Positions 1-64,000 of a stretch of DNA of 64,000 nucleotides are shown in pieces. Each line of letters opens with the position of its first letter. Within the stretch, counting starts at the first letter, position 1. The notes below the pieces were generated by a model. That model made no database searches. It worked only from the letters and a program-made list of their open reading frames with translations, and had not been told where the DNA came from. Location of the stretch: positions 62,001-126,000 of IMG/VR virus record IMGVR_UViG_3300042484_001250, one strand, 5' to 3'. The DNA is from a virus. Made by a program: the position numbers and the translations under genes.

Positions 1-129
1 ACTGGTACACCATACAAATTAACTTTCACATCTAATGTTCCTTTAACAAATACCGCTGGTTTATTCTATACTGAATTAGCAGATGCAGTTGATGGAAAAG
101 GAAATAAGATTGGATTAAATGTAGAGTAA
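1..129 (+). CDS. C-terminal end of a cohesin-like exported protein (partial)
   Basis: The first 42 codons are open in frame 1 and end in TAA at 127-129; the gene begins before the window. The residues YKLTFTSNVP, then an ADAV-type motif and LNVE, resemble the last part of the next protein (EYKLTFTPKEV, then IDAVNV), so the two look like tandem paralogues ending in the same beta-sandwich, cohesin-like domain. The stop overlaps the start codon of the next gene by one base, which suggests co-translation. Function is unknown; an exported surface protein is inferred only from the paralogy. Confidence 0.6.
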   Translation, partial: TGTPYKLTFTSNVPLTNTAGLFYTELADAVDGKGNKIGLNVE

Positions 130-2063
130 TGAGAAAACTACTTGTTGTAATATTAATATTATTATCCAGTAGTATATCCATAGCACAATCCATTACACAA
201 CCGCTCTCTAAAAAGTTTGAATTAAACGTAAGTGGGCAGGCGTGTAGTGGATTTGTTTTGAATGGGTTTACTTCTACTGATATTTTATTGGCATCAATAG
301 GGTTTATCAATCCACCCGCGGGTACAACATTTAACATAACCACAACAACTGGTTTAACACCAGCATCTGGATTTACTTTAACTGGTAATAAAGCTAGATT
401 AGTATTTACAGGTACACAAGCAAACATAAATGCAGCATTAGCAACGTTAAGAATAAATACAGGTACAACTGCTGGTAGTGTTCAGATATCGGTATCGGCA
501 ACTGTAAATCCACCAGGATATTATTATAATCCAATCAATGGACACTTTTATTTACCAGTAACTCCGGGAGCATCTTATACGGCAGCTAGAGCAGCATCTC
601 TATTAACTACATTTAAAGGTCAAACGGGATATTTGGTAACGATTACTTCTGCCGATGAAAATGCATTTATATTTGCTAATGTACCACAAGCTAATATATG
701 GTTTGCGGCAACGGATGAAGTTAAAGATGGAACTTGGGTAATTGATGCTGGGCCTGAAAAGGGAACGATAATGAAAACATCAAATGGACAATTTACAGGA
801 AACGTTTCGGATGTGTATAATAACTGGGCACCTGGTGAACCAAATGGAAATAATGGTAGCGAAAATTATGCGGTAACAAATTGGAATGGACAATCAACTT
901 GGAACGATTTATCAAATAATTGGACTAATCCATACATAATTGAATATGGAACTTGGACTAACCCTAGTGCACAAACATTTACAAACTTCTTTTCGGCAAA
1001 CGTAATAAACCCAATAGATGTACCAACCTCAAAGGTTAATTTTTATTTTGGTGGTGGTATAAATCCAGCACAATGGACAGTAAAAAGCTATACTGCAAAT
1101 GGTACAACTGCTGTAAGTGCAACTACTGGTTTAGCTTTGGGAGCAAATGGTAGTGTAAATAACATTAGTGATTTTAACAAAACTAAAACGGATATGGTAA
1201 TGTACCTATCCAAATTACCATCTACTACATTATCTAATTTGTATGGAAGTGTATTAACTGTGGGAGATGCTTATTTAGCATTTCAAGAGTTAGCAAATAG
1301 AGGATTAAGTGGAACTGAAAGTAATACTTTTACAAGTGGAGTACAATTCTTAAACGCAGATGTGGATGGTAATAATATATTTAACGAATTGGATTCATAT
1401 AGAATATTACAACACGTTATAGGTGGTACACCAATAGTTTCAACTTGGAGTGAAGATAATTTATTTAGGTTAATAAATAAAACTACATTTGATGGGATAA
1501 CCAAAGCAAATTGGGCAACTATAAATGTACCATACAAAGCAAACTATCCATTGGCAGTTGATGCTGGTATAAGTGATTATGTTTATAATGTGGTTGTTGC
1601 ACCAAAGGGGGATGTAAACCTTTCACATACAATAGCACAAAATAGACCGGCAACTCAAAGTACAAATCGTACAATGAATTTAAGTATGCCTATGGAAGTA
1701 TCAACCTATGTATCAAGCGAAATAGTGGATGGTAAGGTAGTAGTAACTATAAAAGTTAATACATTGGGGCAATTGGTAAAAGGGATTCAATTAAAGTTAA
1801 ACTATGATAGTGATATTTTAAAATATGAAAATACCGAATATACAACTTCTGGTAATCCTTTAAACTTTTCAAATGATATTGGCAACTGCATAAGTTTTGG
1901 TTCTTTAATTTATAATAGTAATGGTTTATTAAACAATAATACGGAATACAAATTAACATTTACACCAAAAGAAGTCATAACTAATACAATTGGTTTAACA
2001 TCAATTGAGGGAATTGATGCGGTGAATGTGAGTGGTTCAACTCTTAAAATTAAAAACTTATAA
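129..2063 (+). CDS. Secreted C-type lectin protein with dockerin-like and cohesin-like parts
   Basis: Has 644 residues with a clear signal peptide (residues 1-20, ending SIAQ). Residues 24-128 look like a repetitive beta domain. Residues 131-275 match a C-type lectin fold: a WFAATDE strand, GEPN at 236-239 (the EPN calcium/sugar motif) and WND at 258-260 followed by a YIIEYG end strand. Residues 411-422 have the pattern D-x-D-x-N-x6-D typical of a dockerin calcium loop. Residues about 530-644 form a cohesin-like beta domain also present in the preceding partial gene. In lectins of this type EPN usually indicates mannose-type binding. It is probably secreted or cell-surface exposed. Phages can carry lectin domains on tail proteins, but the signal peptide argues for export from the infected cell. 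The ATG overlaps the previous stop by one base and the next gene starts at its last base. Confidence 0.75.
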   Translation: MRKLLVVILILLSSSISIAQSITQPLSKKFELNVSGQACSGFVLNGFTSTDILLASIGFINPPAGTTFNITTTTGLTPASGFTLTGNKARLVFTGTQANINAALATLRINTGTTAGSVQISVSATVNPPGYYYNPINGHFYLPVTPGASYTAARAASLLTTFKGQTGYLVTITSADENAFIFANVPQANIWFAATDEVKDGTWVIDAGPEKGTIMKTSNGQFTGNVSDVYNNWAPGEPNGNNGSENYAVTNWNGQSTWNDLSNNWTNPYIIEYGTWTNPSAQTFTNFFSANVINPIDVPTSKVNFYFGGGINPAQWTVKSYTANGTTAVSATTGLALGANGSVNNISDFNKTKTDMVMYLSKLPSTTLSNLYGSVLTVGDAYLAFQELANRGLSGTESNTFTSGVQFLNADVDGNNIFNELDSYRILQHVIGGTPIVSTWSEDNLFRLINKTTFDGITKANWATINVPYKANYPLAVDAGISDYVYNVVVAPKGDVNLSHTIAQNRPATQSTNRTMNLSMPMEVSTYVSSEIVDGKVVVTIKVNTLGQLVKGIQLKLNYDSDILKYENTEYTTSGNPLNFSNDIGNCISFGSLIYNSNGLLNNNTEYKLTFTPKEVITNTIGLTSIEGIDAVNVSGSTLKIKNL

Positions 2064-2962
2064 TGAAAAAGTTTATAATTACTCTTATCTTTATACTTAC
2101 AGTACAAATGTGGGGATATTCTCAAACTGTATCAATACCGGATACTATGCAACTATCCGCAAAGGAATTATTTGATGAAAGTGATGATTGGAATGATTTG
2201 GGTATATTAGAATCTTATATTGATTTTTCAAAAGATGTTCTATCATCATCTAATCTATCAGTTGGTATAATTGGAAGGCAAGTATCAACTACTATAAATT
2301 TAGGATATAGTAAGTGGTCTAAAAATGGTATGTATGGGCATTCATTTTCAACATCAATAAATCCAATATGGAAATACTATGGGTTGGGTTATGGATTTAG
2401 TAAAAATACGGATAAAAGAACAACAACTTTACAATCATTTTATTCAACCGATTTTGATTTTCAAAAAGATATTAACCTTTCATTCATAGATGTTTATAGA
2501 ACTAAAAAGTGGGGAACATTTGGATATAGTTTAATAGCATCAAAAACATTTTGGGGTTCTTATGAGGGAGAATGGGAAGGAAAATATACAATAGATTCGG
2601 ATGGCAACTTTTTAGATTTAATATATCCAACTATTCCTGCATCATCTCAATTAACTTATAAAGGAATGTTGATGTACACTTATACATTTAAAACAAAGAT
2701 GATTGATATATCGCCACAACTATTTGGTATGAGTGATGTTTATGTAGATTTTAAAGATGGTACTGAATCTGATTTGGCTTATGTAAATGATTTCAATTTA
2801 GACTTGTATTATGGTACATCTTTGGATTGGAAAATAACTAAGAGATTCGTATTGAATACTAACATTAGATTTAATAAGACTTGGGATAGATTATCCGAAT
2901 CCGCTGGTTATAAAAAGAGTAACCCAATAATGTTTATGATTGGAACAAACTTTCAATTTTAA
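2063..2962 (+). CDS. Exported outer-membrane beta-barrel-like protein
   Basis: Has 299 residues with a signal peptide (about residues 1-21, ending GYSQ). The rest consists of alternating amphipathic strands with many aromatic residues, and the last residue is Phe (TNFQF), as in proteins inserted by the BAM machinery. The C-terminal third resembles that of the protein at 13149-14753: ISPQLFGM against LSPQIFTM, and GTSLDWKITKRF against GTSIDYKISKRF, so the two are paralogues. The ATG overlaps the stop of the lectin gene by one base. I infer an outer-membrane location in the infected cell. No enzymatic motif is visible. Confidence 0.65.
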   Translation: MKKFIITLIFILTVQMWGYSQTVSIPDTMQLSAKELFDESDDWNDLGILESYIDFSKDVLSSSNLSVGIIGRQVSTTINLGYSKWSKNGMYGHSFSTSINPIWKYYGLGYGFSKNTDKRTTTLQSFYSTDFDFQKDINLSFIDVYRTKKWGTFGYSLIASKTFWGSYEGEWEGKYTIDSDGNFLDLIYPTIPASSQLTYKGMLMYTYTFKTKMIDISPQLFGMSDVYVDFKDGTESDLAYVNDFNLDLYYGTSLDWKITKRFVLNTNIRFNKTWDRLSESAGYKKSNPIMFMIGTNFQF

Positions 2963-2965
2963 GGT

Positions 2966-3310
2966 ATGAAGTGGAGTAAAATTATAATTTGGTGTTGTGT
3001 ACTTTCTATAATATCTTGTCAAAACGAAGATATGGTAGAGCCACAAATAATTGATATTTTTAAGGTAGAGCAATCTATGGTATCAAATAAAAGTGAAATT
3101 AGTTTTAATGTGCAAAAGGAAGGGATATACATTGTAACTATGGTAGATAAAAATACCAATCAAGTTCTAAGTAGAGAAAAAATAAAATGTATTATAGGTA
3201 AAAATAAAATAAAGGTTTATACGAAAACAATACCAAGTCAATATTTATATTTGACATTGGAAGATAGTTTTGATAATCAGTTAGGAAAAACAACAATAAC
3301 AATAAAATAA
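2966..3310 (+). CDS. Small lipoprotein, paralogue of the next gene
   Basis: Has 114 residues. The N-terminus has a hydrophobic segment followed by the lipobox-like IISC and QNED, so lipidation at Cys18 is expected. The remaining ~80 residues form a small beta-sandwich-like domain (GIYIVTMVDKNT, then KNKIKVYTKTIPS, then LYLTLED) that aligns with the next protein. The pattern resembles the free-standing beta domain used as type IX sorting domains, but the lipobox makes a membrane-anchored protein more likely. It starts three bases after the barrel gene. Function unknown. Confidence 0.6.
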   Translation: MKWSKIIIWCCVLSIISCQNEDMVEPQIIDIFKVEQSMVSNKSEISFNVQKEGIYIVTMVDKNTNQVLSREKIKCIIGKNKIKVYTKTIPSQYLYLTLEDSFDNQLGKTTITIK

Positions 3311-3312
3311 AG

Positions 3313-3684
3313 ATGAAAAAAGTATTAGGATTATTAGCAATGATTTGCATAGTTGCAAGTTGTACCAATGAAGATTTGTTAGTACCAACAACAACGGAAG
3401 TAACTGAAAAATTACAAATAGTTGGCAATATGGGTATTAAAGTAGAAACTCCATTTGTAAAAAATGAAGTTGCTATGAATGTAAAAGCTGAAACTGCTGG
3501 AACATATGTAGTAAAGATATTAAACATAGCAAACAAATCAGTATCAAAAGAAGAAGTAACTATAAAAGCTGGTAACAATCTATTAAAGATTTATGCAAAC
3601 GCTTTACCATCTTCAGCATATAGAATTGGTCTATTCGATTTAGAAGGAAACTTACTTGGGATAGCAGATTTTAACAAGTTATAA
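3313..3684 (+). CDS. Small lipoprotein, paralogue of the previous gene
   Basis: Has 123 residues with a signal sequence and lipobox (IVASC, Cys17, followed by TNED). The C-terminal domain (TYVVKILNIANK, then NNLLKIYANALPSS, then YRIGLFDLEGNLL) aligns with the gene just upstream, which points to a local duplication. Only two bases separate the two genes. The fold looks like a short beta-sandwich of the Fn3/type IX sorting-domain kind. Two lipoproteins following a lectin and a barrel suggest a surface assembly, but no binding partner can be read from the sequence. Confidence 0.6.
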   Translation: MKKVLGLLAMICIVASCTNEDLLVPTTTEVTEKLQIVGNMGIKVETPFVKNEVAMNVKAETAGTYVVKILNIANKSVSKEEVTIKAGNNLLKIYANALPSSAYRIGLFDLEGNLLGIADFNKL

Positions 3685-3711
3685 TTAAAACAAATATAAA
3701 TAAAGAATAAA

Positions 3712-4041
3712 ATGTCAGAGGAAACAGAAAACTCAGGAGGAGGTTCATTAAAGAGTATTTTAATTGGACTTGCTAGCACAATCGCATTGGGAGTTGGTGG
3801 TTATGTAACCAAGCAACTAACAGGTGAAAAAGATGAACCGGCAGCAGCAACATCAGCACCAGCACCGGTAATTAACATTACTAACTCAAACCAACAATCA
3901 CAGAGAGCAGCCGGAGGCGGTGGAACTAAAGTGATTGAGAGAGTAATAGAAAAACCAGCAGCTCAAACTCAACCAGCACCTGCTCCTAAACCAAAGAAAA
4001 AAGAAGGAGACGAGTTCAAAGAAGAAAAACCTCAATGGTAA
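3712..4041 (+). CDS. Small single-span membrane protein with Pro/Ala-rich tail
   Basis: Has 109 residues: a short Ser/Gly-rich N-terminus, one transmembrane segment (about 14-36, LKSILIGLASTIALGVGGYV), an Ala/Pro/Asn/Gln-rich linker, and a Pro/Lys-rich end (PAPKPKKKEGDEFKEE). A Pro-rich periplasmic tail behind one membrane anchor is seen in spanin-like and TonB-like proteins, but no family is recognisable. It is followed by two small holin-like genes, so a part in lysis or envelope crossing is a reasonable guess only. A TATAAATA sequence lies at 3695-3702, just before the start. Confidence 0.55.
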   Translation: MSEETENSGGGSLKSILIGLASTIALGVGGYVTKQLTGEKDEPAAATSAPAPVINITNSNQQSQRAAGGGGTKVIERVIEKPAAQTQPAPAPKPKKKEGDEFKEEKPQW

Positions 4042-4047
4042 TATAAT

Positions 4048-4383
4048 ATGGAGAATCAACAACCTGATGGATTTAAGCAACTCTTAAATCAAATGATGAA
4101 ACGTAGGTGGTTAATTACATTAATTGTGTTAATTACTTTTATGTTTACTACATTTGGAATTATGATTTCTATTCATATAGATACGGCTGTTGGACAAGAA
4201 TGGAAAGAATTATTACTTTTATTATTAGGGGCATTTATTGGTTCTTATGGTAAAATTATAGATTACTGGTTTTCTGATACTGATAAAGATAAGATGTTAG
4301 TTCAGAAAATGGATGAAGAAGATGGAGTATCTCTTTCAAATACCGGTGGAGCAGCAGAATCATCGGAAGAAGAATTAGGTTAA
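4048..4383 (+). CDS. Two-span membrane protein, holin-like
   Basis: Has 111 residues. Two hydrophobic segments are visible, about 19-43 (RWLITLIVLITFMFTTFGIM) and 54-72 (ELLLLLLGAFIGSYGKII), followed by an acidic tail that ends SSEEELG. The protein at 4458-4745 has a similar layout and ends DEEELG. Size, two spans and charged tail fit a phage holin or a related pore-forming lysis protein, and the lipase nearby fits a lysis theme. Not assignable to a named holin family by eye. Confidence 0.5.
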   Translation: MENQQPDGFKQLLNQMMKRRWLITLIVLITFMFTTFGIMISIHIDTAVGQEWKELLLLLLGAFIGSYGKIIDYWFSDTDKDKMLVQKMDEEDGVSLSNTGGAAESSEEELG

Positions 4384-4457
4384 ATTTTATAATAATAAGT
4401 TATACCCAAATACGTTTTAATAATTGGTTATATAAAATAACAATTAAATAAAAGATT

Positions 4458-4745
4458 ATGGGATTTTTTAAAGAATTATTCAGCGATGATAACCAAATCA
4501 ATGAGAAATCAGTAGTTGGATTCGCATCATTCGCAGTAATGGTAATATGTATCGCTGTTGATTTAGTGACTGGATATTTGGGAAAAGAATTAGTGATTAA
4601 CGAATATGTGTTTAACGCATTTCTAACACTAACATTAGGTTCATTTGGTATCGGTTCAGTTGATAAGTTTATCAACAAAAAAGCAGAAAACGATAAAGCT
4701 AAAATTGAAGCAGATAGTTCAACCGATGAGGAAGAATTAGGATAG
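4458..4745 (+). CDS. Two-span membrane protein, holin-like, same C-terminal motif
   Basis: Has 95 residues with two hydrophobic segments (about 20-39, VVGFASFAVMVICIAVDLVT; and 48-68, FNAFLTLTLGSFGIGSVDKF) and a charged tail ending DEEELG. The same EEELG ending is found on the preceding protein, so the two may interact, be processed alike, or derive from one duplication. The arrangement fits a phage holin. It is the last gene before a strong terminator, closing the first transcription block. Confidence 0.55.
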   Translation: MGFFKELFSDDNQINEKSVVGFASFAVMVICIAVDLVTGYLGKELVINEYVFNAFLTLTLGSFGIGSVDKFINKKAENDKAKIEADSSTDEEELG

Positions 4746-4752
4746 TAAAAAA

Positions 4753-4780
4753 GGGAGAAAGTTTTTTTCTCCCTTTTTTT
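4753..4780 (+). terminator. Rho-independent terminator
   Basis: An eight-base-pair stem, GGGAGAAA at 4753-4760 with TTTCTCCC at 4766-4773, closes a five-base loop and runs straight into seven T. The promoter-like motif for the next gene starts directly after the T run, so this is a terminator-promoter boundary between two transcription units. Confidence 0.9.
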
Positions 4781-4781
4781 T

Positions 4782-4790
4782 ATATTTATA
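4782..4790 (+). promoter_or_regulatory. Phage promoter motif ATATTTATA
   Basis: Exact ATATTTATA, preceded by T, 23 bases before the start of the CsgG-like gene and immediately after a terminator. This is the clearest position for reading the motif as a promoter core, since transcription must restart here. Confidence 0.65.
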
Positions 4791-4813
4791 CATAAACAAA
4801 AACAAATTTATGT

Positions 4814-5533
4814 ATGAAAAAATTATTAGGATTATTAAGTTTATGTTTGTTAAGCAGTGTTGCAATAGGACAAACGGTAGGTAAAACTCAAACGGAAAAC
4901 TATAAAGCATCGTTTGAAACCAAAGTAGACATTAGTGAGTTAATGGATTATGATGGACCTACTATTCCAGTACAAATACTTAAATGTGGAATCAGCGATG
5001 AAATTTTGGAACAGTATCCGGAACTTAAAGAGAAGAAGGTGGGCTTGGGTGTTGCTAATATATCTATGGAATACCTTGAAAATCTCAATCGTTTTACTTT
5101 TACTGAAGATAAGACAGAGCTGAAAAACAGAATGGTGAAGCAATTCCAAGCTTCTCAATCGGGTATCACTCAAGACAAATTAGATGGTAGAGGTAAAATA
5201 CGTTTAGCGCATTACTTTGTTACAATCGAAGTATATGATTTCTCCGTTTCCGAAGATGAGACAGTTAATCTAAAAGATGGAGTAAAGAATAAGATGGTTA
5301 CTCGTCTGGGTTTGCAAGTTCGTTTTACTGATGCCGAAACTGGTGAAGTATTTGGAGCAAGTGGTTTAGGTGAAGCAACTACAACCAGAGAGTTATCTTT
5401 AATATCAGATGCAACAATTGATGATGTTAAATTTAACCAATCAACAATCGGAACATCTACAAAGAAAGCATTAGATATTGCTTGTAGTAGAATTCTTCTT
5501 CGTATGATTAAGAAGGGGAAGTTCCCAAAATAA
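4814..5533 (+). CDS. Exported CsgG/LpoB-like protein
   Basis: Has 239 residues with a signal peptide (about 1-20, ending AIGQ). The centre and C-terminus follow the CsgG-type pattern: NRFTFTED early on, then HYFVTIEVYDFSV, then LGLQVRFTDAETGEVFGASGLGEA, then a C-terminal helix with ALDIACSRIL. CsgG-family proteins form outer-membrane secretion channels or periplasmic assembly factors for surface fibres. No clear lipobox is present, unlike classical CsgG, so the protein is either periplasmic or a diverged member. It is the first gene after the terminator and has a phage promoter motif. The assignment rests on fold pattern, not catalytic residues. Confidence 0.5.
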   Translation: MKKLLGLLSLCLLSSVAIGQTVGKTQTENYKASFETKVDISELMDYDGPTIPVQILKCGISDEILEQYPELKEKKVGLGVANISMEYLENLNRFTFTEDKTELKNRMVKQFQASQSGITQDKLDGRGKIRLAHYFVTIEVYDFSVSEDETVNLKDGVKNKMVTRLGLQVRFTDAETGEVFGASGLGEATTTRELSLISDATIDDVKFNQSTIGTSTKKALDIACSRILLRMIKKGKFPK

Positions 5534-5539
5534 TTTATT

Positions 5540-6280
5540 ATGACAAAAAGAGAAGTAGTATATAATGCCAGTTTGGCAGTATTAGCCTATTCCCAAAAAG
5601 AACAAATTAAGTGGAGTGATTATGGGTTAGAGTTAGTGAAGTGGATTGAGAATAAAAAATCAGATACACAGGGTTTTGTAGCAACAAGAGATAAATCAAT
5701 CTATGTTGTATGGAGAGGTAGTGAATCAAAGAAGGATTTCCAAAACGATGCTTCAATTGATAAAGTACCATTCTTAAACGAAGGTGAGAAAGTTCACATT
5801 GGATTTAAGAGTTGTTGGGAATCGGTAGTAGGTGATACCTATGATGCAATTGATATTGCATTAGAAAACCTACAAGGAGAAACTACGGATATTGTAGTTT
5901 GTGGACATAGTTTGGGTGGAGCAGTGGCAACATTGTATGCACACTCAATTAAAAAACACTATCCACATTACAACATTAAATCCGTAACAATTGGAAGTCC
6001 AAGAGTTGGTAACAAAGTATTCAAAGATAATTACGATTCGTATGAGATTGATACTTTGAGAGTAGTACATAATAATGATTTGGTAACACATACACCATAC
6101 ATTAGATTTTACCACGTAAACTATCAATTACGATTGGATAATAATGGTAATGTATTAAAGAGAGATACATCATTAAACGCATTGTGGTTATACCTAAAAG
6201 CATTATTTTCAGGTAAAAATATCAAAGACCATATGTGTGATGGATATATGACTGCATTACAAAACTGGGTAGCAAAATAG
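5540..6280 (+). CDS. Class 3 lipase (alpha/beta hydrolase)
   Basis: Has 246 residues and no signal peptide. The family signature is complete: YVVWRGSES near the oxyanion region, the nucleophile elbow GHSLGG at 122-127 with Ser124, then VTIGSPRVGN, the acid in HNNDLVTH (Asp180), and a C-terminal His231 in KDHMC. Such enzymes hydrolyse acylglycerols or phospholipids. In a phage of a Gram-negative host an intracellular lipase could attack the membrane at lysis or release host lipids; which of these applies cannot be told from sequence. It sits six bases downstream of the CsgG-like gene. Confidence 0.85.
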   Translation: MTKREVVYNASLAVLAYSQKEQIKWSDYGLELVKWIENKKSDTQGFVATRDKSIYVVWRGSESKKDFQNDASIDKVPFLNEGEKVHIGFKSCWESVVGDTYDAIDIALENLQGETTDIVVCGHSLGGAVATLYAHSIKKHYPHYNIKSVTIGSPRVGNKVFKDNYDSYEIDTLRVVHNNDLVTHTPYIRFYHVNYQLRLDNNGNVLKRDTSLNALWLYLKALFSGKNIKDHMCDGYMTALQNWVAK

Positions 6281-6281
6281 T

Positions 6282-6590
6282 ATGTCAACAATAAGGGTTA
6301 CATTATATGAAGATGAGGAAGTATTAGTGGAATGTGATTATCTTTTCAATAAAACTAAAATTGCTATGCATATAAGTTTTAATGAGGAAGTATGGTCACA
6401 TTCTTTTTTTAAACGGATGATGGATATTTATGAGGGTATTCTTCAAAACTTTAAGAATGAGGGTTATAACGAAATATACGGAGCACCCCCAAAAGGAAAT
6501 ATTAAAGCAAAGAAGTTAGCACAAATGTTTGGATTCAAAGATTGGTTTGAAAACAATGAGTTATACTTAATGAGAATGGAAATAAACTAA
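6282..6590 (+). CDS. Small GNAT-like acetyltransferase fold protein
   Basis: Has 102 residues. The second half (GILQNFKNEGYNEIYGAPPK, then KAKKLAQMFGFKDWFENNELYLMRMEI) resembles the end of the GNAT fold, where a helix carries an xxMFGF motif before the last strands. The N-terminal half that would complete an acetyl-CoA site is short, so this may be a minimal or inactive version. It starts one base after the lipase stop, which implies co-expression. Small GNAT-like proteins are common in phages with unknown targets. Confidence 0.4.
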   Translation: MSTIRVTLYEDEEVLVECDYLFNKTKIAMHISFNEEVWSHSFFKRMMDIYEGILQNFKNEGYNEIYGAPPKGNIKAKKLAQMFGFKDWFENNELYLMRMEIN

Positions 6591-6602
6591 ACAACTAAAA
6601 TT

Positions 6603-7403
6603 ATGGGAAGCGCTGGAAAAGCAATCGAAAAGGCATTTGTAGATGCCGGAAATGCAATTAATGATAATGTTATTCAACCAATTGGAAATGCGGTGGTGGA
6701 TGCGGGTAACGCAATTAATGATGCTGTTATTCAACCAATGATTGGTGGTGTTAATACCGCAATTGGTAGTGTAGAAGATGCATACAACTATTCAGTAGCA
6801 TTTGCTACCGATAGTGCACATAGAGTAGAAAGTGCAGCTTGTACTATTGCAAGTACTACCGAAGAATTTGCAAAGGTGGGGTTCGATGTGACTCAAAACG
6901 AATTTGTTCAATTATCTAAACAAGCTGAACAACAAATCGTAGCGGGTGTTGAAATTGTGGCAGCAGGTGCGGTAGCTGCATACAATTGGGCAGATGCAAA
7001 TGCTTGTACAATTGGAATAACTGCGGCAATCTCTATGGGTTGTGTTGCAGCATTTACACCGGCTCAACCTGCTGGAGCAGCAACTTCAACCACATTGTCT
7101 TTAATGGCTACACCTGTTCTTTATACGGCAGATATGGCAGCTAAAATGGCAGTATCAACTGAAATGGGAAAAATAGTTGCTGATGGATTTTTATCAATAC
7201 CCGGTGTTGGTGGAAATGTTGATACACAATTATTAAGAAATGTATGCTCAAATTGTATCTATTATAGTTTAGATTCAGCTGCATTATGGGCAACGCCTGC
7301 TGGAGTTGGTATCGCAATCGGAGCTGCAGTAGCACCAGTTGTTGCATCTTTAGTATGTACTAGAACTTGCCCTAATGGATTTAGTAAAGCATTGGGTGCA
7401 TAA
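6603..7403 (+). CDS. Ala-rich hydrophobic protein with N-terminal 19-residue repeat
   Basis: Has 266 residues; not recognised. Residues 13-50 contain two copies of a 19-residue unit with the core VDAGNAIND and VIQP. The remainder is rich in Ala, Val and Gly, with hydrophobic stretches around residues 135-185 and 235-260 and several Cys (CTIAS, ACTIGI, SNCIYY, CTRTC). No signal peptide is visible. The composition suggests an amphipathic or membrane-inserting protein. It is followed by the structured leader of the receptor gene. Confidence 0.5.
   Translation: MGSAGKAIEKAFVDAGNAINDNVIQPIGNAVVDAGNAINDAVIQPMIGGVNTAIGSVEDAYNYSVAFATDSAHRVESAACTIASTTEEFAKVGFDVTQNEFVQLSKQAEQQIVAGVEIVAAGAVAAYNWADANACTIGITAAISMGCVAAFTPAQPAGAATSTTLSLMATPVLYTADMAAKMAVSTEMGKIVADGFLSIPGVGGNVDTQLLRNVCSNCIYYSLDSAALWATPAGVGIAIGAAVAPVVASLVCTRTCPNGFSKALGA
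6639..6752 (+). repeat. Tandem 57-bp repeat (two copies) in coding DNA
   Basis: Two in-frame copies, 6639-6695 and 6696-6752, each encoding a 19-residue unit that begins VDAGNAIND. The copies differ at several positions, mostly synonymous near the start, so the duplication is not recent. Confidence 0.75.
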
Positions 7404-7410
7404 TACAAAC

Positions 7411-7500
7411 TTAACAATTTGTTAATACTAAAAGTATAATTTTATTAAGGTAGTTTCCTATATATTGATGAAAATTAAAACATCAATATGAGGAAACTAC
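7411..7500 (+). promoter_or_regulatory. Structured leader/operator region of the TonB-dependent receptor gene
   Basis: Three dyads lie in a row. First, TTAACAA-T-TTGTTAA (7411-7425), a perfect palindrome of operator type. Second, ATACT-AAA-AGTAT (7425-7437). Third, a long hairpin: GTAGTTTCCT (7450-7459) pairs with AGGAAACTAC (7491-7500), and ATATTGATG (7462-7470) pairs with CATCAATAT (7481-7489), with a small internal bulge and a ten-base loop. The start codon ATG (7488-7490) lies inside the 3' arm, so translation start would be hidden in the folded RNA. A TATATATTG sequence in the 5' arm might also serve as an imperfect -7 box. Confidence 0.65.
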
Positions 7501-9971
7501 TTTTATTATTAACGTTACTAATTCCTACAATATCCTTTTCACAAACCTTATCGGGTAAAACAAAATCAAATAAAGAAGAACTCATTGGAGTTACAATTTG
7601 GCTAACTAACAAAGATACAAATAAAAAAGTTGGAAGTACATCTGATATTGAATCCAAATATCAATTCCAAAATGTAGTAGTTGGAAACTATTCAATTAAA
7701 GCATCATTTGTTGGATATAAAGAATACACAAAAGATATTACAATTAATGGAGATACCAATTTAGATATCCTAATTGAAGAAGATACAAAGGTATTGCAAG
7801 AAGTTGTGGTAAAGCAAGTAGCAAAGAAAGAAACTGCAACTGCACTTATCAATACACTTAAAGCATCTTACATTGTAGCAGATGGTTTATCAATTGAATC
7901 AATAAAGAAAACACCAGATAGAACTGTTGGAGATGCACTTAAAAGAGTTAGTGGTGTAACAATCCAAAACGATAAGTTTGTTTTAGTTAGAGGTTTAGCT
8001 GATAGATACAACTTGGCTCTACTAAACAAATCAATCCTACCATCAACCGAACCTGATAGAAGAGCATTCTCATTTGATATTATCCCAACATCACTAATAG
8101 ATAATATCATCATCAACAAAGGAGCATCTGCAAACCTACCCGGTGATTTCGCAGGAGGTTTAGTACAAATAACAACAAAAGAAGTTAGTGGTGATTTCTT
8201 TAATATATCATTGGGGGGCAGTTGGGGTTCACTATCAACGGGACAGGATTTTAGGTTGGTAGACGCTATACAATTCCCAACATCATTTCCATCAACAAAT
8301 GGATATAGAATTGCGGGATTAGGTGATAGAAGAGCATACACTAAACTAATAGGTTCTCCGCAAACCGAAACATCAACATCTATTCCAAACTTAAATGGTA
8401 ACTTATCATTTGGTGTTGTTAAAAACAAATGGAACATCTTATTCAGTTCAACTGCAAGAAACACATACTCTGCCAACACAACTAAAAGAATTGATTACCA
8501 ATCATCAACTGAATTAGCATACAACTATAAAGACCAGAACTATTCAAATGTACAATCATTAAATGGATTATTAAATATAGTTTATTTAGGTGAGAATCGT
8601 TATAGTTGGAAAACACTTGCTAACTACCAAAACGAAAAATCATTTTTAAGTAGAGTTGGTGAGAACTACGATAATGTTCAGTATGTAGATAGTAAATCAT
8701 CCAACTCAATTCAAAAGTTAGTATTCAATACACAATTCGAAGGTAAGTTTAAAACATTTGATTTTAATTTAGGATACAATCTTATGTTAAGAGACCAGCC
8801 CGATTATAGAGTAACACCTTACATATCATCTTTATATACAACAACTCCTTACTCAATAGCATGGAGAGACACGTATCGTTTTTGGAGTGTAATGGATGAA
8901 AACTCATTCAATGGGGGATTGAACAAATCCATAGGAGATGTTCGTTTAGGAGTGGGTTACTTGAAGAAATTTAGAAACTTCAAAGCAAGAATATTCAGAT
9001 ACGAATCAACTGATTTATTAAATGAGATTACAAACAATACTGATAGATATACTGCCGATTTTGATTTGGCAAATGCATATGTGATGTATGAAAAAGAAAT
9101 TGATAAATTAAAAATAAACACAGGTTTTAGAACGGAATACAATTTATTTAAAGTTCAAACATCTGATTTTGGTGGACAACGGATTTCAGTAGATAGAGAG
9201 TATTTGGATTTACTACCATCATTAAACGCAACCTATTCTACATCGGAAAAAAAAAAGGTTAGATTATCCGTAAGTAAAACATTAGCAAGACCAGAGTTTA
9301 GAGAGGTAGCTAATTTTGCATATTATGATTTTGTTAGAAACGCACAACTATTAGGAAATCCAAACTTACAAAAAACGGATATATTCAATTCAGATATAAA
9401 GTTTGAGTTGTATCCTAAATCAGGTGAGAACATATCAATCGGTTTCTTTGGTAAAAAGTTCTTCAATCCAATTGAGCAAGTTGTAGCAGATGGTTCAGTT
9501 CCATCAAACCTTTTACTAACATATAAAAACCCAAAAGAAGCATTGGTATATGGAGTTGAGATTGAACTTCGTAAGAAATTAAATGATTGGATAGATTTAT
9601 ATTCAAACACATCGTTTATCAATTCGGAAGTACAAATCGGTTCAGTAAAAAGACAATTGCAAGGACAATCAAACTATGTAGTAAATGGTGGATTGAACTT
9701 ACATAAAAACAACAATACATTCAACATATCATACAATAGAGTTGGAGATAGAATATCAGCAGTAGGATTTCAAGGATACCCTGATATATTTGAAAACTCT
9801 CGTGATGTAGTTGATATTGTTATTCTTCGTAAAATTAAAAACGGAGAAATTAAATTAGCAGTATCGGATATATTCAGACAACCATTTGAGTATTATCAAA
9901 AACCAAATAGAACTTTAATTAAAACAAACAACGAAACAACAGTTTCACTAACACTAAATTACAACCTATGA
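7488..9971 (+). CDS. TonB-dependent outer-membrane receptor
   Basis: Has 827 residues. Signal peptide about 1-19 (ending SFSQ); carboxypeptidase-like regulatory domain about 20-105 (GVTIWLTNK, NVVVGNYSIKASFVGYKEY); plug domain about 118-235 (GDALKRVSGVTI, FVLVRGLADRYN, DIIPTSLIDNIIINKGASA, GLVQITTKEV); then a beta-barrel ending in aromatic-rich strands. This is the usual layout of Bacteroidota nutrient receptors; it is shorter than typical SusC proteins. Such receptors import ligands with energy from TonB. Finding it inside a phage is unusual: it could replace a host receptor, feed the infected cell, or change surface recognition. Its stop overlaps the start of a lipoprotein gene by four bases, so the two are coupled. 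Its start codon lies in a strong hairpin. Confidence 0.93.
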   Translation: MRKLLLLLTLLIPTISFSQTLSGKTKSNKEELIGVTIWLTNKDTNKKVGSTSDIESKYQFQNVVVGNYSIKASFVGYKEYTKDITINGDTNLDILIEEDTKVLQEVVVKQVAKKETATALINTLKASYIVADGLSIESIKKTPDRTVGDALKRVSGVTIQNDKFVLVRGLADRYNLALLNKSILPSTEPDRRAFSFDIIPTSLIDNIIINKGASANLPGDFAGGLVQITTKEVSGDFFNISLGGSWGSLSTGQDFRLVDAIQFPTSFPSTNGYRIAGLGDRRAYTKLIGSPQTETSTSIPNLNGNLSFGVVKNKWNILFSSTARNTYSANTTKRIDYQSSTELAYNYKDQNYSNVQSLNGLLNIVYLGENRYSWKTLANYQNEKSFLSRVGENYDNVQYVDSKSSNSIQKLVFNTQFEGKFKTFDFNLGYNLMLRDQPDYRVTPYISSLYTTTPYSIAWRDTYRFWSVMDENSFNGGLNKSIGDVRLGVGYLKKFRNFKARIFRYESTDLLNEITNNTDRYTADFDLANAYVMYEKEIDKLKINTGFRTEYNLFKVQTSDFGGQRISVDREYLDLLPSLNATYSTSEKKKVRLSVSKTLARPEFREVANFAYYDFVRNAQLLGNPNLQKTDIFNSDIKFELYPKSGENISIGFFGKKFFNPIEQVVADGSVPSNLLLTYKNPKEALVYGVEIELRKKLNDWIDLYSNTSFINSEVQIGSVKRQLQGQSNYVVNGGLNLHKNNNTFNISYNRVGDRISAVGFQGYPDIFENSRDVVDIVILRKIKNGEIKLAVSDIFRQPFEYYQKPNRTLIKTNNETTVSLTLNYNL

Positions 9972-11170
9972 AAAAATTATTAGTATTGTTCGCAAGTTTA
10001 ACAATCTTTGGATGTTCTAAAGATTTGGGTGGAGAAGTTACACCAATCAATGTACCAACCTCAACAACTTTGAGTGGTAATATCACATCAACTACAACTC
10101 TTACATCGGATAAAGAGTGGGTATTAAAAGGATATGTTTATGTAACCGATGGTGCTAAAGTTATCATTCAACCTGGCACAATTATCAAATCTGATATAAG
10201 TGAGAAAGGTGCATTGTGTATTGAAAGAGGAGCACAAATTGTAGCAGAAGGTACTGCATCAAAACCAATCATATTTACATCTGGTAGACCCGCAGGAGAA
10301 AGAACTCCCGGTGATTGGGGTGGTATTGTAATATTGGGTAGAGCAAAAACCAATAGAACATCCGAACCAACTATCGAAGGTGGTATTGGTAGAGCATATG
10401 GTGGAACAAACGATTTAGATAATAGTGGTATCTTAAAATATGTTCGTATTGAATACGCTGGTATTGCGGCAATGCCAAACTCTGAAATCAACGCATTAAC
10501 ATTGGGTGGTGTTGGTAGTGGAACAATCATTGAGAATGTTCAAACTATCTACGCTAACGATGATGCATTTGAGTTCTTTGGTGGAACTGTAAATGCAAAA
10601 AACTTATACGCATATGGAACTGCGGATGATGATTTTGATTTTGATTTTGGATATAGAGGTAAAGTATCTAATTCAGTTTCTAAAAGAGACCCACAATTTG
10701 TAGATAATGGTGATGCAGGAAATGGTGTAGAGTGTGATAATGATGGTACAGGTTCATCAGCAGAACCATTCACACATCCTATATTAGATGGTGTAATTTT
10801 AATTGGACCAAATGATGCAGCATCTTTACCAAACCATAATTTAGCAATGAGATGGAGAAGAGCAACTCAATTTGAGGTTTACAATTCTACAATCATTGGA
10901 TATATGAAAGGTGGGTTCTCAATGGAAAGTAACGAAACTGCACAATTCTACAAAGATGGTGTAAGTAAATTTCAGAACAACAAAATTGGTTCATTTAATT
11001 TATTAAACTTTATCAGTAAAGCAACTACTATTATTACATCTGATGCGGTTAAAACAAAGGCGTTGAGTGAGGGTAATACTGAAATAACTTTAACTGCTAG
11101 TGAAATAGAAACTTTATCTAAACCAAATTGGACGAATGGTTGGACAAAATTCCCAACAAAAGGAAATTAA
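9968..11170 (+). CDS. Beta-helix lipoprotein partner of the TonB-dependent receptor
   Basis: Has 400 residues with a lipobox (IFGC, Cys16, followed by SKD). The body has the repeating pattern of a right-handed beta-helix: VLKGYVYVTDGAKVIIQPGT, then ALCIERGAQIVAEGTASKPI, a GDWGGIVILG turn, and later YANDDAFEFFGGTVNAKNL. Lipoproteins of this kind are commonly found directly downstream of non-SusC TonB-dependent receptors in Bacteroidota and are thought to help capture the ligand at the cell surface. Here the ATG overlaps the receptor stop (ATGA), so the pair was probably acquired together. Asp-rich loops (DDDFDFDFGYRG) could bind metal. Ligand unknown. Confidence 0.8.
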   Translation: MKKLLVLFASLTIFGCSKDLGGEVTPINVPTSTTLSGNITSTTTLTSDKEWVLKGYVYVTDGAKVIIQPGTIIKSDISEKGALCIERGAQIVAEGTASKPIIFTSGRPAGERTPGDWGGIVILGRAKTNRTSEPTIEGGIGRAYGGTNDLDNSGILKYVRIEYAGIAAMPNSEINALTLGGVGSGTIIENVQTIYANDDAFEFFGGTVNAKNLYAYGTADDDFDFDFGYRGKVSNSVSKRDPQFVDNGDAGNGVECDNDGTGSSAEPFTHPILDGVILIGPNDAASLPNHNLAMRWRRATQFEVYNSTIIGYMKGGFSMESNETAQFYKDGVSKFQNNKIGSFNLLNFISKATTIITSDAVKTKALSEGNTEITLTASEIETLSKPNWTNGWTKFPTKGN

Positions 11171-11210
11171 ATGATAACAATAATATAACAATAGAAAGAA
11201 TATAATTGTG

Positions 11211-11219
11211 ATATTTATA
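11211..11219 (+). promoter_or_regulatory. Phage promoter motif ATATTTATA
   Basis: Exact ATATTTATA, 20 bases before the start of the glycosyltransferase gene and 40 bases after the beta-helix lipoprotein gene. Confidence 0.6.
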
Positions 11220-11239
11220 TATACAAACTAAACAAATAA

Positions 11240-12280
11240 ATGTCATCCTCAAAAACCCTGTTTATATTAAAAAGAAAACAAAACTATAATCTTTCAACCG
11301 ATTATAGTATTGGTTTAAGTACCGGCCTGTACAATTCAGCTCAATTTATGAATCAAATGCTATTAGATGGCGGGTTTGATTCTCAAATGGTAGTTGTAAA
11401 TGATAATAACGATATAGATAGAGAAGTAACTCTACACAAACCAACCCACGTTATTATTGAAGCTCTTTGGGTTGTTCCATCTAAATTCGAAGTTCTTTGC
11501 AAATTACATCCAAACGTTAAATGGGTAATTCGCTTACATAGCGAAATACCATTTTTAGCAAATGAAGGAATGGCAATGGATTGGATTGGGGAATATAGTA
11601 AATTTGATAATATTATTATTTCTTGCAACTCACCACAAACTACCAAAGATATTGAGTTTTATATGAGTACAAAATTAGGTATTAAAAAACATATAGATTT
11701 TTTACCAAATTTTTATCCACAACAATACAAAACTAAATCATTCAATAAGAAAGGTGATACGATTCACATAGGATGTTTTGGTGCAATTAGACCTCTAAAA
11801 AATCATCTTATACAAGCATTTGCAGCAATTAAGTTTGCAGATGAAATTGGTAAAAAATTACATTTCCATATCAATTGCGATAGAGTTGAACAAAAAGGAG
11901 AACCAATATTAAATAACTTAATAAGTATGTTCAATCATTTGGAACATAAAGGTCATAAGTTAGTTCATCATGAGTGGAGTGTTAGAGAGCAATTTATTCA
12001 ATTATGTTCTACGATGGATATTGGAATTCAGATATCATTTAATGAAACTTTTAATATTGTAGGAGCTGATATAGTTTCACAAGGAGTTCCTTTGGTATCT
12101 TCACCTGAAATCCCTTGGGCTAATTCATTATTTACTGCAAGACAAACTAATACTGATGATATTGTAGATTCACTATTATGTACTTACGCATATCCAAAAA
12201 TAAATGTATTATTAAATCAAAGGGGTCTTGAAAAATATACAAATAAAACAAAACATATTTGGTTTAAGTTTTTCAAATGA
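11240..12280 (+). CDS. GT-B type glycosyltransferase
   Basis: Has 346 residues. The layout fits a two-domain GT-B enzyme of the GT4 type: an N-terminal Rossmann half (THVIIEALWVVPSKFEVL, then NVKWVIRLHSEIPFLA), a linker with FLPNFYP, a C-terminal half beginning HIGCFGAIRPLKNH (the strand-GxxRPxKN phosphate-binding turn), and the donor-binding segment MDIGIQISFNETFNIVGADIVSQGVPLV with the conserved Glu. It would transfer a sugar from a nucleotide donor; acceptor unknown. It has its own phage promoter motif. It could modify the exported proteins around it or host surface glycans; both are inference. Confidence 0.75.
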   Translation: MSSSKTLFILKRKQNYNLSTDYSIGLSTGLYNSAQFMNQMLLDGGFDSQMVVVNDNNDIDREVTLHKPTHVIIEALWVVPSKFEVLCKLHPNVKWVIRLHSEIPFLANEGMAMDWIGEYSKFDNIIISCNSPQTTKDIEFYMSTKLGIKKHIDFLPNFYPQQYKTKSFNKKGDTIHIGCFGAIRPLKNHLIQAFAAIKFADEIGKKLHFHINCDRVEQKGEPILNNLISMFNHLEHKGHKLVHHEWSVREQFIQLCSTMDIGIQISFNETFNIVGADIVSQGVPLVSSPEIPWANSLFTARQTNTDDIVDSLLCTYAYPKINVLLNQRGLEKYTNKTKHIWFKFFK

Positions 12281-12288
12281 TATTTATA
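12280..12288 (+). promoter_or_regulatory. Phage promoter motif ATATTTATA
   Basis: Exact ATATTTATA at the very end of the glycosyltransferase gene, 20 bases before the ATG at 12309. The position supports 12309, not an upstream in-frame ATG, as the start of the next gene. Confidence 0.6.
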
Positions 12289-12308
12289 GTTATAAAATAA
12301 TTATAGCT

Positions 12309-13118
12309 ATGAAACAAATATTATTATTTTTTTTGTTATTACCAACATTATTGTTAGGGCAGATATCCTCTTGGAGAAGTGGTGCAACAACCGCACCACA
12401 ACAAAGGAGTAGTGTAAATGTACCATCCAATAGAGAATACTCACAACCAAATCGTAATGATAATGTGAGTAGATGGAGAAGTACACCACAATATAGGCAA
12501 TATCCAAACACACCATATTTTCGTAATAGAGAAGTTTGGGTAGGTGGGATGTACCCTTGGTTTAATGGATTTGGATATTACAATATGTATCCATATTATT
12601 TCTATGATGATTTTGGATATAGACAAAGAGGTAGAGTTCGTATCTATAACGATGGTAAGAGGGATACTATAAGTGTTAAACCAATGCGTTGGGCATTTGG
12701 TTTACAAACATCAAAAGGTAATCAAATTGGTGGTTGGTTGGCAATAGGACATGTAAACTATGTCTTATTAGAATACCAGCAAACAAATCAAATACATTCA
12801 GCATCTTATTTCCCACTTGGACATTTAGGTATTGTTGATTTTCCATTAGTAGAAGATTGGATATCTAACAAAGTATTCTACGCAGGTATTGGTAAGAGGT
12901 ATGGTAGAAACGGAATGCACATATCTTTGGGTTTGGGAAATGAAGAAGTAAGATTTCAGGGAAAAGATAAAATAGGATACATAACATTCCCAAAATATAA
13001 TTCGGACTTTATGACAATGAAATTTGGTATAATACACGACTTCAAATATGTTACTCTTAAATTAGATTATGACCCTATACGAAGAAATGGTATTGTTGGG
13101 GCTGGTATAAATCTGTAA
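12309..13118 (+). CDS. Exported beta-barrel-like protein with WRS-rich N-terminus
   Basis: Has 269 residues from the ATG at 12309. An in-frame ATG at 12228 lies inside the upstream gene and would put 27 polar residues before the signal peptide, so 12309 is preferred; it also sits 20 bases after a phage promoter motif. Signal peptide about 1-18 (ending LLGQ). Residues ~19-100 are Gln/Asn/Arg/Tyr-rich with two WRS motifs and an aromatic cluster (YPWFNGFGYYNMYPYY). The C-terminal half has alternating strands and ends VGAGINL, which fits an outer-membrane barrel. Function unknown; a third or fourth predicted outer-membrane protein in this region. Confidence 0.6.
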   Translation: MKQILLFFLLLPTLLLGQISSWRSGATTAPQQRSSVNVPSNREYSQPNRNDNVSRWRSTPQYRQYPNTPYFRNREVWVGGMYPWFNGFGYYNMYPYYFYDDFGYRQRGRVRIYNDGKRDTISVKPMRWAFGLQTSKGNQIGGWLAIGHVNYVLLEYQQTNQIHSASYFPLGHLGIVDFPLVEDWISNKVFYAGIGKRYGRNGMHISLGLGNEEVRFQGKDKIGYITFPKYNSDFMTMKFGIIHDFKYVTLKLDYDPIRRNGIVGAGINL

Positions 13119-13148
13119 GTTACACTTTTTAATCAAAACAGCATATGA

Positions 13149-14753
13149 TTGAAAAAGTTAAAAGTTTTATTAAGTGTATTATTCATATTCTGTCTAGCTT
13201 CCAAAGCTAACGGACAAACAACATTTACACAAACATTTATAGATAAGTGTACTGGAGAAGTAAAACTCGCCACTACTACTTATGTCAACGGAAGAGCATT
13301 TGTATCTTTCTATGACCAAATGAGAGTATTTACACCGGATGAAGTTACAAGTGGTGTAATGCAAATGTGGTTACAATCCGTATATGTTGCATATTCAACG
13401 CAAGGGTGTGCTACAAACCAGGTAGTACAACAAACTATACAACAAACAGTAAACCAAGCAGTTCAGCAGGCAGCAGCTCAAGCGGCTCAACAAGCAGCTT
13501 CGGCAGCAGCAACACAGGCTGCATCTCAAGCAGCTTCGGCAGCAGCTTCGCAAGCAGCCTCATCAGCAGCAGCTTCAGCAGCACAATCAGCCGCAAGTTC
13601 AGCTGCATCATCTGCCGCTTCTTCTGCAGCAAGTTCAGCTGCAAGTTCAGCTGCATCATCTGCCGCTTCTTCTGCGGCTAGTGGAGCGGCTTCATCGGCA
13701 GCTGGTTCTGCCGTTAGTGGAGCAGCAGCTTCGGCAGCTGGTGCCGCAGTACCACCACCCCCACCAACCCCATCCGCACCTGCTCCTTCTGCTTCGGCTC
13801 CGTCTGGTGGAGGTTCAACCACACCGGCATCAAATAGTTCTTCTGGTGGAGGAAGTGGCGGTAGTAGTTCATCACCAAAAGCAGAAGCAAAAGCAGAAGC
13901 TAAAGCTGAAGCAAAAGCAGAAGCTAAATCCGAAAGTAAGAGTGAATCTAAATCAGAATCAAAATCCGAAAGTAAGAGTGAGGAAAAGAAAGAAGAAACT
14001 AAATCGGAATCTAAAAAAGAAGAGAAGAAAGAAGAATCTAAAAAGGAGGAAAAGAAAGAGGAGAAAAAAGAAGAAAAGAAAAAAGAAAAAATAGCACCAA
14101 TAAATCCATTATTATTAGCATCGGATTTAAGTGTAGTAGAATCATCTCCATCTAAATTTGATGCTATCTTAACAACCGGTGTATCTCGTTCATCAATGGC
14201 TGGGGATGAAAGTTATTCAGCAACATCTATGATATGGAGTAACTTAAAACAATTTGCAGTAAGTGGTGGTTATACTAAAATGAACTTTAAAGATGGCTCA
14301 TTGAATTCTATGAACTCATACTCCGTAACTGGAGCATATCTAAATAGAACCTATATGAGTTTGGTTGGATTGACCGTAATTATACCAAACCCAAATATTG
14401 GTGTATATGGATATAATGTTGGTTTAGTTAATTTATTCTCACCAAAAGCAGATGGTGGATATGGATATAGTGTAAGTAATTCTGGTGTTGTATTTTGGAC
14501 TAAACCATATCAAACTACAAAAAAACTAACTCTTTCACCACAAATATTTACAATGTTACCTGGTGGTAGTTGGGATACAACTAACGGAGAATTCACTTAT
14601 AGTTCTGATGTTGGGTTTTTATTGGGTACTTCAATTGATTACAAAATCAGTAAACGTTTTGGATTTAGTTTTAATTACAAAATCAATACGTCTACTGCTG
14701 CAGGGGCTCCGATATTAAGTAACTTTTTAATTGGTTCTAGATTGATGCTTTAA
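13149..14753 (+). CDS. Exported beta-barrel-like protein with long Ala/Ser and Lys/Glu low-complexity region
   Basis: Has 534 residues, probably starting at TTG: a TGA precedes it in frame and the first in-frame ATG is at codon 58, which would lose the signal peptide (about 1-23, ending ANGQ). Residues 24-103 form a small N-terminal domain. Residues 104-200 are almost only Ala, Ser and Gln. Then comes a Pro/Ser/Gly linker, and residues 244-313 are made of KAEAK, SESK and KKEE repeats, probably a long charged helix. Residues ~320-534 are a barrel-like domain paralogous to that of the protein at 2063-2962. The layout suggests a membrane-anchored domain joined to a distant head by a long rod. 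Function unknown. Confidence 0.6.
   Translation: MKKLKVLLSVLFIFCLASKANGQTTFTQTFIDKCTGEVKLATTTYVNGRAFVSFYDQMRVFTPDEVTSGVMQMWLQSVYVAYSTQGCATNQVVQQTIQQTVNQAVQQAAAQAAQQAASAAATQAASQAASAAASQAASSAAASAAQSAASSAASSAASSAASSAASSAASSAASSAASGAASSAAGSAVSGAAASAAGAAVPPPPPTPSAPAPSASAPSGGGSTTPASNSSSGGGSGGSSSSPKAEAKAEAKAEAKAEAKSESKSESKSESKSESKSEEKKEETKSESKKEEKKEESKKEEKKEEKKEEKKKEKIAPINPLLLASDLSVVESSPSKFDAILTTGVSRSSMAGDESYSATSMIWSNLKQFAVSGGYTKMNFKDGSLNSMNSYSVTGAYLNRTYMSLVGLTVIIPNPNIGVYGYNVGLVNLFSPKADGGYGYSVSNSGVVFWTKPYQTTKKLTLSPQIFTMLPGGSWDTTNGEFTYSSDVGFLLGTSIDYKISKRFGFSFNYKINTSTAAGAPILSNFLIGSRLML
13458..14088 (+). repeat. Low-complexity coding repeat (Ala/Ser then Lys/Glu)
   Basis: GC-richer imperfect repeats of GCA/GCT/TCA/TCT codons cover 13458-13750, followed after a Pro/Gly linker by GAA/AAA/TCT repeats from about 13878 to 14088. 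They encode residues 104-200 and 244-313 of the surrounding protein. Open frames in the other phases here are by-products of the repeats. Confidence 0.85.
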
Positions 14754-14890
14754 GAAATAACTTCTTTATCTATATGTAGAGGTTCAGTATGTTGTCTTTG
14801 TTTTCTAACACCATAATGAGTTGTTGTTTTAGCAATTGTAGCTCCTAAAGAACCACAAATTAGAATTATTGTAATTAATAAATTTATCAT
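14750..14890 (-). CDS. Small minus-strand membrane protein
   Basis: Reading the minus strand gives 46 codons from ATG at 14890-14888 to TAA at 14752-14750: an N-terminal hydrophobic segment (MINLLITIILICGSLGATIA) followed by a polar, basic tail (HYGVRKQRQHTEPLH) ending VIS. It overlaps the stop of the preceding + strand gene by a few bases, end to end. One membrane span with a basic tail is typical of small phage membrane proteins. No ribosome-binding site is visible, as for most genes here. It occupies about half of an otherwise empty 319-base gap, which supports it, but its small size keeps the confidence moderate. Confidence 0.5.
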   Translation of the reverse strand: MINLLITIILICGSLGATIAKTTTHYGVRKQRQHTEPLHIDKEVIS

Positions 14891-15072
14891 TTTTTTGTAT
14901 TATTTGTATTGTTTTATCACTTTTCTAATATAAGTATTGGAAAAATACTAAAAATATAATAAAAATAGGATTTTCCCAATAAGTTGAAAAAGGTTCTTTA
15001 TATAATACAAAAATATTATAATTTTATTGATTATTAAGTATTTAATATTTATTGGTGTAAAAAATATACATT
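14891..15072. other. AT-rich divergent intergenic region
   Basis: About 180 very AT-rich bases between the minus-strand small gene and the + strand gene at 15073. It should hold promoters for both. On the + strand an ATATTTATT variant occurs at 15045-15053. On the minus strand TATTTTTG (15015-15008) matches the host -7 pattern TAnnTTTG but is far from the small gene. A weak hairpin (AGTATT/AATACT) lies near 14933-14949. Nothing else is evident. Confidence 0.4.
15045..15053 (+). promoter_or_regulatory. Phage promoter motif variant ATATTTATT
   Basis: One-base variant of ATATTTATA, 19 bases before the start at 15073, in the usual window for the motif. Confidence 0.45.
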
Positions 15073-15699
15073 ATGAACACGTTTCTTAAATTAGGTGTAA
15101 TCGTTATAGCAATCGCAGTTGGGATATTTATATTCCGTGAATGTTCTTCATCGGATACACCGGGTGAAACTGTGAATGTGGATGGTAAAAAATATGAGTT
15201 GATAAAACACAAAATTGATACTTTTGTTGTTGAGCATACTCAAATTAAATATAAAAGAGGACAGGATATCTACCACGAAACAATTGTGGAAAAAGAGAAA
15301 AGAGTAGAAGTACCAATTTATATTAAAGCTGATAGTGAAAGAATTGTCAGAGAGTATCATCAAAAAGTTTTGTATAAAGATAAGTTAGTATTAGATAATG
15401 ATTTGGGAACAATTGAATTAACCGATACTATATCTATGAATAAAATTATTGGTAGAAAGTGGAACGCTCAAATAAGGGAAAGAACCATAACTGATACCAA
15501 AATAGTAAAAGAGTTACCAAAGAATCAGATTTACGTTGGAGCACAAACTATAATTGGAAATTCGAATGTATTGGTTGGTCCACAACTTACATTGAAAACT
15601 AAAAAAGATAATATGTATGGTGCCGGAATGTTAATTGATGGTGATGGTAAAAAGTACTTAGGAGTTTCAGTTGGTTGGAAAATTAGACTTAAAAAATAA
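15073..15699 (+). CDS. N-terminally anchored periplasmic protein, possibly spanin-like
   Basis: Has 208 residues. One membrane segment at about 6-21 (KLGVIVIAIAVGIFIF) is followed by Cys24 and a soluble part. The middle (EKEKRVEVPIYIKADSERIVREYHQKVLYKD) looks helical and charged; the end (IYVGAQTIIGNSNVLVGPQL, then KKYLGVSVGWKIRL) looks like membrane-associating beta hairpins. An inner-membrane anchor plus an outer-membrane-like end is the layout of a unimolecular envelope-spanning protein, so a spanin-like lysis function is possible. No family is recognised. It is directly followed by the Ntn-hydrolase-like gene. Confidence 0.5.
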   Translation: MNTFLKLGVIVIAIAVGIFIFRECSSSDTPGETVNVDGKKYELIKHKIDTFVVEHTQIKYKRGQDIYHETIVEKEKRVEVPIYIKADSERIVREYHQKVLYKDKLVLDNDLGTIELTDTISMNKIIGRKWNAQIRERTITDTKIVKELPKNQIYVGAQTIIGNSNVLVGPQLTLKTKKDNMYGAGMLIDGDGKKYLGVSVGWKIRLKK

Positions 15700-15700
15700 A

Positions 15701-16507
15701 ATGCTCAACGAGTGTATCATTGTATCGAAAGAAGTTGGTGATAAGTTTATCTTAGCAAAGAATAGAGATAGAGCTTACAAACCAAAATTAGAAATTATCC
15801 ACACTATCATAAATGGTGTGGAAGTTGCATACATTCACGATATGATTACCGATTGGAGTGAAGGTATGAATGAGTTTGGAATTGGTATTGTGAATTCAGC
15901 TCTAATGGTGGGTCACGATGAGGCAGAAGCAAAGTTAGTAAAGAAGAGTGGTAAACCATCCAAAGATGGGAAAAAGATTAGAACTGCACTTTCACAAAAA
16001 ACTTTAAGAGAAGCAATCAAAGCAGCAGTATTAACCGATGGTGGTGTTAATGGACATACATTTGTTTCATCCCCAAGGTATATGGTTAGTATTGAGAAAA
16101 CATCAAAACATAAACCTAATATTATTTTACATAATATGGAAAATCCAGTTGTTCGTACAAATCACGGACATATGTTTACTAATGCTGGATACACACATGG
16201 AGAAAAATACTTATCATCTAAAATGAGAAAAATATCGGCTGAAAAATCAGTTGATAAAGTTGAAGATTGGAAAGAGATTGCAAATGCAATGAGAAAAGAA
16301 TTCTTTCCAAAACAATCTCAACTTAATATGGCAAGAAAAGCCAAAGAGATGTTCACATCATCTCAAACTGTACTTAACCTTACTGATAGAATATTACAAG
16401 TAGAATATTTTACTGATAACGTTGAGGAATTTGTTGGTATAACTAATAAGTTACCAAAGGACTACAAAGCTAAAATTAGTATTGTGGTTAAACCAATTCA
16501 ATCCTAA
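15701..16507 (+). CDS. Ntn-hydrolase (choloylglycine hydrolase / acyltransferase C45-like)
   Basis: Has 268 residues from ATG 15701; an upstream in-frame ATG inside the previous gene is rejected because the conserved core begins here. The N-terminus shows the pattern of this superfamily: a Cys at residue 5, LAKNRDRAY at 18-26 (NRD motif), SEGMNEFGIGIVNS at 53-66, and later VVRTNHGHMFTNAG. In the family, the Cys becomes the N-terminal nucleophile and cleaves a linear amide or acyl bond. Here four residues would have to be removed first. The substrate in a phage is unknown: peptidoglycan peptide, host lipid or a signalling molecule are options. It sits between an envelope protein and baseplate genes. 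Confidence 0.6.
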   Translation: MLNECIIVSKEVGDKFILAKNRDRAYKPKLEIIHTIINGVEVAYIHDMITDWSEGMNEFGIGIVNSALMVGHDEAEAKLVKKSGKPSKDGKKIRTALSQKTLREAIKAAVLTDGGVNGHTFVSSPRYMVSIEKTSKHKPNIILHNMENPVVRTNHGHMFTNAGYTHGEKYLSSKMRKISAEKSVDKVEDWKEIANAMRKEFFPKQSQLNMARKAKEMFTSSQTVLNLTDRILQVEYFTDNVEEFVGITNKLPKDYKAKISIVVKPIQS

Positions 16508-16522
16508 CTTTTTATAGTTTAG

Positions 16523-16531
16523 ATATTTATA
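16523..16531 (+). promoter_or_regulatory. Phage promoter motif ATATTTATA
   Basis: Exact ATATTTATA, 27 bases before the start at 16559. A TATAAATA lies between them at 16543-16550. The site opens the long run of baseplate genes that follows with very short gaps. Confidence 0.6.
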
Positions 16532-16558
16532 TACAAACAATATATAAATAGAATTACT

Positions 16559-16951
16559 ATGTCAACCGAATTCGAATTATTCAAAGGTAAAACATTAGGT
16601 TCACTTTTTGAGGATATCTATAATAACCAAACACAAAAGAAAGCCAAAATATCCGAACTAATCATTGAACTAAAAAAAATGGTTAGGCATGCTGGGGATA
16701 TGGCTGTTATAGGTCCTTTAATTAGAGACCTTATAGATACTTCCGTTAAGAATGATGACCAATTAGTTAAATTAGCAAACCTTGCTCAAAAACTAATAGC
16801 ATCGGAAAAGAAATCGGAGGGTGATGATGGATTCCTTTCAGCATTTGAAAAAGAACAACTACTTAAAGATATTGAAGATACTCAATTGGAATTAGAAAGA
16901 GTTGATGAATTGGAAAACGAAATAGAAGAACTTAAACTAAAAGTAAAATAA
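16559..16951 (+). CDS. Helical structural or assembly protein
   Basis: Has 130 residues, almost wholly helical in appearance, with a C-terminal coiled coil (KDIEDTQLELERVDELENEIEELKLKVK). The first part includes KTLGSLFEDIYNNQ and a helical segment VIGPLIRDLIDTSVKND. It is the first gene of the baseplate block and ends one base before the hub-like gene. It is probably a tail assembly or minor structural protein; no homologue is named. Confidence 0.5.
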   Translation: MSTEFELFKGKTLGSLFEDIYNNQTQKKAKISELIIELKKMVRHAGDMAVIGPLIRDLIDTSVKNDDQLVKLANLAQKLIASEKKSEGDDGFLSAFEKEQLLKDIEDTQLELERVDELENEIEELKLKVK

Positions 16952-16952
16952 A

Positions 16953-18191
16953 ATGACATTACAAAATTCAAGTGTTGTATCTACGCAAATAACACAAACA
17001 GGACCGATAACTACTAGCGTAAGTAAGGGAATGGGATTTGTATATAGTGTTATATTAGATGAAACACATCCTGCTATAAAAGATAGTAATGGTAATAGAA
17101 AAATATCATATATAGGAGCAATTGAATATAGGTTTGCAAATAATGTAGCATCTGATGATGCAAATTTACCAATTGCATTTCCATTTGATAAAAATTTTAA
17201 AAATTTACCGGTTGTAAACGAAAGTGTTGAAATTTATCAAAATGGTAGTGTGTCTATGTATAGGCGTGTTGGACAAGATATAACACCAAATATAAATTCA
17301 GACCAAAAAGCTATAACAAAACATTATGGTGAAAAAACAAAATTAGATAATAAAGGTAATGATTATAATAAAGTACAAACCACTGGTATAGTTAAAACAA
17401 ATGTAAACGAATCATTGCAATTAGATGGGTTTGGAAAATATTTTAAAACAGAAAGGGGAATACACAGATTAAAATTATACGAAGGTGATAGTTTGGTTGA
17501 AACACGGTTTGGACAATCTATAAGATTCTCTGGATACAATAATCCTAAAAATGTATTCTCACCAACTGTAATAATTAGAAATGGCGAAAGTCAGATAACA
17601 AGAAAAAAACCAATAACAGAATCTATATTAGAAGATATAAATAAAGATGGCAGTATCATTGCTATGACATCTGACCAATATGAGTTATCGTTTTTACCTG
17701 GTACTGTTAGTGAAACTGGTACAACTGATTTTCAAACAGCTCCAACATCATTTCAACAATATCCATCTAAATTAATTGGTGACCAAATTCTAATCAATTC
17801 TGGAAGATTGATATTTTCTGCAAAAAGTGCGGAAATGATATTTTATTCTAAAAAGAATTATGGGTTTATATCAGATGGTGCCATGTCAATTGATAATGCA
17901 TTGGGGATTGATGTTAGTGTGGGTGGTGATATAAATGTATTAACTAACGATAGGAGTGTTCATTTATATACAGGAAATGGTTCTATTATATTGGGTAGTC
18001 AGGGATTAGAACCATTGGTAAAAGGACAAACTTTAGTAGATATATTGGGTGAGTTAATAGATACAATTGTAGCACAACAATATCTAACTCCATCCGGCCC
18101 AACTAAAATAGGTCCTGAAAATGTACCAAAATTTGCATCTATAAAGTCAAAACTTAATTCAATGTTAAGTAAATTAAATCAAACTGCTTAA
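16953..18191 (+). CDS. Probable baseplate hub/spike protein (gp5/VgrG-like)
   Basis: Has 412 residues. The N-terminal part has an OB-like barrel pattern (GFVYSVILDETHP, then ISYIGAIEYRF, then NLPVVNESVEIYQNGSVSMYRR) like the barrel that precedes the spike in T4 gp5 and VgrG proteins. The C-terminal part (MSIDNALGIDVSVGGDINVLT, then SVHLYTGNGSIILGSQG) has repeated short strands compatible with a trimeric beta-prism, followed by a helical end. The lysozyme domain of T4 gp5 is absent; separate hydrolase genes follow instead. Assignment rests on pattern and on its place next to hydrolases, gp25 and gp6. Confidence 0.55.
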   Translation: MTLQNSSVVSTQITQTGPITTSVSKGMGFVYSVILDETHPAIKDSNGNRKISYIGAIEYRFANNVASDDANLPIAFPFDKNFKNLPVVNESVEIYQNGSVSMYRRVGQDITPNINSDQKAITKHYGEKTKLDNKGNDYNKVQTTGIVKTNVNESLQLDGFGKYFKTERGIHRLKLYEGDSLVETRFGQSIRFSGYNNPKNVFSPTVIIRNGESQITRKKPITESILEDINKDGSIIAMTSDQYELSFLPGTVSETGTTDFQTAPTSFQQYPSKLIGDQILINSGRLIFSAKSAEMIFYSKKNYGFISDGAMSIDNALGIDVSVGGDINVLTNDRSVHLYTGNGSIILGSQGLEPLVKGQTLVDILGELIDTIVAQQYLTPSGPTKIGPENVPKFASIKSKLNSMLSKLNQTA

Positions 18192-18195
18192 ATAT

Positions 18196-18771
18196 ATGGC
18201 AACGATAATTCAACCACCATTACCAAAATTTGATACTACATCACTAAATGCGGATTTGGCTAATAAAATAAAAGCGCCTGAATTGCAAGAAATACCTGAT
18301 GGTAGTGGTAATTTACGTTCTATGATAAAAGACCAATCTATGCAATTGGGTACTAATATAGAAGGTACTTTAGACCAATTTGGAGAAAACATAGAAGCCG
18401 AAGCAGAGAGAAAAGCTGCAGAATTAGAAGCTGCTGCAAAACAAATAGAAGCGGCAGCATTAGCAGCTGCTAAAATGATTGAAGAAGAATTAAAAAGAAA
18501 AAAAGAAGAAGCAAAGAAAGCAATTGAAGATGCAAAAAAAGAAGCAAAGGAGGCATTTCAAAAAGCACTAACCGCAAAAGAACAGGCGGAAGATATGATA
18601 GCAAAATTACGTGGATTTAAAATACCCAGATTAAAAAAATTAAAACCCATACCAACAAAAGATTTACCAGCACCTCCTCAATATGCTAAATATATGGATG
18701 CTGATGCAAAACGGGAATACGCCGAAAATGCTAAAAGTTCGGCAACAAAAGGAGAACCACCAATAGTATAA
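18196..18771 (+). CDS. Ala/Glu/Lys-rich coiled-coil tail protein
   Basis: Has 191 residues. After a Pro-rich start (IIQPPLPKFDTTS), residues ~60-135 form a long uninterrupted charged helix rich in Ala, Glu and Lys, followed by a Pro-rich end (FKIPRLKKLKPIPTKDLPAPPQY). It lies four bases after the hub-like gene and three before the M15 peptidase. A rod-like part near the hub, a chaperone or a tape-measure-like scaffold are all possible. Not recognised as a named family. Confidence 0.5.
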   Translation: MATIIQPPLPKFDTTSLNADLANKIKAPELQEIPDGSGNLRSMIKDQSMQLGTNIEGTLDQFGENIEAEAERKAAELEAAAKQIEAAALAAAKMIEEELKRKKEEAKKAIEDAKKEAKEAFQKALTAKEQAEDMIAKLRGFKIPRLKKLKPIPTKDLPAPPQYAKYMDADAKREYAENAKSSATKGEPPIV

Positions 18772-18774
18772 ATT

Positions 18775-19839
18775 ATGTCTTGGGAAATATTTAAACAAAA
18801 TATTGTAAGAATTTCAAATAGACCAGGTAGTATACCTGATATAGATACTGTGGCTAGGGCTTATGCAGTTGAATACGATGCTGCAATTAAAAGAGGATTT
18901 GATACTTTAAATAATATAGCAATTCAGCAAGGTGATGTTGCAACAATGGAAAGATTGTTTAAAATTGCTTTACAAAAAGGATTATCATCAACAGGTCCAT
19001 ATGATTTAGTTGGTGAAATGGGAAAGGGTGTAATTGCGTATTGGAGTGCACCAGGTGGGCCTGCTAGTATAGCTGATAATGCGGATGGTATTGATGCGGT
19101 GGAGGCTGAAGCAATTCAAACCGATATTAATAGAGAATACCCAAAAACTCAATTAGAGTATGAAAGACAGTTTCCATCAAAAGAAGCCGCAATGGCAAAT
19201 AATAGTAATGTTTCACCAAAAGAAGCATTAGATTCTGTAAACGATTTTAATAATGAAAAATCCCAAAGTAATGCTGATACTAAATTAGTTGGAAGGGGTG
19301 ATACTGCATTATTTAATAAATGTGGAAATGGAATATGGCCTGCATTGGGAACTGCTCCAAATTTTGAAATAAGAAGTATAGAAAATGCTGACTCAGATTG
19401 TCCTAGAAAATGGTACAAAACAAATCAAGAATATCTAACAAAAAATTGTACTCAAATAATGTTTCCAACTGCCAAAGGTAGTTCTAAAATATTAGTTCAT
19501 AAAAATTTGGCAGCAATTATAAAACCCGCATTAGAAGAAATAAAAGCAAAAGGATTGCAAAGATATATTGAAAATTGCGGAGGTGGGTTGGCTATTAGAA
19601 ATGTAACTTGTGGTACTAGATTATCAAATCATAGTTGGGGAACTGCGATTGATATGAATACGGGAATATACCCATATGGTGTAAAATTTAAATCAGATGG
19701 AATTTATAGTGGTAAGAAAAAACTTAGAGAACTTAATGAATTTGATAAAGGATTCCAACAAGTAGCAGCAATATTTAAATCAAAAGGAATGACATGGTTA
19801 AGTAATAATGACCCAATGCACGTTTCTATATATGAATAA
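18775..19839 (+). CDS. M15-type D,D-peptidase (peptidoglycan hydrolase), tail-associated
   Basis: Has 354 residues. The C-terminal ~150 residues form an M15/VanY-like zinc peptidase: SNHSWGTAIDMN at 284-295 gives the SxHxxGxAxD site (His286, Asp293), and DPMHVS gives the third ligand His349. Such enzymes cut peptide cross-links or stem peptides of peptidoglycan. The N-terminal ~200 residues are unrelated, begin WEIFKQNIVRISNRPG, and probably attach the enzyme to the tail hub. There is no signal peptide, which fits a virion-associated enzyme. It is the first of three hydrolase genes in a row. Confidence 0.85.
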   Translation: MSWEIFKQNIVRISNRPGSIPDIDTVARAYAVEYDAAIKRGFDTLNNIAIQQGDVATMERLFKIALQKGLSSTGPYDLVGEMGKGVIAYWSAPGGPASIADNADGIDAVEAEAIQTDINREYPKTQLEYERQFPSKEAAMANNSNVSPKEALDSVNDFNNEKSQSNADTKLVGRGDTALFNKCGNGIWPALGTAPNFEIRSIENADSDCPRKWYKTNQEYLTKNCTQIMFPTAKGSSKILVHKNLAAIIKPALEEIKAKGLQRYIENCGGGLAIRNVTCGTRLSNHSWGTAIDMNTGIYPYGVKFKSDGIYSGKKKLRELNEFDKGFQQVAAIFKSKGMTWLSNNDPMHVSIYE

Positions 19840-19849
19840 TTATTAAGAT

Positions 19850-20686
19850 ATGGGAGCTATAATGAGAAACTTTCCAATACCACTTATACCAGCACCAGGC
19901 TCAACTGCCAATGTTGCTGTAATAAATAATGTGGTTTTAAGTCCGGGAGTTTGGGGACCACCACAACCATCGGTAGGAGCAAGACAGGGAGATACTTTAT
20001 CCGAAGAGGAAAAAGCTGGTGCACAAGAAGATTTGGATGTTGCAAAAAAAGATTTGCAAGAATTTCAAAATGACCCAACACCCGAAGGACAGGCTAAAGC
20101 ACAAACTGCAAGAGAACAAATAGCATATCAATCGGAAAGATTGGGAAGTGGTGAGAATGCATCTTCATCGGATGTATCAAATGAACCAAAGCAAGAGATT
20201 ATAGCAGATTTGCCACCTGATATGGAAATAGGATTAAAAATAGTTCAATATGCTTTAAGAGATTTAGGAGTAACTGAAAATCCACTACCACCGGGAAAAC
20301 CTGAAAATTCCGGTCCAAGAGTTTTACAAATGTTAAAAGGTGTTGGATTTAATACACCCGCATATTGGTGTGCTGCTGCGGTATCTGCTTGGTATAAGAG
20401 TGCTGGTGCAAAATCACCCAATAGTGCATCATGTGATGTTTGGATGAGTTGGGCAAAACGAAATGGATTGTTTAGTAGCAAACCTGCAATTGGAGCAGCT
20501 ATTTTATATGGTAGTTCGGCAGATGCACATCACATAGGAATTGTTGAGGCAATAAGTGGGGATAGAGTAACTACAATAGAAGGTAATACTTCTGGTGGTG
20601 GTTTTAGTAGAAACGGAGTAGGTGTATTCCGTAAATCAGCAAGAATTGCAAAAGCAGTTGGATTTGTATTACCAATAAAAAAATAA
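19850..20686 (+). CDS. CHAP-domain peptidoglycan hydrolase, tail-associated
   Basis: Has 278 residues. Residues ~120-278 form a CHAP domain of the NlpC/P60 superfamily: YWCAAAVSAWYKSAG with nucleophile Cys174, then PAIGAAILYGSSADAHHIGIVEAI with His228, then TTIEGNTS. CHAP enzymes are amidases or endopeptidases of peptidoglycan. The N-terminal part is Pro-rich, then charged (EEKAGAQEDLDVAKKDLQ), and probably serves in attachment. An ATG at 19862 is an alternative start. It lies between the M15 and GH19 genes, ten bases after the former. Confidence 0.85.
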   Translation: MGAIMRNFPIPLIPAPGSTANVAVINNVVLSPGVWGPPQPSVGARQGDTLSEEEKAGAQEDLDVAKKDLQEFQNDPTPEGQAKAQTAREQIAYQSERLGSGENASSSDVSNEPKQEIIADLPPDMEIGLKIVQYALRDLGVTENPLPPGKPENSGPRVLQMLKGVGFNTPAYWCAAAVSAWYKSAGAKSPNSASCDVWMSWAKRNGLFSSKPAIGAAILYGSSADAHHIGIVEAISGDRVTTIEGNTSGGGFSRNGVGVFRKSARIAKAVGFVLPIKK

Positions 20687-20690
20687 TAAA

Positions 20691-21623
20691 ATGTCAGCAG
20701 TTAGACCTACGGATAATACTGGAGTAATAGTTGATGAGTTCATTCGTTATGCAACTCAACATTTAACTACTGTAACCGGCGTTATATCAACAACATCTTT
20801 ATATCCACCTTTGGGTACACCCGGACCGGGTATTATAAATTGGACAGGTTATACAGTTCCCCCAGCAGCACCATCAATACCTATTGGTCAAGTTGATACA
20901 TCTGCAATAGAAATGACACCTGAACAAGAAGCAATAGCTGAAAGAGCATCACAAAGGGGAGCTGATTTAAATTCTGCAACCGCAGCTGCACTATCTGGTG
21001 TGGAATATACAGGCGGTTCTTCTGGTGGAGGTGGTGGAGGTGGTAGTGATTCTGGCGGTGTAGTATCTTTATCCGCAGATAAATTGCCGGTTGATGGTGT
21101 TGAAAAAATACCTAATTACAAAACAAGTGTAAAAGTTCCACCCGAAATAGTTGTTGCTATGAGAAAATATGGAGTGGGTAGAAGTCCTTTGGAAAGAGCA
21201 CACTTTTTAGCACAATGTGCTCACGAAAGTGGAGGATTTATTTATAGAGAAGAATTGGCAAGTGGAGCTGCATATGAAGGTAGACGTGATTTGGGTAATA
21301 CACAACCTGGCGATGGTGTACGATATAAAGGTAGGGGATATATTCAATTAACGGGTAGAGCAAACTATACAAAATTTGGACCTGTTGCTGGTGGTGATTT
21401 TGTAGGAAATCCAAGAGTAGTTGCACAGCAATATTATGCTGATACCGCTTGTTTATTTTGGAAATCAAATAGTTTAGGTCCAAAATGTGTTAATTCATCG
21501 ATTGATACTATTAAAGTTGTAACTAAAAGAATCAATGGTGGTTATAATGGATTGAACGATAGAGTAAGTAGATTTGCAGTTTATTGGAGAGAATTACAAA
21601 GAGACCCGACACTTTGGGCATAA
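20691..21623 (+). CDS. GH19 chitinase-like lysozyme, tail-associated
   Basis: Has 310 residues. Residues ~140-310 form a GH19 domain: RAHFLAQCAHESGGF with catalytic Glu179, then GVRYKGRGYIQLTGRANY (the family signature), then RINGGYNGLNDR. In phages this family cleaves the glycan strands of peptidoglycan. The N-terminal ~120 residues contain a Pro-rich stretch and a Gly/Ser-rich linker (about residues 105-118), suggesting a flexible tether to the tail. With the two previous genes it gives three different bond specificities. It ends the block before the next promoter motif. Confidence 0.88.
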   Translation: MSAVRPTDNTGVIVDEFIRYATQHLTTVTGVISTTSLYPPLGTPGPGIINWTGYTVPPAAPSIPIGQVDTSAIEMTPEQEAIAERASQRGADLNSATAAALSGVEYTGGSSGGGGGGGSDSGGVVSLSADKLPVDGVEKIPNYKTSVKVPPEIVVAMRKYGVGRSPLERAHFLAQCAHESGGFIYREELASGAAYEGRRDLGNTQPGDGVRYKGRGYIQLTGRANYTKFGPVAGGDFVGNPRVVAQQYYADTACLFWKSNSLGPKCVNSSIDTIKVVTKRINGGYNGLNDRVSRFAVYWRELQRDPTLWA

Positions 21624-21645
21624 ATCCCAAAAATAAACAAATCAA

Positions 21646-21654
21646 ATATTTATA
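21646..21654 (+). promoter_or_regulatory. Phage promoter motif ATATTTATA
   Basis: Exact ATATTTATA, 24 bases before the start at 21679, in the 55-base gap after the GH19 gene. Confidence 0.6.
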
Positions 21655-21678
21655 TTAACAACAACGAAAGATAATCAA

Positions 21679-22185
21679 ATGAATACGGATAAATTATTAA
21701 AAGCTATTCAAATTCTTATCAAAGAGGAGTTAAAACAACAACTCCCTGCTTTGATTAAAGAAGGAGTGAAAGCGGAAATGAAAAAGGTTTTAGCGGAAGG
21801 AAATACTAAACCACAACCTAAAAAAGAAAGTGAAGGATTTTCAATGGCTAAAGCAATATTGGGGAATGATACTATTAAGGAATCGGTTGAAACTAAAGTA
21901 GTAGAAACTAAACAATTTAGTAAAAACCCAATTATTAATCAAATTTTAAATGAAACAAGAGGTGGTATCCCACAAGGTGATGGTGGTTTTAGAACAATGA
22001 ATTTTGGACAAGGTGATATGGGGTCTGTTGTAGGTAGAACTGCAGTAGCTGATAAAATGGGATATGGTGATTTAGCTAGAGGACCTCAACCAAGTGGATT
22101 AGGTGTTCAAACTGGGGTGCCTGAATTGGATAAAGCATTGAACAGAGATTATTCAGAATTAGTAAAACGATTTAATAAAAAATAA
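21679..22185 (+). CDS. Small baseplate-region protein with helical N-terminus
   Basis: Has 168 residues. An N-terminal amphipathic helix (KLLKAIQILIKEELKQQLPALIKEGVK) is followed by a low-complexity Gly-rich part (GGIPQGDGGFRTMNFGQGDMG) and a short C-terminal helix. It overlaps the next gene, gp25-like, by one base. It is not recognised; position suggests a small wedge or assembly protein. The start follows a phage promoter motif. Confidence 0.5.
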   Translation: MNTDKLLKAIQILIKEELKQQLPALIKEGVKAEMKKVLAEGNTKPQPKKESEGFSMAKAILGNDTIKESVETKVVETKQFSKNPIINQILNETRGGIPQGDGGFRTMNFGQGDMGSVVGRTAVADKMGYGDLARGPQPSGLGVQTGVPELDKALNRDYSELVKRFNKK

Positions 22186-22607
22186 TGGCAGTATTATTAG
22201 GTCAAAGGATGGTTAAAGATACAATTGCATATAACGATTATGCTATTGGTATTACATTGCCATTACAAATAGGAAATAATGCATTTAATCAATCATTTAA
22301 AACAATTGACCAAGTAAAAACAAATATTAAAAACCTTTTATTAACAAAAAGAAAAGAAAGAGTAATGCAACCGGAATTGGGTAGTGGCTTACAAGAATTA
22401 CTTTTTGATTTTAATGATGACTTTTTAGCTGATGAAATAGAAGAAGTTATTACAAACAGTATGGAAAAGTGGTTGCCATACGTTACTATTGAAGAAATTG
22501 ATGTTAGACAGACTGATGAATTTAAGGATACCAATCGTGTTGAAATTTCATTAACATTTAGTATAACAAATAATGTAGGTATGGAGACAGTAACCTTTAC
22601 AGTATAA
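22185..22607 (+). CDS. Baseplate wedge protein, gp25-like
   Basis: Has 140 residues, the usual size for gp25/W-like baseplate subunits. The motif set is typical: GITLPLQIGNNAFNQSFKTIDQVKTNIKNLLLT, then RVMQPELGSGLQELLFD (the conserved R-x3-P-x2-G-x-L-x2-L-F core), then EEVITNSMEKWLPYVTIEEIDV, and a C-terminal strand pair. In contractile tails this protein starts sheath assembly from the baseplate. It is directly followed by the gp6/J-like gene, which is the standard order. Confidence 0.88.
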   Translation: MAVLLGQRMVKDTIAYNDYAIGITLPLQIGNNAFNQSFKTIDQVKTNIKNLLLTKRKERVMQPELGSGLQELLFDFNDDFLADEIEEVITNSMEKWLPYVTIEEIDVRQTDEFKDTNRVEISLTFSITNNVGMETVTFTV

Positions 22608-22611
22608 AAAA

Positions 22612-24648
22612 ATGGCATTAACTACAATAAATAAGAATTTTAAAAACAAAGGAAAAGATATAAAATATCTAAATAAAGACTTTGCTGCATTTAGAGAAAA
22701 CTTAATTGAATTTTCTAAAACATATTTTCCAAAAACATATTCTGATTTTAATGAAACATCACCTGGTATGATGTTTATTGAATTAGCATCGTATGTTGGT
22801 GATTCATTATCTTATTATGTAGATGATACTTTAAAAGAATCATTAATGCCATACGCTGAAGATATTCAAAGTGTAATTGCATTATCTCAATTTTTGGGAT
22901 ATAAACCAAAAGTAACATCTCCAGCAATAACAAATGTATCGGTATATCAATTAATTCCATCAATTGGAAGTGGTGTTAATAACAAACCAGATGAAACATA
23001 TTTTCTTAGAATAAAAGAAGGTATGCGATTACAATCTACTGAAAATGATATTTTATTTAGAACAACAGACGTAGTTGATTTTAATGATGAAAACAATAGA
23101 GAGATTACAATTTACGAAAGAGATGTAAATACTGGAGAACCTACTTTTTATTTGGTTAAAAAATATGTACAAGCAATATCAGCTATCACATCGGAAAGAA
23201 CATTTACGTTTGGAGCATATCAACCATTTCAATCAATAACATTAGATGAAACGAACATTATTCAAATATATGATGTTAGGGATTCGAATGGAAACAAATA
23301 TTATGAAGTTCCATATTTGGGACAAGAAATGGTGTATATTGAACAACCAACAACAGAATCAAATGATGCTGAATTATATCAATTTAAAACAACAGTTCCA
23401 TATATTCTTAAAACTATAAAAACACCAAGAAGATTTGTAGCAAAAGTAAATCAAAATAGTACAACTACATTACAATTTGGAGCAGGTGACCCATCCGCAT
23501 CGGATGAACAATTAATACCAAATCTTAAAAATGTAGGACTTGGTTTACCAAACTCAATTAGTAGATTGGAAGAATCATTTGACCCAACTAATTTTTTAAA
23601 AACAAAAACGTATGGAACATCTCCATCAAACACAAGTATTATTGTTAAATATTTTGTAGGTGGTGGTATTAGTTCAAATATAGTTAAAGGTGATTTGACT
23701 AGAATAGTTGGAATAGAATATGAAGATGATATTGATTCATTTACAAATGCACAAATAGCAACATATAATAGTATTAAAAATTCAGTAGCAGTTGATAACG
23801 AAATACCCGCAACAGGTGGTAGAGATGGTGAAACTATTGAAGAGATTAGACAAAACGCATTGGCAAACTTTGGTGCACAAAATAGAGCAGTAACTGCAAA
23901 AGATTATCAAGTTAGAGCATTATCATTACCATCAAAATATGGTGGTGTTGCTAAAGCATTTGCAACTGCAGATGGTACATTGGATAATAATTCACCTGCT
24001 TCTATATTAGCATCACCAAATCATTTACAAGAGTTTACGGATTTGGTTATGAGTTTTGTTAATAAGCCTGATTCAGAAGAACCAACTATACAATCCGTTA
24101 AGCAAGATATTACAACATATTTAATTGGTAAAGATTCCAACTTAAAGGAAAAAAATAATCCGTTTGCAATTAACCTCTATTTGTTGGGATATGATTTAAA
24201 CGGAAATCTTACAAATCTTAATAAAGCAGTAAAAGAAAATCTTAAAACTTATATGAACGAATACCGAATGTTGACAGATGGTGTTAATATAAGTGATGGG
24301 TATATTATAAATATTGGTGTTGAGTTTGATATTATCATATATAACAACTACAACAAAAGTGAAGTACTTACTAAATGTATTACTGAATTGAAAGATTATT
24401 TTAATATAGATAATTGGACATTCAATCAAACAATTAATTTAAGCGAAGTAGAATTACTAATAGCAAACGTTGAAGGTGTATCATCAGTACCAATGATGAA
24501 AATAACAAATAAATGTGGTGGAAATTATTCACCAAATTCATATAACGTAGATGCTGCAACTAAAGATAAAATTGTATATCCATCGTTAGACCCATCTATT
24601 TTTGAAATTAAGTTTCCGGATTCAGACATTAAAGGACGAGTAAGATAA
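22612..24648 (+). CDS. Baseplate wedge protein, gp6/J-like
   Basis: Has 678 residues, close to T4 gp6 in length. The N-terminus (YLNKDFAAFRENLIEFSKTYFP, SDFNETSPGMMFIELASYVGDSLSYYVDD) is typical of this family, as is RDGETIEEIRQNALANFGAQNRAVTAKDYQVRAL in the middle. The C-terminal part (GYIINIGVEFDIIIY, then INLSEVELLIANVEGVSSVPMMKI) matches the J-like end domains. The protein forms the wedge ring that joins gp25 and the hub. It follows gp25 after four bases and its stop overlaps the next start by one base. Confidence 0.88.
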   Translation: MALTTINKNFKNKGKDIKYLNKDFAAFRENLIEFSKTYFPKTYSDFNETSPGMMFIELASYVGDSLSYYVDDTLKESLMPYAEDIQSVIALSQFLGYKPKVTSPAITNVSVYQLIPSIGSGVNNKPDETYFLRIKEGMRLQSTENDILFRTTDVVDFNDENNREITIYERDVNTGEPTFYLVKKYVQAISAITSERTFTFGAYQPFQSITLDETNIIQIYDVRDSNGNKYYEVPYLGQEMVYIEQPTTESNDAELYQFKTTVPYILKTIKTPRRFVAKVNQNSTTTLQFGAGDPSASDEQLIPNLKNVGLGLPNSISRLEESFDPTNFLKTKTYGTSPSNTSIIVKYFVGGGISSNIVKGDLTRIVGIEYEDDIDSFTNAQIATYNSIKNSVAVDNEIPATGGRDGETIEEIRQNALANFGAQNRAVTAKDYQVRALSLPSKYGGVAKAFATADGTLDNNSPASILASPNHLQEFTDLVMSFVNKPDSEEPTIQSVKQDITTYLIGKDSNLKEKNNPFAINLYLLGYDLNGNLTNLNKAVKENLKTYMNEYRMLTDGVNISDGYIINIGVEFDIIIYNNYNKSEVLTKCITELKDYFNIDNWTFNQTINLSEVELLIANVEGVSSVPMMKITNKCGGNYSPNSYNVDAATKDKIVYPSLDPSIFEIKFPDSDIKGRVR

Positions 24649-25715
24649 TGATATATTTTTTAACAGCATCTAAAGATGCAACATTGTATTTACAGCAACC
24701 CAATCAAAATACTGGGCTTGATGAGATATTGGAAATAAATAAAGTATATTATGGAAATATAAAAGATATAACCCATGCTTTACTTAAATTTGAAATGGGG
24801 TATCTATCATCTTCAATTGTAAGTGGTGATGTATCAATGAGTAATGCAACTCTTATTTTGAGAGAAACCGAAAGTAATGAGATACCATTAGATTACACAA
24901 TATTTGCAAATGCATTATCTGGCAGTTGGGAAATGGGTAAAGGTAATCGATTTGATGAAATTGAAACCGCCGGTGTAACTTGGAATTATAGAGATGGTGA
25001 TAATAGTGTTGAATGGTTAGAAAACACTTTTAACACAAACACAACTGCTAGTGTAAATAATGGAACTGGTGGTACTTGGTGGACTAATTATCAGGCATCT
25101 CAAGGATATAGTTATCAAACTGCTGATATTGAAATGGATGTTAAATCTATTTTAAGAGGATGGGTAAGTGGTTCTATTCCAAACGATGGTTTTATTTTAA
25201 GGAGAGATGTTGACAAAGAAAGAGATACAAATGATTACGGTCAACTTAAATTCTTTTCAAAAGAAACGCATACAATTTATCAACCAAAAATTAGAATAGG
25301 TTGGGATGACCAAAAAATTGTAACTGGTTCACTAACCGAATTAACAACCGAAGATATAAAAGTTAGTATATCTAATTTAAAGAAAGAATATAAATTAAAT
25401 AGTATTCCAAAATTAAGAGTGTTGGGTAGAGAATTATATCCATTAAAAACATTTACAAGCACATTTGCATATAATGATGTTAAGTATTTACCCGAAACTA
25501 CATATTATCAAATAAAAGATTTACATTCAAACGATGTAATAATCCCCTTTTCGGAATATTCAAAAGTAAGTTGTGATTCAATTGGTAACTATATAAATTT
25601 AAATCTTTCCAATTGGGAGGTTGATAGAAAATATAAAATAGAATTTAAAATAGATAGAGATGGTTCTATTTCTTATTTTGATGATAATATAATATTTGGT
25701 GTAATTAAGTACTAA
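24648..25715 (+). CDS. DNRLRE-domain baseplate/tail protein
   Basis: Has 355 residues. The first ~225 resemble the DNRLRE fold (a beta-sandwich related to carbohydrate-binding modules): ASKDATLYLQQPNQNTG at the start, then HALLKFEMGYLSSS, SNATLILRETES, TAGVTWNYRDG and DVKSILRGWVSGSIPNDGFILR. The C-terminal part is not recognised. In place of the T4 gp7/gp8 wedge subunits this phage has this protein and its neighbours. It may be a wedge component with an external sandwich domain. Confidence 0.6.
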   Translation: MIYFLTASKDATLYLQQPNQNTGLDEILEINKVYYGNIKDITHALLKFEMGYLSSSIVSGDVSMSNATLILRETESNEIPLDYTIFANALSGSWEMGKGNRFDEIETAGVTWNYRDGDNSVEWLENTFNTNTTASVNNGTGGTWWTNYQASQGYSYQTADIEMDVKSILRGWVSGSIPNDGFILRRDVDKERDTNDYGQLKFFSKETHTIYQPKIRIGWDDQKIVTGSLTELTTEDIKVSISNLKKEYKLNSIPKLRVLGRELYPLKTFTSTFAYNDVKYLPETTYYQIKDLHSNDVIIPFSEYSKVSCDSIGNYINLNLSNWEVDRKYKIEFKIDRDGSISYFDDNIIFGVIKY

Positions 25716-25716
25716 G

Positions 25717-26805
25717 ATGATAAAAACAGGTTTACAAAATGAAGCAATAATATCCGAACTTTTAGTTAGTGGTTCGCAAATCATTGATACTAAAAATGAT
25801 TTTGGAGTTTATATGTTTGAAGATAAAGAAACTTCGGATGGTATTGTATTTGGTAAATTACAAAAACCAAAATATAATGAAACAGAAATAATAAAATCAA
25901 TTGATACAACTATTGTAGAATTATTACCATTAGAAGTACCAAATTTACCAGAAACTGTTCTTAAATTTATCTATGATGCTAAAGTTGCGGAAGTTGCGGA
26001 TTTGACGGAAAATATTAGAGAACTAAATACTGAAATATCATCTTTAGAGGGAACTATAAGTGGTTTAGAAACCGAACTTGAGGCAATGAGAATTGATATG
26101 GATAATAAAGATTTGTTACTTGCGGTTGCGGAAAACAATGCACAACAATCAACAACTAAAGTTCAGAGTTCAATACAAGAATTACAAAACGCTATCCAAA
26201 GAGCAACTGCTGAATCTGTACAAAGAGTTTCGGCATATGCTAGAAATGAATCTTTAAAAGGACAGGTAACACAATATGAAGAGCAGGTAAGTACATCTAC
26301 AAAACAAATAATTTCATTAAATGAATCAATACGTCTGCAAAATAATACCATTTTTGAAAAGGATAGTGCAATAGATGCATTAAGTAGAGATAACTCCGCA
26401 CTTCAAACAAATTTAATAAGAAGTACTACCGCCAATAAGAAGGGAAAAATTATTTGTAACATGCTTTATGAGCAAGGATTTATACCTCAACACATATGGG
26501 CAGCAGATGAGGCATTTGGTGAGATGATGTTGAAAGAAAATAGACACGTTGCTATGGGTTACTTAATGTGGGCACAATCTGTTGTGGATTATTTTACTAA
26601 AAACTCACAATATTCTAAGTATCTATATGTAGCAGTTAAACCTTGGTCAGAACATATGGCACACATAATGGGTGTATTACCAAACGATAATTTAATTGGT
26701 AAAGGATTGCACTTTGTAGGTTGCCAATATTCATTGATTATTTATAATGTAGTTAAATTAAAAAGAAAATATAAAAAGAAAAAATTATCATTGGGATGGC
26801 TATAA
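25717..26805 (+). CDS. Coiled-coil tail protein with conserved C-terminal domain
   Basis: Has 362 residues: an N-terminal domain (about 1-85), a long coiled coil about 86-235 (LTENIRELNTEISSLEGTIS and on), and a compact C-terminal domain with GKIICNMLYEQGFIPQHIW, GYLMWAQSVVDYF and KPWSEHMAHIMG. The last domain has the Trp/Met-rich helical look of a small domain found at the ends of some phage tail proteins, but I cannot name it. The next gene starts ten bases before its stop. Confidence 0.5.
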   Translation: MIKTGLQNEAIISELLVSGSQIIDTKNDFGVYMFEDKETSDGIVFGKLQKPKYNETEIIKSIDTTIVELLPLEVPNLPETVLKFIYDAKVAEVADLTENIRELNTEISSLEGTISGLETELEAMRIDMDNKDLLLAVAENNAQQSTTKVQSSIQELQNAIQRATAESVQRVSAYARNESLKGQVTQYEEQVSTSTKQIISLNESIRLQNNTIFEKDSAIDALSRDNSALQTNLIRSTTANKKGKIICNMLYEQGFIPQHIWAADEAFGEMMLKENRHVAMGYLMWAQSVVDYFTKNSQYSKYLYVAVKPWSEHMAHIMGVLPNDNLIGKGLHFVGCQYSLIIYNVVKLKRKYKKKKLSLGWL

Positions 26806-28304
26806 GAACATTTAAAGAGATTATAGATAATAAAGGATATCGTATTGAAGCCAGAGATAGAGAAATTTTTGAGCAGGGAAACCTACAATCTTTTTTTGGA
26901 TTAGGTGACCAAGATGCTATTGAGTTTATTATGTACGATACAAATGATAATCAACTTCCTCAAAAAAATGGAAATTTGGTTACATATGTTACACTATCAA
27001 CCCAAAACATAAAAGATTACATACTATTACCAGAAGGTACTATATTCCAAAGATATCAGTTTCCAAAAGAATATTTTGTAGATATTGAACGATTGATTAA
27101 AGAAGCTGGATACGATAGTGGTATTTTTAAAACTCAAATAACTTTAATAAATAAAAGAGTTGGTAGTGAGCAAAAATACAATAAACTTTGGATAAATGAA
27201 ATATCACCATCAAGAACTGAAATTAGATTAGTTCCATTAAAAAAAGGATTAGAAACTAATCCAGAATTAAGAGAACGATTTAATTTAATGATAAGAGATG
27301 GTAATTTTAGAGATGATACTATATATTTTGTATTTAAATTTATTGAAAATATAACTCCTACAAAAATATCATCTTATATGAGAGATAGATATTCAGAGAA
27401 ATTTTTAGTTAGATTAAAAACAGAATTTAAAATACAGGATTTTGAAACATTTGTAAGTAGAGTATATGATACATTTGTAGAATCTTCTGCCTATGAATTT
27501 ACAAATAGAATATCTGAATTAAATAATGTAAACTATGGAAAACCAAAAAATAGTAGACCTTCAATTGAATTAACTAAAAGTACCATTGTATCAATTTGTC
27601 AAAGATTATTAATAGCATCTTTAGATTATCATTTGTTAAGACCTGATGTTAAAACAACAACTACATTTGATGCAGGTAATGATGCTAGTTATGATGAAGT
27701 GGGTAAAGTTTTACAAAGATTAAATTCAGATACTAGAATTGATACAAGAAGTCCTATTATTGAATTAGTAAAGCAATCTCCACCAGTACTTACGCCTGTT
27801 CAAGAAAAAATACGAATTGTAATTAGAAAGGAAACTCCTATTGATAAAACACTTCCAATATCAACACCTGTTGATTTTCCGGTCGTAGAACCCGAACCAC
27901 CAAGACAAGAACCTGAAGTTATTGTAATGAGAAAATATATGGTTTCTAATTTGGCAAGACAAAGAGATGGGGCTGGTCAAATGGTAGTTGTTAGATATCA
28001 GAACGAATTTAAAGATGGTAAACAAATACAATTGCAAGGTGGGGATTCAATTGATATTTGTGCTTTGCAAAATAGTATAAATATTGAAGACCCTGATGTT
28101 AGGATGATGGTAAAAGATGTAGGTCCTTGTGATAAAGCCTATGAACGAGTATCACCAGCAATCCCTACCGATGAACCTCGTGGAGGCGCAGCCGCTGGAA
28201 GCGGTGGTGGGGGTACGACCGGTGGGGTGATTGGGAGAAATGATAGATTTGAAACTGGTAATACTACATTCTTTGAAGACCCATCCGTACAAAATATGAT
28301 ATAG
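26796..28304 (+). CDS. Baseplate/tail structural protein with Gly-rich end
   Basis: Has 502 residues. The N-terminal ~170 residues (FKEIIDNKGYRIEARDREIF, then YNKLWINEISPSRTEIRLVPLKKG) look like a beta-rich baseplate-type domain. Residues ~185-300 are helical. A Pro-rich stretch (VDFPVVEPEPPRQEPEV) follows, then a small domain (MVVVRYQNEFKDGKQIQLQGGDS), and finally a Gly-rich linker around 28174-28232 whose DNA is clearly GC-richer than its surroundings. It is followed by the giant baseplate protein. Role inferred from position. Confidence 0.5.
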   Translation: MAIRTFKEIIDNKGYRIEARDREIFEQGNLQSFFGLGDQDAIEFIMYDTNDNQLPQKNGNLVTYVTLSTQNIKDYILLPEGTIFQRYQFPKEYFVDIERLIKEAGYDSGIFKTQITLINKRVGSEQKYNKLWINEISPSRTEIRLVPLKKGLETNPELRERFNLMIRDGNFRDDTIYFVFKFIENITPTKISSYMRDRYSEKFLVRLKTEFKIQDFETFVSRVYDTFVESSAYEFTNRISELNNVNYGKPKNSRPSIELTKSTIVSICQRLLIASLDYHLLRPDVKTTTTFDAGNDASYDEVGKVLQRLNSDTRIDTRSPIIELVKQSPPVLTPVQEKIRIVIRKETPIDKTLPISTPVDFPVVEPEPPRQEPEVIVMRKYMVSNLARQRDGAGQMVVVRYQNEFKDGKQIQLQGGDSIDICALQNSINIEDPDVRMMVKDVGPCDKAYERVSPAIPTDEPRGGAAAGSGGGGTTGGVIGRNDRFETGNTTFFEDPSVQNMI

Positions 28305-28320
28305 GATAATTTAAAATAAA

Positions 28321-28329
28321 ATATTTATA
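28321..28329 (+). promoter_or_regulatory. Phage promoter motif ATATTTATA
   Basis: Exact ATATTTATA, 28 bases before the start of the giant tail protein gene at 28358. Confidence 0.6.
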
Positions 28330-28357
28330 AAATAACAATACAATAATAAAATAATAA

Positions 28358-31300
28358 ATGGCTGCACCAAAACAAATAGGATATGATGATTATGGAAATC
28401 CATTATTGGATGAATCTGGCGCACCTTTATTTATTGGTGAGGGTAGTGGTGGGAATCCAATAGGTTCACCAGCATTCGCACCCACTCCACCACCTGCTAC
28501 TCTTCCCCAGTCCACATCATATACATTTCGTCTTGAAAACATAACTGGTGATGATGTAGTATTTTCTTATCAAGCTCCTAATTCTGTTTATAAAAATGTA
28601 ACTGTTTTTGCATATTCAAACAGAGAAGTTTGTGCTATACCAGACACATTTACATATCCACCTGGTTTAGATGTTACTCAATTAAGTCCCTGTGATAATC
28701 CAACTGGTGGAACTCCATCAACACCGGGTGGAAGTACCGAACCGATTGATGGTATTGGGCGAACTCCTGCACCTGTATCTGCAACTAAATTTAATCTTAG
28801 AATTATAAGTGCAAATGCTGCTGGTAGTACTCAAAAATATGTAATAAATGGAAAAGAATATTCCGAAGCAACTAATTATGAGTTTGATATAAATGATTTT
28901 AAGAATGCAGTTGAAATTATACCAAATTACAACAATAAATTATATAATTTAAAAAACGCGTTTAGAATACATACACAACGTAGTGGAACATTAGCTATTT
29001 TTGAAACTCTAACAAAGTATGGTTCTGATAATTCTGGTTCCGAAATTAATAGATTTTTTGATACATTCCCAACAGATATTACAGTAACATTTGATTATGA
29101 ACCATTTGCATTACCACCCCCAACAAATGATTCTGTTGAATTACAACTTGAATTGGATGGTCAAAGTGAGTCTGCAGTAGTTTTATTAGATAGTGGAGTG
29201 GAATATCTTGTAAAATCTGGATATTCGGTAATAAATGTTAAATTAGGCAGTACTTTTAAATTATATTCCAATGGTAGCGATTATAATGTAACAAGATTAC
29301 TTGGTATAGAATCACAAGGTGATAGAGATGTTACTGCATTTGATTTAAATGCCAATGCAACAACACCCTCACTTGAATTAAGTTATAGAGTAAAACAATC
29401 AGTAAAAGTTTTCATAACAACTAATTCGGTACAAAGGGTTGAAAGTAGACCAAAAATAGTTCCTGGTATTAGTTTTACTGCTGGTGATAGTAGAGAATAT
29501 AATACAAATTCTGAAACTGGTGTTGCATTTACAATCGGAAAATCTGGCGGTGTAAGCAGAATTAGAGTATCTGTAAATAATCAAGAATACACATTTAGTG
29601 ATTTAGGCAGTGATGGTGAAACAATAATTTATTTACCTGATGCAGCATTCCCAACACCTGGTCAATATAGAATTATAATGGTCCCATCCAATGGAAATGG
29701 TGATGGGAATCCAATAGAAGGACTTGTAAGTGCATTTGCAGATTTTTGGGTAGGTGTTCCTGATATTAGAGATATTGTATATCCATCGGTATTAAGAGGA
29801 CCTGATTATACTGGAACTAATGTTGATTTTGATTTAAGTTATAAAACAGTTAATGCTGATTTTGTTAGAATATCAAAAGAGGGTAGTTCACAATATATTC
29901 AAGGACCTGCATCTGGTACTATAAAATTAAATGTACAACAAATTTTAGATTTAGATAATACTCTTACTTCGGAAGATGAAGATAAGATTTCATTTACTTT
30001 AAAATTAGTTGCATATAACATAAGTGGGTTATCACCTGTTATAAGTAGAGAAGAATTTATTACAATTCTATTTGATAAGGGTGATTTAATAATCCCAAGA
30101 CCATTAGCAATGAATAGAATTGCCGATGGTTTCTTTTCACAATTTAATACAAATGTATTTGCAGATGAAACTTCAAAATATTTAACACACTTATTACATT
30201 TAGGCGATGGTGATAACAAAGTAGTTACTACGTGGGTTGGAAGTGATAATAGTTTAATATTAAAATTATACGAACCATTAACAACGGCAGTACAAGCAAA
30301 TCAACAAGTTTGGATTTCAAAATTACAATCAAATCCAATTGTTGAAACTGTAACTTTAAAAAACGAAGTAGATGAATTTTGCCCTCCATTAAAAGGACCT
30401 AATTTCAGTTTAGATACATCCGTTGGTATTGGATATAAAGTGTTTGATGAATTGACTGCAAGTGGTTCATATACTTCAAACGATATTGTAAACAAATATT
30501 TGGAGGGTAATGGAATTGATACATCTAAATTAAATATATCATATGCAAGTGGTTCTGTTTATTTGTTTAATAATTTTGTAAATTTTAGTTCTGCTGAAGA
30601 AAGAGTAAATAACTTTTTTTATAAAGTACAATTAATAGAAACTTATAAAGATAAATATACAAGATTAATAGCAGATACATTTACAAATCCATACATAGAT
30701 TTACAATCAAATTTATTAGCAGAATATGACGCTACAAATGCAGATGTATTTTTAACAACATATAGTTCTCAAAACAATGCAAATTTAATAACTGAAGATA
30801 CTATATTTGATTTAATTCAATGGGAGATTAATCAACCAAAAGGTACTGCTCAAATTTCCGAAGCTAAAAATATATTAGAAAAAGCAAATGTTTTAATTAG
30901 AGGACTTGATGGATTTGAAAAATGGTTATATACGGATTTAATATATTCAGATAGTTTATCATACCCAAAAACTACTTCAACAAACGGTCTTACTGGTTTA
31001 ACTACTTATGTTTTAAAACCAACTACCGATAGTGAAGTTACTGCTTGGTATGAATCTTTAATTAATTTGGCGTATGAATTTGACAAATACAATCCAAATT
31101 ATTTAGTAAACAATATACCTGAATTTATAAAAGAAGATTATGATAATAATGATTTCATACTTTTCTTAGATATGATTGGGCAACATTTTGATATTATTTG
31201 GGTTTATATTAAAGCATTATCTGGAAACAAATTATTAGAAGAAAAACAATTTAAAGGAGCTACAAATAATCTTATATATTACCTATTGGAATCAATGGGT

Positions 31301-33721
31301 TGGGATGGTAAGAGAGCGTTTGATTCACAATTCCTTTGGGAGTATGCGTTTGGAACTGATAGAGAAGGTAATCAAAAATATGGAATGCCATTGGAAGATG
31401 CAAACAATCAAGTTTGGAGAAGAATCCTAAACAACCTACCATATTTATTAAAACATAAAGGTACATCCAGAGCTATGAAAGCAGCTATGGCTTGTTATGG
31501 TGTTCCCCAATCCATGTTAACAATTATGGAATATGGTGGACCGCAAGACCCAACAAAAGATGGTACTACTAAATTTACATTTGATGATAGAACTGCTGCA
31601 ATTAAATTAAACTCTGGTTCATATAATTCTTCTGTTGTTGTTCCTTGGAAATCAATAAATGGTTCATATCCACAAGGTATTGAATTTAGAATAAAACCTG
31701 ATAACGTACATAATACAACTATTATATCATCATCTCAATTTAAATTAGATATAATACAAACAACAGGTTCTTTTGCAACTTTACGATTTGGATTGGGTGG
31801 TAATGCAATATCAGCAGGACCTTATATAGAAACGCCATTTACATCTGCATCCGTATCAACTACTTATTTTACAGCATCTATTGAATATGTGCTGGGGCCT
31901 GATACTGTTAGTGGTAGTTCTAATTTTCCATTATCTACCGAATATTATAGTAATGTTTTAATAAATAGATATCAATTAGGAGGTCAATTTTCATCCGCAT
32001 CACGTTATGAGGTATTACTAAAAACATCCGATGGACAACGAATTGTGAATTCCGTGAGTATGTCTTTTGTTAGTACAAAGGAATATTGGGAAAGTGGTTC
32101 TAATTTAACAATAGGTAAAGATTTTGATGGTAACTTAGATGAGTTTAGATTATGGAGAGTTCCACTGCAACCATCTAAATTAGAAAATCACACATTACAC
32201 CCAGATGCTATAAATGGAAATTCATATACTTCATCAACGGCTGATTTATTATTTAGATTAGATTTCGAATATCCAAAAAATAGAATATTAGACCCATATA
32301 TTAAAAACGTTGCTATAAACACAACATATGGTGAAAATTATGCTACGGCTAGTAATATGTACCCCGCTACACTATATCCGTATCAATACACTCCATATGA
32401 TAGAACTGTAACAGCAACTGTACCATCGTTGGGATTAAATTATTCCAATAAAATTCGTTTTGAAGAACAAACTTTAGTTGGAGATTTATCTCATAAAGTA
32501 AGAGCAACTCAAAAAGCGTTTGATAGAGCACCAATAGATTCAAATAGATTAGGTATATTCTTATCTCCAATTAAGGAGTTAAATATGGATATTGTAAGAG
32601 CATTTGGTGATTTTAATATTGATAACTATATTGGTGACCCATCGGATGATTATAAAGATAATTATACAGAATTAACTAATTTAAGAACTTATTATTTCCA
32701 AAGATTAAATAGAAACATATACGAATACATTCAATTGGTTAGATATATTGATAAATCTTTATTTGATGTATTGGAAGATTTGGCACCAGCTAGAGCAAAG
32801 GTATCTAAAGGTTTATTAATTGAACCGCATTATTTAGAAAGAAGTAAAACTAAATGGAGTAAGCCTGAATCCGAAAGAGGTGATTATGAAACATTAATAA
32901 ACACATTTGAAGATAAGAAAATTGAATTAACTTATGAATCTAAAGATGCTTTAATAGATGCATCTACTCAAGTTAATTTAGAAGGAGATACTCCAAACTA
33001 TGATACTATAATAAATGCAGAAGATGTATATACATTGGAAGCAACTAATCCAAACTACGATACATTAATAAATACTAATGATAATATTATAATTGAAACC
33101 GAATATCCAACATACCCACCTACTGGTTCTGTTAATATTGATTGTAACTTGGGTTCAAAAATATTAGCTGAAGTAGATTCGTTTACAACTACTATTATTG
33201 GATTTGACCCTAACTCAATTGCTAATGCAGGATTTGGATTATATGCAGAAAATGGTAATAGTATTATTAGAAAAATAGAACCGGTATTTGGAAACTTTGA
33301 AACAACTGGTAGTAGAAGTAGTGTATTTTTAGTAAAAGAGCAATACAATACAAAAATATCAACTCAATTAAAAGGTTGGCCTACAATTGGTGCTTTACCT
33401 GGTGAGCAAGTATATTATGAAGATGTAGATGTAACAAATTACAGATATAAAGTTTCAATTTTACCATTTAGTGGAAGTATTAACGTTGGAAACGATACTG
33501 TTGAAGTAGTGGCATTAAATGGATATTTTCCATCACACTATAAATTTGTAAATAATTTATCGGAAGGAATGCAACGTTCTTACTTTAAAGGTTCTTTACA
33601 AACATCGGGTTCAACGCCAGATGGTTTAGCTGCAGTTGAAACATTTACAACTAATCCTAACATACTTAGAGTATCTAAAACAGGTAGAGGAAGTGGTGAA
33701 CCAATACTTGTTGTTGACTAA
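28358..33721 (+). CDS. Giant baseplate/tail protein with tail-protein-I-like and LamG-like parts
   Basis: Has 1787 residues. The first ~550 are beta-rich Ig-like modules with Pro/Gly-rich linkers. Residues ~930-1070 resemble tail protein I/wedge proteins that hold fibres (FLDMIGQHFDIIWVYIKAL, then WRRILNNLPYLLKHKGTSRAMKAAM). Residues ~1080-1290 have a LamG/concanavalin-like pattern ending FDGNLDEFRLWRVPL, a possible glycan-binding domain. Four 19-residue repeats lie at 1510-1585, and the end is beta-rich. The protein probably links the baseplate to fibres and displays binding modules. A fusion of wedge and receptor-binding functions in one chain is inferred. Confidence 0.65.
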   Translation: MAAPKQIGYDDYGNPLLDESGAPLFIGEGSGGNPIGSPAFAPTPPPATLPQSTSYTFRLENITGDDVVFSYQAPNSVYKNVTVFAYSNREVCAIPDTFTYPPGLDVTQLSPCDNPTGGTPSTPGGSTEPIDGIGRTPAPVSATKFNLRIISANAAGSTQKYVINGKEYSEATNYEFDINDFKNAVEIIPNYNNKLYNLKNAFRIHTQRSGTLAIFETLTKYGSDNSGSEINRFFDTFPTDITVTFDYEPFALPPPTNDSVELQLELDGQSESAVVLLDSGVEYLVKSGYSVINVKLGSTFKLYSNGSDYNVTRLLGIESQGDRDVTAFDLNANATTPSLELSYRVKQSVKVFITTNSVQRVESRPKIVPGISFTAGDSREYNTNSETGVAFTIGKSGGVSRIRVSVNNQEYTFSDLGSDGETIIYLPDAAFPTPGQYRIIMVPSNGNGDGNPIEGLVSAFADFWVGVPDIRDIVYPSVLRGPDYTGTNVDFDLSYKTVNADFVRISKEGSSQYIQGPASGTIKLNVQQILDLDNTLTSEDEDKISFTLKLVAYNISGLSPVISREEFITILFDKGDLIIPRPLAMNRIADGFFSQFNTNVFADETSKYLTHLLHLGDGDNKVVTTWVGSDNSLILKLYEPLTTAVQANQQVWISKLQSNPIVETVTLKNEVDEFCPPLKGPNFSLDTSVGIGYKVFDELTASGSYTSNDIVNKYLEGNGIDTSKLNISYASGSVYLFNNFVNFSSAEERVNNFFYKVQLIETYKDKYTRLIADTFTNPYIDLQSNLLAEYDATNADVFLTTYSSQNNANLITEDTIFDLIQWEINQPKGTAQISEAKNILEKANVLIRGLDGFEKWLYTDLIYSDSLSYPKTTSTNGLTGLTTYVLKPTTDSEVTAWYESLINLAYEFDKYNPNYLVNNIPEFIKEDYDNNDFILFLDMIGQHFDIIWVYIKALSGNKLLEEKQFKGATNNLIYYLLESMGWDGKRAFDSQFLWEYAFGTDREGNQKYGMPLEDANNQVWRRILNNLPYLLKHKGTSRAMKAAMACYGVPQSMLTIMEYGGPQDPTKDGTTKFTFDDRTAAIKLNSGSYNSSVVVPWKSINGSYPQGIEFRIKPDNVHNTTIISSSQFKLDIIQTTGSFATLRFGLGGNAISAGPYIETPFTSASVSTTYFTASIEYVLGPDTVSGSSNFPLSTEYYSNVLINRYQLGGQFSSASRYEVLLKTSDGQRIVNSVSMSFVSTKEYWESGSNLTIGKDFDGNLDEFRLWRVPLQPSKLENHTLHPDAINGNSYTSSTADLLFRLDFEYPKNRILDPYIKNVAINTTYGENYATASNMYPATLYPYQYTPYDRTVTATVPSLGLNYSNKIRFEEQTLVGDLSHKVRATQKAFDRAPIDSNRLGIFLSPIKELNMDIVRAFGDFNIDNYIGDPSDDYKDNYTELTNLRTYYFQRLNRNIYEYIQLVRYIDKSLFDVLEDLAPARAKVSKGLLIEPHYLERSKTKWSKPESERGDYETLINTFEDKKIELTYESKDALIDASTQVNLEGDTPNYDTIINAEDVYTLEATNPNYDTLINTNDNIIIETEYPTYPPTGSVNIDCNLGSKILAEVDSFTTTIIGFDPNSIANAGFGLYAENGNSIIRKIEPVFGNFETTGSRSSVFLVKEQYNTKISTQLKGWPTIGALPGEQVYYEDVDVTNYRYKVSILPFSGSINVGNDTVEVVALNGYFPSHYKFVNNLSEGMQRSYFKGSLQTSGSTPDGLAAVETFTTNPNILRVSKTGRGSGEPILVVD
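32885..33112 (+). repeat. Four tandem 57-bp coding repeats (19 residues each)
   Basis: Residues 1510-1585 of the giant tail protein read as four units that begin YETLINT, KDALIDA, YDTIINA and YDTLINT and carry a short strand with hydrophobic/acidic residues in the second half. Periodicity is exact at 19 residues but sequence identity is modest, so the repeat is old. It may form a small beta-solenoid or strand stack. Confidence 0.7.
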
Positions 33722-33741
33722 TTGGAAAATAAAAATAAGTT

Positions 33742-33750
33742 ATATTTATA
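33742..33750 (+). promoter_or_regulatory. Phage promoter motif ATATTTATA
   Basis: Exact ATATTTATA preceded by T, 24 bases before the start at 33775. Confidence 0.6.
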
Positions 33751-33774
33751 TAATATAGAATAAACGAATAAAAA

Positions 33775-34404
33775 ATGGCATATTTAGATAATACAGAAAT
33801 AACAGTAGATGCAATACTTACCAAAAAAGGTAGACAAAAATTAGCATCTGGACAATCTCTAAACATCACAAAATTCGCATTAGGTGATGATGAGATTGAT
33901 TATACATTGTATGAGCCGGCACACCCAAAAGGTTCGGCATATTATGATTCTGCTATCAGAGCAATTCCGGTAACGGAAGCAACTCCTGATGAGACTCAAA
34001 TATTAAGATACAAATTAGTAACTCTTCCAAAAGGAACAACTCAAATACCAATAGTTAAATTGGGTGTAACAGCAATTTCAGTAAATCAAACTGAAGGTGG
34101 TGTATCGTTATCACCAACAACATCTCCTGCTGGAAATACAAACGCTGGATACACTGTGGTGTTGGCTGACCAAAGAGCTGGTACATTGACAGTAACCAAT
34201 GGAACAACTGGAACTGGTACGGTACCTGTTTTCTTAGGTGAAGAAATTACAACAACTGCACAAGTAGTTAGTGGTTTAGAATTTAGATTTACTCCAAATC
34301 CTAACTTAACTATTGATGTTGCAACTACATTGACAGTATATGGTAATGATACGGGTGGTTCTGAAACAATTCCAGTAACTGTGATATACAAACAAAGAAT
34401 ATAA
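33775..34404 (+). CDS. Tail structural protein with tail-collar-type N-terminus
   Basis: Has 209 residues. The N-terminus (VDAILTKKGRQKLASGQSLNITKFALGDDEIDY) follows the pattern of phage tail/fibre proteins that begin with an LTxxGR-x-LA-xG segment and an IxKFALGD strand. Residues ~105-205 are a beta-sandwich (SPAGNTNAGYTVVLADQ and on). It is probably an attachment protein for fibres or a collar component. The next gene follows after 12 bases. Confidence 0.6.
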   Translation: MAYLDNTEITVDAILTKKGRQKLASGQSLNITKFALGDDEIDYTLYEPAHPKGSAYYDSAIRAIPVTEATPDETQILRYKLVTLPKGTTQIPIVKLGVTAISVNQTEGGVSLSPTTSPAGNTNAGYTVVLADQRAGTLTVTNGTTGTGTVPVFLGEEITTTAQVVSGLEFRFTPNPNLTIDVATTLTVYGNDTGGSETIPVTVIYKQRI

Positions 34405-34416
34405 TAAAATAAGACA

Positions 34417-35667
34417 ATGGCAATAATTAATGATATTAATATAACCTCACAAATTGCAGCATTGGCAAATGGTGGAAATTTGGATACCAACGCTTTGGTA
34501 TCTTTATTAAACTCGGCATTACCAGCTGGACAACAATTATCTTCAGGTGGTACTACCAACGCAATTGGTATCTACAAAAGATTTGGTGAGTTTGATAAAG
34601 TAAACGCAAAAGTAGAAGTTGTAACAACTGGATTATGGTCTAACGATTCTGGTTCATTAACTACATTTTTTACATCATCAACGCAAGTTGCACAAAATAG
34701 TGGACAATACTACTATAATGTATATGATAAAAATACAGCAACCGATTCAACTACTGAAGTTCAATTTGCAGTAGCATACGGACACGTAGATGGTAGTGGT
34801 TCAATGACATTGAATTTAAACGATAATTCATTACAAGCATCCAAAGCAACTTATGCACAATATCGTTCAATTTTATTAGACCCAACAGATACTAAATTCT
34901 CATTTGAAAATAGTTCTACAACTTTAGTTGATTCGAATGATATATATGTTATCAATTTAAGTAGAAATAGATTTAGAGAGAAAATGGATGCTGGAAACTG
35001 GTCATTACCACTTTCTGGTTCTAATGGTTTATTTACTTTTATTGATAATAGTGGTAAGAAATTTAGTGATGAGAGTGGATTAAGTGGACGAGTATTTAAA
35101 GTTGTTGAAGGTAACTTAAATTTAGGTACACAAAGTGAAGCAACTATTACAAGTACAACCGATGCAACATCTGGTGAAGGATATGGTTTATTTTATCCTG
35201 ATAGAGGTATTATTGTTCTTAATCCAAGAGCAATTGGTAATAAGGTAGGAAACGTTTGGAACGAAGCATTTCAAACTGTAGGTCATTTAGCACCTGGTGG
35301 TGCTGGAGCAACATCTGCACCTGATAATTCAACATCAACTGCGGCTGAACAATATTATCATAAGAGATTGTACTACGCAATTAAAAATGGTAAAGATTTT
35401 GAAGCAAGAAGAACTGAAAATGTATCAACACAACATTTCTTTGTAAGAGCAACAAATAGAGAGTTTAACTACTCCAACAATCCAACATATGTAAATGTAG
35501 ATGGTACATTTAGTGAAACAACTTTTAAAACTGACCCATATACTTACATTACAACGATTGGTTTAATGAATGATTCAAATGAATTGATTGCGGTGGCTAA
35601 AACATCTCAACCAATTGCAAAATCATTTGATAAGGAAGTTTTAATTAAAGTTAAATTATCATTCTAA
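34417..35667 (+). CDS. Tail structural protein, paralogue of 35755-36726
   Basis: Has 416 residues, mostly beta-rich. Its C-terminal third shares a signature with the gene at 35755: EFNYSNNPTYV followed by a YITTIGLMNDSNELIAVAKTSQPI stretch. It also contains GYGLFYPDRGIIVLNP in the middle. Proteins with the EFNYS-x-NP and TTIGLY-type end are recurrent in T4-like marine phages as virion proteins without an assigned role. It ends before a strong terminator. A tail sheath was considered but no sheath motifs are seen. Confidence 0.6.
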   Translation: MAIINDINITSQIAALANGGNLDTNALVSLLNSALPAGQQLSSGGTTNAIGIYKRFGEFDKVNAKVEVVTTGLWSNDSGSLTTFFTSSTQVAQNSGQYYYNVYDKNTATDSTTEVQFAVAYGHVDGSGSMTLNLNDNSLQASKATYAQYRSILLDPTDTKFSFENSSTTLVDSNDIYVINLSRNRFREKMDAGNWSLPLSGSNGLFTFIDNSGKKFSDESGLSGRVFKVVEGNLNLGTQSEATITSTTDATSGEGYGLFYPDRGIIVLNPRAIGNKVGNVWNEAFQTVGHLAPGGAGATSAPDNSTSTAAEQYYHKRLYYAIKNGKDFEARRTENVSTQHFFVRATNREFNYSNNPTYVNVDGTFSETTFKTDPYTYITTIGLMNDSNELIAVAKTSQPIAKSFDKEVLIKVKLSF

Positions 35668-35692
35668 TAGAATTAATTAGATAAAGTATAAG

Positions 35693-35720
35693 ACCCCCAA
35701 TTCGTTGGGGGTTTTTCTTT
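35693..35720 (+). terminator. Rho-independent terminator with TTCG loop
   Basis: The stem ACCCCCAA (35693-35700) with TTGGGGGT (35705-35712) closes on the very stable tetraloop TTCG and is followed by a T-rich tract. It ends the transcription unit of the tail proteins; a phage promoter motif begins seven bases after the T-rich tract. Confidence 0.93.
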
Positions 35721-35726
35721 TTATTA

Positions 35727-35735
35727 ATATTTATA
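35727..35735 (+). promoter_or_regulatory. Phage promoter motif ATATTTATA
   Basis: Exact ATATTTATA right after the terminator and 19 bases before the start at 35755. Like the site at 4782, its location just after a terminator supports promoter activity. Confidence 0.65.
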
Positions 35736-35754
35736 TAAAAGTAAAACAAATCAA

Positions 35755-36726
35755 ATGCTTAAACCAATACCAAAATCAGATATCATTGTTAGACCTATAA
35801 CAGTTTACAAAGAATGGTCTTTGGATGAAAATGATGTATTTCCAATATTTGCTTTAAGTGGAAGTAGTGGTAATTTCGATGATGAGTTTGATGAAACAAG
35901 TAATGGATTTTCTAAAAAAAGTTTATACGCATCAATAAAATCACAATTTTACAGAAATTCTTCAACTGCATCAATTTTAACAGAAGTTGGTTTACGAAAA
36001 TCATATGCATCTACCGATGAAAGAAATTTAGAAGATGAGGTGGTGGTATTTTCAATTCCACAAATATACATTGGTGAGGGTATTAAAATTGGTAGTGTTG
36101 TTTTATTAGATGATGATACTAATAGAACTTTAACGGATGATGGTTATTCAAACCTTATAGATTCTGGTAGTAATATTAAAGGTAATATATTTTATGATAG
36201 GGGATTAATAGTTGTGGCTAAAGATATTACATCCGGCTCAAACTTTAATACTTTTAGATTAAATTATCGTTCTACTAAAACAATTTATGAAAACGAAATA
36301 TTCATATCGGTTTTAGAGCATGAATTTAATTATTCTCAAAATCCATCTGCTGTATATGAAGATGGGGCAACTTATGATATGATAACCGTTACTAATAGAA
36401 ATGATGTAACTGGAGCTAACACATATTCAAAACCAATTTATAAAAGTGGTGTAAAATATGTAAAGAAAAAAACCAATTTACCAAATGGTGATGGTTCTTT
36501 GGATTTTAGGATACAATCAAATATAGACCCAACAAAATATGGTAGTTGGGATGATTATGATGAATATATTTCAACAGACCCTACCGGTTCATATTTAGCA
36601 CCATATATTACAACAATTGGATTATATGATGATGATTTAAATATGGTTGCTGTTGCAAAATTACCACAACCAATAAAATCATTGCCTGATTTTCCAGTAA
36701 ACTTTATTATAAGATTTGATACTTAA
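35755..36726 (+). CDS. Tail structural protein, paralogue of 34417-35667
   Basis: Has 323 residues. The C-terminal signature matches the previous gene: EFNYSQNPSAVY, then APYITTIGLYDDDLNMVAVAKLPQPIK. The middle has GNIFYDRGLIVVAKD, which parallels GLFYPDRGIIVLNP in the paralogue. The N-terminal part differs. Probably a virion protein of the tail; exact role unknown. It is expressed from its own promoter between a terminator and another promoter motif, so its level may be set separately from its paralogue. Confidence 0.6.
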   Translation: MLKPIPKSDIIVRPITVYKEWSLDENDVFPIFALSGSSGNFDDEFDETSNGFSKKSLYASIKSQFYRNSSTASILTEVGLRKSYASTDERNLEDEVVVFSIPQIYIGEGIKIGSVVLLDDDTNRTLTDDGYSNLIDSGSNIKGNIFYDRGLIVVAKDITSGSNFNTFRLNYRSTKTIYENEIFISVLEHEFNYSQNPSAVYEDGATYDMITVTNRNDVTGANTYSKPIYKSGVKYVKKKTNLPNGDGSLDFRIQSNIDPTKYGSWDDYDEYISTDPTGSYLAPYITTIGLYDDDLNMVAVAKLPQPIKSLPDFPVNFIIRFDT

Positions 36727-36740
36727 AAAGTTATTGTGTT

Positions 36741-36749
36741 ATATTTATA
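36741..36749 (+). promoter_or_regulatory. Phage promoter motif ATATTTATA
   Basis: Exact ATATTTATA preceded by T, 17 bases before the start at 36767; the shortest spacing seen. Confidence 0.55.
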
Positions 36750-36766
36750 ATTAAACAATTAAAACA

Positions 36767-36955
36767 ATGGCATCTATATTAGAATTATTTGGTGAAAACG
36801 GTCCAAAAACTTCACAAATTAATAAAAAAGGTAAAGATAAAACTCCAATATCAGAAGATGGTGGAATGAATTTAGCAAACGAAGCAAATTTAGCAAAAGC
36901 TAGACAAGGAAAATTAAATTCAAAATTCTACTCTGATTCGGTAGTAAAGAAATAA
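36767..36955 (+). CDS. Small protein of unknown function
   Basis: Has 62 residues: ASILELFGENGPKTSQINKKGKDKTPI at the start, a Lys-rich centre, and SKFYSDSVVKK at the end. No domain is recognised. It has a promoter motif at close distance and ends one base before the GIY-YIG-like gene. Its small size, basic character and place after tail genes would fit a minor virion or DNA-binding protein. Confidence 0.5.
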   Translation: MASILELFGENGPKTSQINKKGKDKTPISEDGGMNLANEANLAKARQGKLNSKFYSDSVVKK

Positions 36956-36956
36956 A

Positions 36957-37364
36957 ATGAATTGGTTATATGAGGGAAATATTGTTACGGAGGAAGACGT
37001 GCCTGTTGGTGCGGTGGGATTCGTATATAAAATAATTCACACTCCAACTGGTAGATACTATATAGGTAAGAAATCACTTACATCAACTAGAAAATTAGCA
37101 CCACTCAAAGGACAAAAAAGAAAAAGAACAGTAACCAAATCTTCGGATTGGGAAAAATACTATTCTTCAAACGATTGGATTAAAGAGCAAGTAAAGGAAG
37201 GTAAAGCTGACGAGTTCAGTAGAGAAATCATCCAATATTGTTTCTCTAAGAAATCATTAACATATTACGAAATCTATTGGCAGTTTCATTATAATGTACT
37301 TGCCGATGATAATGCAATAAACGAAAACCTAATGGGTAAATTCTATCGTAGGGATTTACTTTAA
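36957..37364 (+). CDS. GIY-YIG-like nuclease domain protein
   Basis: Has 135 residues. GFVYKIIHTPTGRYYIGKKS at 21-40 gives the two GIY-YIG strands in a variant form (VYK and YIG), followed by basic segments (KGQKRKRTVTK) and DWEKYYSSNDWI, then a helix with Glu in YYEIYWQFHYNV that could be the metal ligand. Free-standing GIY-YIG proteins of this size in T4-like phages are related to homing or repair endonucleases. There is no obvious DNA-binding tail. Activity remains uncertain because the first motif is degenerate. Confidence 0.65.
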   Translation: MNWLYEGNIVTEEDVPVGAVGFVYKIIHTPTGRYYIGKKSLTSTRKLAPLKGQKRKRTVTKSSDWEKYYSSNDWIKEQVKEGKADEFSREIIQYCFSKKSLTYYEIYWQFHYNVLADDNAINENLMGKFYRRDLL

Positions 37365-37375
37365 ACACAAAAGTT

Positions 37376-37576
37376 ATGACAATACCTGAAATATCAAAAA
37401 AATACGGAATCTCCGAAGCATATTTAAATGCAAAAGATGATGCAGTACAAATTGCGGCAGCATCTATATTAGATTTAAAAGCTATGGTTGAGCAAAATCA
37501 TCCAAAAGAAGTTATCACAAAGAAAATGCAGTTTTTAGCAGATTTCTTATATGATGTAAAAAATTCCAATCATTAA
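37376..37576 (+). CDS. Small helical protein of unknown function
   Basis: Has 66 residues, mostly helical: IPEISKKYGISEAYLN resembles a helix-turn-helix-like start, followed by QIAAASILDLKAMVEQ and KKMQFLADFLYDVK. No family assigned. It ends just before the host-type promoter of the primase gene, and its last bases overlap the -33 region of that promoter. Confidence 0.5.
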   Translation: MTIPEISKKYGISEAYLNAKDDAVQIAAASILDLKAMVEQNHPKEVITKKMQFLADFLYDVKNSNH

Positions 37577-37608
37577 TTTGGAATTGTAAAATAATCTTCG
37601 TATATTTG
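37577..37608 (+). promoter_or_regulatory. Host-type (Bacteroidota) promoter before the primase
   Basis: TTTG at 37577-37580, a 20-base spacer, and TATATTTG at 37601-37608 fit the Bacteroidota consensus TTTG/TTG then TAnnTTTG. The primase ATG follows 19 bases later. The segment TTCGTATATTTGT recurs before the gene at 50236. This is the best host sigma-factor promoter in the window and differs from the ATATTTATA sites by its final G, which suggests early or middle expression. Confidence 0.7.
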
Positions 37609-37627
37609 TAAGATTATAATCCAAATT

Positions 37628-38566
37628 ATGCTATCTGGTAAAAATAAAATTGTAGTTATATCGATTTTAGACACAACGCTTGGTGTTGGTTCATCTCTTA
37701 AAGGAAATGAGCAACAACACCATTGTCCATTTTGCCATCATCACAAAAAGAAACTACAAGTCAATTTAGATACACAGCAATGGCATTGTTGGGTGTGTAA
37801 CTCCAAAGGTCGTTCCATCTCATCTCTTCTTCGTAAACTAAATGTTGATAGGAGGGATTTGGATAGATTACATAAAATCTATGGAGATGAACCAGCATAC
37901 TCACCAACGGAAGAGTATGTAATCAAACTACAATTACCAAAGGAGTTCAAACAATTACATTTTAAACCATCGGGTCTATTTAATCCAATTTACACCAAAG
38001 CAATCCATTACCTAAAACAAAGAGGTATAAAGGATTCGGAGATTGTAAAATATAACATTGGATATTGTGAAGATGGATTATATGGGGGTAGGGTTATTAT
38101 ACCATCCTATGATGAGAGTGGTGAGTTAAACTATTTTATTGCTCGTTCTTTTTATGAGGATGAAAAGATGAAATACAAAAACCCACCTGTCAATAGAGAT
38201 GTTATTGTATTTGAGAATCAAATAAATTGGAATGAACCTATCACATTAGTTGAAGGAGCATTTGATGCATTTTCCGTAAAGAGAAATGTAATTCCTTTAT
38301 TGGGTAAATTCCTATTAAGTAAATTGAAGAATAAGATTTTTGAAAAAGGTGTAAAAGAAATCACCATAATGTTAGATTCGGATGCTATTGAAGATTCCAC
38401 AAAGCATTCAGAATGGTTTATTAAAAACGGAATTAAAGTTAAGAATATAATACCTAACGGCAAAGATGCCGGAGAGTTGGGATACGAAAGAGTAAACGAA
38501 CTTATTAAAACTACTACTGAAACTGGTTGGGATGATTTAGTCCTTGCCAAATTAAACAACGTATGA
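37628..38566 (+). CDS. DNA primase (CHC2 zinc finger plus Toprim)
   Basis: Has 312 residues. A zinc-binding domain uses Cys33/Cys36 (CPFC) and Cys54/Cys57 (CWVC). The middle resembles the primase core (YNIGYCEDGLYGGRVIIPSYDESG), and the Toprim fold shows LVEGAFDAFS (Glu ~209) and ITIMLDSDA. It would make RNA primers for lagging-strand synthesis together with a helicase not in this window. It is shorter than bacterial DnaG and has no helicase domain, like phage-type primases. The stop overlaps the start of the recombination nuclease gene (ATGA), so the two are coupled. Confidence 0.88.
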   Translation: MLSGKNKIVVISILDTTLGVGSSLKGNEQQHHCPFCHHHKKKLQVNLDTQQWHCWVCNSKGRSISSLLRKLNVDRRDLDRLHKIYGDEPAYSPTEEYVIKLQLPKEFKQLHFKPSGLFNPIYTKAIHYLKQRGIKDSEIVKYNIGYCEDGLYGGRVIIPSYDESGELNYFIARSFYEDEKMKYKNPPVNRDVIVFENQINWNEPITLVEGAFDAFSVKRNVIPLLGKFLLSKLKNKIFEKGVKEITIMLDSDAIEDSTKHSEWFIKNGIKVKNIIPNGKDAGELGYERVNELIKTTTETGWDDLVLAKLNNV

Positions 38567-41500
38567 GTATAAAAAGAATATATCACATTGCAGATGTTCA
38601 TATCCGTAATGTAAAAAGACACAACGAATATAGACAAGTATTTGAAAAAATGTTTGAGGAGATTCGTAAGAGGGGAACTGAAGATTCACTCATTTATTTA
38701 GCTGGAGATATTGCCCATGCTAAATTGGAAATGAGTCCTGAATTATTAAAAGAAATTAGTTGGTTATTTACGGAGTGTTCTAAGCATTGTGAAACTATCC
38801 TTATTGCGGGAAATCACGATTGTAATATGAACAACTCCGATAGATTGGATGTTCTGACTCCAATCGTAGATGCATTGAATCTACCAAACTTTCATTACCT
38901 TAGAGATACGCAAGTATATTCAATTGGAGGAATTGATTTTTCAGTATTCTCTATTTTTGATAAAAGAGATAATTGGATTACAGCAGATAAACTATTTGGT
39001 AACAAAAAGATTGCACTATTTCACGGACCATTAGATACATCCACAACCGATGTAGGATATGTGGTAAGTAGTAGACACTTTAAGCCGGAGATATTTGATG
39101 GGTTTGATTTGGCTCTATTAGGTGATATTCATAAGAGACAAGAAATCATATCGGAAGCTGGATGTAAGATTGTATATGCTGGTTCATTGGTACAACAAAA
39201 CTTTGGAGAGAGTTTAGATAAGCACGGATTTGTAGTTTGGGATATGGATACTCTAAACTATGAAGAGGTTGATATCCAAAACGAATACGGATACTACACT
39301 ATGAATGTGGATAATGGTATTGTGCCGGATGTAACGGATATGCCATTAAAACCTCGATTGAGAGTTAAGTTATCCAACACCGATACTGCGGATACTAAAA
39401 GAGTGGTAACGGAAATTAAGATGAAGTACAACGTAGATGACTTCACAATCATTCGGACAGACTCATTCTCAAAGAGTAAGACGGGTAATAGAAGTAGTAA
39501 GTTGGACTTCGAAGATATATCGGATATTAACCACCAGAACTCTCTCATATCGGAGTATGTTAAACGAATGATGCCATATACTACCGAAGAGGATTTGAAG
39601 GGCTTAGAAACGATAAATAGAGATGTAAATAGTAGAATCGTAACGGAAGATATTCATAGAAACATTCATTGGAAACCTGTAAGATTTGAATTCAGTAATA
39701 TGTTTTCGTATGGGGAGGATAATGTAATTAACTTTGATAAGGTAGGTGGATTGATGGGATTGTTTGCACCAAACGCAGCTGGTAAATCCTCACTATTTGA
39801 TGCAATATCATTCTGCCTTTTTGATAAGTGTAGTAGAGCATTCAAAGCAGGAAACATTCTAAACAATCGTAAGGATACCTTTAGTTGTAAGTTGGAGATT
39901 GAGATTGATGGGGTAAGGTACTTTATTCAAAGGGAAGCAAAGACAGTGAGTAAAGGTAAGAGTGTTAAGGTAGATGTACAATTTTGGAAAGAGAATGGTG
40001 ATGGTACGGAAATTCTAAATGGAACGGAACGTAGAGATACCAATAACATCATTGAACAATATGTTGGTAGGTATGAAGATTTTGTACTAACTGCCTTATC
40101 ATTGCAAGGAAACAACGCCCTATTCATTGATAAATCTCAAAGTGAAAGAAAGGAATTACTTTCTCAATTTATGGGATTAACTATCTTTGATAAATTATAT
40201 GAAACGGCTAGTGAAGATATTAAAGAGGTAACAACACTTATTAGAAATTTTAAGAGGACCGATTTTACTTCCGAATTAGCAGAAAAACAAAGTGAACTCA
40301 AAGAAAAGAAAGAAGAGTTTGATACATTGGATACTGAATCTAAAGAGTTGGAAACTGAAAAGAGTGAGTTGGAAAAAGAAATTATCCAGTTATCACAACA
40401 ATTGACTCCAATGGATGGTAATTTAAACATTGATAGTTTGAATACCAAAAAATCAAATTTAGACCAAAACATTGAGAAGCAGATTGAAAAGATGACAGAT
40501 AAGGCATCTAAGTTGGAAGAGTATGAATCTGCATTAAAACAAATTGGAGAGGGTATTGAAGAAAGTAAATTGTATGATGATACTGCAATTGATTATATGT
40601 ACACAAAATTTACAACTCTACAATCCACATACACATCATCACTACACTCTATTGATAAGTTACACATATCATTGGATGCCAACAAAGAAAAGTTATCTCA
40701 TTTAGAAAAGCATGAGTATGACCCTAATTGTAACTTTTGTATGAACAACGTATTCGTAAAGGATGCAAAGGAAACTGAAAAGATAGTTGGGGAGCAGTTG
40801 ATTGTATTGGAAGAATTGGAAAGAGGTTCAAAAACAATTACTCAAAATCTACAATCATTAAAGGATGTTAAATCTCAATATGATTTGTGGATTTCTTTAA
40901 CCGAAAAACAAAAGAAAGGTAACACATTATGCGATAGTACCAAATTGGAGTTAGAGCAGATGGAAACTCAACTACAACTATTCCAACATCAATTGGAAGG
41001 AGTTGAGGGGGATATCCAACGTTACAATGATAATTTGGAAACCATTTCTAAAAACAAAGAGATACAAACTAAAATATCAGAACTAACAACATCTAAAAAA
41101 GAAATTGAGGGTAAGATAGAAAGTGCTAAAAAGAAACTTTTAAAGTTATCATCCGATACCGGTTCTATTAACACATTTATCAAAGATATGAAAGCTAAGA
41201 TGGGGGAGGTTAAGGATTTGGAAACAAAGAATCAATTGTACACATTTTATTTAGATGCGGTTAAGAGAGATGGAATTCCATACGAATTGATTACTAAGGC
41301 TCTGCCTGTAATCGAAGAGGAAATTAACAACATATTAGGACAGGTTGTTGATTTTGGAATCGTAATGGATACGGATGGTAAGAACATCAACGCTAAGATA
41401 GTTTACGATGACCAGGAATGGGCATTGGAAATGTGTAGTGGTATGGAGAAGTTTGTTAGTGGATTGGCAATTAGAGTTGCACTTATTAACATATGTAACT

Positions 41501-41706
41501 TACCTCGTCCAAACTTCTTAGTAATCGATGAGGGATTTGGTACGTTAGATAGTGATAACCTGTCATCCCTATTTATGATGATGCAATATCTCAAAACTCA
41601 ATTTGATTTCATTTGGATGATTTCGCATTTAGAACAAATGAGAGATATTGTAGATGGTTTAATTGAAATCAAAAAAGATAATGGGTTTAGTAAGATTAAT
41701 TTTTAA
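38563..41706 (+). CDS. Single-chain Mre11-Rad50 (SbcD-SbcC, gp47-gp46) fusion nuclease
   Basis: Has 1047 residues. Residues 1-~340 are an Mre11/SbcD calcineurin-like nuclease: YHIADVHIRN, YLAGDIAHA, LIAGNHDCN, ALFHGPLD and LLGDIHKRQE supply the metal-binding Asp/His/Asn set. Residues ~365 onward are Rad50/SbcC: Walker A in APNAAGKSS (Gly407, Lys408, Ser409), a long coiled coil with a zinc hook CNFC (Cys723, Cys726), a variant signature MCSGMEKF (957-964) and Walker B VIDEG (987-991). In T4 and bacteria these are two genes. Here no stop or start lies between the halves. The enzyme would process DNA ends for recombination-dependent replication. It is coupled to the primase gene. Confidence 0.92.
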   Translation: MSIKRIYHIADVHIRNVKRHNEYRQVFEKMFEEIRKRGTEDSLIYLAGDIAHAKLEMSPELLKEISWLFTECSKHCETILIAGNHDCNMNNSDRLDVLTPIVDALNLPNFHYLRDTQVYSIGGIDFSVFSIFDKRDNWITADKLFGNKKIALFHGPLDTSTTDVGYVVSSRHFKPEIFDGFDLALLGDIHKRQEIISEAGCKIVYAGSLVQQNFGESLDKHGFVVWDMDTLNYEEVDIQNEYGYYTMNVDNGIVPDVTDMPLKPRLRVKLSNTDTADTKRVVTEIKMKYNVDDFTIIRTDSFSKSKTGNRSSKLDFEDISDINHQNSLISEYVKRMMPYTTEEDLKGLETINRDVNSRIVTEDIHRNIHWKPVRFEFSNMFSYGEDNVINFDKVGGLMGLFAPNAAGKSSLFDAISFCLFDKCSRAFKAGNILNNRKDTFSCKLEIEIDGVRYFIQREAKTVSKGKSVKVDVQFWKENGDGTEILNGTERRDTNNIIEQYVGRYEDFVLTALSLQGNNALFIDKSQSERKELLSQFMGLTIFDKLYETASEDIKEVTTLIRNFKRTDFTSELAEKQSELKEKKEEFDTLDTESKELETEKSELEKEIIQLSQQLTPMDGNLNIDSLNTKKSNLDQNIEKQIEKMTDKASKLEEYESALKQIGEGIEESKLYDDTAIDYMYTKFTTLQSTYTSSLHSIDKLHISLDANKEKLSHLEKHEYDPNCNFCMNNVFVKDAKETEKIVGEQLIVLEELERGSKTITQNLQSLKDVKSQYDLWISLTEKQKKGNTLCDSTKLELEQMETQLQLFQHQLEGVEGDIQRYNDNLETISKNKEIQTKISELTTSKKEIEGKIESAKKKLLKLSSDTGSINTFIKDMKAKMGEVKDLETKNQLYTFYLDAVKRDGIPYELITKALPVIEEEINNILGQVVDFGIVMDTDGKNINAKIVYDDQEWALEMCSGMEKFVSGLAIRVALINICNLPRPNFLVIDEGFGTLDSDNLSSLFMMMQYLKTQFDFIWMISHLEQMRDIVDGLIEIKKDNGFSKINF

Positions 41707-41863
41707 CAGAAGGTAATATATTTTTTGGTTGAGGTTTTGGTAATACTTTTTCTTTTATCAAAGCTTCAACTAAACCATTTAATTTATAACCTTTATCTTT
41801 ACAAAATTCTTTTAACATAAGATGTACTTCTGCATCAATTTGTATCATTGCATATTTTTTCAT
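41696..41863 (-). CDS. Small ribbon-helix-helix-like protein
   Basis: The minus strand gives 55 codons from ATG at 41863-41861 to TAA at 41698-41696. The pattern fits a ribbon-helix-helix DNA-binding protein: a short strand (YAMIQI), helix A (DAEVHLMLKEFCKDKG), a turn, helix B (KLNGLVEALIKEKV), then a Pro-rich tail (LPKPQPKN). It overlaps the end of the nuclease gene by 11 bases, facing it. It is divergent from the tail-fibre gene at 41966, and the region between holds several AT motif copies, so it may regulate that region. One of two minus-strand genes seen. Confidence 0.6.
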   Translation of the reverse strand: MKKYAMIQIDAEVHLMLKEFCKDKGYKLNGLVEALIKEKVLPKPQPKNILPSVKN

Positions 41864-41889
41864 AACGATTATTTAACTTTCTTTAATTT

Positions 41890-41943
41890 TATTTATATTT
41901 CTTTAGATAAGTATTAACATAAATATTTATCGTAATATTTATA
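41890..41943. promoter_or_regulatory. Divergent promoter region with clustered motif copies
   Basis: ATATTTATA lies at 41935-41943, 22 bases before the tail-fibre start. A second copy, ATATTTATC (41923-41931), overlaps a perfect palindrome ATAAATATTTAT (41919-41930). A third, TATTTATA, is at 41890-41897, which on the minus strand reads TATAAATA 26 bases before the start of the small regulator gene. The cluster may serve both directions or act as binding sites for the regulator. Confidence 0.55.
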
Positions 41944-41965
41944 TTGAGAACTAATAGAAATTTCA

Positions 41966-44900
41966 ATGGCAAGAATTAAAAAATACGCTAGTAACCAAAC
42001 AACAAATTTACAGCCACAATTAACTGAATATGGTACTTTTGTCACAGACCAGTTACCATCATCAATATATTTTAGAATATCTGAATTTAAAGATACATTT
42101 ACAGGTGGTAAAAACGGATTTCTTATTGAAGGTTCTGAACATTTATTAGAATCTACTGAAATAAAAATAGAAATAATAGATGTAAATGGTAATCCAATTT
42201 ATTATGAACCAGGTGATGGTATACCTGAATATTATGAAGGACTATCTAAATTAGTAGCTGTTTACATTTATGAGGATACTCCAATTGGTATTGCCAACAT
42301 AACTATATTAGGAGAATTAAAAACTTATATAGATAGTGAAGGAAATGTACAACCAATACCAGAAGAATGGAAAGGTATTTATAATGTAAAATGGCAAAAA
42401 GAATTTAAAGTAAATCGTTTAATAGCAAACGAAGATAGAGTTAGATTTTATAAAAGACCTCAAGTATCAATTACAGAATTAATAAAACCATTATATTCAA
42501 ATGTAGTTGCTCAAAAAACAAATAATGGTACTGTTAGTGGTATTCCATTAGCACCATTAGAAAATCAACCATTATCCGAATATAGTTTACCAACATCCTA
42601 TTTATTAACTATAACCGATAATGGTGTATATAATGCTTGGAGTAGTTCGGTTGTTGGAAATACTATAAGTGTACCATCATTGGGATATACAACAACTGCA
42701 GATGATATAATAAATAAAACTCAATTAGTTGTAACAAATCCATACACAGATTCCAATGGATTGGTTCAGCCATTTGTAAGTGCACCATATACTACAACTT
42801 TTAATTATTTAGAAGGTGTTAATGATTTAGCAACTGCATTAACTGGTTCATTTGCAAAAATAAGTCTTACTGATTTAACATCATTTGTAGGAGATGTTGC
42901 TAGAGTTAAAGTATTTAGAAAATCGCAATCAGACTTATCCGACTTTCAATTTATTCAAGAAATTCAATTGGAAGCAAATGAATTACTTTTGGATTTGGAT
43001 ATACCAACTAAAAATCAAGAAAACTACGGAATATTTACATCGGATATTATTAAAGATTATTGGGTAACATCTTCTAATAATTTAACAGCAACATTTAATC
43101 AAAGTTATTTATATAATTCGGTTAAATTAAATAGTAATTCTTCGGTTTACAAATTCCATACATCAAAATCAATATCAATTACCGAAGATGTTGAATATAC
43201 TTTGGATTTTAAAGTTAGAAGTGAAACATCAACTGGTAATGGTTATATTAAAGCATTTTTAAGTGGTTCTAGAGATGGTACAAACGGTAAAGTACAAGTA
43301 GAACAACAAATAATAGCTGTACCAGCACAAACGGCAGTTTTACAAAAATCAACTGTAACTAAAAATATAATTGCCCAACAAATGGCAACTGCTAGTTTGT
43401 ATTTTGAAGTTAGTGGAAACGATTGGTATGTGTCTGATGTTAGTTTAAAAGCATCTCAAGAAAGTTCATTTTCACCCGATGAAATAACATTTATACAATC
43501 AGTTCCAAGAACATTACCGGAGGAAACATTTATATATCGTTTTGAATTCTATGATATTAATAACAACTATATACCTGTAAATGTAGAAGAAACAAAAACA
43601 TTTAACGGAGGTAATTTACAAACAATTAGAAAAGGTTTACAATTACTACCATCATCTTTATATTTTCAATTTGATTCTGGTTCAAATCCAGTTCCCCCAA
43701 CTTCTATAAACATTCAAGTTGTAAAAACTTTATTAACTGGTTCTGTACGATACACATCTCAATCATTTGATTATGATGGAAGTACTCATACGGCTTTACA
43801 ATATGCAGGTGGGCAGTATCCTGGTGTTTTAAATCAAACAAATCCTGATAATGTAGTATTAACTGTTGGAAATTTTACTGGTAGTAGAAGTGATAAAAAT
43901 GTACAATATTTAGAAATAACCGGTGAAGTGGAAGGATTTACTGATACTATTATTATAACAAAAGTATTAGATGGATTTGGTGGTGTAAACTATATTATTA
44001 GACCTTATAGAGGAACTCAAATCAGAAATAGTAGTACTGCTTCTTTGGAAATTCAAGCGGTTAGAATTGATGGTATAAATGAGATTATTTTAAATGATAC
44101 AATTGGAAAACCAAAAGGCTGGCCTACTTATCAACTTCACGTATTGTCAGCATCGTTAGACCCATTGAACGAACCTGAAAGGTTTATCAATTTACAAAAA
44201 GCAGTCAATCAAAATTATATTAAAGGATTATCTGTTGGGGAATTGGGTAGTAAACAAATAAACTACAATGCAATATTCAATAGAGATTCTATAAATAAAG
44301 TAAGAGTAGTTTATATATTATCGTCTGGTTCAATAACACAACAACCTGCTTTTATAGCATCCGCATCTGTATTGACATCTATAAATTTAGAGGATTTGCA
44401 AGATGGTTTGGATTCTGGATTTATGGTATATAATACGGATACGTTTACTATCAATCCAAGAACTCAAACAATATTTACACCTGTATCGGCAAGTGTTACG
44501 GGTTCATTTTATAAAAGAGGAACTAACGTAGAACCATTTACCGCATCATTTGAGGTGTTCCCATCAATGTCTTTAAACATAGATTTTGAGCCGGAATATT
44601 GGATGTATTATGTAACTGGTAAATTTCATCCAAATATTTCAGTAGTAGCAATTGATGAAAAGAAAAGAGAAATACCATCAAGAGCAGTTTCTAATCATAT
44701 ATACTCACCATTATCACAAAGTAAAACATTAACCGTAACATTAACTTATACCGAAGATTATACATCATCATCTATAAGTTTGGATAAGACATTTACAATT
44801 GTACCTGAAGGAAAGCCGGGTGATGAGAGTATTGTATTTGAAGTAGTACCTACCAATGTAACCTTAAACTCAAATGCAGAAGGTACTGTTTTAGATTACA

Positions 44901-47900
44901 AACCATCTATAACTGATATTAAATTAAAACAAGGTAGTAGATATTTGATATTTACTGGAAGTAGAGCAGCTGGTACATTCCACATTGCATCATCCTCAAT
45001 AAGTTCACAAAATATCACACCTGGTAATGTACACTTTACATCATCATTTGGGATACCATATACTGCATCATTAATTGTATCTCAATCTTCAAATCTTACT
45101 GATTTAAGTGGTAGTATAACATATCCATTGATTATACATCCGTACTATACATCATCAATCTACACACAAAGTATTGTTCAAAACTATACCAAAGCAGTTG
45201 ATGGACCTCCACCAATTGATGTAATAATAACTCCAACTAATATTACATTAAATGCCGATGAGAATGGTTTTGTATCAACTTTAGCTCCCGCACAAACTAC
45301 AATTCAATTAAGAGAAGGTAGTAAATTTTTAACATTTAATAGTAATTCAGCAGAAACACCTGGTACTTTTAAATTTGGTAGTACACCTACTCAAAATATT
45401 ACAATAAGTACTTTGCAGGGAAATGGTACTAATTCGGCAACTGCATCATTTAGTTTATTTAATTATCCACATGTATCGGCAAGTGTAAATTATAATATAA
45501 TTGCATTTCCATATTCATTGGGACCTGGTCATAGATTTACATCATCAGTATTTAATAGAACTCAAACTATAACGAAGAATGTGGCTGCAACTGCTGCTAG
45601 AACTATTAATTTAACATCAACTGCATATACTATAACTTATGATTCGGATGGGCAAGTAGTTAATCCAACAGATGGTATTACATTAGTTGCAACTGCATTT
45701 AATACAACTGGTTCTAGATTTTATCAATTTTTTAAAGATGATGTAGCTCAAACACCAATACAAACTACGGCAACTAGAAATGTAGCTCCTGAAGATGCAG
45801 TTGCTGTTGGTGAAGTTGCAACTTGGAAAGTAACATTAAGAGATGGTAGTAATTCAGCATCGGCACCAATTAGAGCACAAGCCTCTGTAACAATTGCTGG
45901 TGTTGGGGATGGTACTAAAGCATATAACGCAGTTGTAAATCCCGAAAACACTTCTATTGTTTATAAAGTTTCTGGTGAGTTGGAAATAGCTAATACATCT
46001 GCAGTAATAACGGCAACAAAAGGTGGAGAAGCTCTAACACATAGACCATCTGGTTTTAGTGCACAATCACAAGACCCATTTGGAAATAATATAGGTTCAT
46101 TAGGTGAGTATCAGGTAACTATTCATTCTAAATCAAATCATATAGTTTTGGGTGATAGTAAAGTTAGTGGTAGTGTATTGAATGGTAGTACTAACGCAAC
46201 TATTAGTAATTTAGCAGGATGGGTAAATCCGATTGGAAATCCAACGGGACAGATTGTTTATAGAATTAATTTTGAAAACGGAAAACAAATAACTTTTAAA
46301 ACACAATCAATTGCAATTCAATACGAAGGAGACACTGGACCTGGTATTGTAATGAGAGGTGTGTGGAATCAAACTACTAATTACATAGGTTCGGTTGAAA
46401 CAACAAACTATCGTAGAGATGCGGTAATTTGGCCTGACCCTGGTAACTCTGGTGGTAACACTAGATATTATGCGGCAATTAGTGGTAGTGGACCAGGTAC
46501 CGCAACTGGATATCATGAACCTGTTTACTCACCATCACCTGTTGATAGTGCATGGTGGCAATACTTAGGTGACCAAGAATTCTTTGTGGCAGCTAAGATT
46601 GCAATATTCGATGAATCATTTGTTAAAAATACAATTAATATTGGTAACAATGCTGGTAGTCCTTTTGCAAACATTGTATTAGCTGGGGGTAGAGATGACC
46701 CTTATATGGCAATTGGACAAAACGGAACTGTTGGTGGAAACGGAATTCAATATGACCCATCTACACACCCTACTATAATTGGATATGATAAGATTGGTAT
46801 ATTTGCTGGTATGTACAATGGTGCAACATACGAACCACGTTTTTCATTAAGAGGAAGTGGTGGTAATTATTTAAGATGGAATGGCAGTACTTTGGATATT
46901 AGTGGTGCGATAACGGTAACTGGAGGTGATGCGGCAACACAAACATATGCATCTCAATCGGCAGCAACTGCGTTATCATCGGCATTGACAACTGTAAACG
47001 CATTGGCCGCCGGTACTTACAATATTGGTACAACTACATTCATTACAAACAATTTTATATCTGCACCGGTAATTGCTGGAACTGCTGGATATATACAAAA
47101 ATTATTTAGGGTTGGCGATGATACAGCTGCATCAATTTATTTAGATGCTAGAAATATAGCCGATGGAGCAGCTGATAATTATCGTAGAATATGGATTGGT
47201 AGTGGTGCATATGGTATTTATGGTGATTCAAATACTTCATTTTATGTAGATAGTAATAATAGATTTTCGTTAGGTGATAAATTAACATTTACTGGTGGTA
47301 ATTTAAGTGTAAGTGGTAATATAACTTCAACCGGTGGAAGTATTGGTGGATGGACTATAGATTCCAATTCAATTTTTAGTGGAACAAAGGGTACTAATGG
47401 TGCTTATACCGCAGCGGCAGGTAGTGTAACAATATCATCAGAGGGATGGATTTCATCAAAAAATTTCAGAATATCATCAACAGGCGCTGTAAATGCAGAT
47501 GTTATTGATGTGAGTGATGTGTTAGCTTCATCGGCCTATTTTGGTACTGCTCGAGGAAATTATACAATTGCAATTGATACCAATGCTATGACATTAGCAG
47601 GATATTCACGATTCGATTTGGGAGCAGTTGCTGGTATTGTGGGTACATATACATCATTCATTGCATTTACTGATGGTGGTGGTACTCCATCGGGTACCAT
47701 ATTAAGTTCATTTGGTGCAACTGGATTAACTGTAAATGGTGCAATTACCGCAACTGGAAATATTACTGCTTATTACTCTGATGAAAGATTAAAAACAAAA
47801 TTGGGTAATATTACTAACGCAATTGATAAGATATCACAATTAAACGGATTTTACTATACAAATAATGAGTTAGCAAATTCATTTGGATATACCGATGATA

Positions 47901-48136
47901 AAACTCAATTGGGTTTATCTGCGCAAGAAGTACAAAATGTATTTCCTAATATTGTATCACTAGCACCATTTGATATGAAGGTATATTTACCAAATGAAAC
48001 TAAAACCGATACACCACCCGAATCTAAATCTGGAGAAAACTATTTAACAATTGATTACTCCAAATTAGTACCTGTATTAGTTGAGGCAATAAAAGAATTG
48101 AAAGCGGAAATTGAAGAATTAAAAAGAAATAAATAA
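41966..48136 (+). CDS. Giant tail fibre with C-terminal S74 intramolecular chaperone
   Basis: Has 2056 residues. The N-terminal ~950 are beta-rich virion-attachment and repeat modules. Residues ~970-1400 contain Ig-like repeats (VFEVVPTNVTLNSNAEG and VIITPTNITLNADENG mark two). Residues ~1480-1900 are fibre-like with short strands and GxI repeats. The end is a peptidase S74 auto-chaperone: YYSDERLKTK with the candidate nucleophile Ser1938 and Lys1943/1945, then TQLGLSAQEVQNVFPNIV and LTIDYSKLVPVLVEAIKEL. S74 domains trimerise the fibre and then cut themselves off. It is therefore a probable receptor-binding fibre. Its stop overlaps the next start by one base. Confidence 0.85.
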   Translation: MARIKKYASNQTTNLQPQLTEYGTFVTDQLPSSIYFRISEFKDTFTGGKNGFLIEGSEHLLESTEIKIEIIDVNGNPIYYEPGDGIPEYYEGLSKLVAVYIYEDTPIGIANITILGELKTYIDSEGNVQPIPEEWKGIYNVKWQKEFKVNRLIANEDRVRFYKRPQVSITELIKPLYSNVVAQKTNNGTVSGIPLAPLENQPLSEYSLPTSYLLTITDNGVYNAWSSSVVGNTISVPSLGYTTTADDIINKTQLVVTNPYTDSNGLVQPFVSAPYTTTFNYLEGVNDLATALTGSFAKISLTDLTSFVGDVARVKVFRKSQSDLSDFQFIQEIQLEANELLLDLDIPTKNQENYGIFTSDIIKDYWVTSSNNLTATFNQSYLYNSVKLNSNSSVYKFHTSKSISITEDVEYTLDFKVRSETSTGNGYIKAFLSGSRDGTNGKVQVEQQIIAVPAQTAVLQKSTVTKNIIAQQMATASLYFEVSGNDWYVSDVSLKASQESSFSPDEITFIQSVPRTLPEETFIYRFEFYDINNNYIPVNVEETKTFNGGNLQTIRKGLQLLPSSLYFQFDSGSNPVPPTSINIQVVKTLLTGSVRYTSQSFDYDGSTHTALQYAGGQYPGVLNQTNPDNVVLTVGNFTGSRSDKNVQYLEITGEVEGFTDTIIITKVLDGFGGVNYIIRPYRGTQIRNSSTASLEIQAVRIDGINEIILNDTIGKPKGWPTYQLHVLSASLDPLNEPERFINLQKAVNQNYIKGLSVGELGSKQINYNAIFNRDSINKVRVVYILSSGSITQQPAFIASASVLTSINLEDLQDGLDSGFMVYNTDTFTINPRTQTIFTPVSASVTGSFYKRGTNVEPFTASFEVFPSMSLNIDFEPEYWMYYVTGKFHPNISVVAIDEKKREIPSRAVSNHIYSPLSQSKTLTVTLTYTEDYTSSSISLDKTFTIVPEGKPGDESIVFEVVPTNVTLNSNAEGTVLDYKPSITDIKLKQGSRYLIFTGSRAAGTFHIASSSISSQNITPGNVHFTSSFGIPYTASLIVSQSSNLTDLSGSITYPLIIHPYYTSSIYTQSIVQNYTKAVDGPPPIDVIITPTNITLNADENGFVSTLAPAQTTIQLREGSKFLTFNSNSAETPGTFKFGSTPTQNITISTLQGNGTNSATASFSLFNYPHVSASVNYNIIAFPYSLGPGHRFTSSVFNRTQTITKNVAATAARTINLTSTAYTITYDSDGQVVNPTDGITLVATAFNTTGSRFYQFFKDDVAQTPIQTTATRNVAPEDAVAVGEVATWKVTLRDGSNSASAPIRAQASVTIAGVGDGTKAYNAVVNPENTSIVYKVSGELEIANTSAVITATKGGEALTHRPSGFSAQSQDPFGNNIGSLGEYQVTIHSKSNHIVLGDSKVSGSVLNGSTNATISNLAGWVNPIGNPTGQIVYRINFENGKQITFKTQSIAIQYEGDTGPGIVMRGVWNQTTNYIGSVETTNYRRDAVIWPDPGNSGGNTRYYAAISGSGPGTATGYHEPVYSPSPVDSAWWQYLGDQEFFVAAKIAIFDESFVKNTINIGNNAGSPFANIVLAGGRDDPYMAIGQNGTVGGNGIQYDPSTHPTIIGYDKIGIFAGMYNGATYEPRFSLRGSGGNYLRWNGSTLDISGAITVTGGDAATQTYASQSAATALSSALTTVNALAAGTYNIGTTTFITNNFISAPVIAGTAGYIQKLFRVGDDTAASIYLDARNIADGAADNYRRIWIGSGAYGIYGDSNTSFYVDSNNRFSLGDKLTFTGGNLSVSGNITSTGGSIGGWTIDSNSIFSGTKGTNGAYTAAAGSVTISSEGWISSKNFRISSTGAVNADVIDVSDVLASSAYFGTARGNYTIAIDTNAMTLAGYSRFDLGAVAGIVGTYTSFIAFTDGGGTPSGTILSSFGATGLTVNGAITATGNITAYYSDERLKTKLGNITNAIDKISQLNGFYYTNNELANSFGYTDDKTQLGLSAQEVQNVFPNIVSLAPFDMKVYLPNETKTDTPPESKSGENYLTIDYSKLVPVLVEAIKELKAEIEELKRNK

Positions 48137-48882
48137 TGGCACTACCAGCATCAGGACAAATTTCAATGGATAATATGAACACCGATAGAGGAATAGCATC
48201 TGGTACTCAAATTAATTTGGCAACTGCTGGTACTGCTTATAGTGTTTCTTATAATACAAGTGGAACTAACGATTTACAATTTTCTGAATTTTATGGATTA
48301 AGTATAACACCTGTATATACATCATATAGCAGTAGTCTATCTACTGGTGCTGAAGCTGGTTGCTATGCTGGAGATTTTTATACCGATTTTACTATAACAT
48401 TGTTAGACCAATTTGGAAATCCAATAAGTTTAGGTTACGATGTTGATTTTGGAATAAAATTCCTTTTAAACGATGTACAAGATGTTGGTGGTGGTTATTA
48501 TCCTGACACAATTACTAATGTAAGAATCTTTGCAGGATTTCCAACAGGATATCGAAGATTTTATGATAAACGATATCTAAATTGTAACTTTAGTTCATTA
48601 TGTGATGGTAGTTGCTATGAAGAATCAACTGGTATGTATATATTTGAAGGACCAATAACAGTAACTACAACAACTACAACAACTACAACAACCGCAGCAC
48701 CCATATATAGTGGATTGATTTTGTGTGGTGAAACCAATGTAGATTATTATTATACAGGCACTATATCATCTGGTGACCATTTATATAGTGGTGCTGGTAA
48801 TTGTTATGTATCAACCGGTACAATAGGTTCAATATTTGGTAAAGTTGAAATATTTGGCACAATAAATGGTTGTAGTTGTTAA
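48136..48882 (+). CDS. Tail-associated protein with Thr10 tract
   Basis: Has 248 residues. The N-terminus (LPASGQISMDNMNTDRG, then LQFSEFYGLS) is a common start of phage tail or fibre accessory proteins. Residues ~60-170 form a beta domain with several Cys. Ten Thr in a row (177-186), then AAP, link it to a C-terminal Cys-containing domain (LILCGETNVDYYY, ending NGCSC). The Thr tract looks like an O-glycosylation linker, and glycosyltransferase genes follow directly. It begins at the last base of the giant fibre gene, so the two proteins probably act together on the virion. Confidence 0.6.
   Translation: MALPASGQISMDNMNTDRGIASGTQINLATAGTAYSVSYNTSGTNDLQFSEFYGLSITPVYTSYSSSLSTGAEAGCYAGDFYTDFTITLLDQFGNPISLGYDVDFGIKFLLNDVQDVGGGYYPDTITNVRIFAGFPTGYRRFYDKRYLNCNFSSLCDGSCYEESTGMYIFEGPITVTTTTTTTTTTAAPIYSGLILCGETNVDYYYTGTISSGDHLYSGAGNCYVSTGTIGSIFGKVEIFGTINGCSC
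48664..48693 (+). repeat. Trinucleotide-type repeat encoding ten threonines
   Basis: Consecutive ACT/ACA/ACC codons, with a nine-base period ACTACAACA repeated about three times. Such a repeat can change length by slippage in units of three or nine bases without breaking the frame. Confidence 0.85.
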
Positions 48883-48888
48883 TATATT

Positions 48889-49848
48889 ATGGTAAACACT
48901 ACTAAAAAACTACGTTATATATGCGCTCAACCTGCTATTACTTATTACATTTGGCAGGTTGAAGTAATGTTAAACAATTTTATGCAGATGGGTATCAATT
49001 TAAATAATATTGATATTGTATGCTGGCAACAAAATGATGAACTACCTGAAGAATGGAGTAAACTATCTAACAATTATGAAGCTAGATTCTTTTTTTATAG
49101 GGATACTAGAGAAACTCATCATTACATTTCATCAATCCGTCCTAATATTTTAAAGCAACATTGGAAAGCGCATCCTTATCTTAAAGATGATACCATATTT
49201 TACCACGATTGCGATATTATATTTACCAAAAATATAAAGGAATGGATAACGGATGAGATGATAAATGATGATAAATGGTATGGTTCGGATACTAGATGGT
49301 ACATATCACACTCTTATATCAAATCTAAAGGTGATGATGTAATACAAAAGATGTGTGAGTTAATGGAATTGCCTGAAACACTTATTGAAGGTAATGAACT
49401 AAACGCAATTGGTGCACAATATCTAATGAAAGGTGTTGATTATGATTATTGGAATAGAGTAGAATCGGATTCAGAAATGCTATTCAAAGAAATTACCGAA
49501 CAATGTAATGAAAAAGTAAAGAAAGACCCTACACACCACCCTTTACAAATATGGTGTGCAGATATGTGGGCTGTATTATGGGGAGGTTGGAGATTGGGAT
49601 ATGAGACAGTATGTCATCCTAACTTTGATTTTAGTTGGGCTACGTCTGGTATAGATGATTATTATAAAATGAACATCATGCATAACGCAGGTGTAACAAA
49701 CTCAACATCAGGTATGTTTTACAAAGCAGACTATATAAATAAACTACCATATAATGAAAACATAATTATTGATAAAAATTATGCATCTTATTATTATTGG
49801 AAAGAAATATGTAGAACTTCTAAAAAATCAGTATTAACAAAAAAATAA
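48889..49848 (+). CDS. GT-A-like glycosyltransferase
   Basis: Has 319 residues. FYHDCDIIFTKN carries a DxD-type metal/nucleotide-sugar motif (Asp-Cys-Asp) after a predicted strand, as in GT-A fold enzymes. Further features are LRYICAQPAITYYIWQVEVML at the start, WHKAHPYL-like and KWYGSDTRWYIS segments, and a late GWRLGYETVCHPNFDFSW region that could bind the acceptor. It lies six bases after the Thr10 protein, ahead of two more glycosyltransferase genes. Which sugar and which acceptor it uses is unknown. Confidence 0.65.
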   Translation: MVNTTKKLRYICAQPAITYYIWQVEVMLNNFMQMGINLNNIDIVCWQQNDELPEEWSKLSNNYEARFFFYRDTRETHHYISSIRPNILKQHWKAHPYLKDDTIFYHDCDIIFTKNIKEWITDEMINDDKWYGSDTRWYISHSYIKSKGDDVIQKMCELMELPETLIEGNELNAIGAQYLMKGVDYDYWNRVESDSEMLFKEITEQCNEKVKKDPTHHPLQIWCADMWAVLWGGWRLGYETVCHPNFDFSWATSGIDDYYKMNIMHNAGVTNSTSGMFYKADYINKLPYNENIIIDKNYASYYYWKEICRTSKKSVLTKK

Positions 49849-49879
49849 TAAATAATCGTTTTGATAAATAAAAAAACAT

Positions 49880-49888
49880 ATATTTATA
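49880..49888 (+). promoter_or_regulatory. Phage promoter motif ATATTTATA
   Basis: Exact ATATTTATA preceded by T, 22 bases before the small coiled-coil gene at 49911. Confidence 0.6.
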
Positions 49889-49910
49889 TATAAACATATA
49901 GAATAAAATT

Positions 49911-50195
49911 ATGGCACAACGTAGTGAACAATTAGCAGAAGAAACTTATAATAAATTAAGAAATCTGCAAGACGAAATAAATAATTTAGTTGTAACAATT
50001 GGACAAGCGCATTTGCAAATAAGAGATGCTGAAACTCAATTGAAAAACTTTAAATTCTCATTGGAAAATTTAGAAACTCAATTTGATGAAAAAAATGAAG
50101 AATTAAATGAGGTATTGTATGTAATGGAAAAGGCATATCCAAAAGGAGAGATTGATTTAATTAATGGTACAATCACTTACGAAGAAGCTGAATAA
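49911..50195 (+). CDS. Small coiled-coil protein, paralogue of 53611-53973
   Basis: Has 94 residues: a helical coiled coil through most of its length, then KAYPKGEIDLINGTITYEEAE. The end (YPxGxIxxxxGTxxY) also occurs in the protein at 53611-53973 (KYPQGRINIQDGTVQYQ), so the two are paralogues placed before and after the two large glycosyltransferase genes. Both have a phage promoter motif. Possible roles are a virion or assembly subunit, or a chaperone. No named family. Confidence 0.55.
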   Translation: MAQRSEQLAEETYNKLRNLQDEINNLVVTIGQAHLQIRDAETQLKNFKFSLENLETQFDEKNEELNEVLYVMEKAYPKGEIDLINGTITYEEAE

Positions 50196-50222
50196 AAATT
50201 AGGAAATACCAAAAAAGTTTCG

Positions 50223-50230
50223 TATATTTG
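50223..50230 (+). promoter_or_regulatory. Host-type -7 box almost at the start codon
   Basis: TATATTTG matches TAnnTTTG and ends only five bases before the ATG at 50236. Transcription would then start at about the start codon, giving a leaderless or nearly leaderless mRNA. The context TTCGTATATTTGT is the same as before the primase. No clear -33 TTG is seen, so strength is uncertain. Confidence 0.5.
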
Positions 50231-50235
50231 TTATA

Positions 50236-52416
50236 ATGAATAATACACGTAAAAAATTGTTATACGTTGCTCCTCACTTATCTACTGGAGGACAACCACA
50301 ATATCTATTAAAGCAAGTTGAACATTTCTACAAAGATTACCAAATAAAGGTAGTTGAAGTTAGAAATAGTGGGGGTGATGCATTTGTGGTTCAAAAAAAC
50401 AAAATCAAAGCATTAGTTCCCGTACACACTTTATATGAGGATAAATCGGATATACTAAAAGTTATAGATGATTTTGAACCTGATATTATTCATTTTCAGG
50501 AAATACCACAACACGATTTAGATTACGATATATTGGATAAAATATGGGATGATAATCGTAAGTATTTTATTATAGCAACAACACACGGCTCATTTACAGA
50601 CCCCGATGCAATTATTTACCAACCCGATAGATATGTGTTAGTATCTGAATGGAGTAGAAGAAAGTTTGAACATTTGGGTGTTGATACTATGTTGTGGGAA
50701 TATCCAATTGAGGATATTAAATACGATAAAGATAAAGCAAAGGAGGTATTAGGATTTGAAAAAGATTGGAAGCACGTTCTTAATGTAGGATTGTTTGCTC
50801 CCGGCAAAAACCAAGCTGAAATATTTGAGGTAGCTAGATTGTTGGAAAAATATAAAATAAAATTTCACTTTGTAGGAAACCAAGCTGGAAACTTTGAGGA
50901 TTATTGGAAACCTTTGATGGATGATAAACCATCTAATTGTGTAGTGTGGGGGGAACGAAATGATGCTGATAAGTTTTACGCAGCAGCTGATTTCTTTTAT
51001 TTCTCAACACTTTGGGAATTGAATCCATTATCAATTAAAGAAGCACTATCATATAAACTACCATGTATCTTTAGAAGGTTACATACTTATTTGGATACCT
51101 ATGATAATAATCCATTGGTAACTTATATTGATGGGGATGTACCTGCAACTAAAAAAATTATATTAGAACAATTAAAACCTGATTTTGGTGAAATAGAAGG
51201 GTGGTTCTACTATAATCATATGTATAAAGATATAGTTCAAGCTGGATATGATGGGTGTGAATTTGTAGAAGTTGGTGTGTGGAAGGGCAAATCTACCAAT
51301 TATATGATTCAGAAAATAAAAGAGTCTGGTAAACGTATTCACTTTACAACTGTTGATACGTTTAAAGGAACTGAATCGGAACCTTGGCATAACCCAGTGG
51401 TTCAACATTATAATGGAGATTTATTTCCTGAATTTATTGATAACACATTATTATCAAACAACTATGGGTTATTTGATATTATAAAAGATAATTCCGTAAA
51501 TGCAGCAAATCAATTTAAGAATAATAGTATTGATTATATAATGATTGATGCCGGGCATACTTACGAAGATGTTACAACTGATTTAAAAACTTGGTATAAA
51601 AAAGTAAAACCGGGTGGTATTATTAGTGGTGATGATTATACAATAACCGATGGTGTAACCAATGCTGCAAACGATTTCTTTTATGGGCAATTTGATAAAA
51701 CGTATTATAGGGCATTCTTACGAAAGAAACCTAGAATTCAAATCAAACATTTATTAACATCTCCATTTAACGCAAGAGAATATATTAGTATTGCTTCCAT
51801 AAAACAATTACAAAAATATGGAATTGATTACACTCAAAGTGTAACTGAAGTGTATAAAGATATTCCACCTACCGAACATTGTAGGAGACCCGAACATATA
51901 AGTAAAGATAATAAGCCGGGTGAGTTATGGCCTGGCGCTGGATTGGGTTGGATAACTGGTGGACATTATGGGTGTTATTTAGCACATAAGAACGCAGTTG
52001 ATAGCTTGGATGATAAATACGATTACACTCTTATATTCGAAGCAGATGCGTTCATTTACACCGGTTTGGAAGAGTTTGTAGATATAGTTCACAAAGCGTG
52101 TTTCATTTCGGAAAGAGACGATGTGTACTATATTGGATTGGCAAATAACCCATCTCGTTCAAAAGAAAAGGTAGATGAATTATTTTCACAAACCGCACAT
52201 AACCAAGACCTTGCACATGCTTATTTGGTTAGAAACAAAGATAAACAATGGTGGAAAGATAGGATAGCAGATTGTGAATGGGATGTTGGTGATTTATGGT
52301 ATAATCACGTATTTGCTAAATATCCAATGAAAAGATATACTACAAACAAAATGTATAGTAATCAGACGGAGGGATTCTCATTATTAGACCAAACAATTAA
52401 AACTTGGAACGTATGA
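50236..52416 (+). CDS. Three-domain enzyme: GT4-like, methyltransferase, GT25-like
   Basis: Has 726 residues. Residues 1-~310 are GT-B/GT4-like (LYVAPHLSTGGQPQYLLKQ, then VLNVGLFAPGKNQAE, then ADFFYFSTLWELNPLSIKEAL with the donor-binding Glu). Residues ~330-500 are a class I SAM-dependent methyltransferase (FVEVGVWKGKST with Glu345, then YIMIDAGHTYEDV). Residues ~515-726 resemble GT25 enzymes (YGCYLAHKNAVDSL, then LIFEADAF with Glu602/Asp604). One chain could add, methylate and extend a sugar. The stop overlaps the next gene (ATGA). It may act on virion fibres or host surface glycans. Confidence 0.75.
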   Translation: MNNTRKKLLYVAPHLSTGGQPQYLLKQVEHFYKDYQIKVVEVRNSGGDAFVVQKNKIKALVPVHTLYEDKSDILKVIDDFEPDIIHFQEIPQHDLDYDILDKIWDDNRKYFIIATTHGSFTDPDAIIYQPDRYVLVSEWSRRKFEHLGVDTMLWEYPIEDIKYDKDKAKEVLGFEKDWKHVLNVGLFAPGKNQAEIFEVARLLEKYKIKFHFVGNQAGNFEDYWKPLMDDKPSNCVVWGERNDADKFYAAADFFYFSTLWELNPLSIKEALSYKLPCIFRRLHTYLDTYDNNPLVTYIDGDVPATKKIILEQLKPDFGEIEGWFYYNHMYKDIVQAGYDGCEFVEVGVWKGKSTNYMIQKIKESGKRIHFTTVDTFKGTESEPWHNPVVQHYNGDLFPEFIDNTLLSNNYGLFDIIKDNSVNAANQFKNNSIDYIMIDAGHTYEDVTTDLKTWYKKVKPGGIISGDDYTITDGVTNAANDFFYGQFDKTYYRAFLRKKPRIQIKHLLTSPFNAREYISIASIKQLQKYGIDYTQSVTEVYKDIPPTEHCRRPEHISKDNKPGELWPGAGLGWITGGHYGCYLAHKNAVDSLDDKYDYTLIFEADAFIYTGLEEFVDIVHKACFISERDDVYYIGLANNPSRSKEKVDELFSQTAHNQDLAHAYLVRNKDKQWWKDRIADCEWDVGDLWYNHVFAKYPMKRYTTNKMYSNQTEGFSLLDQTIKTWNV

Positions 52417-53561
52417 TATACGAAAATTTAAAAAGAAATATAAATAATATAACCGAAGTAAAAAACAGCGTATCGGTTAATTTTGTTAAAGGTGCATTTG
52501 TAGAAATAAAAGGACCTTACAAAGCAGAGTACACCGTTGATTTTATAGATAATAGGAGTGGTAAACGTATATTTGCATCTGATATTGGAAATAATTGTTG
52601 GACACGGTGTACTAAAGAATATTTTGTAGAATGGAAAATACAAATTTATCAAAATGGAAAACTTTGGTATGAACATTTATATGATGCAACTGATAAGAGA
52701 GTTTACATCCCATTGGATTCAAAAGCATTGGGTGATACAATGGCTTGGTTTCCATATGTAGATGAGTTCCGTAAAAAACATAATTGTAAAGTTGTAACAT
52801 CTACTTTTATGAATGATTTATTTGTAGATGAATACCCTGAATTAGAATTTATTAATCCCGGTGAAGCAGCTGAAAACCTTTATGCAATGTATTCGGTTGG
52901 TTTATTTTACAATGATAATAACGAACCAAACTTACAAAAAAACCCAAATGATTTTAGAAAACAACCATTGCAAAAAATGTGTTCGGATATTTTAGGATTA
53001 GATTATGTGGAGGTTAGACCTAAAATAAAACACAATCCAATTGAAATAAATTCAGAATTAAAACAAATTACTATTGGTGTATTTGGTACGGCTCAACCTA
53101 AATTTTGGAATAACAAAGATGGCTGGCAGTATGTAGTTGATTGGTTAAACTCAAAAGGATACACAGTCAAACTAATATCAAAAGAAGGAGATGATTATAT
53201 GGGGAATAAATTACCAACGGGAATTGTTAAACATCCAAACGGTCCTTTGAGTGATGTAATTGATGAACTTAGAAAATCAAAAGCATTTATAGGAATTGGT
53301 AGTGGGTTGAGTTGGTTAAGTTGGGCAGTTAATACTCCAACGGTATTGGTGAGTGGATTCTCATATGATTGGGCAGAAATGCAAGATTGTGTAAGAATTG
53401 GTGCACCTGAAGGAAAGTGTAGTGGATGTTTCAATCGGTATAGATTAGATGCTGGTGATTGGAATTGGTGTCCTGACCACAAAGGTACGGATAGACAATT
53501 TGAGTGTACCAAATCAATAACACCACAATCGGTAATAAAAGAATTAGAAAAATTCTTATAA
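52413..53561 (+). CDS. TibC-like protein O-heptosyltransferase
   Basis: Has 382 residues from ATG 52413, which overlaps the previous stop; an in-frame TTG at 52404 is less likely. The C-terminal half is GT-B of the heptosyltransferase kind (ITIGVFGTAQPKFW, then FIGIGSGLSWLSWAVNTPTVLV). Four Cys, 336, 339, 353 and 365 (KCSGC, NWCPDH, FECTK), form a metal site as seen in the autotransporter heptosyltransferase family (BAHT, e.g. TibC), whose members glycosylate Ser residues on beta-helical adhesins. In a phage with huge beta-rich fibres next door, those fibres are natural candidate acceptors. Acceptor and donor are inferred. Confidence 0.72.
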   Translation: MIYENLKRNINNITEVKNSVSVNFVKGAFVEIKGPYKAEYTVDFIDNRSGKRIFASDIGNNCWTRCTKEYFVEWKIQIYQNGKLWYEHLYDATDKRVYIPLDSKALGDTMAWFPYVDEFRKKHNCKVVTSTFMNDLFVDEYPELEFINPGEAAENLYAMYSVGLFYNDNNEPNLQKNPNDFRKQPLQKMCSDILGLDYVEVRPKIKHNPIEINSELKQITIGVFGTAQPKFWNNKDGWQYVVDWLNSKGYTVKLISKEGDDYMGNKLPTGIVKHPNGPLSDVIDELRKSKAFIGIGSGLSWLSWAVNTPTVLVSGFSYDWAEMQDCVRIGAPEGKCSGCFNRYRLDAGDWNWCPDHKGTDRQFECTKSITPQSVIKELEKFL

Positions 53562-53576
53562 AAATTAAAAAACAAT

Positions 53577-53585
53577 ATATTTATA
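53577..53585 (+). promoter_or_regulatory. Phage promoter motif ATATTTATA
   Basis: Exact ATATTTATA preceded by T, 25 bases before the coiled-coil gene at 53611. The downstream bases resemble those at 49880, as expected for paralogous genes. Confidence 0.6.
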
Positions 53586-53610
53586 TATAAACAAACAAAA
53601 CAATAATATT

Positions 53611-53973
53611 ATGGCATTAAATGTTCCACAAATACAAAACGTAGAGATTGCAACTGCAAAATTGGATGAAGATGTAATTAAACAAATTCAAGAATTAAAC
53701 CAAAAATCTTCTATATTAATTAATGAGTTTGGTTCAATATATCTTAGAAAACAACAAATTCAAGAAGAATCACTTCGTATGGATGAGTTTTTAGAAAAAG
53801 CTAATGATGATTATAAAATGTATCAACAACAATTAAACGAAATTGGAGAGCAAATTGATGAAAAATATCCACAAGGTAGAATTAATATCCAAGATGGTAC
53901 TGTTCAATATCAACCAGGTGCACCAACTCGTAAGCAATTAGCTGAGCAACAATCTCAACAAGCTAATCAATAA
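53611..53973 (+). CDS. Small coiled-coil protein, paralogue of 49911-50195
   Basis: Has 120 residues. A helical region (DEDVIKQIQELNQKSSILINEF, then DYKMYQQQLNEIGEQIDEKYP) is followed by the shared ending YPQGRINIQDGTVQYQP and a Gln-rich tail. Paralogous to the protein at 49911. Small coiled-coil proteins of this type near tail and head genes often serve as scaffold or chaperone parts, but nothing specific can be said. Confidence 0.55.
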   Translation: MALNVPQIQNVEIATAKLDEDVIKQIQELNQKSSILINEFGSIYLRKQQIQEESLRMDEFLEKANDDYKMYQQQLNEIGEQIDEKYPQGRINIQDGTVQYQPGAPTRKQLAEQQSQQANQ

Positions 53974-53984
53974 AAATTTATTCT

Positions 53985-53993
53985 ATATTTATA
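53985..53993 (+). promoter_or_regulatory. Phage promoter motif ATATTTATA
   Basis: Exact ATATTTATA preceded by T, 26 bases before the start of the 1204-residue fusion gene at 54020. Confidence 0.6.
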
Positions 53994-54019
53994 TAGTATA
54001 AAGAGTAATACTATATTTA

Positions 54020-57000
54020 ATGAGTGAATTATCTAACTTTTTAGTAGAAAGCATATTAGGGGAATCTGCCGAAATGGAAAACGTAATAGTTGTCTATTCT
54101 GGTAGATTTCAACCTTTTCATAAGGGGCACTTCGCCACATACAAACAACTTGTATCAAAATTCGGAAAAGATGATGTTTACATAGCAACATCCAATAAAA
54201 CCGATAACCAAAAATCTCCATTTGATTTCAGAGAGAAAAAAACCATAATGACTAAAATGTTTGGTATCCCATCAAACAAAATAGTTCAGGTTAAAAATCC
54301 ATATCAACCTACGGAAATTGTAAGTTCATACGATGCAGCTAAGACTGGTTTAATAGTTGTAGTTGGTGAGAAAGATGAACAACGTTTGGGTGGAAATTAT
54401 TTTACTCCATATAAAGGTAAGGTAGAGATGGGATATTTGGATAAGGGATACGTTTATGCTTCACCTGCTCAATCAAATCCTATAAGTGGAACTGATGTTC
54501 GTAATTGGTTAAGTAAAGGAACTGATGACGAAAAGAAAGAGGGATTCTTAAAAGCATATCCAAAATTTGATGCAACTGTTTTCAAATTTATTACTCTAAA
54601 ATTAGCAAAACTTTCTGAAGATATTAACTTAGATGTGAATGTAGGTGATACTCTTTTGATGGGCAAGTTTAAGAACAAAAGAGTAGTTGTAAAAAATATT
54701 GATAAAGATGAGCATGGTATGCCAACTATCAATGGTAAGAAAGCAACTACATTTAGAATCCCACCAAAATCAAACCTATTTAATGAATCATCTAACTTTG
54801 GTATGGCTGGTGCTGAACCAGGTGAACCAAACCCAAACTACGTTGCCGATGGACAAGCTCGTATATTAGATAAAGGGAAACCTGAAGGTTGGTTTAGACA
54901 AGGTGGATACACCCAAATAGATAAACCAAAGGGTGATTGGATGCGTGGTAAGGGTAGAAAAAAAGAATCGGAATCAACATTTAGAAAAGTAACATATTCA
55001 CTTAAAAACTATAAAGAATCTGAACTAAATCCAGCGCAAGACCCATACCATACTGAAGATTGGGTAGAAACTGAACCAAAGAAAAAAATTAAAAAACCAA
55101 AAAGATTTTGGGAAGATACTGAAATGGATGTAAAAATATCATTAATATCTGAAGAAGAATTAAACGAAATTGCTGAAGATTATATAACCGCATTGGATGA
55201 AATGGGATTGGGTGGAGGAGCCGGTGTTGGTTTATCTTTACCGGGTGGATACATAAATGGTGCTCCGAAAGCAGATGATGTTGCCAAAGTAAGTAAGAAG
55301 TTGAAGAATAAAGGTATGAGTGGGTATGAGGAGGTTGATGAAGAAACTATTTTAGAATATAGTGGAAATGGTGCATTCTACAACGATGGTAATGCAACAA
55401 GTGGTACAATGTGGAATGCTGATTGGGATGATTACAATAATGCAGAATACTATTTAGATAATTTAGAGGGTTGGTGTTTTTATCACGAAGACCCATCTGA
55501 ATATGAAAAGAAAAAATCAGTAGACCAAAAGTTACCAACGGATGACCAAAACGATGGAAAAACTGATAAGTACAATCGTATATTAAAATACAACTTTCCT
55601 AAACCAGAAGATTTAACGGAGATGGCTAAATCTGATTTAGACCAGGTTGAGAAATATGCTGACCAACAATTATCTCCCGAAGATATTGAATTGGGAAAGG
55701 AAACTGACCATTTTTTCCAAAGATTAAATGACCCTCGTAATGGTAAACAAATATCAGCAGCCGAATTAACTGGTTTCTTTAAAAGATTGGCAAAAAATAA
55801 AAAGAAATTTTTAGATTTTGTAAAACAATATAAGGAGTTTGTAGTTAAAGATAAGAGAACAAACATCAATATTCCATTTATGACAGTAGCAAACAAATTG
55901 ATTGCTAAAACCATAATGAGAAAGGATGATTTCAAATCTTCAACACCAGTTTATGTATCCGAACAATCTTTGAGTGAAATTACAAAAGGTATCTACGGAA
56001 AGAAAATAAAAATCAATGGTGAAATAATTGAATTACAAGTTGAGTTAGTTGGGGCTGATAATAAAACAAATGAATTTATTACAAAAATAGTTCATATTGA
56101 TAAAAAATATCAAAACAAATATCCAATTGGTTCTACACTAAAAGTACCGGCACGAATATTTAGATTACCCGGCGGTGGTTGGTACAAAGTTAAAAATAAA
56201 GCATTTGAAGCAATAACTTCAAAAAATCATAAAGCAGATGGAACTGCTGACCACAATTTTACACAACATCATAAATCATCATCATATACACCTGATTATG
56301 GTTATCCTGCTGAATTAGATACAATTGATTTTGATGATGATAGAGAAATAGAACCTGGTCATCAAACGGATACAAAAGATAAACAAAACAAAGGATACGA
56401 ACCTGTTAAAAAAGTAAACGAAAGTAAAGATTTAATAATTGAAGGTGGGGCTTATGGACACATGCACCATCCGTTTGATATTGAAATGAACCTTACGTTC
56501 TCTGACCTAAAGAACATCGTTAAGAAAGCACTTACTGGAGATTTGGATGTAGCAAGAGAAAAAACCGATGGACAAGCATTGGCAATTAGTTGGGTAAATG
56601 GAAGATTAGTTGCTGCTAGAAACAAATCACATCTAAAGAATAAAGGTGAGGGTGCTATGACAATAGGACAGGTAGCTGATAAGTTTGCTGGTAGAGGCGG
56701 ACTAACCGATGCTTACAACTTTGCTATGAGTGATTTATCAAAAGCAATTGGTTCATTATCCGAACCACAAAGAAAAAAAGTATTTAATGATGGAAGTTCG
56801 TTTATGAATTTGGAAGTAATATATCCAACATCGGTAAACGTAATTCCATACAACCAACCACTATTAGTATTTCATGGTACATTTGATTATGATATCGATG
56901 GTAATATAAGTGGTGAGAATCAACAATCAGCACGAATATTAGCTGGTATGATTAAGCAAGTAAATGCAAGTGTTCAATCCAAATACACAATACAAGGACC

Positions 57001-57634
57001 ACCAATGCAGAAATTACCAAAGAGTGAGAATTTAACAAAACTACAATCAAAGTATATGAGTATGATATCTAAACTACAAAGTGAGTTTGGGTTATCTGAT
57101 TCTGATGGGGTAGCTGATTATCATCAAGCGTGGTGGAGTAACTTTGTGGATAAAAACGCAAAAGGATTAGATGCACAAGAAAAGATTGGTTTGGTTAAGA
57201 GATGGGCATTTGGAGATAAAGGATTCAGAATAGCAACAATACAAAACCCTAAATTAAGAAGTTGGGCAGACAATACTGAAAAGAAAGACCAAGCTAAAAT
57301 AGCAAAAGATAACCTAATGAAATTTGAAGAAATATTCTTAGGTGTTGGTGCAGATGTACTTTCATTTATGGAATCAGTACTTACCGCAAATCCAACGGAA
57401 GCAACTAAACAAATGGTAGCTAGATTACATAAGACGGTTGATGATGTTAGAAAGTTGGGAGACCCTAAGAAGTTGGATAAACTTAAATTAGAATTACAAA
57501 GATTACAGGCATTAGGTGGATTTGAAAAGATAGTTCCAAATGAAGGTATCGTATTTGTATATAACGGAAACACTTACAAATTAACAGGAGCATTCGCTCC
57601 ACTTAATCAAATATTAGGTCTTTTTTACGAATAA
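54020..57634 (+). CDS. Nucleotidyltransferase (NMNAT-like) fused to a ligase-like domain
   Basis: Has 1204 residues. Residues ~20-200 are an HxGH nucleotidyltransferase: YSGRFQPFHKGH (HKGH at 34-37) and ISGTDVR at 155-161, as in NMN or pantetheine-phosphate adenylyltransferases. The middle (~200-800) is poorly conserved in appearance, with charged and Gly-rich parts and a beta domain near 660-740. Residues ~815-1204 look like an ATP-dependent ligase: KTDG at 848-851 (motif I lysine Lys848), GRLVAARNKSHL, FMNLEVIYP (motif III-like) and EGIVFVYNGNTYKLTG (motif IV/V-like). The chain could link NAD or nucleotide synthesis with nucleic-acid end sealing, or be a virion component packaged with DNA; both are inference. 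Confidence 0.75.
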   Translation: MSELSNFLVESILGESAEMENVIVVYSGRFQPFHKGHFATYKQLVSKFGKDDVYIATSNKTDNQKSPFDFREKKTIMTKMFGIPSNKIVQVKNPYQPTEIVSSYDAAKTGLIVVVGEKDEQRLGGNYFTPYKGKVEMGYLDKGYVYASPAQSNPISGTDVRNWLSKGTDDEKKEGFLKAYPKFDATVFKFITLKLAKLSEDINLDVNVGDTLLMGKFKNKRVVVKNIDKDEHGMPTINGKKATTFRIPPKSNLFNESSNFGMAGAEPGEPNPNYVADGQARILDKGKPEGWFRQGGYTQIDKPKGDWMRGKGRKKESESTFRKVTYSLKNYKESELNPAQDPYHTEDWVETEPKKKIKKPKRFWEDTEMDVKISLISEEELNEIAEDYITALDEMGLGGGAGVGLSLPGGYINGAPKADDVAKVSKKLKNKGMSGYEEVDEETILEYSGNGAFYNDGNATSGTMWNADWDDYNNAEYYLDNLEGWCFYHEDPSEYEKKKSVDQKLPTDDQNDGKTDKYNRILKYNFPKPEDLTEMAKSDLDQVEKYADQQLSPEDIELGKETDHFFQRLNDPRNGKQISAAELTGFFKRLAKNKKKFLDFVKQYKEFVVKDKRTNINIPFMTVANKLIAKTIMRKDDFKSSTPVYVSEQSLSEITKGIYGKKIKINGEIIELQVELVGADNKTNEFITKIVHIDKKYQNKYPIGSTLKVPARIFRLPGGGWYKVKNKAFEAITSKNHKADGTADHNFTQHHKSSSYTPDYGYPAELDTIDFDDDREIEPGHQTDTKDKQNKGYEPVKKVNESKDLIIEGGAYGHMHHPFDIEMNLTFSDLKNIVKKALTGDLDVAREKTDGQALAISWVNGRLVAARNKSHLKNKGEGAMTIGQVADKFAGRGGLTDAYNFAMSDLSKAIGSLSEPQRKKVFNDGSSFMNLEVIYPTSVNVIPYNQPLLVFHGTFDYDIDGNISGENQQSARILAGMIKQVNASVQSKYTIQGPPMQKLPKSENLTKLQSKYMSMISKLQSEFGLSDSDGVADYHQAWWSNFVDKNAKGLDAQEKIGLVKRWAFGDKGFRIATIQNPKLRSWADNTEKKDQAKIAKDNLMKFEEIFLGVGADVLSFMESVLTANPTEATKQMVARLHKTVDDVRKLGDPKKLDKLKLELQRLQALGGFEKIVPNEGIVFVYNGNTYKLTGAFAPLNQILGLFYE

Positions 57635-57660
57635 TTTTTAACCTTTTTTCCAAAAAGTAT

Positions 57661-57669
57661 ATACTTATA
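57661..57669 (+). promoter_or_regulatory. Phage promoter motif variant ATACTTATA
   Basis: One-base variant of ATATTTATA, 23 bases before the start at 57693, in the standard window. Confidence 0.45.
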
Positions 57670-57692
57670 TATACGAATATATAGGAAATAAT

Positions 57693-58382
57693 ATGGCAAA
57701 AGAATTCAATCGAAAGTACATGCATCCGACTCGTAGAAAGTTATCGGATATGGTATTACGTGGGCAGGAATATGAAACAAATGCACAAATCTCATTATCA
57801 GTAAATCCGGAAGCTAATATTACAAGAGAAGTTGGAGAAACTTGGACTGATTCAAACGGAGTTCAATGGGAACAAAAAAAATGGGGTAAGGAGCAGATAT
57901 CATCATTAAGTGATACAATGGCTGGAGTTAGAAACTATTTAGCAGAACTTAATAGATGTAAAGGTGTTGGATGCAAAACAATCAAATTAGGTAGAGTTGA
58001 TAAAAAGTTAATATCCAAAACAGGATATTGTATAACGTGTCTTGCTATAAAAGAAACTCAAATAAAAACTGATGGATTGTGGGATGCATACGAAACCTAC
58101 AAATTAACATCAAATATGATTGACCATGGTACTGACGTACTTGCTCAATTTAATCAAGCATATAACGATGCAAAGCAGGAATATGAGTATGTAAACGAAA
58201 ATGGTACAACTGAAAAGTGGACTATGGAAAGGCCTGTTGAGGAATTAAAAGCTGAAATATTATTAGAAATTACAAACGTAGAAGCTGAAGTTATACAAGT
58301 TACAAAATTAAGAAATGAAGCTTGGGAATTACTAAAAGATAAAAATTATGATTTAGTAAAACCACCTAAAGATTTAGTATGA
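57693..58382 (+). CDS. Cys4 zinc-finger protein before terminase; possible small terminase
   Basis: Has 229 residues. Cys89, Cys94, Cys113 and Cys116 (CX4C then CX2C) form a likely zinc site in the middle. The C-terminal part is helical (VEELKAEILLEITNVEAEVIQVTKLRNEAWELL), probably a coiled coil. It directly precedes the large terminase with a four-base overlap (ATGA), which is where T4-like phages encode the small terminase gp16. It is longer than gp16 and the zinc site is atypical, so the assignment rests on position only. Confidence 0.5.
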   Translation: MAKEFNRKYMHPTRRKLSDMVLRGQEYETNAQISLSVNPEANITREVGETWTDSNGVQWEQKKWGKEQISSLSDTMAGVRNYLAELNRCKGVGCKTIKLGRVDKKLISKTGYCITCLAIKETQIKTDGLWDAYETYKLTSNMIDHGTDVLAQFNQAYNDAKQEYEYVNENGTTEKWTMERPVEELKAEILLEITNVEAEVIQVTKLRNEAWELLKDKNYDLVKPPKDLV

Positions 58383-59971
58383 GTAACGGAATACAACAAA
58401 AAAAATCTCTAAAGCAAATTATTGCAGAAGAATACAAAAAGTGTGCTAGTGACCCTATCCACTTTATGAAGAAATATTGTATGATTCAGCATCCGGTGAA
58501 AGGTAAAATACCATTTCACCTATTTCCGTTTCAAGAGAAAACATTAACCGAATTTAAGAACAATCGTTTTAACATCGTTCTTAAGTCACGTCAAACTGGT
58601 ATATCCACATTATCAGCAGGATATGCTTTGTGGAGTATGTTATTCAATACGGATTTCAACGTATTGGTTATTGCAACAAAACAAGAGGTTGCAAAGAACT
58701 TAGTAACAAAAGTAAGAGTAATGTACGAACTATTACCATCGTGGTTAAAGGGTGGTGCATTGGAAGATAACAAACTCTCACTCAAATTACAAAATGGTTC
58801 ACAAATCAAAGCAATTGCTTCCTCACCTGATGCAGGACGTTCGGAAGCATTATCACTTCTAATATTTGATGAGGCAGCTTTCATTGATGATATCGATGAG
58901 ATTTGGAAAGCAGCTCAATCTACTCTATCAACGGGTGGGGCGTGTATTGCCCTTTCAACTCCCAATGGTGTAGGTAATTGGTTTCATCAAACGTGGAGTG
59001 ATGCGGAATCATCTATAAATCCATTCAATACAATCAGATTACATTGGACAGTTCATCCAGAAAGAGACCAGACGTGGAGAGATGAGCAAGAAAGATTGTT
59101 GGGAAGAAAAGGAGCCGCACAGGAATGTGATTGTGACTTTATTTCATCTGGAGATAACGTAATTGACCCAGAACTCTTAATGTTCTACAAAGAAACTTAT
59201 GTTCAAGACCCTGTTTCAAAAGGTGGTATAGATAATAACTTTTGGAGATGGGAATATCCTACATCAAATGCATCTTATATGGTTGTAGCTGACGTTGCAA
59301 GAGGAGATGGTGCCGATTATTCTACATTCCACATTATGGATATTGTAACGGCAACGCAAGTTGGTGAATACAAAGGCAAGATAGATACAAAAGATTTTGG
59401 AAATTTGTTAGTAGCAATATCAACTGAATATAATGATGCTTTATTAGTAATTGAAAACGCAAACATTGGTTGGGCAACAATACAACAGGTAATAGATAGG
59501 GGGTATCGTAACCTATTCTATATGAGTAAAGATTTGAAATATGTAGATGTTGAAAATCAATTAAACAATAGATACAGAGCAGAAGATAGAGGATTAGTTG
59601 CTGGTTTTTCAACAACATCAAAGACAAGACCTTTAATCATATCAAAGTTGGATGATTATTTTAGAGAAAAGACGGTTATAGTACGTTCTTCTCGATTGAT
59701 TGATGAATTGTTCACATTTATATATTCAAGTGGTAGAGCGGAAGCTATGAAGGGTTATAACGATGACTTGGTGATGGCATTCTCTATTGGATTATGGGTA
59801 AGAGATACTGCGTTAAGATTAAGACAAGAAGGTATTGATTTAACAAAAATGGCAGTAGCTGGAATTACTGCAAATACATACGAAGGTGTGTATTCACCAT
59901 CTAATATGGATGAGAATCCTTGGAAGATGAGAGTAGGTGAAGGGTTCGAAGATTTAACCCAATGGTTATAG
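58379..59971 (+). CDS. Terminase large subunit, gp17-like
   Basis: Has 530 residues. The ATPase shows a Walker A in LKSRQTGIST (Lys69-Ser-Arg-Gln-Thr-Gly74), Walker B LLIFDEAAF with Asp164/Glu165, and the coupling motif ALSTPNG. The C-terminal RNase H-like nuclease starts at VVADVARGDGADYS (Asp305) and has LVIENANIGWATIQQV and YNDDLVMAFSIG as further sites. It packages DNA into the prohead through the portal encoded at 60471. Length and motif order are usual for T4-like terminases. Confidence 0.93.
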   Translation: MSNGIQQKKSLKQIIAEEYKKCASDPIHFMKKYCMIQHPVKGKIPFHLFPFQEKTLTEFKNNRFNIVLKSRQTGISTLSAGYALWSMLFNTDFNVLVIATKQEVAKNLVTKVRVMYELLPSWLKGGALEDNKLSLKLQNGSQIKAIASSPDAGRSEALSLLIFDEAAFIDDIDEIWKAAQSTLSTGGACIALSTPNGVGNWFHQTWSDAESSINPFNTIRLHWTVHPERDQTWRDEQERLLGRKGAAQECDCDFISSGDNVIDPELLMFYKETYVQDPVSKGGIDNNFWRWEYPTSNASYMVVADVARGDGADYSTFHIMDIVTATQVGEYKGKIDTKDFGNLLVAISTEYNDALLVIENANIGWATIQQVIDRGYRNLFYMSKDLKYVDVENQLNNRYRAEDRGLVAGFSTTSKTRPLIISKLDDYFREKTVIVRSSRLIDELFTFIYSSGRAEAMKGYNDDLVMAFSIGLWVRDTALRLRQEGIDLTKMAVAGITANTYEGVYSPSNMDENPWKMRVGEGFEDLTQWL

Positions 59972-59988
59972 TGTTTTAATATTTTTAC

Positions 59989-59997
59989 ATATTTATT
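59989..59997 (+). promoter_or_regulatory. Phage promoter motif variant ATATTTATT
   Basis: One-base variant of ATATTTATA, 24 bases before the start at 60022, in the gap after terminase. Same variant as at 15045. Confidence 0.45.
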
Positions 59998-60021
59998 GTA
60001 TATATCAAAATACTATTTACT

Positions 60022-60459
60022 ATGATTAAGTTAAAATCTTTACTAAACGAAGATGAGTATATAGACCAAGCATATGCTATGGGTGATACTCCGCAAGATA
60101 ATCCAATTGATGATTATGATGAATTGGATGTTGAGCAAGAAGATATGGATGACTTTATTGCATACTTACAACAATACTCAAACGAATTGAATGAGACAAA
60201 TTGTAATTGTGTGTTTGAAGCAGAATATCAGGGAAGAGAAGTAAAGTTAGGGAAACCGATGCAAGGCGATGTAAAGAAATTTAAGGTCTACGTCAAAAAC
60301 CCAAAAACAGGTAAGGTGATTAAAGTGAATTTTGGACAGAAGGGAATGGTTATTAAAAAAGACAATCCAGCAAGACGAAAATCATTTAGAGCAAGAATGA
60401 ATTGTGATAATCCCGGTCCAAGAACAAAGGCAAACTATTGGAGTTGTCGAAAATGGTAA
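60022..60459 (+). CDS. Head-region protein with conserved Cys/Trp-rich end
   Basis: Has 145 residues. An acidic N-terminal half (DNPIDDYDELDVEQEDMDDF) is followed by a small beta part (GREVKLGKPMQGDVKKFKVYVK, KVIKVNFGQKG) and a basic C-terminus (RRKSFRARMNCDNPG, ending ANYWSCRKW). This ending is a recurrent signature in small proteins located near the portal and terminase of T4-like marine phages; their role is not established. It is followed 11 bases later by the portal gene. Confidence 0.6.
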   Translation: MIKLKSLLNEDEYIDQAYAMGDTPQDNPIDDYDELDVEQEDMDDFIAYLQQYSNELNETNCNCVFEAEYQGREVKLGKPMQGDVKKFKVYVKNPKTGKVIKVNFGQKGMVIKKDNPARRKSFRARMNCDNPGPRTKANYWSCRKW

Positions 60460-60470
60460 AATAGAAAATT

Positions 60471-62234
60471 ATGGCAGAATTAAATGATGATAGAAGTTTT
60501 TTTGGTAGACTAAAGAAATTGTTTGCAACACAAGCCGTTGTCCGAATTGATAAAGATGGGAAACGTAAAGTTGTTGATACAGATGATAGACAGTACAATA
60601 CAAACTTTATTAATTTAAGAGATAGATATACAAAGTTACAAAAATCATTCTACGAACAACAAGGTGGTGCTCAATCAATGGCATATTCGCAAGTTCGTAG
60701 AGAATTATTCAGAGATTATGATGCAATGGATAATGACCCGATACTTTCATCGGCATTAGACATTTATGCGGATGAATCAACTACAAAAGATGAATATGGT
60801 GAGGTATTAACAATCAAATCATCTAATGAAAATGTAAAAGAAGCATTACACAACTTATTCTACGATATAATGAACGTAGAGTTTAACTTGTGGCCTTGGG
60901 TTCGTAATATGGTTAAGTATGGTGATTTCTTTTTGGCATTGGAAATTGGTGAGAATCAAGGAATTGTAAATGTAAAACCATATTCTGTCTACAATACTGA
61001 GCGATTAGAAAATACTGACCCATCAAATCCTAACTATGTTAAGTTTAAAGTAGAGTTGGATGAGATTGGAAAGAAGGAATATGAGAACTATGAAATGGCT
61101 CATTTTCGTTTACTTTCAGATACAAACTTCCTACCATATGGTAAATCAATGATTGAGGGAGCAAGAAGAATTTGGAAACAATTAACTCTTATGGAAGATG
61201 CGATGTTAATCCATCGTATTATGAGAGCTCCTGAAAAGAGAGTATTCAAAATTGATATTGGTAACATTCCACCGCAAGAGGTTGATAACTATATGCAAAA
61301 AATTATCAACAAAATGAAGAAAACTCCATTCGTTGATAGAAATACAGGAGATTACAACTTAAAATACAATATCCAAAACCTTACGGAAGATTTCTTTTTA
61401 CCTGTTAGAGGTGGAGATAGTGGTACATCAATTGAAAATATTAGTGGTTTAGAATATACTGCAACGGAAGATATTGATTACTTAAAAAACAAATTATTTG
61501 CTGCATTGAGAGTACCAAAGGCTTACTTATCTTATGATGAGAACGTAAATGGTAAAGCAACTCTTGCGGCAGAAGATGTTAGATTCGCAAGAACTGTTGA
61601 AAGAATTCAAAGAACAGTAGTAAGTGAATTAACTAAAATAGCAATCGTTCACTTAGCAGCTCAAGGTATTGATGATGCTGAAATGGTAAACTTTGAATTA
61701 ACTCTTACAAACTCATCTACAATCTATGAGCAAGAGAAAGTAAATCTTTGGAGTGAGAAGGTGAGATTAGGAACTGATATTAAAAATATGAATATGTTAT
61801 CTACCGATTGGGTATATCATAATGTATTTAATATGAGCGAAGATGAAATAAATACGGAGAGAGCTAAAGTAATATTAGATATCAAAGATAGATTTAGACA
61901 TAACTCAATTGAACAGCAAGGTGAAGACCCAGCAAATCCACCAAAACAACAAAATGTGGAGCAAGAGATAGAGGAGTTGAAATTGGGTATGAGTCAAGAC
62001 AAAGGTGGTAGACCAAGAGAAGGTAACACATATGGTAAAGATAAACACCCATATGGTAGAGACCCATTGGGTGATAAAGAAAATCACGGAGAAAGAAAAA
62101 GAGAAAATAGAAACATATCAACTGCAAAATTAGCAAAAGAATATATAAATGGAATATCAGCTAAAAGAAAGGTTTTGATTGAGAAATCTGGTATGTTAGA
62201 TGAAAAAAATTTATTAGATGACACAAAAATTTAA
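60471..62234 (+). CDS. Portal protein, gp20-like
   Basis: Has 587 residues, near the T4 gp20 length. Typical parts are YDAMDNDPILSSALDIYADEST, the NLWPWVRNMVKYGDFFLALEI segment, HFRLLSDTNFLPYGKSMIEGARRIWKQLTLMEDAMLIHRIMRAPEKRVF, and LKNKLFAALRVPKAYLSYDE. The dodecameric portal forms the head vertex through which terminase moves DNA. The C-terminal ~60 residues are charged and Gly-rich (GRPREGNTYGKDKHPYGRDPLGD). Position after terminase is the usual T4-like order. Confidence 0.92.
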   Translation: MAELNDDRSFFGRLKKLFATQAVVRIDKDGKRKVVDTDDRQYNTNFINLRDRYTKLQKSFYEQQGGAQSMAYSQVRRELFRDYDAMDNDPILSSALDIYADESTTKDEYGEVLTIKSSNENVKEALHNLFYDIMNVEFNLWPWVRNMVKYGDFFLALEIGENQGIVNVKPYSVYNTERLENTDPSNPNYVKFKVELDEIGKKEYENYEMAHFRLLSDTNFLPYGKSMIEGARRIWKQLTLMEDAMLIHRIMRAPEKRVFKIDIGNIPPQEVDNYMQKIINKMKKTPFVDRNTGDYNLKYNIQNLTEDFFLPVRGGDSGTSIENISGLEYTATEDIDYLKNKLFAALRVPKAYLSYDENVNGKATLAAEDVRFARTVERIQRTVVSELTKIAIVHLAAQGIDDAEMVNFELTLTNSSTIYEQEKVNLWSEKVRLGTDIKNMNMLSTDWVYHNVFNMSEDEINTERAKVILDIKDRFRHNSIEQQGEDPANPPKQQNVEQEIEELKLGMSQDKGGRPREGNTYGKDKHPYGRDPLGDKENHGERKRENRNISTAKLAKEYINGISAKRKVLIEKSGMLDEKNLLDDTKI

Positions 62235-62251
62235 CAAATAAAAAAAGGTTT

Positions 62252-62260
62252 ATATTTATA
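62252..62260 (+). promoter_or_regulatory. Phage promoter motif ATATTTATA
   Basis: Exact ATATTTATA preceded by T, but 41 bases before the start at 62302, the longest spacing seen. The extra leader (62261-62301) contains TATACGGTCGTAAG, with no evident structure. Confidence 0.5.
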
Positions 62261-62301
62261 TGTGTTACTATACGGTCGTAAGTTAAATATAGGGTAAATA
62301 A

Positions 62302-63183
62302 ATGAAAAAAATAAAGCACAGTAAATTCAAAAATACTGGAGTGTTATTTGAATTATTAGTAAGACAAATAACATTAGAGGTATTGAATGGAGATAAAACG
62401 GAAAATGCTAAGAAGATAGTTAAGGAGTTTTTTGCTCCCGGAACGGAACTTAATAAAGAGTTACGTTTGTATGAACTACTTTTAAAAGAAAAATATAATA
62501 CGGAGAGTAGAGCAGAGAAATTTGTAGATACTGTATCCCAAGCTCACTCAAAATTAAATGAGGGAAAACTAGCTAAAGAAAAATATGGTTTAATTAAAGA
62601 AATTGGTGCTAAATTCGAAATAGAGCAATTCTTATCATCGCCAATTACCAACTACAAAGTATTAGCTTCAATTTATAAAGTATTTGAATCTAAAAAATCG
62701 GAAAACTACGATATTAAAGATATATTCAATTCGAAGATTACCCTAATTGAAAACATCATAGCAAGACCTGCTAAAGTAGAAGCAGTTAAAAATGTTGAAT
62801 CGATTAAGTTAATGGAAACTTATTCTCAACAAGAAAAAGATTTACGTTTATTGACTTATAAGATATTGGTTGAAACTTTCAATAAAAAATATACTAATTT
62901 AGATACAAAACAAAAAGGCTTGTTGAAAGAGTATATTAACAATATGAGTAACACAACTAAATTCAAAGATTATGTTGTTACCGAAGTTCCTAAAATCGCA
63001 AAAGAACTTAGATTAATTGAAACTAAAGTTTGTGATAAAGTAACTAAAATCAAATTATTAGAAACAATTTCAGTATTAGAAAAAATGAAGATTGGAAAGA
63101 CTGTTTCCGATTCTCAAGTTTCATCTATTATGCTTTCTTATGAATTAGTTAAAGAATTAAAGAACAAAGTAAATGGAAAATAA
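62302..63183 (+). CDS. Helical head-assembly protein (prohead region)
   Basis: Has 293 residues, predicted almost wholly helical from its Lys/Glu/Leu pattern: FKNTGVLFELLVRQITLEVLNG at the start, then KKIVKEFFAPGTELNKELRLYELLLKEKYN and a long helical remainder. It lies between the portal and what appears to be the start of the prohead protease/core genes. Such helical proteins in this position in T4-like phages are head assembly or scaffold factors. No specific homologue is named. The next gene starts 11 bases before its stop. Confidence 0.55.
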   Translation: MKKIKHSKFKNTGVLFELLVRQITLEVLNGDKTENAKKIVKEFFAPGTELNKELRLYELLLKEKYNTESRAEKFVDTVSQAHSKLNEGKLAKEKYGLIKEIGAKFEIEQFLSSPITNYKVLASIYKVFESKKSENYDIKDIFNSKITLIENIIARPAKVEAVKNVESIKLMETYSQQEKDLRLLTYKILVETFNKKYTNLDTKQKGLLKEYINNMSNTTKFKDYVVTEVPKIAKELRLIETKVCDKVTKIKLLETISVLEKMKIGKTVSDSQVSSIMLSYELVKELKNKVNGK

Positions 63184-63739
63184 ATTAAGAGAAATAATCA
63201 GAACATTAGTCAAAGAGATTCAATCCGAAGATGAATTGGAGGAAATGACTGGAACTGGTGCAGTTGCTGGTTACAACACTCCTGCTGCATTTTCTAAACC
63301 CGGTCAAACTGGAAAGAAAAACAATAGATTAGCTAAAGTTACTGGTGGGACTGTTGTAGATGATTTAGAGGAAGGTAAATTAAAAGAAGATATTGGTGTA
63401 TTGGATTTAGACCCACATAAATTAAAACCAACAGCAACTCCATCAAAAAAAGAAAATGATAAAGATGAAACTATGGCAGATGTATCTTCTATGGAATTGG
63501 TTGAAAATCGTTGGTTAGAATTAAAAAGAGAAGATGCTTCTCCACAAAAGAAAATAGCTGTGGGATTGAGAAGTGTAAAATCTCAATTATCTGAAATTGA
63601 AAAGTTTGTTAATTGGTATTCAAGATTAAAAACTGAAAACAATTTGGACAGAACAGGTTACTACAAAAGAACATATAGTAACTTAAATACTATCAAAGAA
63701 AGATTAAATAAAATAGCGGAGAAAATCCACTCAATGTAA
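63173..63739 (+). CDS. Probable prohead core/assembly protein
   Basis: Has 188 residues. The N-terminus is a helix (KLREIIRTLVKEIQSEDELEEM) followed by a Gly/Pro linker (GTGAVAGYNTPAAFSKPGQTG), an acidic middle and a C-terminal helical part (IEKFVNWYSRLKTENNLDRTGYYKRTYSNLNTIKERLNKIAEKI). The overlap with the upstream gene suggests coupled translation. The segment VAGYNTPAAF is of the type found in proteins of marine T4-like phages near the head genes. Function inferred from place. Confidence 0.5.
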   Translation: MENKLREIIRTLVKEIQSEDELEEMTGTGAVAGYNTPAAFSKPGQTGKKNNRLAKVTGGTVVDDLEEGKLKEDIGVLDLDPHKLKPTATPSKKENDKDETMADVSSMELVENRWLELKREDASPQKKIAVGLRSVKSQLSEIEKFVNWYSRLKTENNLDRTGYYKRTYSNLNTIKERLNKIAEKIHSM

Positions 63740-63740
63740 T

Positions 63741-63947
63741 ATGGCAGGTATAACAAAACAAAAACTAAAAGAATTAGTTAAGGAAGTAATGGTAGAAGAA
63801 ACTGAATATCAGGCATTCTTCCAAAAGGCATTAGATAAAGCTGGTAAATCTATTCCATCTATGAGTGATGATGAAAAGAAAGCATTCTTTGATAAAATTG
63901 ATGCAGCATGGAATGGTAAAGGTGAAAAATCCGAATCCGTAAAATAA
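63741..63947 (+). CDS. Small head-region protein
   Basis: Has 68 residues: ITKQKLKELVKEVMVEETEYQ, then FFQKALDKAGKSIPSMSDDEKKAFFDKIDAAWNGKG. Helical and charged; the start resembles the N-terminal helix of the preceding protein (LVKEV against LVKEI). It begins one base after the previous stop. Small proteins like this between portal and protease genes in T4-like phages can be prohead core parts. Not recognised more exactly. Confidence 0.5.
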   Translation: MAGITKQKLKELVKEVMVEETEYQAFFQKALDKAGKSIPSMSDDEKKAFFDKIDAAWNGKGEKSESVK

Positions 63948-63954
63948 TAACAAA

Positions 63955-64000
63955 ATGAAGAATCTTTTAATAGAAACCAAATTATTCGAAGGAAAGGTGC
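63955..64000 (+). CDS. Start of the next head gene (partial)
   Basis: ATG at 63955 opens a frame, MKNLLIETKLFEGKV, that runs off the window. From its place after the portal and core-like genes it may be the prohead protease (gp21-like) or another core protein, but 15 residues are too few to decide. Confidence 0.45.
   Translation, partial: MKNLLIETKLFEGKV

Follow-up and report, generated by a model that had tools for sequence, protein, structure and literature searches.

Poly-threonine tracts of phage virion proteins are genetically linked to PHROG 4417, a predicted GT-A glycosyltransferase family

The protein encoded directly after a ten-threonine (Thr10) linker gene in this phage belongs to PHROG 4417, and we consider it probable that this family O-glycosylates the Thr tracts of virion proteins, tract and enzyme forming a tag-plus-enzyme module that is passed from phage to phage. 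The wider reading, which we favor with somewhat more reserve, is that PHROG 4417 would found a new family of glycosyltransferases, whose members place O-glycans on Thr tracts, and that the portable module, spread over at least two bacterial phyla, has been grafted onto a surface-exposed capsid, tail tube or decoration protein or onto an adhesin linker, so that a mucin-like coat is generated.

In the window (the whole 64,000-nt stretch of viral DNA that was analyzed), the initial annotation had recognized a ten-threonine linker followed by three glycosyltransferase genes, one of them TibC-like, with a giant fibre gene next door. The ORFs bear this out (Table 1): the Thr10 tract is present, three glycosyltransferase genes come after it, and one of them encodes a true TibC homologue (BAHT), which matches PDB 4rap (phmmer, E=4e-56) and passes the NCBIfam model TIGR04414 with 293 bits (equivalog cut-off 200). 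The 2056-aa neighbor is a tail fibre, as judged from its PHROG matches and its S74 chaperone end, and the description of the Thr10 protein as 'tail-associated' rests on its position. This protein consists of an N-terminal anchor domain, the Thr10 tract (aa 177-186) and a Cys-rich C-terminal domain. The tract, encoded by a mixture of ACA, ACT and ACC codons, is the sole run of at least 7 Thr codons within the 133 kb record. In the 726-aa protein, Pfam assigned no domain to the last ~200 aa.

Table 1. Features of the locus, with strand and basis of the assignment
Feature	Position	Strand	Basis
Giant tail fibre, 2056 aa, C-terminal S74 intramolecular chaperone	41966..48136	+	PHROG tail-fibre matches and PF13884
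Thr10-linker protein, 248 aa, contains TVTTTTTTTTTTAAP	48136..48882	+	ORF call
Thr10 tract, proposed O-glycosylation site	48664..48693	+	Genetic linkage with PHROG 4417
PHROG 4417 glycosyltransferase (predicted), 319 aa, proposed Thr-tract O-glycosyltransferase	48889..49848	+	PHROG match, GT-A fold, DxD
Small coiled-coil protein, 94 aa, first of the pair flanking the GT4-methyltransferase and BAHT genes	49911..50195	+	
GT4-type glycosyltransferase and Methyltransf_24 protein, 726 aa	50236..52416	+	Pfam Glycos_transf_1, Methyltransf_24
BAHT, TibC/AAH-type O-heptosyltransferase, 385 aa, TTG start	52404..53561	+	4rap, TIGR04414, invariant residues
Small coiled-coil protein, 120 aa, second of the pair	53611..53973	+	

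The 319-aa protein matches PHROG 4417 with E=8e-62 (residues 9-309 on positions 2-290 of the 293 of the profile). The annotation of this family is unknown function, and sequence searches of Pfam and PDB with the protein gave no match. The alignment-based AF2 model (pLDDT 96.3) has a GT-A fold; a single-sequence AF2 model (pLDDT 43) was discarded as poor. The best matches of the model in the PDB were the GT-A enzymes UGGT, LgtC, XXYLT1 and glycogenin (E ~1e-5, probability 1.00), and D107 and D109 of the metal-binding DxD motif were invariant in 50 diverse sequences. By its modelled fold and invariant DxD, the product is a predicted GT-A glycosyltransferase. The TM-scores with the solved enzymes were ~0.5 or less (by query length), and hence the donor and the acceptor are not readable from the structure.

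The linkage between the genes makes the Thr tract very likely a glycosylation substrate. In a sample of 78 non-redundant PHROG 4417 homologues from phages of Bacteroidota and Bacillota, reduced to 85% identity or less, the gene at position -1 encoded a Thr tract in 64/77 cases and a tract was found within genes -1 to -3 in 67/78, but never downstream (+1, 0/78; +2, 0/76), the background rate being 2/750 ORFs. The carriers include identified virion proteins, namely major tail (PHROG 88 and 238) and major head (PHROG 10 and 840) proteins. The Bacteroidota loci are situated in tail-gene regions. In many phages unrelated to each other, the tract sits at the C-terminus of the major head or tail protein or links adhesin domains. 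No tract was present among the three upstream genes in 11 of the 78 cases, and a few homologues come from loci that seem not to belong to phages, as with L378 (Pedobacter). All five PHROG 4417 records of at least 58 kb without a neighboring tract carried tracts elsewhere in the record, compared with 1/19 BAHT records without PHROG 4417. Furthermore, the pairing is also present in complete cultured phages, and in the annotated phage collection 74 records carry PHROG 4417, with Thr tracts in all those examined.

A contrast inside one protein family was provided by 73 informative homologous major tail proteins. PHROG 4417 was found downstream of all 17 that have a Thr tail (at most 14 bp away in 16 cases and 345 bp away in one), whereas 55 of the 56 tail-less proteins were without it (Fisher p=1e-15). 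In the exception, L496, the PHROG 4417 gene stands directly after that of a different, 83-aa protein, which ends in (T)11AAP(T)7. On the best tree of the family the Thr-tail trait changes 9 times, and the only 3 independent contrasts on supported branches agree. In the head-protein replicate nearly every relative was a close one with a Thr tail, and the single tail-less homologue was cut off. The nearest relatives of our phage (L011 and L012, BAHT 93-94% identical) have orthologues of the Thr10 protein that share its 57-aa N-terminus (79-84% identity) and carry Pro-rich linkers in place of the Thr tract; the PHROG 4417 gene is absent from both whole records.

We give hardly any credence to the view that the tracts are plain flexible linkers, associated with PHROG 4417 by chance, shared ancestry or assembly artefact. 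Low-complexity linkers are indeed common and many of the loci are related, but the carriers come from protein families unrelated to one another, their phages belong to two bacterial phyla, the homologues had already been reduced in redundancy, the association holds within the major tail proteins, and complete cultured phages carry the pairing too. Because of these linkage statistics, chance or artefact was rejected. It is also unlikely, to a lesser degree, that PHROG 4417 modifies a host surface polymer, DNA or another protein, and that the tracts are recombination hot spots for gene insertion. Phage-encoded glycosyltransferases that act on host polymers exist, Thr tracts are repetitive DNA, and the majority of Thr10 loci lack the enzyme: among coding Thr10 loci in viral contigs, several of which are short, only 8/59 have PHROG 4417 nearby, a count that also weighs against our main reading, since most Thr tracts would then either carry no modification or depend on other enzymes or on a gene far away. 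However, insertion at repeats would not yield the one-sided adjacency described above, would not explain the absence of PHROG 4417 from the loci of tail-less tail proteins, and would not relocate tract and enzyme together, as in L496. In addition, the hosts span Gram-positive to Gram-negative bacteria, with no surface polymer in common.

In the mechanism that we propose, PHROG 4417 would be a metal-dependent GT-A enzyme that uses a nucleotide sugar of the host to glycosylate Thr hydroxyls in the Thr10 tract, which lies in the product of the preceding gene. This virion-associated protein would thereby acquire a short, mucin-like linker with O-linked sugars. Tract and enzyme would constitute a portable tag-plus-writer module. 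The genes after PHROG 4417 include GT2, GT6, GT25, PF04488, Caps_synth, methyltransferases and radical SAM/SPASM proteins, and such additional sugar genes probably extend or cap the glycan; among 36 genes located after Thr10 tracts, almost all of them from loci that lack PHROG 4417, none of those glycosyltransferases was found. As a check on its glycosylation hypothesis, the initial annotation had pointed to nucleotide-sugar synthesis genes elsewhere in the genome, and a search of this genome (rfaE_dom_II, Epimerase, NTP_transferase) found none.

On one reading of the initial annotation, it is the TibC-like enzyme that glycosylates the Thr linker (and the fibre). This enzyme is a bona fide member of the protein O-heptosyltransferase family, and its gene is the fourth after the Thr10 gene. 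Nevertheless, 71 of the 80 BAHT loci compared are without PHROG 4417 and none of these 71 has a Thr tract, the nearest relatives have Pro-rich linkers, and in the mapped peptide of TibC it is Ser, not Thr, that is modified (PMC4358343). Moreover, BAHT occurs in only 4 records of the annotated phage collection, against the 74 with PHROG 4417. It is therefore very improbable that BAHT glycosylates the Thr10 linker (and the fibre), and on the best reading of these sequences the partner of the tract is the unnamed first glycosyltransferase of the initial annotation, i.e., PHROG 4417. Of the glycosylation island, what stands is a set of sugar-modification genes beside the fibre and the Thr tract as a very likely glycosylation substrate, while the TibC-like enzyme as the partner of that tract is not supported.

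The BAHT gene is part of a fixed cassette in 80 related contigs (fibre, GT4-methyltransferase protein, BAHT and often a split HldE). A fibre gene is located upstream of the BAHT in 49/51 related loci and the gene for the 726-aa protein directly upstream in 77/81, GT4-BAHT fusions occur in L008 and L169, and the coiled-coil family is present in nearly all BAHT loci, as a rule in two copies. D111, T229, K233, W304, C339, C342, C356 and C368 are invariant in the 80 phage copies, which all keep the catalytic Asp and the four iron-finger Cys. The HldE adenylyltransferase (30/80 loci) and kinase (19/80) directly adjoin BAHT, which suggests a supply of ADP-heptose. In our phage, the GT4-methyltransferase protein and BAHT would form a second, independent cassette fixed beside the fibre, which may add heptose to serines in a protein of the fibre region. 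That this cassette heptosylates serines of the giant fibre or of another virion protein, a reading compatible with the action of PHROG 4417 on Thr tracts, has a chance that we put slightly short of even. Several observations weigh against it: the canonical target repeat of BAHT, TIGR04415, had no match in this genome (the positive control was found in E. coli); of the sugar-ligand residues of TibC, Trp305, Thr226 and Lys230 are conserved, but Arg286 is Val (79 copies) or Leu (one copy); the HldE matches score under the equivalog cut-offs, and no HldE was found in the genome itself; and the cassette could target host surface glycans or another protein. The ~1200-aa protein at 54020-57634 was rejected as an ADP-heptose source (its N-terminus is NMNAT-like).

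Poly-threonine tracts are widespread in phage proteins and had so far been unexplained. The linkage assigns a probable function at once to them and to PHROG 4417, lets glycosylated virion proteins be predicted from sequence, and directs attention to cultivable phages suited to testing, such as food-associated Lacticaseibacillus phages of the R3.3, PLE3 or iLp84 type, in which both head and tail proteins have Thr tails. If the proposal is true, virion self-glycosylation would be a recurring modular trait and not a mycobacteriophage peculiarity, it would have a bearing on phage adsorption, stability and immune recognition, and the enzyme could serve as a simple protein-tagging tool. In the open-access papers searched, no precedent was found for phage proteins with poly-threonine, for phage-borne TibC or for phage tail glycosyltransferases.

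Phage-encoded glycosyltransferases of the mycobacteriophages Che8, Corndog and Myrna modify their own capsid and tail-tube proteins (Freeman et al. 2023, as cited in PMC12363180). Our proposal resembles that system, as far as this citation describes it, in that phage enzymes would act on the virion proteins of the same phage. The system is set apart by that description, which mentions no Thr-tract tag with a dedicated neighboring enzyme, and by its hosts, since PHROG 4417 phages belong to Bacillota and Bacteroidota. TibC and AAH represent the BAHT family (Yao et al. 2014, PMC4358343), which is known to act on serines of autotransporter repeats. Like TibC, the 52404-53561 product keeps the catalytic Asp (Asp110), Thr226, Lys230, Trp305 and the iron-finger Cys, but Arg286 is replaced by Val and Pro300 by Gly, its gene lies in a phage tail operon, and the genome has no autotransporter or strand-loop-strand target repeat. 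PHROG 4417 shares the GT-A fold and DxD with GT8/GT24/GT6-type enzymes (glycogenin, LgtC, XXYLT1 and UGGT), several of which glycosylate proteins, but its TM-scores with them are ~0.5 or less, it has no Pfam or PDB sequence match, and it stands as a family of its own. Finally, the proposed product, a surface protein with densely glycosylated Thr/Ser tracts, recalls eukaryotic mucin-type O-glycosylation by analogy only; no homologous enzyme was found, and the system proposed here would be cytoplasmic, phage-encoded and tract-specific.

From a ten-threonine linker followed by three glycosyltransferase genes, one of them TibC-like, the initial annotation had proposed that the phage glycosylates its fibre or the linker itself, and all of these parts were found where it had placed them. 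The virus record, of which the window covers positions 62001-126000, is 133,285 bases long, and no other run of seven or more Thr codons occurs in it besides the Thr10 tract, which is written in mixed Thr codons. The gene order is giant fibre, Thr10 protein, PHROG 4417 protein, coiled coil, a 726-aa protein with GT4 and Methyltransf_24 domains, a TibC/AAH-type O-heptosyltransferase family member (BAHT), a second coiled coil, a ~1200-aa NMNAT-like protein, a small gene, and then terminase and portal-like genes. For the 319-aa protein PHROG 4417 was the only annotation obtained. The record also encodes an outer-membrane protein with carboxypeptidase-regulatory and TonB plug domains, which suggests that the host belongs to the Bacteroidota; such a β-barrel protein is an unusual gene for a phage.

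Features of the locus, of the record and of related loci (L-numbers, fetched related loci; G000:C1, contig handle for genes outside the window)
Feature	Location	Strand	Remark
Thr10 protein	48136-48882		248 aa
PHROG 4417 protein	48889-49848		319 aa
Small coiled-coil protein	49911-50195		related to 53611-53973 protein
GT4-methyltransferase protein	50236-52416		726 aa
BAHT	52404-53561
Small coiled-coil protein	53611-53973		related to 49911-50195 protein
Outer-membrane beta-barrel protein	G000:C1:40421-43681 (L005:2421-5681)	minus	1086 aa; outside window
Tryptophan-halogenase homologue	G000:C1:2419-3945 (L003)		PF04820, E=1e-101
Small SET-domain protein	G000:C1:3948-4364 (L003)		directly after halogenase homologue
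GT4 + BAHT/GT9 fusion	L008:4750-8430		Microcystis phage Mel-JY01; annotated there 'methyltransferase FkbM'
GT4 + BAHT/GT9 fusion	L169:1000-3006	minus
PHROG 4417 + C-terminal radical SAM/SPASM fusion	L054:939-2936
PHROG 4417 + C-terminal radical SAM/SPASM fusion	L072:4663-6660
PHROG 4417 + C-terminal radical SAM/SPASM fusion	L070
2OG-Fe(II) oxygenase or DUF6445 genes	L015:294-839; L069:5948-6505; L037:2561-3151; also L078, L079, L067

We fetched 80 BAHT loci and clustered all the proteins encoded in them. The fixed core consisted of the fibre, the 726-aa protein and BAHT, with the 726-aa gene directly upstream of BAHT in 77/81 loci and the fibre gene upstream in 49 of the 51 loci with enough sequence. 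The Thr tract and PHROG 4417 were optional and were found together, i.e., all Thr-tract loci had PHROG 4417, and all PHROG 4417 loci with enough upstream sequence bore a Thr tract, in proteins that are mutually non-homologous. L011 and L012, the closest relatives in BAHT, also encode the window's anchor protein, though with Pro-rich linkers, and PHROG 4417 was missing from both entire records. The tract with PHROG 4417 and the fibre/726-aa protein/BAHT cassette are separate modules. In nearly all 80 loci the related coiled-coil pair lies on both sides of the GT4/BAHT genes, possibly as chaperones or scaffold for the cassette.

The linkage was first put to an independent test in cultured phages. 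In Enterococcus 4995_1, Lacticaseibacillus R3.3, Staphylococcus SA2, Lactobacillus 521B and LpeD, and Chryseobacterium MA9V-3, PHROG 4417 directly follows the gene for a protein with a Thr-rich tract, and in several of them this tract forms a tail at the C-terminus of the major head or major tail protein. The linkage was then counted on 78 clusters (85% identity) drawn from the 80 viral loci nearest to the window's protein, the 80 nearest to its Bacillota homologues and 44 loci from bacterial genomes. The gene at -1 carried a Thr tract in 64/77 clusters and one within -1 to -3 in 67/78, the gene at +1 in 0/78; the background rate was 2/750 ORFs in BAHT loci lacking PHROG 4417. Where a homologue had no adjoining tract and its record was 58 kb or longer, tracts occurred elsewhere in that record (5/5). 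The reverse rate was low, PHROG 4417 being present at 8 of 59 coding Thr10 loci, always directly downstream.

Strong support came from a natural experiment, in which homologous major tail proteins were retrieved with a profile built without Thr tails and the 73 with informative downstream sequence were counted. PHROG 4417 lay downstream of all 17 Thr-tailed proteins (16 within 14 bp, one at 345 bp), whereas it was missing in 55 of the 56 tail-less ones (Fisher p=1e-15, not phylogenetically corrected). In the exception, L496, it directly follows another, Thr-tailed protein of 83 aa further upstream. On a tree built from the protein without its tail, the trait switches 9 times; well-supported branches offer only 3 independent contrasts, all of them concordant.

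An AlphaFold2 model of the PHROG 4417 protein (50 sequences, pLDDT 96.3) had as PDB neighbours UGGT, LgtC, XXYLT1, glycogenin, alpha-1,3-galactosyltransferase and LARGE, all GT-A enzymes, and D107 and D109 are invariant. What the analysis establishes is the gene content, the fold, the motifs and a linkage between tract and enzyme that holds both inside single phage groups and across them. In Bacillota phages the stretch from the tail protein to the tail genes that follow often contains no other gene of this kind than PHROG 4417, which suggests a one-enzyme system drawing on a host sugar nucleotide. In Bacteroidota phages PHROG 4417 is followed by a variable set of genes for glycosyltransferases, methyltransferases and radical SAM/SPASM proteins, which suggests that their products would extend or cap the putative glycan.

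The same variable site can be occupied by 2OG-Fe(II) oxygenase or DUF6445 genes, which in L015 and L069/L078/L079 adjoin a gene for a Pro-rich (PTP, PPP) linker protein. These genes might serve prolyl hydroxylation of the linkers, which would parallel the pairing of Thr tract and PHROG 4417; neither kind of gene was found at the L011/L012 loci with their Pro-rich linkers.

The TibC likeness held (PDB 4rap, E=4e-56; TIGR04414 passed). An adenylyltransferase is added in 30 of the 80 BAHT loci and a kinase as well in 19, their best families being the two halves of HldE; the split HldE, adenylyltransferase then kinase, lies directly downstream of BAHT in, e.g., L050 and L085. From these neighbouring genes, such phages may help make ADP-heptose. 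The window's own genome has no such HldE-type gene, and the TibC target repeat family was likewise absent from it. In TibC's mapped peptide Ser is modified and Thr is not (PMC4358343). Compared with TibC, the 80 phage copies keep the catalytic Asp, Thr226, Lys230, Trp305 and the four iron-finger Cys equivalents invariant, but Arg286 and Pro300 are substituted. We found no report in the open-access papers searched of a Thr-tract tag with a dedicated enzyme, nor of a function for PHROG 4417, an enzyme family apparently undescribed so far. Virion glycosylation is already known from mycobacteriophages (PMC12363180 and work cited there).
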